In this document: piece by piece, positions 1 through 64,000 of the stretch
Numbering within the stretch: the first letter of the stretch is position 1
Layout of the letters: each line of letters begins with the position of its first letter
NCBI GenBank assembly: GCA_030062745.1
Contig: CP099839.1
Coordinates: 33,106,793 to 33,170,792 of the forward strand
DNA: 64,000 nt
Direction: 5' to 3'
From: Capitulum mitella
Lineage: Eukaryota; Arthropoda; Thecostraca; Pollicipedomorpha; Pollicipedidae
Made by a program: the position numbers and the translations under genes
The notes under the pieces: model-generated
Told to the model about the DNA's origin: nothing
Seen by the model: the letters and a program-made list of their open reading frames with translations, nothing else
Database searches by the model: none

Positions 1-800
1 CGAGTTTTCTGCTTGGCGTGATAGTTTGACTATTGGCGACCTCGTTTGTGCCAAATTCTTCTCTTCTTCAGTACTTCTCTTTCCACAAGTTCTTCTTGCC
101 AATTCTTCATTTATTCGTCACACACACTGCGTTTCCACTTTCACCACCTACATTCTTCACGTCAAAAAGTGACTACTCACAGCACTAGCACTTCACTACG
201 TCACGAGCGTCACGTGGTCCACTACATGTTGAGTCGATAGATACACCGATAGCTACTGAGCGAAAACCGGCCCTGCTTATATACTACCTACCAACGGAAA
301 TGATGAAAGGGGACTGTGCAATTATGATACCATACACAACCAATCAGGAGGCGTTTTGCAATCCGAATATTCTAGAAAGACTAGGCTTTAGCCAATGAAC
401 GAGCGTGAGAACGCACAAAATTCAGAGAACTGGATGATGTATGGCGGATGCAAGAGCTCAGAAGTTTCCGCGGGTGTAAGCTATTTTAACTTTAGAAAAA
501 GGAGGTACCGTTTAACCTTAACGGATATGACTCACCTAGCGGCACTGCTGCACGATTTAAGTACTTGAGGCGTTAATGCGTTCTCAGACGTCTTTGTCTG
601 ATTCCCTTCGGTGCCGACCCAGGGAACTAGAGTTGAAGGCATCTGGTAGCCTTTGACCGGCTTCCAAACCAAAGGGTTTTGAATGGAAACCTCTACGATT
701 TAGAAAAAAATTAGAAAACATTGAAATTTGAAGGTTTTTTGAAACGGGACCTTTCAGGCCATGATGTGAACTTTGTTACAATGAGACGCCTACTCGCCGC
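1..800. other. Left edge, no gene recognised
   Basis: Presumably timeless intron 9. No exon, repeat family or RNA gene was recognised. Confidence 0.4.
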
Positions 801-806
801 GGACAG

Positions 807-896
807 GTGGACGTCGTGGAGCTGGACAACCTCAAGAAGCTGGCAAGGTCCATACCAGCAAGACTGCTGGCTGGCATCAAGGCCAGGGGAAGGGTA
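807..896 (+). CDS. Possible plus-strand exon, unknown
   Basis: The segment between CGCGGACAG and AGG/GTAACG encodes VDVVELDNLKKLARSIPARL and LAGIKARG, a protein-like amphipathic stretch. The acceptor lacks a good pyrimidine tract. No family was recognised and no partner exon was found, so it may be chance. Confidence 0.2.
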
Positions 897-3800
897 ACGA
901 AATATTAGCATGGCGTTCAGCAGCGGCAACGTACACGTTTACAGCTAGTTGTCAGTGTTTGCAGGCTGATGGTGAAAGACATCGGGATGGCTCAAGAACT
1001 TCTCTGCAAACTGTACTTTTACATGAGATTCACGTCAATATTACTGACAACAGTGATTGAAGAATCGTGTCAAATGTTTTGTGTCCCTCTGGAAGTTGTG
1101 GGCTATGCTGCGTGAAATTACAATCCAGTGGAATAACTAAGAACAGTGGAATAACTAAAAACAATCCAGTGGAATAACTAAAAAGAAGAACGTAAGTCGA
1201 ATTCAGTACAAAAAGCAAGATTACTCAGGATCTTTTCCGTTTCCAGTTTCAAAGGACACTTTTGAAAGAAAGGCAATTCTCGGCATGAAGTGTATCGCAA
1301 CGTTCTGCTTACTTCAGGGTGACACGTGATTCAGGTTTCTCCTGCCAAGCAATATAATAAAGTGGGTATATTTATACCTTTACTTTCATGCGGAAGAGTT
1401 GTGCCCGACTGGACAGTGCCGATCACTGGGCCGTAGGATATAGCTATTCAGAGCCTACACTGACAGCAATTCATTTCTGTGAATAAATGTATGCAACATA
1501 TCCTTGTTATCTTCCGGCTGATCCAAGGCGTGGAAGGAAAATGGTGCATTGCGTGCAGCCTCACGACGGTTGCCAAGTACCTGGAAATAATATCACAACT
1601 TCCTTTTCGGCTGTAACGGGCAATCATGTAGGGTCTGAAGCGAGAGGGAAGGGCAAGTGATGACTGAGTACCATTTACTGTAAAAAAGATGTCGTCTGTA
1701 AACATGCAAAATTGTGCTGTCCATCTTGCGAAAAAGAAATCCTTGCAAAATTTAAGTACAATACGTAGCTACCCATTAAACAAACACCGCTGTTGAAATA
1801 AAACACTGTTAGGATAAGCTGTGGCAAATTAAATATATGGCTGTTCAATCACACCTTTTTGTAAAGCAATCGAATTTTTATCAGACATGGCAATATTTAA
1901 CCACATCGATGTGGCCAATAAAACAAATGTCTCCATGCCAACAAAGATTTGGCGGGAGGGGAAGGAAGCGCCAGGGCATCTTCTGATCAGTTTCACGGAA
2001 CTTAAGAGTGACATGAAATTGCATGGAGGACATGACCTGACGACATTAAGCATCCTCTACAAGTCTCAAAGCATTTTGCGGCTGCTCATTTGCATCATAT
2101 TACACTATTTTAGTGAAACGACACCAGAACTATCTGGGTTGACTCTGGATGAGGGCCACAATGGCTCTAGCTCTCCAGCAAAGGTTCGCAGCCGACGCCG
2201 GCGCTCTGATAAGACATGCTAGATAAGCATAGTTAAATCCGCTTATAACAAATCTCTGAGAACCTTTGCAGCAATTCGTTATAGGTAAACCTCGTTACAC
2301 CAGAATCCATAAGACAAACTTTAAAATTAGGCGATATGAATCACCAAGTTAGAATAAAAACAAAAAAAAAAACAAAGAACAATAAAAATAAAAATAGCAG
2401 TTTTTCTTTTGACGTCATCGTTGTTTTAAAGAACTCATGTCAATTTCGCGGTCGGAATCTTCAAATTTTCGAGAATTTTGCTTTTGTTGGCCACGAACCA
2501 GCTTTCTCGGTCAACTCTAACATCTCAACCTTCCACTGTAATGTCAAAGCACAGTGTTTGCGGCTCGACGCTGTCATCTTGGAACGAACACACCCTCAGA
2601 GGAATATCTGGGTGCGTTCGCCTCCGCCCGCTCGTCGCATTCTTGTCGTACCCAAGCATATAGCTTCCGCTACCGACCGCACTGCCAACGCTGCCGATCT
2701 ACTGATTTAACTTCGCACTGGTGGGTGTAAAAACTGTCTACTCCTAATGCTTCCCTATGCATAACATCCGCGGCAATGAAGCTAGGGTAAGGAAATTTGG
2801 TGTCGTCTGTCGAACTCGTAATCTTTCGCCGCTTTCATTTCAACATCGTTGAGTAACTTTTGCCACTTCAGCCCGGCGACGTCGAGAGGACGGTCGCGTG
2901 GCCGACCTTTCGTCGGTGGCGGACACCTGCACGCGTGCCGGGCCGAAGGAAGGGCATCATTTTTCGTACACCGAATAGGTTCTGCCGGGCAGTCAACTCC
3001 AAAAAATTACGGGGAGTTAGCCTGTCCGACAAATTTACGATCCAAAAGGCAGAGGTAGCCTGGGTCTGGTCAATCTTGGTCAACAGGGGTCATGTATAAA
3101 AAAAATCAGTTTTCTGTAAACGGGTAGAAACTAGGTGAGGTCAGCTGTGGCATCCAAGGTAACTAAGTGTAAAGGAAAAATGATTTATTTGCTCCGGATA
3201 CACCAGAACAGTCTCAACTGCATTTTGTGAGGATGTATTTTGTTGATCTCAGATGACGTCGGATGGCCTCAGTGGACCTTCATGATCGATTTTGACGAAA
3301 TATTTTCTTTTCCCAAATATTTGCTTTAATACCGTGTTCGCCAAACGAGGCCACTGACCCCCCCCCCCCGCCCAGCAGTGTTTCCGGGACCATGGCAAAA
3401 CGGCGCGTTAGACAACGCCGTGAAATTTGGCATAGTTGGGCCCAGGTCAACTCAGGTAACCGAGCGATGACGTCATTACTGAAGGATTGCAGAGCGGTTT
3501 TCGCGTCAAATGTCGTTTGTTTGGTGTTTTAGGGCAACAGGTATGCATAAACATAAAACGGCCGACGATGTGTATGAAATCGGTTCGGAATGGTAATCTA
3601 CAAGCATACAGCTCACTCTAGAGAGATCACCGACCTTCACAATGTCAAATAAGGTCAATTACCTGGGACGACCTTACAACGTTCCTTAATTAATTGCTGA
3701 AAATGAATATGATAACAGAGACGATCTAAGGCTTATTTGTCCGGTAACGTGTCGTTTTTAACTCCGGCAAATCAATTTACGGTTCCCAAGAATAAAGTTT

Positions 3801-4063
3801 CGCCGGACCTAGGAGGTTACTGATTGACCTGGCGGGATCGACCAGAGTAGCGATGGTGTCCTTGGAGACACCAGCTATCGATTATTTTTTTGTCCCGAGG
3901 CGCCGGCTCAATTAGGGGCCAAATGGCGAGATAGGATGCCTACCACCCCTTCCCCCTCGTCATTGGTGCGAATGAAAATCCCATCCGGCAATGACTATCT
4001 AATACTGGTGTCAACCTAAGGACGTGGTATGTGCAGCGAGGAAAAACCGCAAAAGATGCTTAC
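897..4063. other. timeless intron 9 (part), no gene recognised
   Basis: It holds the short repeat at 1120-1185. From about 3060 to 3950 it is noncoding sequence with scattered AGGTCA/TGACCT words and a C-run at 3358-3369, probably MITE remnants. The expected next timeless exon was looked for on minus and not found. Confidence 0.45.
1120..1185. repeat. GTGGAATAACTAAAAACAATCCA short tandem repeat
   Basis: GTGGAATAACTAA appears three times within 66 bp. Confidence 0.75.
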
Positions 4064-4176
4064 CTGATCCTATCCACACGGAAGTGATGGTGCCGATTGA
4101 ACTCCATGAAGAACTTGACTGCCCACAAGTAGTATGACTCGTCGTGGGCCTGAGCTCTAGCCCGTACCAGATCATC
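4064..4176 (-). CDS. timeless: timeless coding exon 9 (last one in the window)
   Basis: The exon lies between GATTTCAG and CAG/GTAAGCAT. It encodes [20 protein letters not shown] and [17 protein letters not shown], equivalent to the AQQHDETYY...FFMAFNR block of human TIMELESS. It ends in phase 2. No continuation exon was found in positions 1-4063, so the next exon lies outside the window. Confidence 0.93.
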
Positions 4177-7100
4177 CTGAAATCGAAACCAATTCAGCTA
4201 TTCAATGGACCCAGGCTATTCGCGTGGGTCCTGTAGTAAGCCCCCCCCCCCGCGAATAAGGCAAACCCAAGAACACACAACCCCCTAAAAAAACTTTTTA
4301 CGGTTTAAGTTATTCCCATTATCTACACACTCTTAACGAGACCAAGAAAAGCATTTTAAGGAACATTTATGCAGTAATACTTCCTGGTAAAACTGCACAG
4401 ATGCACAAACACGGTCTTATAGTTCTTAGTGGGTACAGTGTACCGTACTCACTGACGCGATGATACACTGATGGCCGTATTATTAAATTATCATAGGCCT
4501 GTGATTGGGCCCGACCTTTGCCCGGTCAATACGACCGGGAAAAACAAGACGTGTAGACGTATATCAAGGGACGCTATCTTTTGCACCAATCACAGGCAAG
4601 CTCTCATTGTCACGAAACAGCAGGAAACTTGTTTATGCCGTAGGCCGCATGTTTCCTGTGCCGCAAAGCACATCTATGGTCACTGCACAGCACAACCATA
4701 AAAAAGAGCAGTATTCTCAACGGAAACATGCAATAAAAGCACTATAAAACGCTAGGAACAACTTTCGCTGCAAAAAAAAAACAATCCAGAAAATATCTTC
4801 CTGCGATTTTTGGAAACAATTCCCCCCCCAAAAAAAAATCTGCGAATACGTGAGCCCGCAAATGGGGAAGCTGGGAACGGCGGGGATTCACTGTATAGCG
4901 AGCACAGCTGTGAAATGATTACGGAATCACAAGAGCAATGCAAAACAAGACATGGCAAACGTCCAAGTTCTTGTACGCGATAACGTACAGAAATTTGGAA
5001 CCCCTCCTCCCAAAACAACGAAGCACAAATGGCGGCATCCTCAGTGATCATACGACTGCCGCCGATTTCTCAGTATAATTTAGTACTGCTGTCAGCGGAC
5101 ATTCCTTCATTTTCGTCAATGTTCAACCTTCAGCTTTCGGTGGCTTTCCCTACTTTGGACGCCTACACCCACCTTTGGACGCCGCCGTACGTTCAGTTCG
5201 AGGTTTTAACTGATTCTCTTCGAGAATAGCGAATGTTCGCTTCACCTCATGGGCAAACTCGCATCTCGCTGACAGAATGCACAATACGACGTGCGGCTAC
5301 CGGGCAGTCGCATATCCCCATGCGCTCTGAACATGGACTGAAGATCACAGACTATCCTCCATATAACAAATTGCTGAACGTTCAGTGTGTTCTACATTCC
5401 GCCTAAAAAGATCCATGACCCTATTTTCAATTTCCACGGCCATGATTTATGGCTCTATTTTCCTACTCAAAATTGCAACCCTTATAACTTTTTAAGTGGA
5501 GGGCAGACTTGTACGAAACTTAACGTAACAACGTGCATATTTCGGATTTCTGGGGAAAATCGAAGGTCAATGACCCCAGGCCAGGTCTCTTTTCAGCACT
5601 TTTTGGGATTTCAGCGAATTTTTGCGGGGTTTTTATACTCAGACTTTCCCAAAACATGGCCAACGACGCATGTTGCCATCACATTACCAGAAAACGTGGA
5701 CCTTGGTTCAGGCCATGACCCCCAATATGAATATCTATTGCCCGCAACATACGATTTCCATAATACCAAAACCGTCTGCTTAGAAACAATAATTTATTGC
5801 TGTCTACGGTAGAAATAGACGATTAAGTCAAACTTGGCGCAAAAAATTCATCTCAAGTTACCCAAGGTCATCAAGCCAACGACCTCTGATGACCTCGTAT
5901 GACCAAGGCTGCCCTTCAGGGCTTATCACGTGTGCTACGGCATATCAAATGTACCTACCATATCAAATGTGCCTATGCAACGGGCATTATCTGGAATCCA
6001 ATCTATTACCAAAACCACGAGTAAGTCGAAGTGCAATATACCATAAAAGCGCTACAACATTGCATGAAATTAGGTTGTACCTCGACCTGACCTCATGGAT
6101 TAACTGGGTCATTTGCGTTATGAATGTATTCGACATGTAAATAATCATCTATGTATTCCATCAAAACAAAAATCAGGTCTATTTCCTTTTCTATCTAATT
6201 TCAACTCTAGCTCAGTCTCACCTATCACGACCTCTGCTGACTTCAATAGTGATCCAAGTTTTAAAAAAATGTGCTCATTCGACTCGCCTGGATGAGTTCT
6301 CTTTGCTGGTGTTTCATTTTTTCTTTGCGAAGCAGAGAACCTGGGATTCTGAGGGAGGATAACCCTCCCCCCCTTCCTCCCCCCAGCCAAGCGAAGGGCA
6401 TTTTAAGACCAGGCCGGGCGCGGATTAATGTACCATAAAAGTCCTCGGTCGTCTTATTCTGTTAGTAATACAACTAAAAGACTTAATGTAAGTTTTGGGT
6501 CGTCCTTCCATCTTTCCTCCTTCCACAAACCACCTTCAAGGAATTCTTTCGCGGCGTGGTTATCTCAACGTGTGGAAATAAAGAAGTACTGAACTTCCGT
6601 CATAACCAATGCAAACAAAATATAACTAATCTCAAAGACATAACTAATAACACACGTAACTACCACCTAAAAAACGTCCGCTTGTTTTAAGAAACGTTAC
6701 AACGCTAAACCAGCTAGTTTAAAATCCAAGCTCATATACGGCAGTCGCATTTTCCTCAACTTTCCTATGGTTGGATCCTATCTTCATTATTTCAATGACT
6801 AGACTCCCACGCGATAACAACGGAACTTTGCCACGACCAAATAACATGACCAAATAAAAAAACATTTTTACCGGATTTTCAGTGTGTTAGAACTATTCAA
6901 CGTACCTATGCGTTACCATTCCTCATGAACTTCATGCGAGGGGTAGTGGATTCGGCCTCCCCTGAGATCTAACAATCTGCCCGACTGATTTTGACAAACC
7001 AGCGCTCAAAGGAGCGTTTGTGCTATGAACTAAATTTTCATGTAAACAAAAGAAGCGAAAAATGGCAGTGGCGCCTTCAACGGCAGGAGAGGAAACAGCC

Positions 7101-10100
7101 GTTTTTTTCCTTGGCACAGGGTGCTCCAAGTACCTACTTTGTATCCAACCACAATTTTTTAGCTTTTCGTTGTCCTAAAGGCATGATTTACATCAAATCG
7201 TGCAGTGGAGGAAACGAGATCCTGGACACTGGGGGAGGGCGGATATCTATAAACCTATAACTTATTTTTCAGTCAATTCTGCCTGCATCGCACAGCAAGT
7301 TTCAAATCCTTACGCCAGACGATGACAATTTATCTAATCTTATATCTATTAATGTTTTCGTCAGTCTTTCTTAGGTCATCTTCAACGTTCTTCCTACGAT
7401 CATGATATGCTTTTCTACATTTTTCCAACATTTTCTGCACCCTTCGCGCTTTTTCCGGCATCTGAACATCTCATCGACGATGAATTTTGAACCACTGAAA
7501 AAATCTCTCAAATGCCTTTACAGTAGATACCAAGACAACTTCACTACTGTTTACCCTCTAAAATAAAGGTCATCTCCGCACTGCTGAATTTCAACAAAAC
7601 CATCTTTTGACGTAACCTCTGATCTGTCTGTTGTTTCGCGTCATAATTGGCATAAATGGCGTCATAATGCGCAAACTTTCTCAAACTCAGCGCAAAGAAC
7701 AAAAACCATCAGTGAACTGCAGTCGCCCTGTCGGCAATCGCGCTCTATTCTAAAAACGATGAGTAATGTTCCATTTTGACAAACTGTTGACTCAGAGCCC
7801 GCCAGCATTACTTAAACCCATTTTCTGAAGGTAACTCAAAAACCAAACACTGTCGCAACTTCTTGCATGAAAATACGATCAACAGAAGCCAGTGCACTCG
7901 TAGGGTCTGCCATGAGTAACAGCGTATGCCATGGAGTATGCATGTATCTTACCTCCCACATGATGTCCCACATTGTGCGATTCCACTCTCCGATATATCG
8001 ACATTTCTCAAATCCTGTTTGTTCAGCTTAGATCAGTTCAGCTCCAATGAGTCAATCCACTAATCGCAATCTTTTACTCATTACCCTGGATAAAACAGCC
8101 AGGTGCTCGGTAATGAATAGCCTATCGTCTGCGTGGGAATCCGTCACAAAAAATCACGGTGCACCTAGTGCCGTGGGGTCAGACAAGCCGTACGTGGAAA
8201 TTTACCCAGAATCTCCTTGTCTCCGGCGACGTGCGTGCAAGAGGCGATGTTCTCCCGCGACAGCTCCACCGCCAGCACGTGAAGGTTCATCAAACCAACC
8301 GTCACGTTCATGACGCCTTCCGATGGGCCGTCATGACCGTCGGCGGGAGGAGGCGGCGGCGACAGGACTGCACGCCAGCCAAGATCATACCGCTGCACTT
8401 CTTGCAGCCTCTAACCGATCCAGCGCCGCCTCCAGTTTAGCTGCGTGGCCCTCTCGCAGGCGAGCCCGGCACTTCAGCTCATCGATAAAAGTGCACTGAG
8501 CTTCAACGTGCCGCGCCAGATCTTGGAGCTCCGGAGCGGCAAAACGCGATCCTACTGTTCGGCCAGCTCCGCACGAAGTGCATGCAGGTGACTCGCTGAA
8601 TTTTCTCACGTGCAAATATCTGAGAGAAACTAGCGCCGAAGGTCCTTCGTCACGCCCAGTGCGGGCGTTGACGGCGGTCGACCATATTGACGCCACCTCG
8701 ATCCTGACTACCCTCAGAGCAGAGGGGAGTCTTCGCGCCCCTCGGATGGCCCAGTCCGCTTGCCAGGGCTCCGGCCGTCGCCGAACCGGCTGGACAACCA
8801 TGACAGCGGCTCAGCGATAACGACTAGGAAGGTTCATTTTCCCGGCCATGATAACGAACGTTATATAAGGTTGCGAGGAGATGTAAATGCTAATATAGCC
8901 AATCTCTCAACGTACATACTGAAAAGACTACATCAAGTGGCCAGAATCTGCGAACACTGTACCCAATCTTTCAGTCCTTCGGGAAGCACCGAGAGCACAG
9001 CGAGCGCCGGCGCGCACGTCCGCTCGAAGTCAAGGTTAGACGCACACTGACGATGTGCACGTTTATTACGAGATAATAAACTTCATGACTGATGCCACCA
9101 AACGTTTTGCTTTTGTTTCTGTCGCTTGCAATCTCTTCCCAATTCTCGCAAATACATCCTCCAGTATGGAGAACACGGACAGTGCTAAATCTGCACGAAC
9201 ACACTCACCTTAACGTTGTACATGATTTTGTTGTACGCGCCGGCAAGGAATTCGGCGCAGAACTGCTTCAAGTACAGCCGGATGGTTAACATGGAGCGCC
9301 GTGTGGCCTCGCCGTCCGCCAGCGGCTGCCGGTTCTTTGGCGTCTTGCGCGGCACCTGCCGGCAACTGCAGTGAGGAGCAATCCGGAGAGCAGAGTGCAG
9401 TGTGTCCGGAGACGGGGCTGGCCACTCCGCCACAGCCTCACAGCGCTACAGAGACGGGTTGGAACGACGGCACGACGGTATAACGACGGCGGGTATCGAA
9501 TGAAAGGATACGCTTGCGTCCTCGGGAAGTTCCAATCCGCTGACCACGACCAAGGCCGTCAATACCGTACCAACGCCAAGACACAGCAAACGCCGGCAAC
9601 ACACCAGAACGATGTCACTACAAGCCCAGAGCATTCCAGCACGCACACGTCGTCAATCTTTTACGACACCGCAACCTTGTGCTTGCCACAAGGTGGAATC
9701 AGGGCAGTCATCGACGTCGAGACGAAACCATTATTAATTTCAAGCACAGCGCTAGACCGTGAACCTGGCCAACGGCAGTCCGGTACAGCGAAGGCCACTT
9801 CATGGCTGTACACTTGAGGCAAACAGTAGAATTATAACGGTTTCTGATATTCTACAAACTTTCTCGTTTCTACTGACTATATTTCGAAGACTTTCTAAAA
9901 TCGCCAAAATTCTTCGTCTCTCGTTCCCACAGCCGTTGTTAAAGGGAACTGAACAGACTTCTAAAAGCCAGTTAGTGTTTCAGGTGTATCAGTCGTGCCG
10001 ATATGCCACTTGGCATTCTGTATGAGTAATGTGAAACGATAATTCCTTTTTCTGAACCAAAAACCCTTTCGTAGCACAGATGTCAGAACTCTTTCATCAG

Positions 10101-13100
10101 CCACGTCTGGGAACTGTAAGGTGATCCCACGTTAACTCACTGACCCACTGCCGTCTTCCTGAAATATTGAGATCACGCCAAGTATTCCATTTTTTTCTTC
10201 GGAAATGATATCATTACGTCACAACTGTATCATCCCTTATAATAATTTCCATTTGTATGTATGCAGTATATCAGCCACACCAGTTATCGTTCGCTATGAT
10301 CTGATCTGGACCCGGCTAAAGGCATGCAGGAACAGGCTTGTAACTTAGACGTAGGTGTTGGAGATGCTAGGAAAATGAGTATTAGTGTTGAAGCCGGCAG
10401 TGTACAGCGTTGGTGAAATCTTCGTTTCTCTCCGCTCCGTTGTGAAGTGAATGATGGCTGTGACAGCCGCAAGACAGACGTGACACGAGACAGACAGGCT
10501 CAAACCGAATCCGCCACTATCAAACTGTCACCCGAGACATACATTTGGTTAAATTTCGCTGGCACACCCACTGACCTTGTCCTTATCAAACGACAGCTCG
10601 CTGATCTGGGAAAGCGGACGGTGGTAGATCAGATCCCGGTTGCTGATTGATGACAGGTTCTGTACGCGGTACGTTCCACCGAACCGGGGGTGTCTGTAGG
10701 AGAAGTGCCGCGCAGTTTTACGCCACAGGAAGGGTTGCTGAAGGGACGAGACGGTGGAAGTGAATATTTCCTTCAGCCTTCCACGTCGACAAGCGTCCCA
10801 TTTCGAAATACGTGGCATGAGCGCATGCTACCAGGTACCCGAAAACAGTATCCGACCGTATCATATCAAAGGCACCGTGATCGGTGACAGAGTCAGCACA
10901 GCGCTGCCCTCCCAGACCTGGTCAGACGAGTTTCAGGGGCCCCAGGCGCTCGACATCTCACCCGTTGGTCAACTGGCAAATGGAAATTATATCGTCGTGC
11001 TGGCTACCACAGTCGTGGGTAATAAATACTTCCCTTCACGGCACAATACACTTTCGACAAAAAAGTCAACTGTCAACCTGGAATTACCCGACCGAATGTA
11101 GTGTTAAGCTCTTCTTAGCACCAGTTCCAATGTCTTGCATGACCCTTGTCAACCATTCGGATCCAATTTATCGAAAAAGGGACAAAAAAGCTTTCCCTCG
11201 TAAGACTTCGCAGGCATTTCAAAACGACAGCATGCCAAGTATTCTGCCTGGTTGTGAAGAGAGGAGAAAGGGAAAAATCGGATCAAGCTCATTGTACACA
11301 ACACTGCAGTGGAGTTCAAGGGGCACGGTTTAAATAGATCCAGCTAAGTCGGTGGGGTCGAACAGAGAAAAGCAAACAAGCAAAACTTCCTAGATTCATG
11401 TTTTTGGTTTTACCGAATACTGGTAAGTTTTCGCATTTGCACTAGTTTTTCTTCGTGCTCCTGGCGTCGAATTTGCTCCAGCTCACTGATGTCCTTCTGG
11501 CGTTCCTGTTGGCTGCGGGCAGCGCCAGAGCGCGCCAGCTGTTTGGCGTCCTGTTCCCGCAGCATCAGTGACACCACCTGGTGGAGGCACGGTCGGCAAC
11601 AAGCCAGACTTAAGGGGCGTGCTTGACCTTTAACATGTGTTTTGAACTGCGACAGCCGGTTGCGGCTGTAGTCTCGGCAATCGATTTATAACCCGCATTA
11701 TGTCCCAAAACTCTGTTAGCACAGTTTTCAATGAAGATGTCAAGTCTGAACTAGTGTTTTCTCACATGCACTCATCTGACACATACAGTATCACTATTCA
11801 GTTGATGTTTTCTCACATGTTCCTAGCTAAAATATATCACTTTTCAGTTGGTGTTTTCTCACATGCACCTATCTGACACATATCTGACATGACCTGAAAA
11901 ATGTGGGCAAGTGAATGCGGAAATTGCTTCGACCAATGGAAAATTTGATGACCATACGTGTGTGTCTACCCTGCGCGATGAGAATCACATGCATTGATGG
12001 GGGGCATATTTTGTCCCTCTGTCTTATGATCCATTTGCTCGATTCCAAGGACATTTTGCGGGGAGGAAGTCTGCGTAGTGCTCTTATAACTCTAAGAAAA
12101 TGAATTTGAATTTGAAAATGGCCTAGGTCGAGTATATCGAGGTCAAACGACGTTAAATGCTGAAACACAGAGTTCCTTCCATTTCCCAGACAGTCACCAG
12201 TTAACTCGCTAAGCTGAAATCTGCACGGAACTGGCATATGCATAAGTCAAGGTACAAAAAAAATGTTGCTCTCTAGCAAAAAACTGCACCTAACAAAAAA
12301 AAACTGCAGTGAGTGGTACGCGCAGTTTGTTGCGAGAAAACTGACCGTCTATCTAGCCGTATCAAGAAAAAAAATTGGTAAATTTAGTTCCTTTTCTAAA
12401 CAATATTCTTTCTGAATCCGCAAAGTGATGGGGAAAGTCATGAAAGTAATACATCTTTGACCAGGATGATGACAGAGATCATTCAGCACCATATGGTTCA
12501 GCGCCAGGATCAAAATGATTTCAAATTTGGGAGCATTCGGTGGCGGAGTCGGGGTCCGGCAACAAACTCAGCTAAAAGCATGGACTCTAATCCCAACGCT
12601 GCCCACTACGACACGACCAGCCTAAACTACACAAGAACGCATGCCTAACTACAACATTTCACAAGTGAATGTCAGTCAAACATACATTTTAATAAAACAG
12701 CTTTTAATTCAAACCAGTTAAATAACCGGTTCACATATGGCAGTCGTAGAGCTTGCCAGCCCTGAAAGAAGCGACCACACTCATGATTTCTTAGATACCT
12801 TCGCGTTATGGTGAAAACGACCAAATGGCGGCTGACAATCTTCGAAACACGCTCTTTTTATTCAGAAAACCAACCACATAAAAAAGACAATCTTGATCTT
12901 TCAACATTAACCTATTAAATTTCAGGGGACAGCAAAGTATTAAGACACGGTACTAAACGGCGCTAAATGAATACATGCCACATAAAAATTGGGATATAAC
13001 TCTGTGAGACAAAGCATCGAAACAATGGCTTCTTTGTCGTTTCTATGCCTACAGACTGTACTGCAGAACGTCGGGCTCTTACTTCCAAGACGTGCATACA

Positions 13101-16100
13101 GAGATACTGCTCCTCATCGGATTGGGCGATGAAGAGAATGATGTCGTCCACGCCAGCGAGATGTAACGCCCATAGCACCTGACGATGCGGACATAATGCT
13201 GGAGTGCCCACAGAAAACAAAGCACCACATGTGAACACGATGCTAAAAGAGAACTGAGCTCCAATCAGCGCACAGCTTCTCCTAGACACGATAAAATAAG
13301 GATTCTGCACACTGTCATAGAGGGGGTCGTTGTCGGGAACATCTTGAACACCCTGAACGCGAACAAAGAACGCGGGAAAACAAAATACCAGCAGAAAAAT
13401 AGGGAAGGCATAAGCGGAAATTAGATCCCATCCATATATACTTTCGGTCAGCGACATGTCCAGCCTCCAACTTACCTAGGACTCATGGTCATACAATGCC
13501 GGTTCCGGTCTTCATTCAGGCTATGACCCTCAGACGACAGAGTCAACAGAGCCAACCGTAACAGAAGCAATGTTAGCTAATCGCTGGTCATGATAGTCAT
13601 GGTCCCTGCCCTCGTCATGATCCAATGACAGTGCCGTCTGTGTTCCCTCACCTGATTATGATCTCCTGACGGTGCTGGCTGCGTGTCCTAATCAGGATAA
13701 CTGCCCGCTGAGTAACCTCGAATGTCTGCAATGTCCCGCCCTGATCATGCCCTCCTGAGGGCCGGTAGTGTCCCCTGACCTGGTTACGACACCCTGACAG
13801 TGCCAGCTGTGTATCCTGACCTCGTCATGGCCCTCTAACAGCGCCAGCTGTTCCCTGACATGGTCATAACGTATGACAACAGGGGCACTGGACACTATCC
13901 CGCTGGACTGCTGGATTTTCTACTACACGGTTATCTGAGGGACACTTTCGTTATCCGGGCCTACGGCCGGATAATGCCTTAAACCTATTCCCGGAGGGCT
14001 AGCGGTATGGCCGATTCCCGGCAGGGGGCGGGTTCCGCCCCCCCCCTCTGAGATCTCGAGAACCACTCGTCCGATTTCATAGCAACAAACGGCAGTCGAT
14101 TTACCATGACGTGAGCAACATTTAAAAAAGTGTTCAAAATTCTGACAAGGATGGATATAGGGGGACAAAAGTCAAAATTACGGATATTTTTGGGCTTCTT
14201 ATAACTCCGTTCTTTATGGACTGATTTTGATGAAAATGGCATAAATCAAGAGATTTTGGATGGGACTTTTACCATTGGTCCATATGTTTGAAATTTTGAA
14301 AAAAAATCATGGGCATTCACAGGATTTTAATAAAAGGAGCAGTTTTTCAACAAATGAATGGAAAAAAGGCAGAAACACTTTTTCGGCTTCTGCTAGTCAT
14401 GCTATGCTAAAGAAGTACAAATCGTATCACAATGTTTGCATAATGTTAGCACAGGCGGTGCCAGGAACATGAAAAAGGGGTAACTGTCATGGTCACACGT
14501 TCTTCAGATCAACTCTTGACCTTTGATTTTAAATGGCCTCCAGTGACCTTGGAGTCACTTGGAATGATCTGTTGTGCATTTAATATTATCTGTAAACGTT
14601 TTGTTTTCAATCATTTGAATTCATTTTATTTCAAAAATTCCATTTTACGACTATTGTGACATAGGGTACGCGCACTGACATTATAGGTCATAGCTCCGTG
14701 ATCCCACCTGATATCAAGGTGAAACTTGGTACACAAGCAGAGGGCACCATTCTGCGTCATATATATTCCGGGTTTGGCATTTCAAAAATAGCGCCGAAAT
14801 CATTACTATAAAACCAGATTTTGACTTTTGATCTTCACCTGACCTTGTAAAGTGACGTCACATGAACAAAATTGTATTTGCATGTTGCCCAACTATTAAG
14901 CTATACATTCATATAAAGTTTTAAGTTTTATCTTAGAAACGCTAGTTTTGGCAACTATTTTCCTTTTACCATTAACAGCGCCAAAAACAGGCTGGGGTGC
15001 CTCACAAAAATGTTGACTGGCTCCGTCCCTGGGTAAAACAGAACTTTAAAATTTTGTCCCAGTCCGTAGAAAAAATAGCTAGGAAAAGCGACCAAGTTTC
15101 GTGAAGCTGCGTCAAAAAGCCTGGGATTGGCAAGCAGAAAACCCGATGGGGCGCATTCAGCCCCCTGCCAGGAATAGGGTTAATGCCTCTTCGTTGTAAA
15201 TCAATGGCGTGGCCAGGATTCGGTCTGGGGGGAGGGGGTACCTGAGATTACGGGTTGCCGGTCAACACCAAGCTATGAATTCAGGACGAGAAATAAATGG
15301 AACAAAAATCGAATCACGTTCTTACCTAATCCTCCCAAAATACACCAAAAAAGGTATTACAGCACGGTGCTGCCTGATACCAAACTGCATGGTAAAGCTG
15401 ACTATTCATTGTTTATTAAGACATCGTGCAAACGGTCACAACCAATCGTAGCAAAAATCAAAAGAAATAAGGCATACACACGGTCAGATATGTAATCAGT
15501 ACTCACTTCAGTTAAAACTGAAGCATGAACACGCCTAGAACAGCTCTGGCTTCAATACAGTATAAACCATGTCTTTAAAACACAATGCGAATTACGAGTA
15601 CAGCATAACTGTTTGAGGCAAGGCGTTTAAAAACATGCTGGCATGCTGCAGAACACGAATAAAAGGCTATAAAATTTGGTGCTGGCACGGGCGTATAGTT
15701 TACGAAACACAGACGGCCGGTCCGCGTCGGCACGTAAAAGCGAATACCGAAGGAGAAAAGAAGAGTACGTACAACTGTTAAGAATGCTGCTGAAAAGCAT
15801 GATGCCGTACTGCAAACGTCAACAATCCAGGGGCAGTGGGCGGCCGACGACGGTCAAGGTCGGACGTGCGTGATCCCGCTCCACGCCGAGGCCGGAGCCG
15901 GCGGACGCGCGGTTGGCGATGGGGCAGGGCATTGTTGAGACACTGCAAAATTGCCCATGCACCTGGTAGTGCCTAACGAAGCGGACCCTGTGACAGTGGG
16001 CCGGCTGAGAAGGCAGTGAGTAACTACGCCCTGTGCGAACCTGCCTTGACAACCGGTAAGCCTTGATTTTTTCGGCCCCGGAGAAGGCACGTTGTGAAAT

Positions 16101-19100
16101 TTGTCAGAGGCCCGATACCACTTCACCATGGCATCCATTCAGCAAGTGTATCGGAGGCCTCCCAAGTCAGCTTTCTGAACAAAATAATGTCTCAAAGAAT
16201 GGGTGGGCGCCGTGACGCTGGTGACAACCGCGGGCAGAGCGGCCCCGCCGCCCCTGCCCGGCCGCGGCAGAGGCGAGTCCAGCCGGACAGGGCAGGCCTG
16301 TCTCCGGGACAGATCAGCCGACTGAACCTGACCTGTCGCCCAAAGAAGCCCAGGGGAAAGACCGCGCCCAACGAGTGTGGACTCCGGAGATGCTCTTTCG
16401 GAGGAAAGCGACAACGCGTCACGGCAGGCTTCTCCCACCCAGACGTCAGCCGCTATGCTGGCTCACATCTCAGCGGAGCTGGCGAAGCTACGCGGAGAGC
16501 TGAAGGAGCAGTTCTCCGATCTCCGCTCAGAAGTGCAGAGTCTGAGGAACAGGGTGGAAGACCTGGAACGTCATCTCGAGGCGCGAGAAGCAAAAGTGGA
16601 CGCTCTTCGGATTAATGTTCACGAACGGAACGTCACGGTCCAGGAGCTACAACGAACAGTGGAACAGCTGGAAATGGACCGCAGACGTCCAGATCTCATC
16701 TTGTCCGGTTCCGCCATTCCTCCTCGTCCGCCGTTCAATCCACGTGAAGAGGATGTAGCTCAGAGGGTGGTCACGTTGCTGAAGATGGTCCCGGAAGTTT
16801 CGATCAAAAAAGAAGAAACAGTCGAATGTTTCCGTATCGGTGGTAAGCGTATTTTGTGCAGGTTCACCAAAACCGGTTTTGGATCCACTCGTAACTCTCT
16901 GCATGAGAAACGCCTTGCACTGAAAAACGATGAGAAAGGTCAGCCAAGGAGTAAGGAGAACCGCCTTTTTGTCGTAAAACCTTTGCCGAAGAAAACAGGA
17001 AATTTTCCAGGCCCTTCTAGAGCAAAAGGCACGTAAACTGTGGACAGTGTTTACCAAAAATGGCGACGTTTTTGTAAAGTGACGCAACACGGTCAAAAAG
17101 TGCGTGTAACTGATGTTCAGCATATCCCTCATATCGTGCAGTGATTCGGGAACGAAAGGGTCTCGTTCACTGTCTCCGATCTGTGATTTTGGATGTCCCA
17201 ATACGTAACCTGTCAGGTCGGCCCCACGAGCCTCGACCGGTGCCACTGCGGGCTCGCCGGATTCCGATACCAATTTGCGGCCCAGCCGACAGATGTCGCT
17301 AATCGCCGACCAGCCGGCAGAGTGGAGGCGGGAGCTGCGGAAACTGTATAAGGTGCTTGTTGCCGGCGGAGCTTACGAAGCTTTTGTGTCACATGTTCCC
17401 CTTGTTCCTTCTTACTCATGTTCTGTTCTTGATCTGGGAACAACTTTGATAGGCAAGATCGATGTTCGTTAGAGGTGAAAGTTTGTTGTATACGGAAACA
17501 AGGACAACTCAGGACGTTTGACTAAATATATCGATTTGAATTACCCAGCTGTTTCAAAATGAGTCCTTGTGAATGGTATGCTATGCATCTTTGCACGTCA
17601 TGACTTGGTACTTTAGAAATCGGTCTTTTGGTACACACGGAATATAATTAAAAGATGGCCAACAAGTCCAGCAGAATTAAACTAGCTTCATCAAATGTTA
17701 ATGGACTGAAAACAACATCAACAGATATATTTAAGAGACGAAAAATTTTCACGTGGCTTAAAAAGTTCGGCTTTCATGTGGTGTTTCTACACGAGACTCA
17801 CAGTGAGGCAAGTGATGAAACGTTTTGGGCAAGTGAATGAGGTGGGCAAACCTTTTTTCACACGGTGATGCAGAGAGCAGAGGTGTCTGCATCCTCTTCA
17901 AATTTCAGGCAAGTCCGATTTAACGTAAATGTCAAAAGATTCAAAACCTGTTTGCATGGCAGATATATCGTCCTACCTTTTGAGGAATATGGAGCACCAG
18001 TCACTTTAGGTAACATTTATTGACCCAATACTAATAATGTGGCCACTTTTAAGGCCTTTTTTCGTGAAACAGAGGGTGGCAAAAACGCTTCAATAATCCT
18101 CGGTGGTCATTTTGACTGTTGTTTAAACACCTGCGTAGACAGAGACAGTCTTTCGGCCCAGCGAGTTCATAGCAACAGATGTAAACAGTTTGTTGTGCAG
18201 TATATGGAGCTGAGGAAGTTGACAGATATTTGGCGAAGGATTAACCCAAATAAGCGGGAGTTCACTTTTGAACGAAAACACACGGTTGTCAATCCAGAAT
18301 AGATTTCTTTCTGATTAGGGAGTCGTTGGCAGGTTCCGATTGTGCGCCAGATGCCAAAATTCAGCATGGTTTCCTGGCAGATCATACACTGGTCACACTT
18401 TCTGTCGGTTTACCATCTAACTACCCGTGTCGGATCACACTGGAAATTCAGTGATATGCTCTTAGCTGAAGATGATTTTGGGCTGTTGGTGAAACAAAAG
18501 ATCGCGGAAATCTTAAAGCTGAATACCGTTGACTGAGTCACAGTGCACCCTACTACAAGCACTTTTCTGTGTACTTAGAGAAGAAATTATTCAATTTTCA
18601 GCCTGGTTGAAGAAAAACAGAGAACACCAATTGCTCAAAGATCAGGCTGAGATAAATGGGTTTAACCAGCCGGAGACAATGAGGAGTAATTAGGAATTCT
18701 GCTTTCAGAGGGAGTCCTTGATAGAAAATACAGTTACCAATCATGCATTTCTGAGCCAGGCTAATTAGAAAAAATGCGGAAAGGGGAAAGAAGCATTTTC
18801 ATTCCTTGGTTGAAAGGAAATTTTTTTCCAAATGCTTCTCATGGAACACGAAATGCAATCATGTAGAGATGAGAACTTTTTCTTGACGTACTCAGACTCA
18901 GTGCTCAACAGGCATCGTTATGTGAGAGAGTCATCACAACAGGAGAAATTGGCTAAACATTGTTTTATATAAAGAAATGGATCAAGCCGGGCCCAGATAA
19001 TTAAACTGCAGCATTTTTTCAAGGTCTTCTGGGGACACCTAAAGCAGCTGATTACTGAAGCTGTAAATGAAATGTTTATAAAAGGTTGGATGCCTGAGGA

Positions 19101-21530
19101 ATTTAAGGCACGCACTATAGCATTAATTCCAAAAAAGGCAAAGATGTTATAAAATTGAAGCCCTTAAGTCTGCTGAATGTTATATATAAGCTTGTAACCA
19201 AGACAATGGCCAACCGAATACGTAAAGTAATCCATTCATAGATCAATGAAGATCAAACAGGCTTCTTAAACGGCAGATTCATTGACGAGAATATCCGTAC
19301 CGTTACTGACTTAATAAGTACAACACCAGTGCAAGACAAATCCGGGTTGCTAGTGTTCTGTGTTATAAAAAAAAATGCGTATGACTCCGTAGGACAGGCC
19401 TTTTACAAGCAAGTCATTTCGGGGCTTCCTTTTGGTAAAGATTTCAAAAGATGGATGAACATATTATATGATGAGAATGATATGCATCCCTGCACTGAGA
19501 ACATCGTGATGAATGGTGCATTGTCACAGTCATACACTGTAGAGGCCTGAGACAGGAGGATCCTTTGAGCTGCTTGCTGTTTCTGCTGGTTATTGAGCCA
19601 CTGGCTCATGAGACAAGGCGTGACAGAGAACTAAAAGGAATAAGTTTTAATGATACTGAACTAAAAATAATTAGCTATGCTGATGACACCTGCCTCATTC
19701 TGGATGGATCCGAAAATTCGCTTATAAGTGTTCAGATTTTTAAGGATTTTAGAACGATGTCTGGATTCAGCTTAACATACAGAAAACCGAACCCTTACGG
19801 ATGGGCAAGAACAGAGGCAGACAGGACCGAATAAGCCTAGATCTAGAGTTTAGGTGGACACAGGGTCCAATAAAATATCTGAAGGTTGAAATTTCCTGAT
19901 CTGGCAAGGGACTGGCAGAACTTAATTCCACTTAAAAATTAAGAAATTAAAGGAAAAACTTTCACCGTGGTACAACAGAGGTCTCACACCATACGGACGG
20001 GTATATCTTTTGAAATCAGGCACTGTCTCAGCTGGTCTACCTAATGTCGGTTACTGAAAACCCAAGTAAAAAGTAACTGAGAACAACAGGAAGTATAGTG
20101 TTCGAATTTATATGGAGAGGTGCGCCAGACAAAGTAAAAATAAATGAAATGAAACGTGAATACGAGGCACGAGGTTTAAAGGTGCCAGATCCATCTCTAC
20201 AGGGAGCTAGTCTGACACTCGTTTGGGTACAGAAATATCCAGATAACAGAAATGCAGCCAAGTGGAAAGCAATTTTGAAAGACGTTTTTACTGTTCATGA
20301 TAAGTTTCCCATTTTCACTTGCGATTTCTCCAATAATATGATGCATGAGTTAATACAGGATAACTTTTGGATGGAGACGTATCACGCATGGGCCAACTTA
20401 CAGCCGATGGAGGTCAGCGGGTCAGACATTCTTTCACATGTGTTGTGGAGAAGCACACTGCTAGAACTGGAAAACAATACCAATATTAATGACGTGGTAC
20501 TTATCAGGAAGTGAATCATTACCATGAGTGACTTTTATAATTCTGACCTGAAGGCTTAGAATTCACAATAATTGCAAAGCAAATACCACACTGGTACTTT
20601 CCTTCTATGGCGAAGTGTACTGCAATCAATACCACGCTCATGGAAAGAAATTCTAGTACAGGCCTGACTATATATAGGGTCTTGGGCTAGACCAAGACAA
20701 TCGCAACAAAAGATTCTAGAGGAACTTTTGAAAACAAGCAAAACAGCTAAATGGTCGTATCAGAAAACGCTTGAACTGTTGTGGGTAGATCATAAAAATG
20801 CCACAAAATCACACATGAAATGGGGACAGAGTCTGCATTTGCGGAATGATTATGACTGAAAAAACAGCTTTATGTCAATGTATGCTACTACATCGGATCT
20901 AAAAGTGAGGTGGCTACAGTTCCAAATTGTGCACCGTTTTCTCCCGACCAATGGTCTCTTGAATTCATATAAGGTGAAAGATGTCTCGAAATGCGATCGC
21001 TGTGAACATCCGATAGACAGAATTTCTCATGTTTTTTGGTATTGCAAGTATGTTTATTTTCTGGTGTTAATTAGGAAGAATACTAGGAAATGATGCGGCG
21101 GTGTCCTTGCGCAGGGTTATCCTCGCGGATTTCTCAGGAAGAGGGCAAGTATGAATGGATGTTAAAGTGTTACGTATTTGCGCTCTTTGGGATATTTGGA
21201 ACTGTCCAAAACTGTGTTGTATTCCAAGCGCTCAGGGGTTTAAAAGATACCTAGGAAACTACTTAAAAATCGTGAAGCACATTGCTCTGAATTTGAACAA
21301 AGTCAAAAAATTCGATAACAAATGGACTAAAATCGTGGAAAAACTTGGCGTCAATGTGTAAATGTAAGTATGCGCCATCTGGCCACCCACCCAGGTGACG
21401 CGTGAGTAGCAACAGAGAGCACCAGATGTCTTCTTTCCGTGTGTGTAAATAAATGGTATAAAAAAAGAATCCAGGGGAATAATCAAGTGGGTATGAATGG
21501 CGGAGTACTGTAGCAAAGCTGCCTGTTCTT

Positions 21531-21606
<76 letters not shown>

Positions 21607-21662
21607 GCACACGCACACGCACACGCACACGCACACGCACACGCACACGCACACGCACACGC

Positions 21663-21698
<36 letters not shown>

Positions 21699-24600
21699 AA
21701 AGAGACGGCGTGCAGTACCAAGATGAGGTGGGAGCCGGGGAGCTTAACCCTATTCCCGGAGGGTTTGAAGGTATGGTAGATTCCCGACGGGGCGGGGGGG
21801 GGGAACTACACATCCGATTTCATCGCAACAAACGGCAATCAATTTGCCATGATGTAAACTACATTTTTATGGAAAGACATTTTCAAAATTTTGAAAGTGG
21901 TGGATACAGGGGCGCAAGAATGTCAAAATTAAGGATATTTTTGAACTGCTTGTAACTCTGTTGTTTATCGACCGATTTCGATGAAGCTGGAATGAATCGA
22001 GAGATTATGGAGGGGACTTTCATCATTGGTACACACAACTGAGATTTTGAGAAAATCCATGGGCATTCACAGGGTTTCAAAAATAGAAGGAATAGTTTTT
22101 CAACAACTGAATGAACAAAAAAGGCAAAAACGGTTTTTTGGCTTCTGCTGATCATGTTCTGCTAAAGAAGTATAAATCGCATCACAATGTTTGTACGATG
22201 TTAGCATAAGCGGTGCCAGGGACATCAAAAAGGGGTGAACTGTCATGGTCACATGTTCTTCACATCAACCCTTGACTTTTGACCTTAAATGACCTCCAGT
22301 GACCTTGGAGTCACTTGGAATGATCTCGTGTGCATTTAATATTATCCGTAAACGTTTTCAATCATTTGAATTCACTCTATTTCTAAAATTCAATTTTCTG
22401 GCTATTGTAAAACAGGGTACACGCACTGACATTTTAGGTCATAGCTCCGTGACCCGACCTAATATCAAGCTGAAACTTGATACACAAGTAAAGGGCACGC
22501 TTCTACGTCATATACATTCCTGGTTTGGCATTTCAAAAAAATAGCGCCGAAATCATTACTATAAAACCAGAGTTTGACTTTTGACCTTGACCTGGCCTTG
22601 TTAAGTGACATCACATGAACAAAATTGCATCTGCACGTTACCCAACTATTTTGCTATACATCCATATCAGGTTTTAAGTTCTATTTTACAAAACGCTATT
22701 ATCGGCAGGCATTTTCATTTTACCCTTAACATGGCCAAAAATGGCCTGAGGTGCCTCCCAAAAACGTTGCCTGACTCCGCCCCTGAGCAAAATAGAACTT
22801 TGAAATTTTGTGATGTTACGTAGAAAGAATAGCTAGGAAAAGTGACCACGTTTCGTGAACCTGCGTCAAAAAGCCTGGAATTGGCAAGCAAAAAACCCGA
22901 GGGGGGCGGATTCAACCTCTCCCCCTGCCGGGAATAGGGTTAAGGAGAAAGAAATGATGAACACGTCGAAAATCTGACAAGTCACTATATGCGAGGTTCA
23001 ACTGGCAGCCCAGGCATACGACAGGTAGTTGAAGAGGTTAGTTTACTGGACCTGCCAGAGGCAAAACCGTAATGCAAGTAAGATAAGGTAGGTAAGAGGT
23101 GACATGGCAGTGAATCCGCTATTACCTTTTCAAACACTCCACTGCAGAGAAATACTACAACAATTACGCATCAAAAATTACCGGCACTCTTGGACTAAAC
23201 CTTCTTCAATACTGGCACAATGTTAGCCTCCTTCCACCGGCGAAGCAACTTGCCATGTCCAGACATATCCTAAAAACAACTAAAGACAACTAAAAACAAC
23301 CAAAAACAACATATCCTACAACCGAGACATATCCTAAAAGACATACAATGGTACGGAGAGTTTATCTGCACAACCTGTAAAATCCTTCACTGAGATCATT
23401 AGTACCGCACGCTTTGTTTCTGTCAAAATTAAGCGGATGTCGAATGACCTGTTCCTGACTGATATTGAAATTGTGGGTTGGCCAGAAAAGAAGGGCGTCG
23501 TTTTCAAATTTCTCAGGTAAATGTAGTTCGAGTATACGGGTAGTAATTTTTTCATATTTGAATATAGAAACTAATTTCTCCCGCAAAAACTGGCAAAAAC
23601 TAGTTTCGACCACCACTGGCCTCACTAAAACTGGTTCTGGCCGGCTTTTTACAGATTCGGGAGAAACACAACAATGACCACCAGGGAGAAGACGAGACGC
23701 CAAGCTGATCACACGCCTCAAAAGGCGTCTTAGTTCTTTTCGTTTAATGACGTGCGAAGATACTGTTACGCTCTTATAGAAGCGCGCTTTAGAAACTAGC
23801 TCTCACGCCACATCATATCACACCGGAATGACGCTGAGATCCGAAAACGACATTTATATTATTAATCATTCGTCTAACCCACAACCAACAGGAAAATAAG
23901 CAACATGTAAGCAACGATGCACGACGCAATAAAAATCCAACAACATGCATAACGGCAGCTTCCATCTTGCCGTAAAACGAATTGGTACGGAAAGGGCAAA
24001 GGAGTGTACCTCGTGGCATGGTCTTGGACAGCGACGTACCACAACAGCAGGACAGCAAAGCGTATATGCCTCAGAAAATAGTTATGAGTAGTGCATGGGG
24101 ACGACGGGAAGAAAAACAAGAGCGCCTCAGAGAACAGCCCTGAGCGAACGCACCCGGGAACGACTGGAAATAAGCAGATGTGCACCTCAGGGAGTAGCCC
24201 TAAGCGTACGCGCACGGGACAGGACGGGGGACGGAGGCTGACTTTCCATCGTTTCCCGACACGCTACTGAGATGACTTCAGGGTTATATGGAAAATGGTC
24301 AGCTGACCAACGGAAGAAGAAAACGCGGAGTCAAATGCCACATCAAAGCTATGAAATCGGTCGGAATGGCCGGGAGACGAACGCGACCTTTTCGCATGCT
24401 TGATATCCAACCCTACCACTCAGTTATCTTGTCACACACGACCGCAAGCGCAACCGCACCGGAATATAGCAATATGCACACTACTTCGAGACTGCGTACG
24501 GACGACTCAAAGCCCCATGAAACTATGACGACGCCAACGCAAGACTTCGCTTATAAACGCAGAGCTCTGAGAGGCATGTGTCGACTCATGGACGACCTTA

Positions 24601-27600
24601 AGTCAAATCCCAAACGATACCGGACATTCTGAATGTCTGTGAAAGAATGGCGTATTGTCCGTGCTCAAAAAAGTGTACAAAGGGTTCTGAGCAATATCTC
24701 CGGAATGAGCAGACCGATTCCAATGAGATTCCGCACGTTCTAATATAGTACTGTTGTAAAGGCACGGCCAAAACTGTTCGTGAACGGTAGCACAGTTAGT
24801 AAGAGTGCTGATTTCTCCCTTCTCACAAGAAGGGTTTGAGTCGCTTCGGCTCTTGGTATGCGGCACGCCGGTCAGCTGGCAACTGGCCAACAATACGGTT
24901 ACGCTGAATACCACGCGGGCGTGTCGCACCGTTCGCGGCATAATAATCTCTGACCACAAAATTCATCATTCCCTGGAACTGCTAGTTGAAATACAGGAGT
25001 CGAAGTCTGCAACAAGTTATGCTTCGTACGGGGCCCCTCCCTAACACCATCCCAGCAACCATTCGGATCAAATTTATAAAAATAAAAGAATAACAGCATG
25101 AGGCCTGTCAGGAGCATGGCGCCATTACGTGAACGACAGATCGGAGATACGCAGAATTCATCCAACAAAAGCAGACTGAAAAAACAGCATCGTCAGAAAT
25201 TTAAACAAATAAAATAAACTCAAGCCTACTATCTACAGAACTAGAGAGATCAAGAATGTGGGCATGAACGGCATTCTGGGGACAGAATGAGTTCCAAAAA
25301 ATGTCTGCCAACCTACGGGGAACCAATTCGCATTGCACTAGGAATGCTTCGCCAAGATGTTCGGAGTTTCGAGGACCTATGACAATCTAATCCTTCGCGA
25401 TGCTAAATACCGTAAAAGAACAAAAGGACCAAAAGTAACGGATCAACAAAGTCATGTCAAAATAAAGCGACTTCGGAGACTGCACCCGATCTGATGGGAA
25501 GAAAAACTGCCACGCTTACGCTGTCGCAGATGGCAAATCGTATTCCATCCACAGCCATAGTCAGATGTCCTCAAACGTCGTATTTCACGCAAGCGCTGAC
25601 GGTGATATCCCTACTAGGGTGCAACTCAAGGACTAAAGTAAATTCCTATGGAAGTGTCTCGTATGAACAGCATCAGTCCACGAGGGGTGACAAAGCAAGC
25701 TACAATCCCCAGGCAGGCAATTATGAACGGCGAAAAATACCAAGAGGCCTCTGGCAATTGTCGCAAAGCCGGTTACCTTCCTCAGTAAGACAATTATGAG
25801 TGGCAGAGTAGCAAGAGAAAAGGCCTACGACAGCTGTTATTGTCGTTTTCGGACAACAGGTACCCTCATCGTAACGTGGTCTTCTGGCCAGACCTCGCCA
25901 CCGCCCAGCACGCCGGCCAGACACTGGAAATGCTCGAAGAGACAGGAGTGCCGTCTGTGCCTCGAGATATCAAACTTCTCTGTGTTCCGCAGCTCAGACC
26001 TACTGAGGACTCCTGAGGGGTTGTCAAGCGAAAGGTGTATAACGAAAGCTGAGAGGCAAAATCGGGTAGTCAGCTGAAGCTCAGAATCCAGGACGAGATA
26101 CACGAGATCGACCCGACGATCCCGTGGGTTGTCGGCTCATGAACTCATCCCTACATGAAGGCATACACGCACAGACATTCATACATATAAATAAATCCGG
26201 TTCCCAATTTTTTGTTGGACTATTACGAACAGCCACCCTTTCGACGCCTTGTCCCCGCTATGGAACTAACATCGGGTGTAGCCCCTGCTGCTGGCAGTGT
26301 CGGCTGTGGCACCTGATTTGAATGACTCCATGACGGTGTCGGCAGGGTGTTCTTACCTGGTCATGCACGCTGGCGTCGTCGTCGGTGCGTTTCTCGGCCG
26401 CCGGATTAGCAGGAATGCTCAGCACGTTGCGGAGCAGGATCAGGATTCGCTCCATCGTCAGACGGTCGTCCTCCATCCTGTGTTCCCAATCCTGGCATCC
26501 ACGGGAAGCTCGTCAGAGAAAGATCGCCACCTATCTACCACCGCTGGTGACCGCTTTTCAGGCACCGCGAAGATGTTACAGTATCAAGATACAGAATACA
26601 TATCCTAATATATACACTTACGTATATATGTAAAGATTCTTCGCTTCATTGGTGTGATCGTTTAGGAGGGTGTCCCGGGTCATTATAATAAACAACCGTT
26701 CTATGGCGTCGTTCTTTCTATAGCTATATTCATATTCATTTCGACGTTTCGTCGTATACGAGTACTAAGACATTTTCAAGTAAGTATTCCTGTAGGTTCA
26801 ATACAGGAAACCGTTGTAATCATGCAATCCCAGAAACTTAACACAAGCAACTTTCTTGGATCGGTTTCTTGTATATCGTAATTTGCATGGGATCCTACCC
26901 TTCTCGATTTGCTGCTGATGCTGCAATCAAACGCAGCCAAATTATTTCCTTGTAGATAAACATTTTAACATGGATCCTACTAGCGAATTAACCCCAAAAC
27001 ATCGGGTGAAAACTGCATTCCTGATCTTAAGAAAATATTAGAAATGCAAGCCTACATAACGAATGTGGGTATAATACATCTGTATTTAACCTGCCCCGTA
27101 CGGGGGGGGGGGTGTTTGAGCCTCCCTATCAAGTTTTTTGGCGTAACAGAAAAACGGGAAAACGCAAAGCCGCCAAATTTTTAGGTACCTTTTCTATCAT
27201 TCATTACACATATCCGGTCAAAATTTCAGCTCCGGATCAGGTAGTCATTGACCTAGGTTAGGCCAAAGTCTCAACCTCAAAAAAAAAGGAAGCCCCATAA
27301 CTTTTTCGGGATTGGACCGAGTTCGCGAAGACTTGCAAATATTATAGTATGTAATATAGTAGTACCATGCAAAAAATATTATAGTAGTATAATGCAAAAA
27401 ATATGGTAGTATAATGCAAATGTTATAGTATATCACAAACAGTAAGATCTGTACAATGTACATTTCATATCAACCCTTTCTGGGACCTTGCAAATTAGCG
27501 ATCTGCAGCTGTATGAAGTTAAAACAGACGCTGAATTCGAATTTATCACCTAAAATAATCTTAAATCACACCGTAGGTCACTACAGGTCACTAGAGGTCC

Positions 27601-28318
27601 CTAGAGGTTATCCGAGGCCAACAACCCTTTTGATCTAAGCAATGCACTAGAGTTTGTTGTGGCCATGAATGGATCACTGCAATGTGTGGAAACAACGCTA
27701 CAGATAAAATGCGAGAATAAAGTTCTATTCTACGGTTCTAAGTCCCACCACATCATCGCTCATCACCAAGAACAACAATGCTCACGACACAGGAACAATG
27801 AAATAGACCAACGCCATCCACCACTATCAATGCACCATAGGAGAATACGCGCTCCTACCCAGCAATGCGTACCTCGGCCTCACCACGCCTCACCACCATC
27901 ACACCAGCAGGCGACTCGCTATGCACCTACAGAACGGCGGCCCACTCACACACACTGAGCAGCATCATAACACACAACTTACCAAGCAAACACTAGTAGA
28001 CAAGAGAATTATGCTGGCCAAAACACAAAACCAGCGACTCCTCAACGCCATCGAAGTGATCAACAACAGCGAACATGACCCAGTCATGTACAAGCAGCTA
28101 AACGCAGCCGGAATGCTGACTGTATGAGGGTCCTCCACCAGACCACACCATGCACAGGCAGTGAAATCGAGAACCCAGGGGAGACTTGTGCAAAATATGC
28201 CCTGTACATATACATGCCACTGTCTTCACAGAATGGCATGCACAGGAAAAAGTACGCATCCGATAAAGATAATTACATATATAATAAATATGACCTACAA
28301 ATTAATAGATATGTATAT

Positions 28319-28404
<86 letters not shown>

Positions 28405-31400
28405 CCCTCTCTCTCTCTCTCCCCTTTTTCTCTCTTTCTTTCTCTCTCTCCTCCTTTGGACCCGGGTAGGTGAAGAAATTACTCATTAAACTCCGGAAGC
28501 GTGGTCATCCAGATGCTGATTTTAGCTCCGAATGCTCAGAGTTCTCACGGTTTTCAGGTAGAAGTTCGTTGGACTTAAGTTCGTAGGGCTATAGTTCGCC
28601 GGATAGTAATTCGTAAGGACAAAAGTTCGTCGGACAAAAGTTCGTCTAGGGTAAAAGTCCGTCACGCGAAAGTTCGCATGGAAAGTTTGTCCCCGACAAA
28701 AGTTCGTCTAGGACAAAAGTTCGTTTCGCCAAAGTTCGTATAGGACTGAAGCTCGTCTAGCAAAACTCCCTATAGGACAAACGTTCATCCCACAGAAATT
28801 CATTTAGGACAGAAGTTCTTTATCCCAGACAAACTTCTGTGGGAATTTTTGCCCCAGACGAACCTTTGCCCTAGACGAACTTTTGCTCTAGACAAACTTC
28901 TGCAAGACGAACTTTTGTCCAGGACGAACTTTTTCCCCAACGAGCTTTTGCCCTAGACGACCTTTTCACGACGAACTTTTGCCCTAAACGAACCGTCATA
29001 CAATGAACTTCGACACGACAAACTTTTGTCCGACGAACTTCTGCGATATGAACTTTTGCCCTTAAATCCGTTTGCTCACCTTTGGCAACACCAATTTCCT
29101 TCCCTAGCAGGTAGTGGTACGAACTGCCGATCTTTAAGTTTTTTCTGGATTAAACAAGTTCTAGCGTATGATTGTTTGCGTCGCGGTGCGCGATGGTTCG
29201 TGAGCGGGAGTAGTCCTGGCCATCTGTTCACGGGTGGCGGTACAAAAAAGAGGCTAGGGAAGTGGCAAGAGATACCGAAGGTACTCAGAAAATGGCGAAG
29301 GTCCTTCATATAGTGGCCGCTGAAGCCACAAATAATATATCTTTAGGAATATAATCCTGGACGTGCAGAGCATTTTTAACAGCTTATGGATTTTTTCCCG
29401 ATGCATGGCATCCACCAAAGGTACCGGGTGATCTGGAAACATTCAAACTAACCTTTTCTGCCAGGGATGTCATTTTGGTGGCCAGCACTGTCCAGAAAAC
29501 CTTGTCGCTGAAGGCCTCCTTGTAGGACTGCAGGTACTGGATAACCTCGAGGTAGTGGCGTCGTGAGATTCTCTCTCCTGGCAACTCCTCTTCGTACAAT
29601 ATTAGTGCTGGGGTAGTAAGATTCACCAGCAACCTGTAATGAAGCCGTTCCAGGCTAACAACACACAAGGTACGACAGGGATGAACACTGACTTAGGTTG
29701 GATATTTTAATATTACTGTACTTCGGTGCAGATCCATACTACTCCACCTCAAGTGGAGACGGCTGACGAATAAACGGACGAGAAAATCGTTGTCGACAAG
29801 GCGGCAAATTCATCCGGTAAACTTCATCCGTTAATTTCGTCGGAGACCTCGAGACCAAAAGGGTCTATCTCGGGTCCCAATGTCACAGGCTACCCAGTAA
29901 CGTTTCGATCGAAATCGGAACATACGTTATCGAGAAAGATGGCGGACGAGAAATGCCCTCCCCCGACAGCAACTTACAGTTGGCAACATACCCCAGTCAG
30001 TGCGGGGTTCAGATGTACAGCTACGCAGTTCACATGATCATTTCAGCTTTCAGCAAGCTTTCTGTTTGCAAAATCTACGAAATGTGCTGCACTAAATACA
30101 CGTCATTTTCGCAGCTCGAACACTTTTGACATCTGACGTTTCATGTTGAATCTAATATCCTACACATCGCATTGTCTGCGTGCGTGCTTGCGTGTGTGAG
30201 CCCGTGCGTGCGTGTGCGTGCGTGTGCATAAACACTATGGGGACACAATTTTTAACGTTTCTGCGAAGTTTCGTTCCAATGAGCGTTGGTGGTTTTTCTC
30301 AACGTTGATTCCGAACATGACCTCATATTAATAATTTTCAAACAAAACAAAAACCTGGCTACAATGGCCTTCTGAAGTTTTTTTTCATTTTCCTTATTAT
30401 TTCATAATTTGCTGGTTCTGGCACGAGGCCTAGAAGGAAAATCAAAAAGGGGCAATGAATGAGCATGCCAGTTTTTTGCCAAACCATTGCCGTTAATACG
30501 AATTCCCTATCTCTTTCTGTTAGCTGGCAATATAGTTCAGAAAATCGTCCTTCCGTAGTTCACCCTCCCGGCGACAGGCAGCACTAGTGTGCTTTGACGG
30601 CAGGCCGCCGCTCCATAAGCGCTGGTCGTTAAAAGGGCAGCTGTGATGCAGGCGACAATGGATTTATCTGCCAGCAGACGTACTGACAATGTGTGACTTG
30701 TGTGCATAAGCTTTTCATTCCACAGAAAGGATTAGAAAAGCACTACTAACGGTAACTTTTAACGAACTACTACAACCGAGGATATGATGCAGTATTTGTC
30801 TGCGGTGTAGTTTTTACTTAAATGACCAGGGCGACAACCGACATGGCCGTGGCGGCGGCGGTGGTTAAGGTGGTGGCGGCGACGGAAGTCACGGCAGTGG
30901 TAATGGCGACGGTGACGGCCGCAGCGTCTGTAGCCGCAACCGAGGCAGCGACGGCCATGACGGCAACGGCGGTGTAAGTGACGTCTGCTCTTGGTGGCGG
31001 TGGAAAGTGGCCTTGGTAACCTGGCCTGGGCAGAGAAGCCGAAAAGCTTTCTTGCTCAGAACGTGGCCATCTTGGCGGTCACAAGTGACCGAAGCGCCCT
31101 CTGCCTCAGTAGTCAGCTTCACCGCGCGCTCCGTCGACCGCGTTCGGCAGGGCACGACGGTCTTCAGCGGCACTTGTAAACATCCGTAAGCTTCCTGATC
31201 AGGCTGACCGACTCAGCCTTGGTTATTTGGTCTGCGCCACCTAAGATTGCCAGCACCACGTTTTCGGGACGCACCATGAAGGAGTTCCTGGCCATGATCA
31301 GACATGTGCTGGGACCCCGGTGTAATGCAGGCTATCTTCGTTTTGCGTCGGATTCTAAGCCGATCAGGGTAAGTGTTGCGTCACCTTGGCACCGCCCAGC

Positions 31401-34400
31401 TTCAGAGGGGCACGGCCTTTCCGAGACGACGAAATGATCCCCCCTCAGATCAACGAGATCATTTTGATTTGATTTTTTATATTGATTGATTGATTTTATT
31501 TTATTTTGGTTTTTGGTTTTTATTTTAAAATGACATGGTGGTAACCTGCATTCCACCGGAATCCTGGTACGTCTGGCCATGATGCACTGCAGGGCATTAC
31601 GGTCGGGCAAGCGTCAACTCCACCTGATAACTTGTCACCTGCGACAGTGGCGCCACGGACGGTAGCTGTGAAACTGTAGGACTTCTAGACTCGCTTCCCA
31701 CACTAACTTGACTGGGATATTCCGCCACCTTTCATTAGCTGTGGGGGAGGGGCGTTTACGACGACGTATTGTTGTGTCAAAGGTTCAACACCGCGCCAAA
31801 GGCACGGTATAGGATAATAGAGGCCGCAGGCCGATAAAAGGGCGCAGTCGGACTTGGTTCTGTCCAACAAATAGGTTAGGTCGGGCGAAGCGCGGTATAG
31901 GGTTATGTTTTAATAGAGGCCGTGTGCCGGGTTTGTTTCGCACTACGAAAGGTTCGTACCTTTCGTAAGGGGGAAGGTTCGTAAGGGAAAAGGTTCTTAA
32001 CCAAACGTTCCTTAACTTAGTGTTTGTACCGGAAAAGAGACGGACCTAAAATGGCGACCTAGCGCAACGTAACCTAACCTAATCTAACCTAACCTAACCA
32101 AACCAAACCTAATCTAACCTAACCTAACGTAACCTAACGTAACCTAACGTAACCTAAAGTAGCCTAACTGTTTTGTTGGACCGAGCCAAGCCCAATCGCA
32201 CCCTTTAACGGCCTGCGGCCTCTAATATCCTATACCGCGCCCTCGGCTCAAGCCAGGAAACAACCTTTCCCTATACAAATCTTGTTGGATACGAACCTTT
32301 TCAGATACGAACTTTGTTTACGAACCTTTCACTGCGAACCTTTTCCCCCTGCGAACCTTTGACATATGAACCTTGGTCCGGTTATCCTCCCAGGATCGCA
32401 CGAGAGAACGCATGATCGCCATGTTCCCTTAGCCCACCAAATGCGAGAGTTTAATGCATTAGCGAGCGGACCGTTCCAAGTTTTCACCAGTCGCCGCCCG
32501 AGGCGCCACCGTCGCGGGTGACGGGCGATTAGAGCGAGTTCATGCCTTGCAGGTCGTTAGACTGCACGGTGGCCAGCGCGACGCCTTTGACAAGTTGCCG
32601 CTGCCGCCGCGTCTGGTCGACCAGGTGATCCGGCGCGTCCACAACGTCCCATCTGTGCTTCATGCTGATGATCGTACACACAAAAACACAGACCGTGTAT
32701 CGGGTCCGGGTAGAAAGCGCGTCGGATGGGTACCAGACATGAAGCACCAGAGCGGGCGGTTCTGAGCCGTGTACCACCTGGCCATGCATCATTTGACGCA
32801 CACCTTTTCTGTGAAGCCGCTAGCGTCGCTGGTGACCACTCTTCACGCACTGGTAGAGTAGTTTCGTCGGGGCTCATGCTGCATTATACAGCGGCCGGCA
32901 GATCAGAAAAACCAGTCATACCGGACATGCTTGCATGCACGCGCATGCTTCCACAGACAGTGTGCACTGGCCCCGCGACGCGCTTCTCTATGGAGCAGCA
33001 AAAGGTAGTCGGTCCAGCGGTCTGGCCACCAAGCTGGCGGATCAGAGCACCATATGACAGCTCGGCTTGATGGCGAAGCACACAACCCTGCTCAGTGGCC
33101 GACTGCCAATCTTTTCGAACTTAACCAATCATTCACGCCGTAACCCCACAATTTGGTTGATACCATTATCGCCAATAAACACCACTTTTCCCAAATCAAC
33201 GCTACGTTCTCTCATAAACGCATAAAACTTGTGTGCCACTGTCTCCCCCATATGGCTACCATCACAGTTCAAATGACATATATGAACATCGCTTGGGTGC
33301 ATGTTCACAGACATGTTATGCACGGTACCCTTTACATATTTTTTTTAGATAGCCTTTGATACAATCTCCTTTTTCGTTTCATCATCGCAGCCATCACAAA
33401 ACACAGCACAGCACTATGAGGCGTTCGCACTCACCCCTTTGACTTTCTCTTTCCTGGTCTTATTAAGGACCCTATGCACTTCGGTTTTTGTTTTGGCCTT
33501 CCTCCCTACCACGTCCGAGAATGAGGAAAGTATTTTTGAAGCCTTTCAAGCACCAACGTAGTGGCATCCTGAGCTTTTGCCACGGACGCTAAGTAGGTAG
33601 GTAGGTAGGTGCTTTTTAGTAAGAAGGTAGGGCATGACGCAGTCTGGGACATTCCCATCACTTTCACAGCTGTCTGACAGCTCATGTGACGGAACAGTGG
33701 CGTTTGCCCGGGCTGTGGAGATGCTGGCGGTGGTGGCTGCAGCGGTGCTAGAGGCCGTGGCCGCGGCGGCAGCGGAGGCATTAATGCTGGTGGTGGTGGC
33801 ATCAACGGTGGCGGCACTGACGGCAGTAGTGATGTTGGCGCTGGCGGTGGCGGCGCCGGCACCGGCGCCGGCGACCGCAGTGGGTGTAGCGGCAGCGTCG
33901 ACCGTGACAAAAGTGGAGACAGTGGTCTCTGAGCTCTTTGGTCTATTGGTGTCGCTGCTCCCGCTTCTTCCAGCGTACTGTTGTAGCCTGATCTACCGTC
34001 CCGACGTACAGGCACCGGCCCACTCTATGGTCCTTGAGAGATGTCCGTCATAGCGGTGTTCAGGCTGCGTAGTCGGTTTTGAGATGCCAGAAGCGACGTC
34101 ATGAGTGTCAATCCGAGTGGCGTCACGCTGCCCACGACATTTCCTGTCTCCTTGACCTTCCATAGTTTGGTGACCGCTTCTCGCACCTTATCGCTTCTTC
34201 TCGTCGGAATCCATGCCCGGCTCCAAATTTCCGTGACCTCATCAATCACTTGTCAATAGACTTTTTACAAGGAGAAATACTTTCCATCTGCACCTAGTTC
34301 TTGCATTTTTTTTCTACTCTCAGCGTCACGATTCGCCCCAGGACCTGACCGCTAGCTGGAAGGAAATTCTAGGGGAAATTGCATTGTTTTATGCCAAACA

Positions 34401-36296
34401 GTGCGTGACGCAGTCCATCTTCGCCTGAAACGATGTTCCTTCCATGTTCAACTCGCAACTGAAGCAACAGCAGTACCTACATACCTACTGCCTACTTTTG
34501 GCAACCTCGCCAGACCAATGGCACCTGCTAATTTTTTTTCATTTGTTTCATAATGCAGAAATAATCAACCAAGAGCTTTCATCAGTGCAACAATTGTTAT
34601 ATATTCATATCCACTAAATATTTGCTTAAAACTGACTGTCACAATATTAGAATAATATCAAGCATTTTCACCATTATCCTATTACAGCCATAATGCGCTT
34701 ATTCAATACTTCACAGCATCGTTTCGATATCATGACTCTGTCTCGCCTATTTGCAGACAATGTGGATAATTGCACTGTTTTAACTTATCCATTGGTCCCC
34801 AGTGAGAGTAGCAAACATGTAATTGGCAAAAAAACATCCGCCCTCATTACCATCACCATTTCAACGACAAGCACCACTGTAGCGAAGGCCTGCCATCAAG
34901 ACACATTAGCATCACCTGTCCGCAAGAGGGTGAACTACTATGGAAGGACAATTTTCTGAATGATACTGCTGGTCAACAAACAAGAATGCAGGATTTGTGT
35001 TCACACCAATATGCTGGTAAAGAACTGGCATATTCATTCCATGCCCATTTTTCCTTTTCCCTTCTATAACTTTCACCAAACCCAGCAAAACACAGAAAAA
35101 TGCAAAAAAGAAAAGCTTCAAGCAGCCAGTGCAGTCAATTTTCCAAAAGTGTAATTTTATATCATATTCAGAATTAGTGCTTAAAAATATGTCAAAACAT
35201 CTCCTGGAGAAAAGCTTAAAAAAGCTTACAAATGTGCCACTCTAACATACATACTACAATGCTTCCAGAATTCAAGAAAGTGTAATCCAATAAAGCCAGT
35301 TTCACGATTTCTTACCTCAGGGTCACATCCAGAAGTTCAGCATCACTAGAATGATGCTTGATGATGGGAATCAAATCTTTTATAACCACCTTTGCTTCTC
35401 CCAAAGCCCTCCGTATCTCATGGTTTTCATCATCCCTCCTCAGGAAATGAATAAGATCCTTCACACACTCTGGAAAACATGCATGATGTTATTGAAATCA
35501 TAAGTGGTCACAGAAGAAGAGGACACTGGTCATGAGGATTATTACAGTTTCTTACTACCCCCTGCACAACGATTTGTGACTTCTAACAAATCCTCACAAC
35601 ATTATCAGTGGACATCAAGATCTGTTTCATTATTGCAGCAGCCCCACCTTCAAAGCACTTTGAACTGCAAACTAGTTCACCATTATTACACAAATCTAAT
35701 GGAAAGGTATCACAAAATCATGGATGCTCTGTCTAATGAATGCCTTACTCACAGACCACCTTGTCTCTCAACATTTATTTTGTATGAAAATGTGTCCCCT
35801 ATGAAAAACATCAACAGAAACCACTAACTTTAAAACCTGTTAACACAGGGCCTGAACTGAGGTTTCATTCCCTGAAGAGGAACACTGAATTACTGGGCAG
35901 ATGATTTTAAACTTTCCTTGGGCAAACCAAAATGTTTTCATCACTGAGTGCACAATCATATGAAGTGGATGTAGTGACTTGACCACCTGGAGCACAATTT
36001 CTCTCTTAATTCCAAGTATGGGACAACAATATGTATGCTGCTGATTATAGCTGCAATCATCATCTTGTCTCATCTCTTTTGGTCAATATTTTTTTGGTCA
36101 AAAAGTGAACAAAACTGCTTTCTGGCAAACATCTACAAAAATATAGTAAATTTTACCAGCAAAGGTTAACAAAATACTTACCTGTACATTCCGGTTCCTT
36201 ATGATATTTTTCAGTTGCATCATCCACATAGCCAAGGTTGTTACATGTTGCTGACAAATCAGCCATCAGCACAGGATCAATGGTCAGGGTTGTCAT
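4064..36296 (-). CDS. timeless: timeless (TIMELESS/timeout type), 5' nine coding exons
   Basis: Nine minus-strand exons join in phase (36296-36182, 35469-35316, 29633-29453, 26491-26357, 13178-13083, 11577-11414, 10693-10576, 9355-9209, 4176-4064) into about 407 codons with no stop. Every junction has AG/GT borders and matching phase. The product is the N-terminal third of TIMELESS, which with TIPIN forms the nuclear fork-protection complex that stabilises stalled replication forks and supports the S-phase checkpoint. Visible landmarks are YHKEPEC near residue 31, [10 protein letters not shown] near 91, [11 protein letters not shown] near 185, [14 protein letters not shown] near 282 and [18 protein letters not shown] near 381. 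These resemble human TIMELESS as remembered and cover its N-terminal domain. They fit TIMELESS/timeout better than the insect circadian TIM paralogue. The remaining 800 or more residues expected for the family lie left of the window. The introns total about 31 kb and are filled with mobile elements. Confidence 0.93.
4177..8199. other. timeless intron 8, proximal part
   Basis: Intronic. At 5380-6420 is a noncoding block rich in ATGACC words that ends in AACCCTCCCCCCCTTCC, probably a decayed MITE; the 141-codon frame at 5387-5812 lies in it and looks spurious. Poly-C runs occur at 4243 and 4804. Nothing else could be named. Confidence 0.4.
8200..8600 (-). pseudogene. Two coding-like segments, unknown
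   Basis: Segment 1 (about 8560-8400) encodes a helical, charged stretch ([40 protein letters not shown]). Segment 2 (about 8340-8210) encodes [20 protein letters not shown] and [17 protein letters not shown], with a possible GTAAAT donor after it. They are in different frames, in timeless intron 8. They are not timeless exons, because the flanking exons already join in phase. Confidence 0.25.
9209..9355 (-). CDS. timeless: timeless coding exon 8
   Basis: A 49-codon phase 0 exon. Of two possible acceptors (CTGCAG and GGCAG), only GGCAG/GTG keeps the phase set by exon 7. It encodes [12 protein letters not shown] and then [19 protein letters not shown], like the KVPKRRQ...LFLRDFCSEFL stretch of TIMELESS. 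Donor AAG/GTGAGTG. Confidence 0.92.
9356..10575. other. timeless intron 7
   Basis: 1.2 kb, with no repeat family or exon recognised. The 148-codon plus frame at 9371-9817 has no recognisable features. Confidence 0.5.
10576..10693 (-). CDS. timeless: timeless coding exon 7
   Basis: The exon begins after TCTCCTACAG and ends at AAG/GTCAGTGG. It encodes [20 protein letters not shown] and LIYHRPL, corresponding to RFGGSY...GLKSIGERDLIFHKG of human TIMELESS. Confidence 0.93.
10694..11413. other. timeless intron 6
   Basis: 0.7 kb. Overlapping open plus-strand frames (10754-11333) look protein-like in places ([17 protein letters not shown]) but match nothing known to me. Confidence 0.4.
11414..11577 (-). 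CDS. timeless: timeless coding exon 6
   Basis: Acceptor CTCCACCAG, donor ATTCG/GTAAAAC. It encodes [20 protein letters not shown] and then a charged, probably helical stretch rich in Glu, Arg and Gln. It ends in phase 2, and the split Arg codon is completed by exon 7. The donor is a weaker GTAAAA, but phase and homology require it. Confidence 0.88.
11752..11880. repeat. Short tandem repeat, three units of about 48 bp
   Basis: GTTTTCTCACATG occurs three times (near 11755, 11804 and 11851), twice followed by CACYTATCTGACACATA-like text. Confidence 0.65.
11881..13082. other. timeless intron 5a, no gene recognised
   Basis: The intron between exons 5 and 6, after the three-unit repeat at 11.75 kb. 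No further feature was seen. Confidence 0.45.
13083..13178 (-). CDS. timeless: timeless coding exon 5
   Basis: A 32-codon phase 0 exon between GCATCGTCAG and GAA/GTAAGAG. The peptide [20 protein letters not shown] and QYLCMHVLE matches LLWAIHLSGLDDLLLFLASS...HVLE of TIMELESS. A 13.2-kb intron full of mobile elements separates it from exon 4. Confidence 0.94.
13500..13890. repeat. Degenerate minisatellite, unit about 50 bp
   Basis: Recurring phrases CCTGACAGTGCCAGCTGTG, CCCTGACCTGGTCATGA and TCCTGACCTCGTCATGG, spaced about 50 bp and diverged. It ends about 90 bp left of piggyBac copy A. Confidence 0.65.
13983..15179 (+). mobile_element. piggyBac-like non-autonomous element, copy A
   Basis: A 1.2-kb element flanked by TTAA (13979-13982 and 15180-15183) with terminal inverted repeats near ACCTATTCCCGG / CCAGGAATAGGGT. 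TTAA duplication and CCCT-type ends define the piggyBac superfamily. No transposase frame is present. The interior matches copies B and C. Confidence 0.82.
15184..16099. other. Intronic interval between piggyBac copy A and the L1/Tx1-like LINE
   Basis: At 15204 a CAATGGCGTGGCCAGGATTC...GGGGGGAGGGGG sequence resembles the CAGTGGCGTAGCCAGG-type ends of hAT-like MITEs, but no matching far end was found. A GC-rich stretch at 15830-16090 borders the LINE. Confidence 0.35.
16377..17082 (+). pseudogene. ORF1 of the L1/Tx1-like LINE
   Basis: A frame beginning [20 protein letters not shown]. Residues about 28-100 form a heptad-rich coiled coil ([20 protein letters not shown]), followed by an RRM-like region ([15 protein letters not shown]) as in L1 ORF1 proteins. 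Near 17003 the frame shifts. The usual ending ([19 protein letters not shown]) continues in another frame to the stop at 17080. Such proteins trimerise and bind the LINE RNA. Confidence 0.72.
17655..21361 (+). pseudogene. ORF2 of the L1/Tx1-like LINE, many stops
   Basis: It starts [20 protein letters not shown], the APE endonuclease opening, with HETHSEA for the catalytic Glu strand. Endonuclease remnants continue at 18039-18302 ([10 protein letters not shown]). RT blocks lie at 19199-19834: [16 protein letters not shown], a degraded [12 protein letters not shown] where the catalytic Asp is expected, [11 protein letters not shown] and SYADDT. The thumb/connection lies at 20098-20514 ([14 protein letters not shown]) and a C-C-H-C finger at 20980-21050. 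At least ten stops or shifts make it non-functional. Confidence 0.8.
21535..21695. repeat. Compound (TC)n-(ACACGC)n-(AC)n microsatellite
   Basis: About 66 bp of TC, then about 70 bp of ACACGC and 25 bp of AC. The long frames on both strands here are artefacts. It lies between the L1/Tx1-like remnant and piggyBac copy B. Confidence 0.97.
21748..22939 (+). mobile_element. piggyBac-like non-autonomous element, copy B
   Basis: TTAA at 21744-21747 and 22940-22943, with perfect ends CCCTATTCCCGG ... CCGGGAATAGGG. Its length (1,192 bp) and interior match copy A in the same orientation. It lies just after the compound microsatellite, in timeless intron 5. Confidence 0.86.
22944..26356. other. Distal part of the exon 4-5 intron
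   Basis: It holds an AAAACAACTAAA short repeat near 23270-23340 and the three-unit repeat at 24.07 kb. Several open frames of 80-119 codons lack recognisable motifs. No exon was seen. Confidence 0.4.
24066..24235. repeat. Degenerate tandem repeat, three units of about 60 bp
   Basis: Three units beginning TGCCTCAGAAAATAG, CGCCTCAGAGAACAG and CACCTCAGGGAGTAG, each followed by a TGAGY...GCRYGGGGACGAC-like half. Confidence 0.6.
26357..26491 (-). CDS. timeless: timeless coding exon 4
   Basis: A phase 0 exon of 45 codons between GATGCCAG and GTAAGAAC. It encodes [20 protein letters not shown] and RNVLSIPAN, then the strongly conserved DDDASVHDQ. The human protein has ERILLLVRNVLHVPAD and DDDASAHDQ at the same place. 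Confidence 0.94.
26492..28318. other. Exon 3-4 intron, proximal part
   Basis: A TTAACCTGCCCCGTACGGGGGG stretch at 27088 looks like another TTAA-flanked transposon end, without a partner. Repeated CACTACAGGTCACTAGAGGT words lie at 27575-27610. Plus frames at 27659-28127 have one protein-like stretch ([18 protein letters not shown]) of unknown origin. Confidence 0.35.
27340..27435. repeat. AT-rich short tandem repeat
   Basis: TATAGTAGTATAATGCAAAAAA recurs about four times with small changes. Confidence 0.65.
28319..28450. repeat. (TC)n microsatellite
   Basis: An almost perfect TC run of about 85 bp, then interrupted C- and T-rich repeats. Confidence 0.97.
28562..29060. repeat. Self-complementary AAAGTTCGTCTAGGAC tandem array
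   Basis: In the left half, 15-20 bp units of the type AAAAGTTCGTCTAGGAC repeat in one direction. In the right half the reverse complement (GACGAACTTTTGCCCTAG) repeats. The centre near 28815 reads CCCACAGAA...TTCTGTGGG. The whole could fold into a 250-bp hairpin. Confidence 0.8.
29453..29633 (-). CDS. timeless: timeless coding exon 3
   Basis: The exon starts after TTCATTACAG and ends at AAG/GTTAGTTTG. It encodes [18 protein letters not shown] followed by [20 protein letters not shown], matching the VNLTQPALL and LQAYKEAF signatures of TIMELESS. The first base completes an Arg codon begun in exon 2. Confidence 0.93.
29634..30845. other. Exon 2-3 intron, proximal part
   Basis: 1.2 kb of intron next to exon 3. 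Besides the GCGTGTGY tract no named feature was seen. Confidence 0.45.
30174..30232. repeat. Short GCGTGTGY-type repeat
   Basis: TGCGTGCGTGCTTGCGTGTGTG-type alternation over about 55 bp, with potential for Z-DNA. Confidence 0.7.
30846..30975. repeat. GGCGGY/GACGGC triplet-rich tract
   Basis: Runs of GGCGGCGGTGG, GACGGTGACGGCC and CATGACGGCAACGG, a degenerate trinucleotide array. Similar tracts lie at 33.7 and 47.5 kb. Confidence 0.6.
30900..31290 (-). pseudogene. Coding-like fragment with a frame break, unknown
   Basis: Minus-strand text [20 protein letters not shown] and [14 protein letters not shown] runs into another frame with [20 protein letters not shown] and [20 protein letters not shown], so there is one frameshift near 31175. 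No family was recognised. It reads through into the triplet array at 30.9 kb. Confidence 0.25.
31291..31769. other. Intronic interval, no gene recognised
   Basis: A plus frame around 31265-31376 ([20 protein letters not shown]) with an AGG/GTAAGTG donor looks exon-like. The antisense frame there is also protein-like, so direction is unclear. A TTGATTGATTGATTTTATTT tract lies at 31480. Confidence 0.3.
31770..32380. mobile_element. Inverted-repeat MITE carrying TTAGG-like repeats
   Basis: The left arm (31770-31890) and the reverse complement of the right arm (32170-32380) share GTCAAAGGTTC, GGTATAGGATAWTAGAGGCC, GCAGGCCG and GTCCAACAAA. Extra AGGTTCGTA repeats lie at 31965-32005 and CGAACCTTTTC repeats at 32290-32365. 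No ORF is present. Confidence 0.65.
32068..32168 (-). repeat. TTAGG-like degenerate telomeric-type repeat
   Basis: About 100 bp of AACCTAACCTAATCTAACC and AACGTAACCT words, i.e. TTAGG/TTACG on the minus strand. TTAGG is the telomere motif of most arthropods. This tract is degenerate and sits between the arms of a MITE, so it is not evidence of a telomere here. Confidence 0.6.
32529..32664 (-). pseudogene. Exon-like C-terminal fragment, unknown
   Basis: After a TTTGTGTGTACGATCATCAG acceptor-like stretch, 44 codons run to a TAA ([17 protein letters not shown], then [16 protein letters not shown]). Codon use looks genuine, but no family was recognised. It could be the last exon of a decayed nested gene or mobile element. 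Confidence 0.3.
32884..33100 (-). pseudogene. Coding-like fragment, unknown
   Basis: The minus-strand frame [20 protein letters not shown] followed by [20 protein letters not shown] is open over about 65 codons. It lies just upstream, in sense, of the exon-like fragment ending at 32529. It may belong to the same decayed unit. Confidence 0.25.
33129..33323 (-). pseudogene. Possible transposase fragment
   Basis: A 64-codon minus frame with [16 protein letters not shown] and [18 protein letters not shown]. The spacing of CDG and a VVFIGDNG-like strand recalls DDE-type transposase pieces common in invertebrate repeats, but the match is from memory and weak. Confidence 0.2.
33506..34249 (-). pseudogene. 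Degraded reading frame of unknown origin
   Basis: A single minus-strand frame of about 248 codons interrupted by one in-frame TAG at 34027-34025. The first part ([20 protein letters not shown] and LWKVKE) looks like real protein, of the IW..A.IPTRR..K kind found in uncharacterised repeat-borne proteins of invertebrates. A long Pro-rich low-complexity stretch over the triplet array follows, then a charged end ([14 protein letters not shown]). It is probably a mobile-element fragment in timeless intron 2. No function can be given. Confidence 0.35.
33715..33900. repeat. GCGGTGGTG triplet-rich tract
   Basis: Degenerate GYGGYG triplets, giving Ala/Val-rich frames on plus and a Pro-rich frame on minus. 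It is low complexity and its direction is unclear. Confidence 0.6.
34250..34929. other. Transition from CpG-rich to CpG-poor intron sequence
   Basis: No gene was recognised. CpG thins out progressively toward the timeless 5' domain. Confidence 0.4.
35316..35469 (-). CDS. timeless: timeless coding exon 2
   Basis: Acceptor TTTTCCAG, donor GAG/GTAAGAA. The phase 1 to phase 2 reading gives [20 protein letters not shown] and [19 protein letters not shown], matching the VKDLI...LRHEDE and DLLPIL blocks of TIMELESS. The exon lies in the CpG-depleted part of the locus. Confidence 0.92.
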
Positions 36297-36309
36297 GTTG
36301 TACAAATTC
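36182..36309 (-). CDS. timeless: timeless coding exon 1 (start codon at 36296-36294)
   Basis: A TTTTCTTGTCAG acceptor precedes the exon and a CAG/GTAAGTAT donor follows it. Thirteen bases of 5' leader come before the first ATG, so at least one upstream non-coding exon is implied. The peptide contains [16 protein letters not shown] and KYHKEPECT, which match the conserved start of TIMELESS (human has a similar LGY...YHKEPDC stretch). The exon ends in phase 1. Confidence 0.9.
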
Positions 36310-37935
36310 CTGACAAGAAAAAATGAACACATCTAGAACATTAACACCAATATTAACAACATTATGGATATGAGATAGTCATGAACAGTGTAAAAGGCAC
36401 AGGAATAACTGGGGTGGCCAAATGCCAATTCTGAGAAAATTTTTACCATGCAATATCAGGGGATAAATGTCAAAATTTGACAAGTCAGTTAGGATGCAAA
36501 TTTTCACTGCCACCAAACATACTAACAAAGAGTACAGAATCAATTAGCATGCTAATTATTGCATGGCACACAACTTGGTTAAAGCAAACAATACTCTGCT
36601 GAAAGGGAGCTTCAACCCTTCATGACATAACATTTGATTCCAACAGGCCAAAGATGTGAAAAATGCATGTGAAATGTCAGTATCTAGGGCAAGCAACTAT
36701 CTGTGACCCAATATTTATCACTTACAACTTCACAGGTTCTGACTTGGTCCAAACTGCCCAAATGAAAAATGTATTTCAATAACAAGGTTTCTGTGCTATT
36801 CATGGCAAGCATGGATAAATACACACCATTTCCCTGAGTACAGTAAATCAAATTTTTGCCCCTATATTACAATGGTAATGGTTTTTGAAGGATCAGCTGT
36901 TATAGTCAGTTCCTCCATACAAATGTATTGTGTTTCTTAAGATTACATTATGTAAGATTTGGATTCCATCAGAAATTAAGATACAGCCCTTGGTCTACAT
37001 TGCCTATAATGGAAAATGTGGAACTGAAGTATGATAGCCAGAAATGTGCACTGCTGCCTCATGGTCCACATGCCTTTCCCCAGCAAGCATCCTGTTTTTC
37101 AAGATGTTTCTACTCCCTCTGGTATGCATAAGCAAATGCTACAGCTTTGATATGCACCTGAGATCCTGCATTGCGCACACAGATCTCCACAAGCATTAAA
37201 TGCTGAGCAAACAAGATCTTGCCAAAACACCCCATGGGTTACAAACTGGCTTTTCAGTGTCATTAAAAAAAGTAAGTGCAAAAATTACAAAACTAAAATT
37301 ATTAAAAAATTAAAAGGGTGAGTGCAAGGCCCATGTACTCACCTGGTTAGCTCTCAAGATGACAATTCCCACTGGTCAGTTCCCCCTCCTTCCCTCCTGC
37401 CAAGAAAGTAATAAAATTGGTCTGAACATGACTGCTTTATCAAAATTACAGTGCTCACCTTTCTGAGACATGCATTTGTGCATCATGAAATTCAGTGAAT
37501 ATGAAACTACTTCTCATGTCAAACTCTCACAAGGATGCAATAAAGACTTTCTCCCACATTCCCCTTCATTTCCCTATATTTCCCAAGCCAGTCTATATTT
37601 GTTCCTGCCATGCTCAGTGCCTGATAACACCTTACCAGACAGCTGCCACCACAAGTGCTCTCTAGGCCACCAGGTTCTGCATCCCTTTTGATATTGGTGA
37701 CTACACCACATACCAAGATCTGGAGCAGCCTGTCACACATAGCTAGCTGGCCAATGAAATATCACAATTTGTTATATTACTACCTCTTTGCAACCATTTC
37801 TGCTGATTATATTGTGTTTAGGAACAAATTAAAAAATATGTTTTACTTCCGCCATCACTTCCCATGAAAATTATATTTTGGAATAGAATCAATATTATTT
37901 TCAGCTCTATATATACTTGTATCTATCTATCTATC

Positions 37936-37936
<1 letters not shown>

Positions 37937-37977
<41 letters not shown>
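37937..37977. repeat. (AT)n microsatellite
   Basis: An uninterrupted AT run of about 40 bp, preceded by four ATCT units. Confidence 0.97.
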
Positions 37978-37980
<3 letters not shown>

Positions 37981-38689
37981 ACTAAATATTTGACCATTCA
38001 TAAAATGTAGTGAAAATTTATGATGCCAAGTACACACATCAACTGATATTATATGGGGCATACCTCAACAGTGGAAACACCCTTGCTAGATTAGTTACCA
38101 CAGAATCCAAGCAGAAGCCTCAAGCCAGAGAACATTGGCATGACACAGCAGTCAGTACCTAGTGGATATAATGACATTCAGTATTTTTTCACATGCTACA
38201 TCTTGGAGAGGCATTATGTAAGATGTTTCGTAAGTATTCACCTTAGCACTGTCTTTGTATGACATTTACCATTCTTGCCTGAAAATTAGAACTTGGCTTA
38301 AATGTAATGCAGGGCCCTTATCAATTTTGCTTCCCAATTTTCACTGCACATTCAGCAGACTGCCAAATGTTGCCATTGCATAATAAGTTTGAGGCATCAC
38401 AATATCTGAAACATTTTCAAAGCCAGTTTCACTTACTTATTTTTAAGTGCCTTTCCATGCAACTCCATGCTGCTGATGGTATTTCACAACCACAGGAAGG
38501 TTGCACACAAATTTAAGCAATCCCCCACTCATAATGCTAAACATATCTCATTACAAACTTGGTATGGTGCCCCTTCTTATCAGTGGTATTACTTATCCCA
38601 CAATGCTCTGGCCCTCATGGTTATTCTAGCATATACGCATTGTTATTCACTGCATTGTTATTCACTACTACTATGGTACTCGTATAAAC

Positions 38690-39489
38690 GTTCCACTAAA
38701 AGGTGAATTGTCCCTCCAGACTTCCCTGTCTGCTTTGCACGAGGATGTGTACTTTGGGCGCTTATGGCTTTTTGAAGGAAAACGGACCATACCCGTTTGT
38801 TTGTTCACAGGTTCGGATATTGACACACCCTACCGGGCTCAGATGTCCAGTCCTGGGCAAATTTTGCGTCTCGCCTGGCACCAGTCAGTCATCTACAACA
38901 CCCTGACGTTATTTTGTTGCGCGCCTCCAGATGACTGCACCACATACGTCAACAAATGTTTCGATTTGCCGCCTGAAGTTGGCGCGCAAACTGTCCGCGT
39001 ACGAGCTTGTTTCCAGCCAACTCGTAAAGGGGTCTTTCTAAAAACCTTTCCTGTCTTAGTACCCACTAATACCCACTGGTACTAAAAATCCTTGAGTGGT
39101 GGTTCCGTTTCCATGACACTACCAAATCCGGATTTCCCTCCCAATTTCGATTCCAGAGGTCATAGAAATATCTCTTAAATGAAGCTGTATTGGATTCCCG
39201 AACCCAGACTGAGGAGGATTTCTCGAGTAAATCCAGATTACCCATGATTTGGAAGCATTTGGCAGCATTATGAGATGCATTGGGGTTGTTCCCGTGCCTT
39301 CAACCGGAATAGGAAGAGCGTCTTTTTTTCCACAGGTCGTTCCCGTGCTTCATCCGGATTTAGTTGACGCTCTTCGAACCTCCATCGGATTATGAAAACG
39401 TAATCCGCCCGATCAGTGGATGAGGCCGACGAAATTGGGAATACGACAACTGTGCCGCACCACTGGCGAACTACTCCAAAACGTTTCCT
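38690..39489 (-). promoter_or_regulatory. CpG-rich segment, candidate timeless promoter half
   Basis: CpG density rises abruptly at about 38690, right of the CpG-poor timeless body, and stays high to the LINE insertion. No TATA box was found. A 125-codon plus frame at 38708-39085 matches nothing known to me and is probably chance. Confidence 0.35.
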
Positions 39490-39502
39490 ACAGCCTCCTA
39501 GA
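39490..39502. repeat. Left target-site duplication of LINE copy 1
   Basis: ACAGCCTCCTAGA, identical to 45417-45429. It directly precedes the first base of the 5' UTR shared with copy 2. Confidence 0.9.
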
Positions 39503-39726
39503 CCAGTCGTGCGGCAAGCCTCGTAGGGGTCGGACGCAGCTCGCTCCGCTCTTAGGTCGATAGGGTTGACACAGACACTTAGTCTTTAGTCCACACTTCG
39601 ACTTTGTGCTTCCTGATAGTTTTTTTTTCTACACTTCCACGTTTATTTCTGCGATCCACACCCTTCTAAGGTAGGCCTACTCTCCACTTCCAGTTTTCTT
39701 TTCCGAGCTGTTCCCGGACTTCTCTC
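39503..39726 (+). promoter_or_regulatory. 5' UTR / internal promoter region of LINE copy 1
   Basis: About 220 bp starting CCAGTCGTGCGGC, shared with copy 2 (59299-59520). Because both copies begin at the same place, this is the true 5' end. Full-length LINEs of this kind carry their promoter here. No TATA box is visible. Confidence 0.55.
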
Positions 39727-41401
39727 ATGGGCAAGCGAGGTAAACGAAAGAAAAACGACACTGACTCTATAGGCTCGAACTCGGACTCTGATGCCAGCCC
39801 CTCTGCAGACATCGACATTGGTGTTTGTAGAGGTGTAACGAACAGGACGATTCACAAACAAAGCCGACCATGGCTTGAACCCGGAACAGATCTCGACACC
39901 CGAACACACTTCGTCTGACACGATATCGGATACTGACCTTCGCACAAACTCTGACACTGCTCAGGTCCGCGCCGTTTTCACACACACTGACTCTTCACGT
40001 TCTCGTGACCTTGACCTGCCCCTGACTGCGCCCGAGCCCCACGGCCCTGGCAGCGTGCCAGGACCGGCCCGGCCGGAAGGGTCGAAGGGCTTATCCGGAC
40101 TCGCACAAGCAACCAGGGCAAATGACAGGTGCACTGTGGCAGAGGATACCGTCGGGGCAACACGCGGTCAGATGCACGGGACGCCATGCCCGGTTCGAGA
40201 GCCCTACCTGGACCCACTTGGGTCATACGTAGTCGTGAAACCTACCGACTCGAATACAAACTTTCAGAAAATCAACGTCTGGGCACCTCCTAAACAGATA
40301 GAAGCAATCTGCGGCCCAAACATTCGGCTCCACATTCAAGCACCTCGCGATGGCTCTCTCATCATCAAAACCAACAACCGCCATCAAACCAAACTGCTTC
40401 TCAAACAGACAACTTTCTGTACTAAGGCAGTGACGGTCACCCTTCACCCGACTAGAAACTCGTGCAAGGGAACTGTGTTCGCACCTGAACTCCGCTTCAT
40501 GTCTGAAGCGGAGATTCAACTCGAACTGAGGGACGAGCTGGTCAGCCACGTCCGTCGACTAACCACCTTCAGGGACGGACAGCGTCAGGACACCAGTCTT
40601 CTTGTCCTCACGTTCGAAACTCCCAGTCTCCCTCCCAAGCTCCACGCCGGCTACCTCTGCTTCGAAGTGCGCCCATTTATCCCCAACCCTCTGCGCTGTT
40701 TCACCTGCCAGAGATTTGGTCATGGCTCCCGGAACTGCAGACAAGCTGCTCGTTGCGCTCGCTGCGGTGATGCTGCGCATGAGGGTTCTCTGTGCTCCAA
40801 ACCTCCTAAATGCGTCTCTTGCGAGTCTTCCGACCACACCACAAATTCGAAGAACTGTCCCGTCTGGCTGACCGCAAAGCGCATTTGTGAGCTTAAGGCA
40901 AAAATGAACATTTCATATCCCGAAGCACGACGTCAGGTACAATCACAGAAAAACCAACCTCAAAAGACCTATGCTCAAGTCACATCAAAAAGCACCACCT
41001 CTTCGTCTTCCCAGACTGATAACATACCACAGCTTCCTCCTCTTCAGCTCTTAAAGCCTCTTTGTCACGAACCTCGTTCTGTCCGTTCTCAGTCCAATGA
41101 GAAGCACACAGTGACTGAACCACAAAAGGCAGGTGCAAAACATCCTATGAAAGGGGCATCGACAACTGCCCCCGCAACTCCTGGGCAGTCTGTCCCCAAG
41201 AGAGCACCACAGCCTACACTCCGGTCATATTCACCCGCACACCACCCTGGTGCTAAGGCTCCACCGTGTACTCCGCATAAGGACAACCAACCTCCATCGC
41301 CCAGACCCGGTCCCAGTCGACCCCGGGGCCGCTCCTCCAGCCATGGTAGGACTCAACAGGGATCACAGGCCCTTTCAGGGACTCAAAGCATCTTTAGCTA
41401 A
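39727..41401 (+). pseudogene. LINE copy 1 ORF1 (gag-like zinc-knuckle protein), frameshifted near its start
   Basis: The ATG at 39727 begins MGKRGKRKKNDTDS, but after about 43 codons the frame is lost. Compared with copy 2, two bases are missing around 39860-39870. The remaining 500 or so codons are open in the other frame to 41401. The protein is a nucleic-acid chaperone that coats the LINE RNA. It has a charged, disordered N-terminus, a central RRM-like segment, and three zinc knuckles: CFTCQRFGHGSRNC, CARCGDAAHEGSLC and CVSCESSDHTTNSKNC. A Pro/Ser/Thr-rich tail follows. A shorter product might start at an internal Met (39875 is the first in frame). Confidence 0.85.
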
Positions 41402-41468
41402 ATCACACTCAATGCCACTACTTTCCCAGAGCCAAGGTTTCTGCCTTAGGCTCTACACAACATTATTA

Positions 41469-44400
41469 ATGACTATTCTTCAGTGGAACTGTCGTGGTTT
41501 AATTAGCAAATGGGCCGAAATCAAACCTTTTTTGATGTTTTGTTCCTCTAATATTCTATGTTTACAGGAGACACATTTTCTCACAGACGACCCGTACGAC
41601 TTCAGTCTACTCGGATACTCTATGTTCACAAAATGTGACGACGTTCACAGACGCCATGGCGGAGTTGCCATATACATTTCTAACACAATTCCTCACCGAC
41701 AGCTCCTGGTTCAAACAGACCTACAAGCGGTCGCCTGCACGGCTCTCATTTCAAACCGCCGTATCAGTGTATGTTCACTATATCTCCCTCCAGGCGTACC
41801 CATTTCTCTTCAAGATCTACAAAACTTCACTGATCAGCTCCCACCGCCATTCATACCATGTTCGGATGCCAACAGCAAACATTTTTTATGGGGTTCTGAC
41901 CGATGCGACAGAGGAGGACTAGTCTTCGAACAACTCATTAGAATCAACGCTTTACATGTCTTGAACAACGGCTCCCCGACAAGGCTGGATGAATTCTCTG
42001 GACTCGTATCACACATTGATGTTTCATTATGCTCTAGTGGATTAGCTCCTTTCCTTTCATGGGAAACTGACAACGACCATCTTGCTAGTGACCACTTTCC
42101 GATAACAATTAAATACGTAGACGGTTCAGCTCAAACAACACATTCCCAATACGATGTTCCAGCAGGGTGGAGCATTAAAAAAGCTGATTGGGACTCCTTC
42201 CGAGCCCAGTGTCACATCGCCACCGACTTCACAGATGTTGACTCTGCCTGCATAAAAGTCACGCAATCGATTATTTCCGCTGCGCGAGCCCACATCCCGA
42301 CAACCAAGCCACAAGGGCAATACAGATGTCCTTGGTGGACTGACGCCTGTAAACAGGCAATAGCAGCGCGCAAAAGAGCATTAAATCGTTTCCGTCGAAA
42401 CAGAGAAAACCCAAGCCTTCTCCTTGACTACAAAAAGGAAAAAGCCAAAGCTAGACGAACTATTCGAGCAGCTAAGCGATCCAGTTGGCTACAGCTCCTG
42501 AATAAATTCTCCACCTCCACACCCGCGCACACATTATGGGATACTGTTCGCAGTTTCATACACAAAACAAGCTTCCAGCGTCCTCTTCCGGTTCTCAAAA
42601 TCCAAGGCATCCAGGTAGATAACCCAAAAGACGTGGCCAATCACCTCGGTCAATTTTACTTCCAACTGTCGTCCTCCACAAACTTTGACCCAGGTTTTCG
42701 TATCCAAGACAGCCTTATGACACACAACATGCCGGACTTCGACCTCGATTCCAACAACTCCGAGCCATACAACAATCCTTTCTCTTTGCACGAACTGAAC
42801 TCATCCATAAATTCATCCGGTTCAACATCGGTTGGTCCGGATCTCATTCACTATGAATTTCTCAAGCACCTCGACGACACCCAAAGAAGCAGACTCCTTG
42901 CTTTCTTCAATTATGTGTGGACACAGCACAGAATCCCAACAACTTGGAAGCACGCTTTTGTGGTTCCTCTTTTAAAACCAGGAAAACCTACAGACGCACC
43001 TGAATCCTACCGACCAATTCAACTTACTTCTTGTTTATGTAAAATCATGGAAAGAATGGTGAACTCCAGGATGTTGTGGCACGCCGAAAAATTCCAACTT
43101 TTGTCGAAATACCAATGTGCTTTTCGCCCTGGGCGAGCCACAGTTGACCATGTACTTCGCCTTGAATCTGACATACGCGGCGGCTTCTTCGCAAGAAAGT
43201 TTACCGTGGCAATTTTCCTCGACGTTAAGTACGCCTATAATATGGTGTCCCGAGCAGGTCTTCTTACAAAACTTCATCACATAGGTTTCCGTGGACACTT
43301 CATGCATTTTATAAATTCTTATCTCAGCGGCCGTACACTACAAGTTAAAAGCGGAACCCTTTCGGACTCCTTCCCCTTGGACAATGGAGTGGTCCAGGGC
43401 GGGGTCATTTCTCCTCTGCTTTTTCTTTTCATGATTAATGATCTCTTCGACGATTGTCCAACTGGTGTGTCTCACGCACTGTATGCAGATGACTGTGCTT
43501 TGTGGGCCACTGGAAAAAACCTGCAGTTGATTTTTCAGACTCTCCAACTTGCTCTTTCCCGAATTGAAGACTGGGCCAACAAATGGGGTTTCTCATTCTC
43601 CGCACCAAAATCGAAAGCAATCATTTTCAAAAAATACATGAGACGTGAGCGATGCAGACCTCCGTTAGATTTCCTTCTCAATGGGCAGCCCATCGAATTC
43701 GTGGAAAACGTCAAATTTCTAGGAGTACACCTGGACACCAAGTTAAATTTCACCACTCAGATACAATATCTTAAGGCAAGAGCGATGAAAAGAATTCCCT
43801 TCCTCAAATGCATAGCTGGTTCGGGCCTCGGGGCGGATAGAAAAACTATTCTTCGTTTGTACTTCGTACTGGTCCGACCAATTCTGGAATATGGCGCACA
43901 AGTCTTCGACCACTCGTCAAGGGCCCTTCAGTCTTTAGAGACGATACAAAATGTTTGTCTGAGAATCGCACTGGGCGCTCTGCGAACCTCACCGGTTGAC
44001 AGTCTCAGAGTTGAGGCTAACGTGCCACCACTGTCGCTGAGGAGGTGGGAGATGACCACACGGTATTTCCTACGGATTCAAAGCGACCGGGAACACCCTT
44101 GCTACCATCTGAAACACTTTATGGAATACCTCAGACACATGAACGAACAAAGAATTTATCGACTCTGTGGTTTTCCTCTGTCACTACGTTTTCACAAAGT
44201 CTGCAGAGATACAGGCTTCTTGGTACCGACCAACGTGAGCAAACCTCACAGTAGCCACCCTCCTTGGACCACCTCGCAGATCAGTTTCCAAACGCTCACC
44301 TCACAAAACAAGAAAACCCTAGACCATGATAAGGTCCAGGAGACGTTCTTGCAGTTTGTTGAAAATCATTCGGACTACCACCTCTTTTTTACCGATGGCT

Positions 44401-45175
44401 CCAAAGACCACGACACAGTAGTGTGCGCTTTTGTATATAGACAAATCACCGGGCGACACAGATTACCGGACAAAATTTCCGTTTTCACCGCGGAACATAG
44501 CGCAATTCATCAAAGCCTGAAATTTATTCAGGCTCAAGGCATCCGGAAATCGGTTATCTGTTCTGACTCACTCTCTGCTCTCCAGGCCCTACAGTCATTG
44601 CGCAAACCTCCCCCCTCGCTGTCCTTATATTCGACTTGTATTGCGACATCACAGAGAAGGGCATGACAGTTAAATTTTTATGGATTCCTAGTCACCAAGG
44701 CATACGCGGTAACGAAAGAGCAGATATGCGAGCAAAGGAAGCCTTACGAATAACCACAGTCACCCCGGTCCCAGTTGGTCACAGAGAATTTTTTCCGGAA
44801 ATAAGGAAACTGATATATCAGTACTTTGATGGATACTGGCGAACTTCGGTTGCTGATTGGGATACCAGCTACCGCCAAAACCGCCGGGAAGAAATTGTTT
44901 TGGCACGCTTACGACTGGGACACACAAGGCTAACTCATTCACACATAATAAATCACTCAGACAGACCTCTATGTGTCCCATGTCACTCATACCTTTCCGT
45001 ATGGCACATACTCTTTGACTGCCAGATGTACCAGAGAGAAAGAGAAAAACTACGACTGACGTGCCGAAGCTTAAACCTACCATTCTCATTACACGGTATT
45101 CCAGGAAACAACGAGCCGGTTACAAAAGCCCTGATGTGTTTTCTCAAACAAATCCACTTGTTCTCTCACCTCTGA
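41469..45175 (+). pseudogene. LINE copy 1 ORF2 (APE endonuclease, RT, RNase H), one late frameshift
   Basis: The likely start is the ATG at 41469 (MTILQWNCRG), since endonuclease homology begins there; the open frame extends further up over ORF1. Domains by residue: APE endonuclease about 1-225 (LQETHF, SDHFPI); reverse transcriptase about 490-720 (FVVPLLKPGKP, FLDVKYAY, NGVVQGGVISPLL, and the YADD active site at 671); RNase H about 970-1090 (FFTDGSKD, AEHSAIH, CSDSLSAL, SHQGIRGNERAD); and a C-terminal C-C-H-C finger (CVPC...HILFDC). The frame shifts by one base near a run of six C at 44609-44614, inside RNase H. Everything else is open over about 1,236 codons. A homopolymer sequencing error could explain the break. 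Confidence 0.88.
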
Positions 45176-45290
45176 TGAGACACTTTCCCCACATGCTTCT
45201 GTCCTTCACTTTTTAGTTTAACGATGCACTATTTAGCACCCAAGATTCCTGTTCCATAACTTCTACCACCAGGCATTTCAGACAAGATTC

Positions 45291-45416
45291 GACGCGGACG
45301 CTTGAGCCCGAGCGGCTGTGCGCCCTAACTCCATAAGAACAAGAACAAGCCTCTTAGACGCGGACGCTTGAGGTCGAGCGGCTGTGCGCCGTAACTCGAC
45401 AAGAGCAAGAACAAGA
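45291..45416 (+). repeat. Duplicated 66-bp tail unit of LINE copy 1
   Basis: Two tandem copies start GACGCGGACGCTTGAG at 45291 and 45357. Each has a GCGGCTGTGCGCC core and ends in AAGAAC/AAGAGC repeats. The second ends exactly at the target-site duplication. The unit may be the 3' recognition structure used by the RT. Confidence 0.75.
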
Positions 45417-45429
45417 ACAGCCTCCTAGA
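45417..45429. repeat. Right target-site duplication of LINE copy 1
   Basis: ACAGCCTCCTAGA immediately follows the AAGAACAAGA tail and matches the left flank exactly over 13 bases. Confidence 0.9.
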
Positions 45430-45597
45430 ATAAAAAGTATTTGTTTTTTTTGCGAGGCAAACGAGTTCGGACTTTCGTAATTGATTGCCTAGACGGAATA
45501 TAATAGAAAGGTACGTAACCGGAATGAGTATTACCACCCGCGGCTTTCGGTGTTCGGTGCGTGGAGTGTCTCGGCGTCTAGTGTGTTTCTTTTGTAG
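45430..45597 (+). promoter_or_regulatory. CpG-rich segment, candidate Myb-like gene promoter and first exon
   Basis: About 170 CpG-rich bases right of the LINE, ending at a donor-like TAG/GTAGGG (45597/45598). A CpG-poor stretch up to the 45980 exon follows, as expected for an intron of a methylated gene. This may be the other half of a shared promoter. Confidence 0.33.
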
Positions 45598-45979
45598 GTA
45601 GGGAGCTGGGCGATTGGTTCCTGCAGCTGTGAATTTGTGCATTTGGAGCTGTGTGATGTTACAACACTGCCCTACCTAAAGGCTCTGCCAAGGTCAATAT
45701 ATGCCATTTCTATTTCGCATTCCTGCACATTTCTGCAGGGGTTGTGTGTGGGAATGAGTTAAGGGACATATACTACAAGTTTTCTTTTGAAATAACCTAA
45801 AATAAAGGTAAAAAAGTGTAGTGAACAAAATCCAGTACACCAAAGCAGTGCATCAAATGACATAGTTTATCTTATCCATTGCAAGTTTGGTTGCACACAG
45901 CTATGACATGCATTTGTGTTAATTAATGCATGGTGCATGTTGCTTGTGACTGTGTCTTACCCACCTTTATTACACCCAG

Positions 45980-46117
45980 TGGCATCATGTACCAGTGCTA
46001 CAATCGCACAAGGTCGTCTAGCAACCTGGAGGACATCAAAAACCACACCTGAAGGCAGCAGGCTTCCATCTGTGGACGATGCTGAATGCGAGCCAACTGA
46101 GCAGTCAGATGTAAAAG
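45980..46117 (+). CDS. Candidate upstream coding exon of the Myb/SANT-like gene
   Basis: An open segment between a TTACACCCAG acceptor and an AAG/GTTGGT donor encodes a Ser/Thr-rich, acidic-ended peptide (for example SVDDAECEPTEQSDVK). Its ending phase (one base left over) matches the start of the next exon and would give K-G-M-W-T-D across the junction. No domain was recognised in this exon. It may be a disordered N-terminal tail or, less likely, chance open sequence. Confidence 0.45.
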
Positions 46118-46516
46118 GTTGGTTGTTTAAATTATCTCACAATACATGTTCAATTGCAGTTTTGTTGTCATCACCTTCATGAGCTTCTAGCTTATTTAAT
46201 GCCATTGCTCAAATATGTCCATGATATGAGCCACTCACATCTTAACATAATTTTACATCTTGAATCCTGACAGACAGCTAATGCTGTCATGTATGCACAT
46301 AAGTGCCAGTACCTAATCAAGCAAAACCATTCCTGAAAGGAGCATTGTTGTTCTTTAGGCAAAGTTGAGTTCATCTTACCATTCAAATTGGAACATTGTC
46401 ATATGAAGTCATCCATAATTTGATGCTCGATTAGGTATATTTTCTCTAACTGAAAGATGCAGGTATGGCAGTTTGGTGTGCTGTTTATGCCTGATGCCAT
46501 TTCAACTATTTTGCAG

Positions 46517-47111
46517 GAATGTGGACTGATGCAGCTGTACAGCATTGCTGGAGCTGTACGAGCAGTGCCAGCATCAGTTCGGGGATCCAAAGATAAAAAA
46601 GAGAACAATCTGGAGGGAGGTGGCAGACCAGCTGTGCATAGCAGAATTCAATGTGACACCACAGCAAACTGAAAACAAATGGAAAACGCTGACGGCCACT
46701 TTCAGAAGAGTGAAAGATAACAGCAAAAGTGGACGCAAACGCAAGACGTGCCCGTTTGAAAAAGAATTAAGTGAACTGATGGCTGGGAAGCCGAACATTG
46801 AGCCACTGCATCTGGCGGGTTCGCTCCCCATCCCGGGTGGCGGTGACGCCGGTGATGTCGGCGCAGCTCCTGGCAAAAGCCCTGCGAAGGTAGAGGGCCA
46901 AAGCCAGGTGTCGCCTGGCACATCGGCGCCACCTGCTAAGAGGCCGGCCAAAGAAAACCACATTTTAAAGTGGCTGGCCGAAGCCGACCAGCGACATGAA
47001 GCTGCCAGGCAGGAGCGCCATCGTGAAAAGATGGCCCTGCTGCTTCGGTGCCATCAAGAAAGGATGGCTCTGCTGGAGCAGCTTGCCAAGGCAAACAGAG
47101 GTGAAAAGTGA
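46517..47111 (+). pseudogene. Myb/SANT-like (trihelix-type) DNA-binding protein, frameshifted
   Basis: The exon opens after TTTTGCAG with M-W-T-D-A-A-V-Q, the usual first helix of a Myb/SANT-like domain (WTD...LLELYE). Two bases (CA at 46543-46544) then stand where three are expected, and the rest continues in another frame from 46545 to the stop at 47109. That frame carries LLELYEQCQHQFGDPKIKKR, TIWREVADQL, NKWKTLTATFRRVKD and PFEKELSELM, the three-helix pattern of the Myb_DNA-bind_4 class. A Pro/Gly/Ala-rich linker and a helical Gln/Arg/Glu-rich C-terminus (HEAARQERHREKMALLLR) follow. Such proteins bind DNA in the nucleus; some are Harbinger-transposon partners and many are host genes. The single-base loss means either a pseudogene or an assembly error. 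Intact sequence on both sides favours a recent event or an error. Confidence 0.7.
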
Positions 47112-47489
47112 GCTGGGTCTCACTGGCATGTGTTCTGGTCTTTGTTCATATTTTCATATTATTTTCATAGTCAAGAGTTCAACATTGTTTTATGTCGGAT
47201 GGTGTTTTTTTAGAATGTGTATGCCAAGTGATATCCGTGAGTTCAGACTACCTCATGCATTGTCTTTTGTGACAGGAGATATTGCTGTAATACAGGGTAA
47301 CCGTTTTGTTTTCCTGCTTGTGAGACTTGTGCAGACTAGGGACATGGAAATTCTCTTAGAACGCACGCGCAGCCCTCACTCTTTCATACAGACTACGTAT
47401 ATATTGCCGACATACGACTGTGCATGTATCAGACTACATACACACTGCGTAACATTCCTCACATACATATCAGCCGGTCGAGGCCGGTT
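47112..47489 (+). other. 3' flank of the Myb-like gene
   Basis: AT-rich and CpG-poor to about 47340. No AATAAA signal was seen before the triplet array at 47490, so the polyadenylation site is not located. Confidence 0.4.
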
Positions 47490-47712
47490 TGTCGACGGTG
47501 CCAAAGGCCTGTCAGCGGGCGGCAATGGTCACAAGGTTGGTACCACCGATGACGGTACACATAACAGCGGCGAGTCTGGTGGTAGTGTCGGCGCCGACGG
47601 CAGCAGCTGCGCTACCGACGGCTGTGACGTGCCGGACGGCAAATGAGATCTTGGAGGCGGCGGTGGTGGCGGACACGCAGACGGTAGGCCGGTGGTCGAC
47701 GGTAGTGGCCAA
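47490..47712. repeat. GGCGGY/GACGGY triplet-rich tract
   Basis: A GCGGTGGTGGCGGACACGC-like degenerate triplet array with GTCGACGGT words at both ends (47491 and 47696). It lies about 110 bp left of the 47.8-kb inverted-repeat element. Confidence 0.55.
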
Positions 47713-47824
47713 CAGCTGATTTACAAAAAAGCTCTACTGCCCGTTCCCGCGCACCGTTCCACCACACCTCATCCAGTCAGTACTGAACCTATTCCGGTTG
47801 AAGGCACGGGAACAGCCCCATTGC

Positions 47825-50245
47825 TTTATGTAACGGAACACAGCCCACATTCAGCCCAGATTCGGCCCAGCCCAGATTCGGTAGGGAATCCCCTTTACGG
47901 GCCGATAACTCCCACAGAACTTGAGAAACCTGGCTTTGCCACACATCAAGTGAAAGCACTCGTTAGCCCAAACACAACTGTGCAAAGAAAAATCACCTAC
48001 TTTGTCTACGGGGAAAGTTATAGACGATCGAAAAAATCATGTCAATGGGGCGGCCCCTACGGTTTTCTCCAAAACTGACATATTAAACCACCGACACAAG
48101 CCCATCAAACTGGCTGAAGAAACCCAATAGCCCATTGAAATCTAAGGGGTCAAAACCCCCTAGAAAAATTGAAAACGGCTTTCATAGCTTAAACAACGCC
48201 ACGCATAGGCCGAATGACACATCAAATGAAAGCACTCGTTAACCCAAACACAACTGTGCAAAGAAAAATCGCCTACCTTTGTGATGCGGGAAGTGATGAC
48301 GAACGAAAAAATCATGGCTATGGGGCGGCCCCTGCGATTTCCTCCAAAATTGGCACATTAAACCACCGACACAAGCCCATCAGTCTGGCCGAAAAAAAAC
48401 CCGATGGGCCATTGAAATCTAAGGGGTCAAAACCCCCTAGGGAAATTAAAAACGGGATTTTCAGCTTAACCCTATTCCCGGCAGCGGGGGGCTGAATCCG
48501 CCCCCCCTCGGGTTTTTTGCTTGCCAATTCCAGGCTTTTTAACGTAGCTTCACCAAACTTGGACACTTTTCCTAGCTATTCTTTCTACGTGCCGTGACAA
48601 AATTTCATATTTTTTTTTTGTTCTGGGGCGGAGTCAGGTACCGTTTTTGGGAGACACCTCAGGCCATTTCTGGCCATGTTGAGGGTAAAAGGAAAATGTC
48701 TGCCAAAAACAGAGTTTTAAAGCTAGAACTAAAAACTTTATATGGATGTATAGCTAAATACCTGGGCAATGTGCAGATGTAATTTTGTTCATCTGAGGTC
48801 ATTTCAGAAGGTCAGGTCAAGGTCCAAAGTCAAAATTTGTTTTGTGCAATAATTTCGGCGTCATTTTTTTCAAATGCCAAACCCAGAACATATATGGCGT
48901 AGAAGGGTGCCCTCTACTTGTGTATCAAGTTTCAGCTCGATATTAGGTCGGGTCACGGAGCTATGATCTAAAATGTCAGTGCGAGTACCCTATAACGCAA
49001 TAGCCATAAAATGAAATTTTTGAAATAGAGTAAACTCAAATGATTGAAAACGTTTACAGATAATACTAAATGCACACGAGATCATTCCAAGTGACTCCAA
49101 GGTCACTGGAGGTCATTTAAGGTCAAAAGTCACAAGTTGATCTGAGAAACGTGTGACCATGACAGTTCCCCTTTTTCATGTCCCTGGCACCGCCTATGCT
49201 AACATTATACAAACATTGTAATGCGATTTGTACTTCTTTAGTATAACATGACTAGCTAGAAAACTAATCCTCCTATTTTTGAAACCCTGTGAGCGCCCAT
49301 GAATTTTCTCAAAATTTCAGATTTGTGCACCCATGATAAAAGCCCTATCCATAATCTCTCGATTCATACCAGTTTCATTGAAATTGGTCGATAAACAACG
49401 GAGTTATAAGAAGTCCAAAAGTGACCCCCCATTTTGACATTTTTGCCCCCCTGTATCCACACATTTCAAAATTTTGGAAATTTCTTTTTATAAAGGTGTA
49501 GTTCACGTGACGGCAAATCGATTGCCGTTTGTTGCGATGAAATCGGATATGTAGTTCTCGAGATCTTAGGGGGGCCGAGTCCCCCCCCCCCCGCCGGGAA
49601 TCGACCATACCGTCTGGCCCTCCGGGAATAGTGTTAAACAGCAAGAAAGTCGACAAGATTAGTCTCCTGCGACACCAGAATCTGCATCATTTAACTGAGT
49701 GCATAGAAATGGATGTAGGGATCTGACAGTGACATGTAAACAATATAAACCTTGCTTACAGTGGTGGAGATCGAGAGCGCAGCCAATAGAGCACGAAACC
49801 AGCAAACTATATACGTATTCGGGTTAACGAGTGCTTTTATTTGATGTGTCATTCGGCCTATGCGTGGCCTTATTTAAGCTGTAAAACCCGTTTTTAATTT
49901 TTCTAGGGGCTTTTGAACCCTTAGATTTCAATGGCCCATAGGTTTTTTCAGCCAGATTGATGGGCTTGTGTCGGTGGTTTAATGTGTCAATTTTGGAGAA
50001 AATCGTAGGGGCCGCCGCATTGACATGATTTTTTCGGTCGTCTGTAACTTTCCCCATAGACAAGGTAGGTGATTTTTCTTTGCACAGTTGTGTTTGGGTT
50101 AACGAGTGCTTTCATTTGATGTGTGGCAAAGCCAGGTTTCTCAAGTCCTGTGGGAGTTATCCGGCCCGTAAAGGGAATTCCCTACCGAATCTGGGCTGGG
50201 CCGAACCTGGGCTGAATGTGGGCAATCTTTCGTTACATCATTGCG
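47825..50245. mobile_element. Inverted-repeat element with about 280-bp tandem subunits, hosting piggyBac copy C
   Basis: The left arm (47825-48465) and the reverse complement of the right arm (49820-50245) share GCCCACATTCAGCCCAG, ATTCGGTAGGGAATYCC, GTGAAAGCACTCGTTA and CAACTGTGCAAAGAAAAATC. Inside the left arm, the CACTCGTTA...GCATAGGCCG block occurs twice (from about 47941 and 48220). The right arm has one full unit (49823-50100). No coding potential is seen. It is probably a non-autonomous DNA transposon; its family is unknown. Confidence 0.7.
48470..49633 (-). mobile_element. piggyBac-like non-autonomous element, copy C
   Basis: TTAA at 48466-48469 and 49634-49637, with ends CCCTATTCCCGG ... 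CCGGGAATAGTG. The interior is the reverse complement of copies A and B. It is nested in the inverted-repeat element at 47.8-50.2 kb, at a TTAA (AGCTTAAAC) that is still whole in the sister repeat unit near 48190. Confidence 0.86.
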
Positions 50246-50646
50246 TTTGGTGTCCTACAAAGGGCAGGTAGCGTCGAAATGAGTTTTCTGTGTGGCGGCG
50301 GCTTGTTGACAAAAAAGCGATAAATTGGCGCTACGATAACCGGCATTCCCGAAGCTCAGACAATACCAGTTCTCCACAGCAACTCAGTCCATTCGGTAAC
50401 ATCTTGTTGAGAAGATTCCCCAACGCCCTGAACAGCACATCCTCCTAAAAGTTTAGGACCTATTCGTTAGAAGAGAGGAAACGAACTTTAGGACGAATAC
50501 GTGCTAAATGTTGCCAACTTTACAACGTATTCGTCTTAAATATAACGCTATGGGAACACTGGATCAATGCTGCATAAAAATAACGCCATGGGAAACGGGT
50601 GGAGATGACTGGAAACCGGAAATACGTGTGAATAGTGGAGAAAAAA
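50246..50646. other. Interval between the two inverted-repeat elements
   Basis: About 400 bp of unique-looking sequence, with no gene recognised. TTAGGACGAATACG/CGTATTCGTCTTAA words at 50490-50540 form a small inverted repeat. Confidence 0.4.
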
Positions 50647-51400
50647 GGGTATTCTAGGCGCAGGCTTCTCCCTTCTCATAGCTCCAGAAATCCGCGTAGT
50701 TGGCAAGCCATATTGGCACCAAAAGATGCGCAATGAAAAAACTGCCCGATCCAAGGCGTTTTGTGCCTTGTAAACATTACAACTTCGCCAAAATAATCGC
50801 CTGAAGCGATCGAGATCCCCACCGCCTCCAAATCTCGAAACACGGAGCATCCTTACGAGACAGATCAACGTCAGCCACCAAGGATCGACGGTTCAGGCCT
50901 CGTGAAATGTGACGTCACCGAAAGATAAACTAAACGCAGCAGTCTCGAAGCTCAAAATAGGTTAACACTGGCAATGACACGGAACAGGAAGGTGGACTGG
51001 GACCGAACAAGGATAGGCATGAGTGCCTGGAAGGGGCAAGGGCGGATCCAGGATTTCGACAGGGGGAAATGGGGGCTCCCCTCCCGGCCTTGGTCCCCAT
51101 TTTTTGCTCTTCAGATATGAAAAAAACGTTGATCTACTAGGGTCCTGGCCGAAATATTTGATATAATTCTGAGCTTTTTTGGTATAAAGTAAGCGACAGA
51201 ATCCAAAAGCGTCGCCTCATTTGAAAAAGCTGCGTTTTGTTTCCCTACAAAGTGGCCGAAATATGACAACAGGGATGGGACTTTAAGTGGGCGCATCCCT
51301 CCTTCTACCTGAAATATCGTTTCTGTTGCCCAGGAGCCCCTCTGCCCCGTCGTAACTTACTGAGACATTTTTGTTAGCCTTTTGGTGGAATATTGATCTC
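50647..51400 (+). repeat. Left unique terminal arm of the foldback-like element
   Basis: About 750 bp pairing with 58540-59219. It includes CAAGGGCGGATCCAGG at 51037-51052, a sequence resembling the ends of common GGCGGATCCAGG-type DNA transposons. The arm may therefore itself contain an inner element boundary. Confidence 0.75.
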
Positions 51401-52930
51401 TGGGGAACATGCTGCCGCCTCAGGGACCTCTGGTAGATACAAAAGACCTTTTGACGGTTTTAGGGCCCCTGCGCAGTGTCATGGGCCCCCTGAACATCTC
51501 CGGTAGTCTCCATGGCTGCATGAGGGGTCTCCCTCTGTTACATCGGGTATATCGAGCAGTTTTAAGTCTTTCAAGCCGTATCAGGGGCCTTTGTTCGAGC
51601 TTCAGGGGCCTCACTGGCAGTCTCAGGGGATCTTTGCAGCACCAGAAGCCCGTCTAACACACTCGAGGGCAGAGACGCAGCCAGCCTAAAATTTCGGAGG
51701 GTCCTCGTCCAGCGTCGGGCCACCTCACTTCATCTGGGCCCCCTGGACAAAAATATTTAAACATAAGGTTTCACAAGAGGCTCGCAGAGGAATACAGCCG
51801 ACCCGACATTTTGGGAGTTGCATGGCCGATGGTGAGCCCGTATCTTATGAATGCGGTGAATTAATATGCGTCCCCAGAATAAAACAGCCCGTGAAAATTT
51901 CACGACATTAGACGCTTGCCGTTCCTAAAAAGCTGGTTGCCTACAACCAGCTAGGTTGTCTCTGATTGTCGGTGATTGCGCCAAAACAATTTTTTTACCG
52001 GGGGCCTCCACAGCTCTCAGGGTGCTCCTCCGCAGGACGTCAGGGGGCTCCTCTACACGCCAGGGGCCTCTCCACAGGCCGTAAACGAATCCCTCTGCAG
52101 GCCGGTAGGGGCCTACAGACGGCGGCAAGGGCCCAGGCATGTCAGAAAGGGCTCCTTCATGCCGACAGGGGACCAACTACAGGCAATCAGAAGGCCCTTT
52201 CCGATCGGCAGGGGGCCCTTGCAAGCTGGCAGGGCCCCGTAGAACTGCAGAGGGTCCCTCCACAGGCTAGCAGGGACCCGAAGGCCTGGAAGGCGCTCAC
52301 AGGCCGCTAGGGAGCCTTGCAGACTGTAAGGCGGTCCCTACAGGCCGGTAGGGGCCCAATACGCCGGCAGAAGACCCCCTACAGGCCGGCAGGTGACCCG
52401 TGCAGGCGGGCAGGGCCCCCTGTAGGTCAGCAGGGAGCCATTGCAACCAGCAGAAGCCCTACAGACTGGCTAGGGGCCCCATAGGCCGGCAGGGGGCCCT
52501 GCAGGTCGGCAGGGTGTCCCTACAGGCTGACAGGGGGCCCGCACAGGCTGGCAGGGATACTACAGACCGACAGGGGGTCCCCTGCAGGCCAGTAGGGGCC
52601 CTTCTATGGGCTTGGACCTGTTTAAACGGTCTCATGAACCATTTGTCGTGCTGAGATCCCTCTTGCGTTCCCAGGGACTCGGGGCTCGTATGCCATTCAA
52701 GGGGCCCCTCTGCCGTCATACAGACTCAGTCCTCATCTTGGCTGTCTCAGGAGCTCTGGAATCTGTAACGGCCTTGTAAGCCCCTTGAAAGGGCCCGGGC
52801 CCCTTCTGGCGGTCTCAGGGGAAATCTACCGTGTTGGGGCCCTGTTATGGTCTCAAGGACCCTTTGGGAGTTTCAGGGGCCCTTCCATGCATCTCAGGGG
52901 TCGTCTAGCCCTCCCAGAGGCCCCCTGACT
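51400..52930 (+). repeat. Left degenerate GGGGCCC-rich tandem arrays
   Basis: Two flavours occur. From about 52000 to 52610 a 20-25 bp unit like ACAGGCCGGCAGGGGGCCC repeats more than twenty times. On both sides (51400-51660 and 52620-52930) are longer units of the type CAGGGGCCTCTGGCAGTCT. Open frames here are by-products of the repeat. Confidence 0.75.
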
Positions 52931-54800
52931 GAATCAAAACGTTTTTTTACCTTTTTATCAAGAACTTTTCCACAGACCCCGTAAAACTCAAACTGGGCCC
53001 CTTCGAGACCCATTTGAGTCTGAGACGGACCCCTCCGGGGCCAGCCCGATAGGCGCTCCTTCTCGGATGGTTATTGAGGCTTAGGGGCGCACCGACTTCA
53101 AGGTCTTTTCTGGATGTTCTTTCGCTCTTGAGTTATAAGAGCATAAAAATGGCAAATGCGAGTAATTAGAGCTATTGGGTGCATAGAGTTGGCCGAAAGG
53201 CAAGCTGAAAAGCAGTAGTGTATATTATTCGATACGAGCTGTTATCCTTCAGTGCTAGATCAACAACGCACGACTGGCCCCTAAACCCAGGAAGCTGCGG
53301 CTGCGCGTGTAGAGCGTGCAAGTCTAGAATGTCAGCGGGGGCTTCCCGTCACACGAGCAGTCCGTAGCAGACAAACGGCAGACTCAGAGTCATTAAGAAC
53401 CATGTGCTGCCGAGATTGGTCTCATGGTTACTTCCGCTTGAAGTCGGAGTTGACTCCGGAATGAGTCGACCTCCGGCTTGTTAAAGTGGAATAGGCTCCT
53501 TCGAAAATTTGCGTGGGATGGAGTCGGAGTTGGGTCGACGGTATTGGTTACAAACATGGGCGAGTCAAATGAAAGAAAAATGCGAGTAACAAAACAAATA
53601 CCCCTATTCTGATATCTCTTTTGGGTACGTTCAGCATGTGGAACACTTCACGTTTGCCTCTTCGTTACCCAAATGCATGTCCAATGAAGGTCATTGTAGA
53701 TCACAGAGTGGTTCATATACCTACCCGTTGCCACTGGAATCGACTCCATTTGAATCGTTTCGGAAACCAGGCGACATCGCCTTGAGTCGGAGCCGGGATC
53801 AAGTGAAAATTTGGTTAAGCTGCTCAGAGTCAGAGCAGGAATCAAACAAATGCGTTGTGAATCCGGAGCGGTCTGGCCCGAACGCCAACCCTGACTTGGG
53901 CTCCAGGACTGGGGTCTCGGATTCCTGGAATGCAAAGGTGGACTAGTGTCTCGAACTTGGACTCAGGCGATGGATCTTGGACTCTGATCTCGGTCTCGGA
54001 CTTGACCTTGACCTCGGACCTCTATCTTGATCCTGAACTCAGATCTCAGACTAGCATTTATTTATACTGTGGCCTATACCTACGTTAAATTACTGACGTT
54101 AAGGCGGACCAAAAAGTGTTCATGAGCAATTACGTGTCTCCTGTGAGGAAGACTACTAAATATGTAATTTGCATTTTAAAGAAAGGCGGGGGTCCCGATG
54201 CTTTTTCCATCATCGCTGCAGTACTTTTTTGACTTTAGTTCCATTTATCATGGACTGTACATTTGTGTACATACAATGCATCGTTATTGTCGTTTGGTTC
54301 GAAATGATGCCTTTTTGTCAGAACTATCCGACAAACAGTATTTTGCAACGAGCGAGGCCACAGGCCAAGTGAGTTGAGCGAGCGGAGCCGCAGGTCGCAG
54401 ACCACATGCCAGCAATCGCTCGGAATTTTCAACTCTGACGCGCTCGGGCTATAGCCTGCCGGCCGGCTGCCATCGGGATCTGAAGGGAATTTCGAACGTG
54501 AAGTTCATGATCGACGTGAAGTTCGTGATCAGAGATCACGATCAAGTTCTGTCCACCGCCGAGGTCAATGCAGACCTCAGAGTCGTGGAGTCCTTTTGCA
54601 ATCGTAAATCTCGTCCACCTCTTAATACACAAACTACGCTTTGGTTCATCATTCAGATTTACGGGAGAGGGGCTGATGATACAGGGATTTTGTTCGTTCC
54701 TTTCCACCTATGTGCAATGGCTGAACTTGCTTCTGAAGGGTCAGATATACTTAACAGACCCTAGATTGCGTATAATGGCACTGTTATAAACCTTTGGGTC
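52931..54800. other. Centre of the foldback-like element, left half
   Basis: No gene was recognised. From 53430 to 54060 the sequence is enriched in degenerate GAGTCGGAGTTGACTCC and GTCTCGGACTTGGACTC words, an imperfect simple repeat. The rest shows no structure that could be named. Confidence 0.5.
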
Positions 54801-54806
54801 TTTCTT

Positions 54807-54966
54807 CGTATGTGTTCGTTGACAGCTGACCCGCCTAATTATGGAGGGTCGGAATAAACCCGTATGTGTTCGTTGACAGCTGACCCGCCTAATTATGGAG
54901 GGTCGGAATAAACCCGTATGTGTTCGTTGACAGCTGACCCGCCTAATTATGGAGGGTCGGAATAAA
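54807..54966 (+). repeat. 54-bp tandem repeat, three essentially identical copies
   Basis: The unit CGTATGTGTTCGTTGACAGC... begins at 54807, 54861 and 54915, with no difference seen between copies except at the last edge. Such homogeneity suggests recent expansion. Confidence 0.9.
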
Positions 54967-55207
54967 GAAAGGACCCTAGATCGCGTCCATTTACTTTGGT
55001 GTAACTGATGTATTTTTGTATTTTCTTGGTTCATACTGCTGTCTGGAGTTCAGAGGCTTATTTTTGGCTGGCGAGTGCTTTAGTAGTTTCATTTTCGTTT
55101 TTTGATTCCTACCATTCCTGAAGATGGCTTGGTGCCGAAATGTCGAGTCCATGCTAATATGGATATCTTTTAAACCCAAGTTTCTTCCGTCATAAAGAAG
55201 GTTGTTC

Positions 55208-55452
55208 CGGGTCGGATCCAGCGGCGCCGTCTGAGGGGGTAGGGGCGAAACAGAATTTCCTAGGTGTGGAAGGTAGGTCAACGAGCGGGAAGGGGAAAGA
55301 CTCCGACCGTGGGTTTTCGGAGTTTCCAGCGACTGCAAACTCTGGTTGCACAGTAAAATATTTTTTAGGGGGGAGGGGCAAATGCCAATTTGTCCCCTTC
55401 CTTATTCGCAGTTTGGGGGCATGGCCGAGATTCCCCCCTGGATCCGCCACTG
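55208..55452. mobile_element. Possible short GGCGGATCCAGG-ended MITE
   Basis: The right end reads CCCCCTGGATCCGCCACTG, the reverse of CAGTGGCGGATCCAGGGGG, a terminal sequence type seen in hAT-like and related elements. The left end (GGTCGGATCCAGCGG) matches only in part. It sits in the centre of the foldback-like element. Confidence 0.35.
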
Positions 55453-55499
55453 GGCTGTTATGGCGCTTCTCCATCACGTTTGATTTGGTGTAATCACCT

Positions 55500-56340
55500 C
55501 AGCAGCTCACATCCTTAATGCATTGGCAAACGTAGAAGCGCGACGGAGAACAAACATGCATACATACGGAGTCACCACTTGGTCATGGCTAGACCTCCTG
55601 TCATACCACGACTCTTAGCCATTCAAGATGCCCAGTTTGACAGATCTTCATTCAGTCATGACAGGAGTCTTCCGTCTTATCTGGGCTCTCCTTCATTTTA
55701 TATCTTCAATTTATTGGGTCCCCTCTCGACCATAACAAAGGCCTCCCTCTAGTCGTGACAGGGACATTCATTGGTCAGCGTAGGGGCCGAACGGCTTACC
55801 ACAGTTCCCAGTTATGTACGATGCACATTTCCCATGCTACTGGGGTCTCCTCTCGATCCTGATGGGCTTCTCCTGTTGTTCCGTGGCTTGCAACCATTGC
55901 AGTTTGCTAAATGACTGAGCCTTTCTCTCGATCGCGACAAGGACCGCCTCTTATTCTTGAACGTGGCATGGGTGTAACCACCGGGGAGTGAGCTGGGGAC
56001 ATGTCCCCTCTAATTTTGGCAAAATGATTTTTCGCCCCTTCCAAATTTGGTCGGAAAGCGAGCATTTTTTGCACTTTCCCGTTGAAAAACAAGATGTTGG
56101 GACAGTGTTCCCGAACAAAATGATTTCCCCTCCCTAATATCGTGGACATCATCCTTGCACCCGTGGAAAGGGCCTCTTGTCGTAACACTGTTCGCCGCCA
56201 TCTATTACCCATGAAATGCTGGAACTCCCTCTCATTCATAACAGACAATTCTTGCAGTCAGCGACAATTAACGACAATTAGCGACTCAGGCTGGATGACT
56301 CAAGCGCGGATGCAGGGGGGAGGGGCATGGGGGCGATGGC
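55500..56340. other. Degenerate CTCGACCATGACAGGG-type minisatellite region
   Basis: Loose repeats of phrases such as CATGACAGGAGTCTTCC, TCGTGACAGGGACATTC and CTCTCGATCCTGATGGGC, spaced about 50 bp apart. It resembles the array at 13.5 kb. A GCGGATGCAGGGGGGAGGGG stretch at 56299 borders the right array. No gene was seen. Confidence 0.4.
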
Positions 56341-58540
56341 CACCCCCTGAGGCTTAAGAATAGGCCCCATGAGAGGCCCCGAAGGGGCCCTCTCGCGGGG
56401 CCCGGAAGGGGCTCCTTTCAAAATCAAACGAGGCCCCGAAGAAGCCCATATGAGCTTTGCGGGATTTGTAAAAACGTGACGGGTTCTTGATACAATCCGG
56501 GTGCTTCTGGGAGGATTAGATGACCCCTGAGACGCGTAAAAGGGCCAGAAAAAACAATCAGGGGGTCCTAGGGACCACAGGAGACAGACCGGAACCTCGG
56601 AAATATATGAAGGGGGCCCACCGCCACCGAGGTTATAGAAAATTACTTTTATAAGAACCGAAGCTATCGTTAAAATGTTTTAAGAACGGCAGACAAGAGA
56701 AGACAGAAGATGAAATATATAGATCCAAGCATATAGAGGGGCCCCCATAGGCCTGAAGGAGCCCCTGTCGGCCTGTAGGGGGGCCCTGCCTGCCAATAGA
56801 GGCACCCTGCCGGCTTGTAGGGGTCCCCTGCCGGTCTGTAGGGACCCCTTGCTGGCCTGTAGGGCCCTTGCCAGCCTATGGAGGCCCCCTGCCAGCTTCT
56901 GGGGGCCCGGTCGGCCTGTAGGGGGATCCTGCATGCCTGTAGGGTCCCCTGCCAGCCTGTAGGACCTCCTGTTCGCCTGAAAGGACCCCCTGCTGGCTAA
57001 CAAGGGGCCCTTAGGGTGCTGCCGGCCTGCAGGGGCCACCGCCGTCTTGTAGGAGCCCCTTGTCACCTGCCGGCCTGTAAGAGCCTCTACGACCCATGGG
57101 GCCCCTGGCAACCTTCGGAGGGCCCCTCCTTTCTAGGGGATCCACATGAGGTAAGGGGCCCACCTCTGGGTGAGGACCCCGCAATTTGTGCCTGGCTGCG
57201 TCCCTGGAAGGGTCCCTGAAGCCACGACAGGGCAGATTGCCCCTGATTCTGCCGGAATGGCCACAGGGCCCTTGAGACGGCCAAGATGAGGAATGAGTCC
57301 TTAGGACAGCACAGGGGACCCTGGAGTGCCATAGCGGCCCTGAGTGGGTTTCACGGACCTGTATGAAAAGATTAAGGCTCCTGATGCCATTAGAAGGCCC
57401 CCGTGAGGGTTTATGAGCCCCTGGGACGGTAAGATGGCCCCTTCGATGGATGCAAAGGCCCCTGAAGCTCTGTAAGGGTCCCCGAGGCCGCAAGAGGGGT
57501 CCCAACACGACAGGGCCCATGAGACCGTGAAAAGTGTCAGAGAGGCCCATGAGACGGCAAGAAATTGGAGGGTACTTAGCACGACATAAGGAGACTCTGA
57601 CCAGCCAGAGGGACCCTCTGAACAGGGATTCATCATTAACCTCAACCTCGAGAGGGGCTTGAATGGGGTATACTGTTTTTTTTTTAACCTGGAGGGGTTC
57701 TTGATGCAGTCAGGAAGATTCGGAAGGTCAGGTGGGTCCTGAGACGGCAGGATAGGCCCCTACACGGCAGATGGCCCCTGAGATCGCTAAAGAGGTCGGA
57801 GAGCCCATGCGAGGCAAAGACGATAAGAGGACTTCTTAGGCGGTCTATGGGGTCTTGAACGGCTAAAACCCCGAGTGTGCTAGGCGGGCTCTTGGCATAG
57901 AAATGGTCCGCCTGAGACTGCGAATGAGGCCACGACTGCCAGATATACCCCATGTAACAGAGGGGGACCCGATACTGCCATGGATACTACCGGAGGTGTC
58001 CAGAGGGCCCATGACACTGCATAGGGGCTCGGAAATCGCCGAAAGATCTTTCGTAACTGCCAGAGGGCCCATGAGAGCGCAAAAATGGTCCCAGAGACGA
58101 CAAGGAGAGCGCCTTGGACAACAGGAGGTCCACTGAGACTGCTAGAGAGGGGCCTTTGGGGACCTTTAAAACCGCTCACTAGCAGTCTCAAGCAGGGCCC
58201 ACTGAGATGACCAGTAAGGCCCACGAAACTACTAAGCCTCGAGACGTCCAGACAGTTCCTGAAACGGCCAAAGGACCTAAAGCATTGCCAGAGGCGCCTC
58301 TGTCACGGCAGAGAGAGACTTACAGAGGGCCCTTGTTACTGCCTGAGGGACTTCCTAGACGGCAACTTTCCCCAGGGACGACAGGAGGAAACCTGAGATG
58401 GTTGAAGTGTCCTTGAGCTACCAGATGGGTCCTGCCCGAAGTGTCTGTAAAAGTAACTTGAGACCACTAAAAGGCCCTGACACGGCCAAAACCAAAACCA
58501 CCAAGAAGTTGGCAAAATAGCCTCCAGAGGTTACGAGGGG
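56340..58540 (-). repeat. Right degenerate GGGGCCC-rich tandem arrays (inverted)
   Basis: The same two unit types in reverse complement: CCCTGCCGGCCTGTAGGGG units at 56735-57080 and GGGCCCATGAGACxGCxAG-type units from 57080 outward. The order (short unit nearer the centre, long unit nearer the arm) mirrors the left side. Confidence 0.75.
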
Positions 58541-59219
58541 GCAGAGGGGCTCCTGGATAACAGAAACGACATTTCAAGTAGAAGGAGGGACGCACCCGCC
58601 TAAAATCCCATCGCTGTTGTCATATTTCGGTCACTTTGTAGGGGAACAAAACGCAACACTTTTTCAAATGAGTTCACGTGCTTGGATTTTGCCGCTTACT
58701 TTACTCAAGGAAAATAGCAGAATTATATCAGATATTTCAGCCAGGACCCTAGCAGATCAACTTTTTTATATCAGAAGAACAAAAAAATGGGGACCAAGGC
58801 TGGGAGGGGAGCCCCCATTTCCCCCCTGTCGAAATCCTGGATCCGCCCTTGCCCCTTCCAGATATTCATGCCTGTCCTTGTTTGGTCCCAGTCCACGTTC
58901 CATTGCCATCGTTAACCTATTTCGAGTTTCGAGACTGCTGCGATTAGTTAATTTTTCGGTGACGTCATATTTCACGAGGCCTTCTGAACCGTAGATCCTT
59001 GGTGGCTGACGTTGATCTGTCTCGTAAAGATGCTCCGTGCTTCGAAATCGTAGTTGTGGAGGTGGTGGGTATCTCGACCGCTTCAGACGATTATTTTGGC
59101 GAAATTGTAATGTTTACAAGGCACAAAACGCCTTGGATCGGGAATAGTGGCAATATGGCTTGGCAACTACGCGGATTTCTGGAGTTATGAGAAGTGGGAA
59201 GCCTGCGCCCAGAATACCC
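58540..59219 (-). repeat. Right unique terminal arm of the foldback-like element
   Basis: Reverse complement of the left arm with scattered substitutions and small indels (an extra-short spacer near 59140, for example). CCTGGATCCGCCCTTG at 58836-58851 mirrors the left motif. Confidence 0.75.
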
Positions 59220-59520
59220 AGGTTACTAGTTATTAGGGTGCGTTTTGCGACTACCAGATGTACTTGCACCAGTCCTTCACAGCAACACCACTAAATCACA
59301 GTCGTGCGGCAGTCCTCATAGGGGTAGGACGTAGCTCGCTCCGCTCTTAGGTCGATAGGGTCGACACAGACACTTCGTCTTTTGTCCACACTTCGACTTT
59401 GCGCTTCCTGATAGTTTTTTTTCTACACTTCCACGGTTATTTCTGCGATCCACACACTTTTAAGGTAGGCCTGCTCTCCACTTCCAGTTTTCTTTTCCGA
59501 GCTGTTCCCTGACTTCTGTC

Positions 59521-61197
59521 ATGGGCAAGCGAGGTAAAGGAAAGAAAAACGACGCTGACTCTATAGGCTCGAACTCGGACTCTGATGTCAGCCCCTCTGC
59601 AGACATCGATATTGGTGTCTGCAGAGGTGTAACGGACAGGACGATTCACAACCAGAGAGATGACCATGGCTTGAACCCGGAACAGATCTCGACACACGAA
59701 CACACTTCGTCTGACACGATATCGGATACTGACCTTCGCACAAACTCTGACACTGCTCAGGGCCGCACCATTTTCAACCACGCTGACTCTTCACGTTCTC
59801 GTGACCTTGACCTGCCCCTGACTGCGCCCGAGCCCCACGGCCCTGGCAGCGTGCCAGGACCGGCCCGGCCGGAAGGGTCGAAGGGCTTATCCGGACTCGC
59901 ACAAGCAACCAGGGCAAACGACAGATGCGCTGTGGCAGAGGATACCGTCGGGGCAATACGCGGTCAGATGCACGGGACGCCATGCCCGGTTCGAGAGCCC
60001 TACCTGGACCCACTTGGGTTATACGTAGTAGTGAAACCTACCGACTCGAATACAAACTTTCAGAAAATCAACGTCTGGGCACCTCCAAAACAGACAGAAG
60101 CAATCTGCGGTCCAAACATTCGGCTCCCCATTCAAGCACCTCGCGATGGCTCTCTCATCATCAAAACCAACAACCGCCATCAAACCAAAATGCTTCTCAA
60201 ACAGACAACTTTCTGTACTAAGGCAGTGACGGTCACCCTTCACCCGACTCGCAACTCGTGCAAGGGAACTGTGTTCGCACTTGAACTCCGCTTCCGGTCT
60301 GAAGCGGAGATTCAACACGAACTGAAGGACGAGCTGGTCAGCCACGTCCGTCGACTAACCACCTTCAGGGACGGACAGCGTCAGGACACCAGCCTTCTTG
60401 TCCTCACGTTCGACACTCCCAGTCTCCCTCCCAAGCTCCACGCCGGCTACCTCTGCTTCGAAGTGCGCCCATTTATCCCCAACCCTCTGCGCTGTTTCAA
60501 CTGCCGGAGATTTGGTCATGGCTCCCGGAACTGCAGACAAGCTGCTCGTTGCGCTCGCTGCGGTGATGCTGCGCATGAGGGCTCCCTGTGCTCCAAACCT
60601 GCTCGATGCATCTCTTGCGAGTCTTCCGCTCACACCACAAATTCAAAGAACTGTCCCGTCTGGCTGACAGAGAAGCGCATTTGTGAGCTTAAGGCAAAAA
60701 TGAACATCTCATATCCCGAAGCACGACGTCAGGTACAATCACAGAAAAACCAACCTCAAAAGACCTATGCTCAAGTCACATCAAAAAGCACCACCTCTTC
60801 GTCTTCCCAGACTGATGACATCCCACAGTTTCCTCCACTTCAGCTCTTAAAGCCTCTTTATCACGAACCTAGTTCTGTCCGTTCTCAGTCCAATGAGAAG
60901 CACACAGTGACTGAACCACAAAAGGCAGGTGCAAAACAACCTGTGAGAGGGGAATCGGCAACTGCCCCCGCAACTCCTGGGCAGTTTGTTCCCAGGAGAG
61001 CACTGCAGCCTACACTCCGGTCATATTCACCCGCACACCACCCTGGTGCTGAGGCTCCACCGTGTACTACGCATAAGGACAACCAACCTCCATCGCCCAG
61101 ACCCGGTCCCAGTCGACCCCGGGGCCGCTCATCCAGCCATGGTAGGACTAAACAGGGGTCACAGGCCCTTTCAGGGATTCAGAGCATCTTTAGCTAA
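59521..61197 (+). CDS. LINE copy 2 ORF1, intact gag-like zinc-knuckle protein
   Basis: An uninterrupted 558-codon frame starting MGKRGKGKKNDADS, so it serves as the reference for the broken copy 1 ORF1. Order: a Ser/Asp-rich disordered head (1-130), an RRM-like middle (about 150-290), three zinc knuckles near residues 322-375 (CFNCRRFGHGSRNC, CARCGDAAHEGSLC, CISCESSAHTTNSKNC), and a Pro/Arg/Ser-rich tail. It would bind the LINE transcript in a ribonucleoprotein. No lesion was seen, so it could supply ORF1 protein to other copies. Confidence 0.88.
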   Translation: MGKRGKGKKNDADSIGSNSDSDVSPSADIDIGVCRGVTDRTIHNQRDDHGLNPEQISTHEHTSSDTISDTDLRTNSDTAQGRTIFNHADSSRSRDLDLPLTAPEPHGPGSVPGPARPEGSKGLSGLAQATRANDRCAVAEDTVGAIRGQMHGTPCPVREPYLDPLGLYVVVKPTDSNTNFQKINVWAPPKQTEAICGPNIRLPIQAPRDGSLIIKTNNRHQTKMLLKQTTFCTKAVTVTLHPTRNSCKGTVFALELRFRSEAEIQHELKDELVSHVRRLTTFRDGQRQDTSLLVLTFDTPSLPPKLHAGYLCFEVRPFIPNPLRCFNCRRFGHGSRNCRQAARCARCGDAAHEGSLCSKPARCISCESSAHTTNSKNCPVWLTEKRICELKAKMNISYPEARRQVQSQKNQPQKTYAQVTSKSTTSSSSQTDDIPQFPPLQLLKPLYHEPSSVRSQSNEKHTVTEPQKAGAKQPVRGESATAPATPGQFVPRRALQPTLRSYSPAHHPGAEAPPCTTHKDNQPPSPRPGPSRPRGRSSSHGRTKQGSQALSGIQSIFS

Positions 61198-61264
61198 ATC
61201 ACGCTCAATGCCACTACTTTCCCAGAATCAAGGTTTCTGCCTTAGGCTCTACACAACATTATTA

Positions 61265-64000
61265 ATGACTATTCTTCAGTGGAACTGTCGTGGTTTAATT
61301 AGCAAATGGGCCGAAATCAAACCTTTACTGATGTTTTGTTCCTCTAATATTCTATGTTTACAGGAGACACATTTCCTCACAGATGACCCGTACGACTTCA
61401 GTCTACCCGGATACTCTATGTTGATAAAATGTGATGGCGTTTACAGACGCCATGGTGGAGTTGCCATATACATTTTTAACCACCGACAGCTCTTGGTTCA
61501 AACAGACCTACAAGCGGTCGCCTGCACGGCTCTCATTTCAAACCGCCGTGTCAGTGTATGTTCACTATACCTCCCTCCAGGCGTACCCATTTCTCTTCAA
61601 GATGTACAAAACCTCACTGATCAGCTCCCACCGCCATTCATACTATGTTCGGATGCCAACAGCAAACATTTTTTATGGGATTCTGACCGATGCGACAGAG
61701 GAGGATTAGTCTTGGAACAACTCATTAGAATCAACGCTTTACATGGCTTGATCAACGGTTCCCTGACAAGGCTGGATGAATTTTCTGGACCCGTATCACA
61801 CATTGATGTTTCACTATGTTCTAGCGGATTAGCTCCTTTCCTTTCATGGGACACTGACAACGACCCTCTTGCTAGTGACCACTTTCCGATAACAATTAAA
61901 TACGTAGACGGTTCAACCCAAACAACACATTCCCAATACGATGCTCCAGCAGGGTGGAGCATTAAAAAAGCTGACTGGGACTCCTTCCGAGCCCAGTGTC
62001 ATATCGTCACCGAATTCACAGATGTTGACTCTGCCTGCATAAAAGTCACGCAATCGATTATTTCCGCTGCGCGAGCCCACATCCCAACGACCAAGCCACG
62101 AGGGAAATACAGATGTCCTTGGTGGACTGACGCCTGTAAACAGGCAATAGCAGCGCGCAAAAGAGCATTAAATCGTTTCCGTCGAAACAGAGAAAACCCA
62201 AGCCTTCTCCTTGACTACAAAAAGGAAAAAGCCAAAGCTAGACGAACTATTCGAGCAGCCAAGCGGTCCAGTTGGCTACAGCTCCTAAATAAATTCTCCA
62301 CCTCCGCACCTGTGCACACATTATGGGATACTGATCGCAGTTTCATAGACAAAACAAGCTTCCAGCGTCCTCTTCCGATTCTCAAAATCCACGGAATCCA
62401 GGTAGATAACCCAACAGACGTGGCCAATCACCTCGGTCAATTTTACTTCCAACTGTCGTCCTCCACAAACTTTGACCCAGGCTTTCGTATCCAAGACAGT
62501 CTTATGACACACAATATGCCGAACTTTGATCTCGATTCACACAACTCAGAGCCATACAACAATCCTTTCTCTTTGCACGAACTAAACTCATCCATAAATT
62601 CATCCGGTTCAACATCGGTTGGTCCGGATCTCATTCGCTATGAATTTCTCAAGCAGCTCGACGACACCCAAAGAAGCAGACTCCTTGCTTTCTTCAATTA
62701 TGTGTGGACACAACAGAATCCCCACGACTTGGAAGCACGATTTTGTGGTTCCTCTTTTAAAACCAGGAAAACCTACAGACGCACCTGAATCCTACCGACC
62801 AATTCAACTTACTTCCTGTTTATGCAAAATCATGGAAAGAATGGTGACTCCAGGATGTTGTGGCACGCCGAAAAGTTCCAAATTCTGTCCAAATACCAAT
62901 GTGCTTTTCGCCCTGGGCGAGCCACAGTTGACCATGTACTTCGTCTTGAATCTGACATACGCGGCGGCTTCTTCGCAAGAAAGTTTACCGTGGCAATTTT
63001 CCTCGACGTTAAGTACGCCTATAATATGGTGTCCCGAGCAGGTCTTCTTACAAAACTTCATCACATGGGTTTTCATGTGATCATCCGTGGACACTTCATG
63101 CATTTTATAAATTCTTATCTCAGCGGCCGGACACTACAAGTTAAAAGCAGAACCCTCTCGGACTCCTTCCCCCTGGACAATGGGGTGGTCCAGGGCGGGG
63201 TCATTTCTTCTCTGCTTTTTCTTTTCATGATTAATGATCTCTTCGACGATTGTCCGGTTGGTGTGTCTCACGCACTGTACGCAGATGACTGTGCTCTGTG
63301 GGCCACTGGAAAAAACCTGCGGTTGATTTTCCAGACTCTCCAACTTGCTCTTTCCCGAATTGAAGACTGGGACCAACAAATGGGGTTTCTCATTCTCCGC
63401 ACCAAAATCGAAAGCAATCATTTTCAAAAAATACATGAGACATGAGCAGTGCAGACCTCCGATAGATCTCCTTCTCAATGGACAGCCCATCGAACTCGTG
63501 GAAAACGCCAAATTTCTAGGAGTACACCTGGACACCAAGTTAAATTTCACCACTCAGATACAATATCTTAAGGCAAGAGCGATGAAAAGAATTCCCTTCC
63601 TTAAATGCATACCTGGTTCGGGCCTCGGGGCAGATAGAAAAACTATTCTTCGTATGTACTTCGTACAGGTCAGACCAATTCTGGAATATGGCGCACAAGT
63701 CTTCGACCACTCGTCAAGGGCCCTTCAGTCTTTAGAGACGATACAAAACGTCTGTCTGAGAATCGCACTAGGCGCTCTGCGAACCTCACCGGTTGAGAGT
63801 CTCAGAGTTGAGGCTAACGTGCCACCACTGTCGCTGAGGAGGTGGGAGATGACCACGCGGTATTTCCGACGGATTCTAAGCGACCGAGAACACCCTTGCT
63901 ACCATCTGAAACACTGTATGGAATACCTCAGACGCATGGACGAACAAAGAATTTATCGACTCTGTGGTTTTCCTCTGTCACTACGTTTTCACAAAGTCTG
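61265..64000 (+). pseudogene. LINE copy 2 ORF2, three frameshifts, truncated by window
   Basis: The frame from the ATG at 61265 (MTILQWNCRG) carries the endonuclease but is lost near 62715, where two bases are missing relative to copy 1. A one-base loss follows near 62846, and a one-base gain near 63369 (GACTGGGACC against GACTGGGCC). There is also a 9-base in-frame deletion near 61475 and a 12-base in-frame insertion near 63073. The RT motifs FLDVKYAY, NGVVQGGVIS and YADD are still readable. The copy is dead unless these are sequence errors. Confidence 0.85.

Follow-up and report, generated by a model that had tools for sequence, protein, structure and literature searches.

A foldback family with 8-bp target duplications and large, apparently non-autonomous members in the genome of Capitulum mitella

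Foldback elements are a known kind of transposon. The TU elements of sea urchin belong to this kind; their long inverted repeats contain short tandem units, and their duplications are 8 bp long. Compared by description, the family reported here is like them in these features. Tetris / DAIBAM of Drosophila virilis shares with our family the foldback architecture, tandem repeats within the terminal inverted repeats (TIRs), a non-coding middle domain, rearranged modular copies, the lack of a found autonomous copy and a short non-autonomous relative with the same TIR ends; Tetris, however, has duplications of 8-10 bp and units of ~220 bp, against 8 bp and ~20 bp here, as compared by description (PMC4079207). 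Galileo of Drosophila likewise has long internally repetitive TIRs, many copies devoid of transposase and TIR expansion (PMC3573991). By description it differs in having a P transposase and TIRs of ~0.3-1.2 kb, whereas no transposase has been linked to our family and its arms with their arrays span 2.3-2.9 kb (PMC3573991). The Mutator/foldback element Tm1 of Meloidogyne resembles our family in its composite TIRs with short tandem units (~14 bp in Tm1), asymmetric ends and non-coding members; its duplications are most often 9 bp and some members have a Phantom-like transposase, in contrast to 8 bp and none found here (PMC3169594).

We analysed a 64-kb stretch of the Capitulum mitella genome (hereafter the window) that holds one such element. 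The family to which it belongs was not found in the literature searched. It is a record, for this genome, of a foldback family whose duplications measure 8 bp and whose large members are non-autonomous, and it is unsurprising in kind.

Architecture of the window element

The window element, a member of a repetitive family, occupies positions 50648-59218 (8571 bp). These bounds follow from the register of the family's target duplications, so that the 8.6-kb foldback-like element which a preliminary description had placed at 50647-59219 is real, with one base less per end. Its left outer TIR (50648-51388, plus strand; ~740 bp), which starts with the tip GGTATTCTAGGCGCAGGC, and its right outer TIR (58498-59218, minus strand; ~720 bp) are inverted copies that are 83% identical. 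The claim that the ends and about 700 bp inside them are inverted copies was borne out by self-BLAST, which aligned 50647-51388 with 59219-58498 in inverted orientation over 757 columns at 82.8% identity (E reported as 0). The same comparison gave three inner inverted blocks, 51397-51560/58097-57935 (79.5%, E 1e-32), 52378-52619/56963-56721 (71.8%, E 1e-24) and 52677-52758/57345-57264 (78%, E 3e-13). Each end is an asymmetric arm of ~2.3-2.9 kb, in which an outer TIR of ~0.73 kb with a conserved tip gives way to ~20-bp units in tandem; both ends carry the long inverted arms, composed in part of tandem subrepeats, that are known from foldback transposons.

The outer arms flank mirrored arrays built from GC-rich, degenerate units of ~20 bp, which are of two kinds, T1 (GGYCTCAGGGGCCCYT) and T2 (CTACAGGCCGGCAGGGGGCCC), the patterns for which were derived from the window element itself. 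On the plus strand of the left half we delimited an outer array in which T1 units recur, in degenerate form, at ~20 bp and multiples of it (51397-51760; by self-BLAST, periodicity and site counts), a T2 array of ~20-21-bp units (51980-52620; by periodicity and site counts) and an inner T1-type array (52620-52945; by self-BLAST and periodicity). Inverted relative to these, on the minus strand, are a right T2 array (56735-57070; by self-BLAST and site counts) and a right T1-type array (57070-58497; by all three). Of the T1 sites in the element, 19 are on the plus strand, with 14 falling in the left half, and 28 are on the minus strand, with 22 falling in the right half; the corresponding numbers for T2 are 24 (18 left) and 20 (13 right), counts in which the strands are not fully told apart because the GGGGCCC core of both patterns is palindromic. 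The window outside the element has 9 and 5 sites for T1 (plus and minus) and 1 and 1 for T2, and in block-shuffled versions of the element (n=5) the plus pattern gives 0-2 sites.

Where the period is clear, it is ~20-21 bp for both T1 and T2, so the earlier reading of a long-unit array followed by a short-unit array is wrong. The mirroring of GGGGCCC arrays itself stands, on the strand bias of T1 and T2 and on the inverted blocks. The mirror order is only approximate, since the arrays are degenerate (64-80% matches) and of unequal length (~1.5 kb left, ~2.1 kb right), and the matches between the inner blocks of the arrays are not strictly collinear. In the left outer array, a lag of 61 stands out most strongly, and the periodicity signal in 57640-58500 hardly exceeds that of the centre (0.32 versus 0.30).

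The arms enclose a middle domain of ~3.3 kb (53000-56300) that, judged by open frames and Pfam, is without recognisable protein-coding capacity. It holds no open frame longer than 136 aa, and none of ten open frames of the element (nine in the middle domain and one in the right arm) had a Pfam match above cut-off. The best sub-threshold match, I-TevI_DNA-bd (E 5e-4), reached 20.4 bits where the cut-off is 27 and had no matched stretch; it and the other sub-threshold matches were taken as chance. Rfam and tRNA scans of the window returned no matches. Three perfect 54-bp tandem units lie within the middle domain (54807-54966, plus strand), where the alignment between copies breaks, and their number seems to differ between copies. 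A variable, non-coding middle domain is usual for foldback elements, and here deletions and nested inserts vary among copies.

Copies of the family and their amplification

A genome search with the left arm, in which the best 40 of 2636 candidates were scored, gave at least 43 matches. They yield at least 12 inverted arm pairs, counting that of the window element, which span 4.7-12.6 kb and are spread over nine contigs; the outcome that the arms never occur together elsewhere, which the preliminary description had named as evidence against a foldback element, thus did not occur. The tip GGTATTCTAGGCGCAGGC was found 245 times in the genome with up to 3 mismatches, and the reversed-pattern control gave 0. 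When the outer borders were aligned, as had been proposed as a way of finding the target-site duplication, 9 of the 18 elements with both tips readable carried an 8-bp duplication in register, six of them exact (control 0/306); windows of 6, 7, 9 and 10 bp gave duplications in 0-1 of 18. The remaining nine have no in-register duplication: the window copy, C6b, C3a, L042, L046, L053 and L054 show none, and C7a and L041 show one at an offset only (offsets had no control, and L053 and L054 were outside the offset test). Dispersed copies with target-site duplications, as known from foldback transposons, are therefore a property of the family, though not of the window copy. The paired arms elsewhere and the 8-bp duplications agree with the foldback-transposon reading of the preliminary description, and we put the probability that the family is a non-autonomous DNA transposon of foldback architecture at about 0.92.

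Fourteen other copies, of which three were partly read, follow the window copy collinearly except for deletions and inserts; their identity to it is 88-94% over the centre and 85-92% over the outer arms. Shorter members (0.7-6.6 kb) contain the same modules in different orders, and two pairs of copies in the genome lie tip to tip within 30 bp (exact pattern). A tree of the arms is nearly star-like and largely separates left from right: the 12 right arms form one group, outside which 13 of the 15 left arms fall, and C2a_L and C10b_L are intermediate. Mean K2P distances are 0.094 among left arms (105 pairs) and 0.099 among right arms (66 pairs), and between left and right arms 0.14 within one element (12 pairs) and 0.151 between elements (168 pairs). 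The form of the tree shows that the copies at many loci descend from one ancestral 8.6-kb element whose left and right arms were already distinct, the large members having been amplified as a unit.

Candidate sources of the transposase

The element would have been moved in trans, by cut and paste, by a transposase that is or was encoded elsewhere and that recognised the tips and perhaps also the subterminal repeats. No transposase of the family's own was seen in 26 elements (frames of copies other than the window's were judged by eye), so that a copy with a transposase, for which the preliminary description had suggested looking, did not turn up, and this absence fits the dependence on another element that it had proposed. 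None of 109 listed transposase matches in the genome (12 P, 36 Merlin, 6 MULE, 1 KDZ and 54 hAT) is inside a known element. A transposase with matching tips was not found among them, and the single match within 12 kb of 166 listed tip or arm-end positions, which represent part of the tips, is a hAT, 5.7 kb outside an element (hAT has at least 54 matches, with 150 of 211 candidates scored). We also considered a transposase hidden in the extra DNA of longer copies and rejected it: the inserts looked at (the 2.8-kb insert of C7a aside) look like unrelated elements nested in these copies. They comprise TTAA-flanked units of 1.0-1.2 kb; in C6b, a hAT-like element that has tips (TAGGGTGGCACTT) and an 8-bp duplication of its own; and, in C3b and C1c, pieces resembling Gypsy and Harbinger. 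The last three were named by eye. A second, 8.57-kb subfamily (tip GGTATTCATGGCGC, L054) was rejected as the autonomous form, as it has the same modules and no transposase was seen in it; its unique 1.2-kb part is a nested TTAA-flanked unit.

Target duplications are 7-8 bp in the P superfamily and typically 9 bp in Mutator (MULE), and Merlin makes 8-9-bp duplications and has tips beginning GG. The 8-bp duplications found here agree with P elements, the genome has 12 P-type domain matches, and Galileo combines long, internally repetitive TIRs with a P transposase (PMC3573991). Membership of the P superfamily, as in Galileo, with an autonomous partner not yet linked, is nonetheless doubtful: all 12 matches are more than 12 kb from each of the 166 listed positions, and the two loci read had no convincing tip (best 14/18) and no family DNA except two stretches of 44-46 bp. 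Slightly more doubtful is the Mutator superfamily, to which several foldback elements belong. Tm1 joins foldback TIRs to a Phantom-like transposase, and one of two MULE loci read (L057) matches the family member L042 over 103 bp at 78%, yet the clear duplications here measure 8 bp and none of the 18 elements has one of 9 bp, while Tm1 most often has 9 bp (PMC3169594); moreover, the genome has only six MULE matches, each more than 100 kb from every listed position, and the best tip at the two of six loci read was no more than 12/18. A Merlin (IS1595-like) transposase as the mover is unlikely. The duplication length and the GG-starting tips agree with it, and several of its 36 matches are in uninterrupted frames of ~300 aa, but none is within 12 kb of the listed positions (nearest 94 kb), and three loci read (L048-L050) had tips of at most 12/18 and no family DNA. 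We give still less credence to a transposase lineage beyond P, Merlin, MULE, KDZ and hAT, which would make 8-bp duplications, read GGTATTC tips and ~20-bp GGGGCCC-type subterminal units, and have carried non-coding 8.6-kb elements with 2-3-kb arms through an amplification burst. The tip together with the 8-bp signature offers a concrete means of searching for the autonomous partner.

Flanks of the window copy

The window element lies inside a repeat, here called repeat X, of which ~215 bp form the left flank (50433-50646, plus strand; part of a longer repeat, placed by genome matches). Repeat X has at least 56 genome matches, 42 of them of at least 127 bp, the window one included (40 of 169 candidates scored), and four other copies (L050, L018, L060 and L061) run uninterrupted across the left insertion point, (G/C)AAAAAAG^AARATTYGGTCC. 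The left octamer at the expected place of the target duplication, GAAAAAAG (50640-50647), is absent on the right, where the octamer CAGGTTAC (59219-59226) agrees with it at 2 of 8 positions and is not its duplicate. The right flank (59220-59298) is unique, a genome search with 59215-59300 matching itself alone, and a LINE copy starts at ~59299.

The missing target duplication and the unique right flank are what a local inverted segmental duplication or an assembly artefact, instead of a mobile element, could account for. For the family this is ruled out by the paired copies and target duplications, and for the locus it is practically untenable in view of the inverted pairs on nine contigs, the 245 tips, the duplications in half of the 18 elements and the four repeat X copies intact at the left insertion point. 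Under the transposon reading, one junction of the window copy is rearranged, because its left end is in repeat X and the other half of that repeat is missing on the right. The copy may have inserted into repeat X and had its right junction replaced later, by deletion or recombination with another copy. Galileo, a foldback-like element, is known to drive inversions, with breakpoints from ectopic recombination between copies. We consider it a real, if somewhat less than even, prospect that the window copy is a chimera from such recombination between two foldback copies and marks a rearrangement breakpoint: on the left, the flank is the beginning of repeat X, which does not continue on the right, the octamers beside the element disagree at most positions and the right flank is single-copy in the genome, but the same facts are explained by a simple deletion or by the right flank having been lost later. 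The rearranged flank is a candidate breakpoint.

Structure and genomic copies of the family

Self-comparison of the foldback-like element at window positions 50648–59218 (8571 bp) showed that its outer arms (50647–51388 and 58498–59219) are inverted and 83% identical, with inverted similarity extending further inward. Inside these arms lie arrays built from two types of degenerate ~20-bp unit, both found on the plus strand mainly in the left half and on the minus strand mainly in the right half, and both scarce across the remainder of the window; the unit patterns were derived from the element itself, and some sites were counted on both strands owing to the palindromic GGGGCCC core. The inverted arms and mirrored arrays of the preliminary description thus stand, but not its division into long and short units: wherever a period is clear it is ~20–21 bp for both types, which therefore differ in sequence and are similar in length. 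At 57640–58500 periodicity scarcely exceeds that of the element centre. Three perfect 54-bp tandem units lie at 54807–54966, although copies of the element otherwise differ by ~10%; the number of these units seems to differ from copy to copy.

The window spans C1:33106793–33170792 of a 477-Mb eukaryotic genome in 16 contigs. A search of this genome with the left arm gave 43 matches among the best 40 of 2636 candidates, and 24 of these 43 formed 12 inverted pairs of 4.7–12.6 kb on nine contigs, the window copy included. Two weak matches on contig C3 form an additional pair of ~1 kb. The 24-base tip occurs, with up to 3 mismatches, at 125 forward and 120 reverse sites, and the reversed tip, used as a control in the same search, at none. 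We read 26 elements: 15 of the window type (both ends were covered in 12, and only the first 9.5 kb in C1c, C3b and C10c), seven shorter ones (L041–L047), three more (L051–L053) and L054, which belongs to a second subfamily. Because the left flanks of L042 and L053 agree over ~20 bases with one difference, L053 probably duplicates L042. The two lie on different chromosomes (L042, C6:5737395; L053, C16:2807376), and their common left flank, GTCACTGCCGT[TC]GAATGTGT, and common structure make segmental duplication, rather than two insertions, probable.

The family is genuine and of a well-known structural kind, and the preliminary reading was essentially right. The family is probably new: no description of it was found in the open-access literature searched, where foldback elements in barnacles drew no paper and those in crustacea only papers whose titles are about a gall midge and satellite DNA.

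All 14 other long copies are collinear with the window copy, deletions and nested inserts aside (C3b only in the first 3.0 kb of sequence read), and are 88–94% identical to it in the centre and 85–92% in the outer arms. In a tree of 12 right and 15 left arms, the right arms form one group (support 0.785), and the left arms of C2a and C10b are placed between the right arms and the remaining 13 left arms, a placement possibly due to arms having exchanged sequence. Terminal branches measure ~0.03–0.07, and internal branches are short except for those separating left from right (0.022 and 0.033). An element whose two arms were already different was thus copied in a burst. Shorter members contain the same modules, reordered, a pattern reported in other foldback families (Tetris, PMC4079207).

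Target-site duplication and the junctions of the window copy

Taking the element as GGTATTC...GAATACC, we compared flanking octamers in 18 of the 26 elements (C6a, C10b, C2a, C13a and C12a, with the right tip unaligned, and C1c, C3b and C10c were left out). The octamers agreed at 7 or 8 positions in nine of the 18, six of them exactly. Octamer agreement was seen in 0 of 306 mismatched flank pairs, and windows of 6, 7, 9 and 10 bp gave 0 or 1 of 18 elements; the target duplication is therefore 8 bp. The duplication is out of register in C7a (7/8 at offset 1) and L041 (8/8 at offset 7), offsets being without a control. Seven elements had none: the window copy, C6b, C3a, L042, L046, L053 and L054 (the last two in register only).

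The left flank of the window copy, from 50433 onward, is a repeat, X. Four other X copies read uninterrupted through the insertion point, (G/C)AAAAAAG^AARATTYGGTCC, indicating that on the left side the element inserted cleanly into X. On the right, the duplicated octamer and the remainder of X are both absent, so this junction is altered, via deletion or recombination between copies. A genome search with 59215–59300 found no match besides itself, and a LINE copy follows the right flank. The window holds two copies of a non-LTR retrotransposon (39504–44663 and 59299 to at least 63445), 93% identical across the first 422 aligned bases compared; RVT_1, endonuclease and RVT_3 are present in a frame of the first.

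Repeat X also occurs in inverted pairs ~1–11 kb apart (C15:7082059/7090617, C9:894954/905555 and C3:2078759/2079884), suggesting that it is an arm of another long-TIR element. Two X copies have transposase matches nearby: a Merlin match (C3:14216324) 0.6 kb away from one, and a MULE match (C1:33601541) 1.6 kb away from the other. At locus L018 (C9:23654–27384) an X copy lies between two foldback arms whose tip sides face it; the aligned tip there marks another insertion into X, at a distance of 76 bp from the window copy's position.

Search for a transposase

The longest open frame of the window element (232 aa) is located in array DNA, its middle domain has no open frame above 136 aa, and none of 10 open frames compared with Pfam matched a family above cut-off. 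No transposase of the family's own was found in any element examined, frames outside the window copy being judged by eye; transposase-like pieces in copies sit in what look like nested elements.

A duplication of 8 bp would suit P, Merlin or hAT and, more loosely, Mutator. The genome gave 109 transposase matches (12 P, 36 Merlin, 6 MULE, 1 KDZ and 54 hAT, the last from the best 150 of 211 candidates). Only one, a hAT 5.7 kb outside element C10b, lay within 12 kb of any of 166 listed tip or arm-end positions. Seven transposase loci that we read (3 Merlin, 2 P and 2 MULE) contained no convincing tip (best 14/18), and family DNA was absent from them beyond short matches (44–46 bp in L056; 103 bp at 78% in L057).

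At two of the three Merlin-like loci that we read, (AACCT)n telomere-like arrays are found near the transposase gene (L048:1818–2340, in the C5:16446966 region, and L049:1782–1845, in the C15:6391127 region); the window itself has an interstitial (AACCT)20 array at 32066–32168. Copy C6b (C6:17299191–17312781) contains, ~6.5–9.5 kb into the copy, a nested element, named hAT-like by eye, that has ~280-bp TIRs with the tip TAGGGTGGCACTT, the 8-bp duplication CCTTGCAC and a pair of long open frames of 418 and 369 aa.
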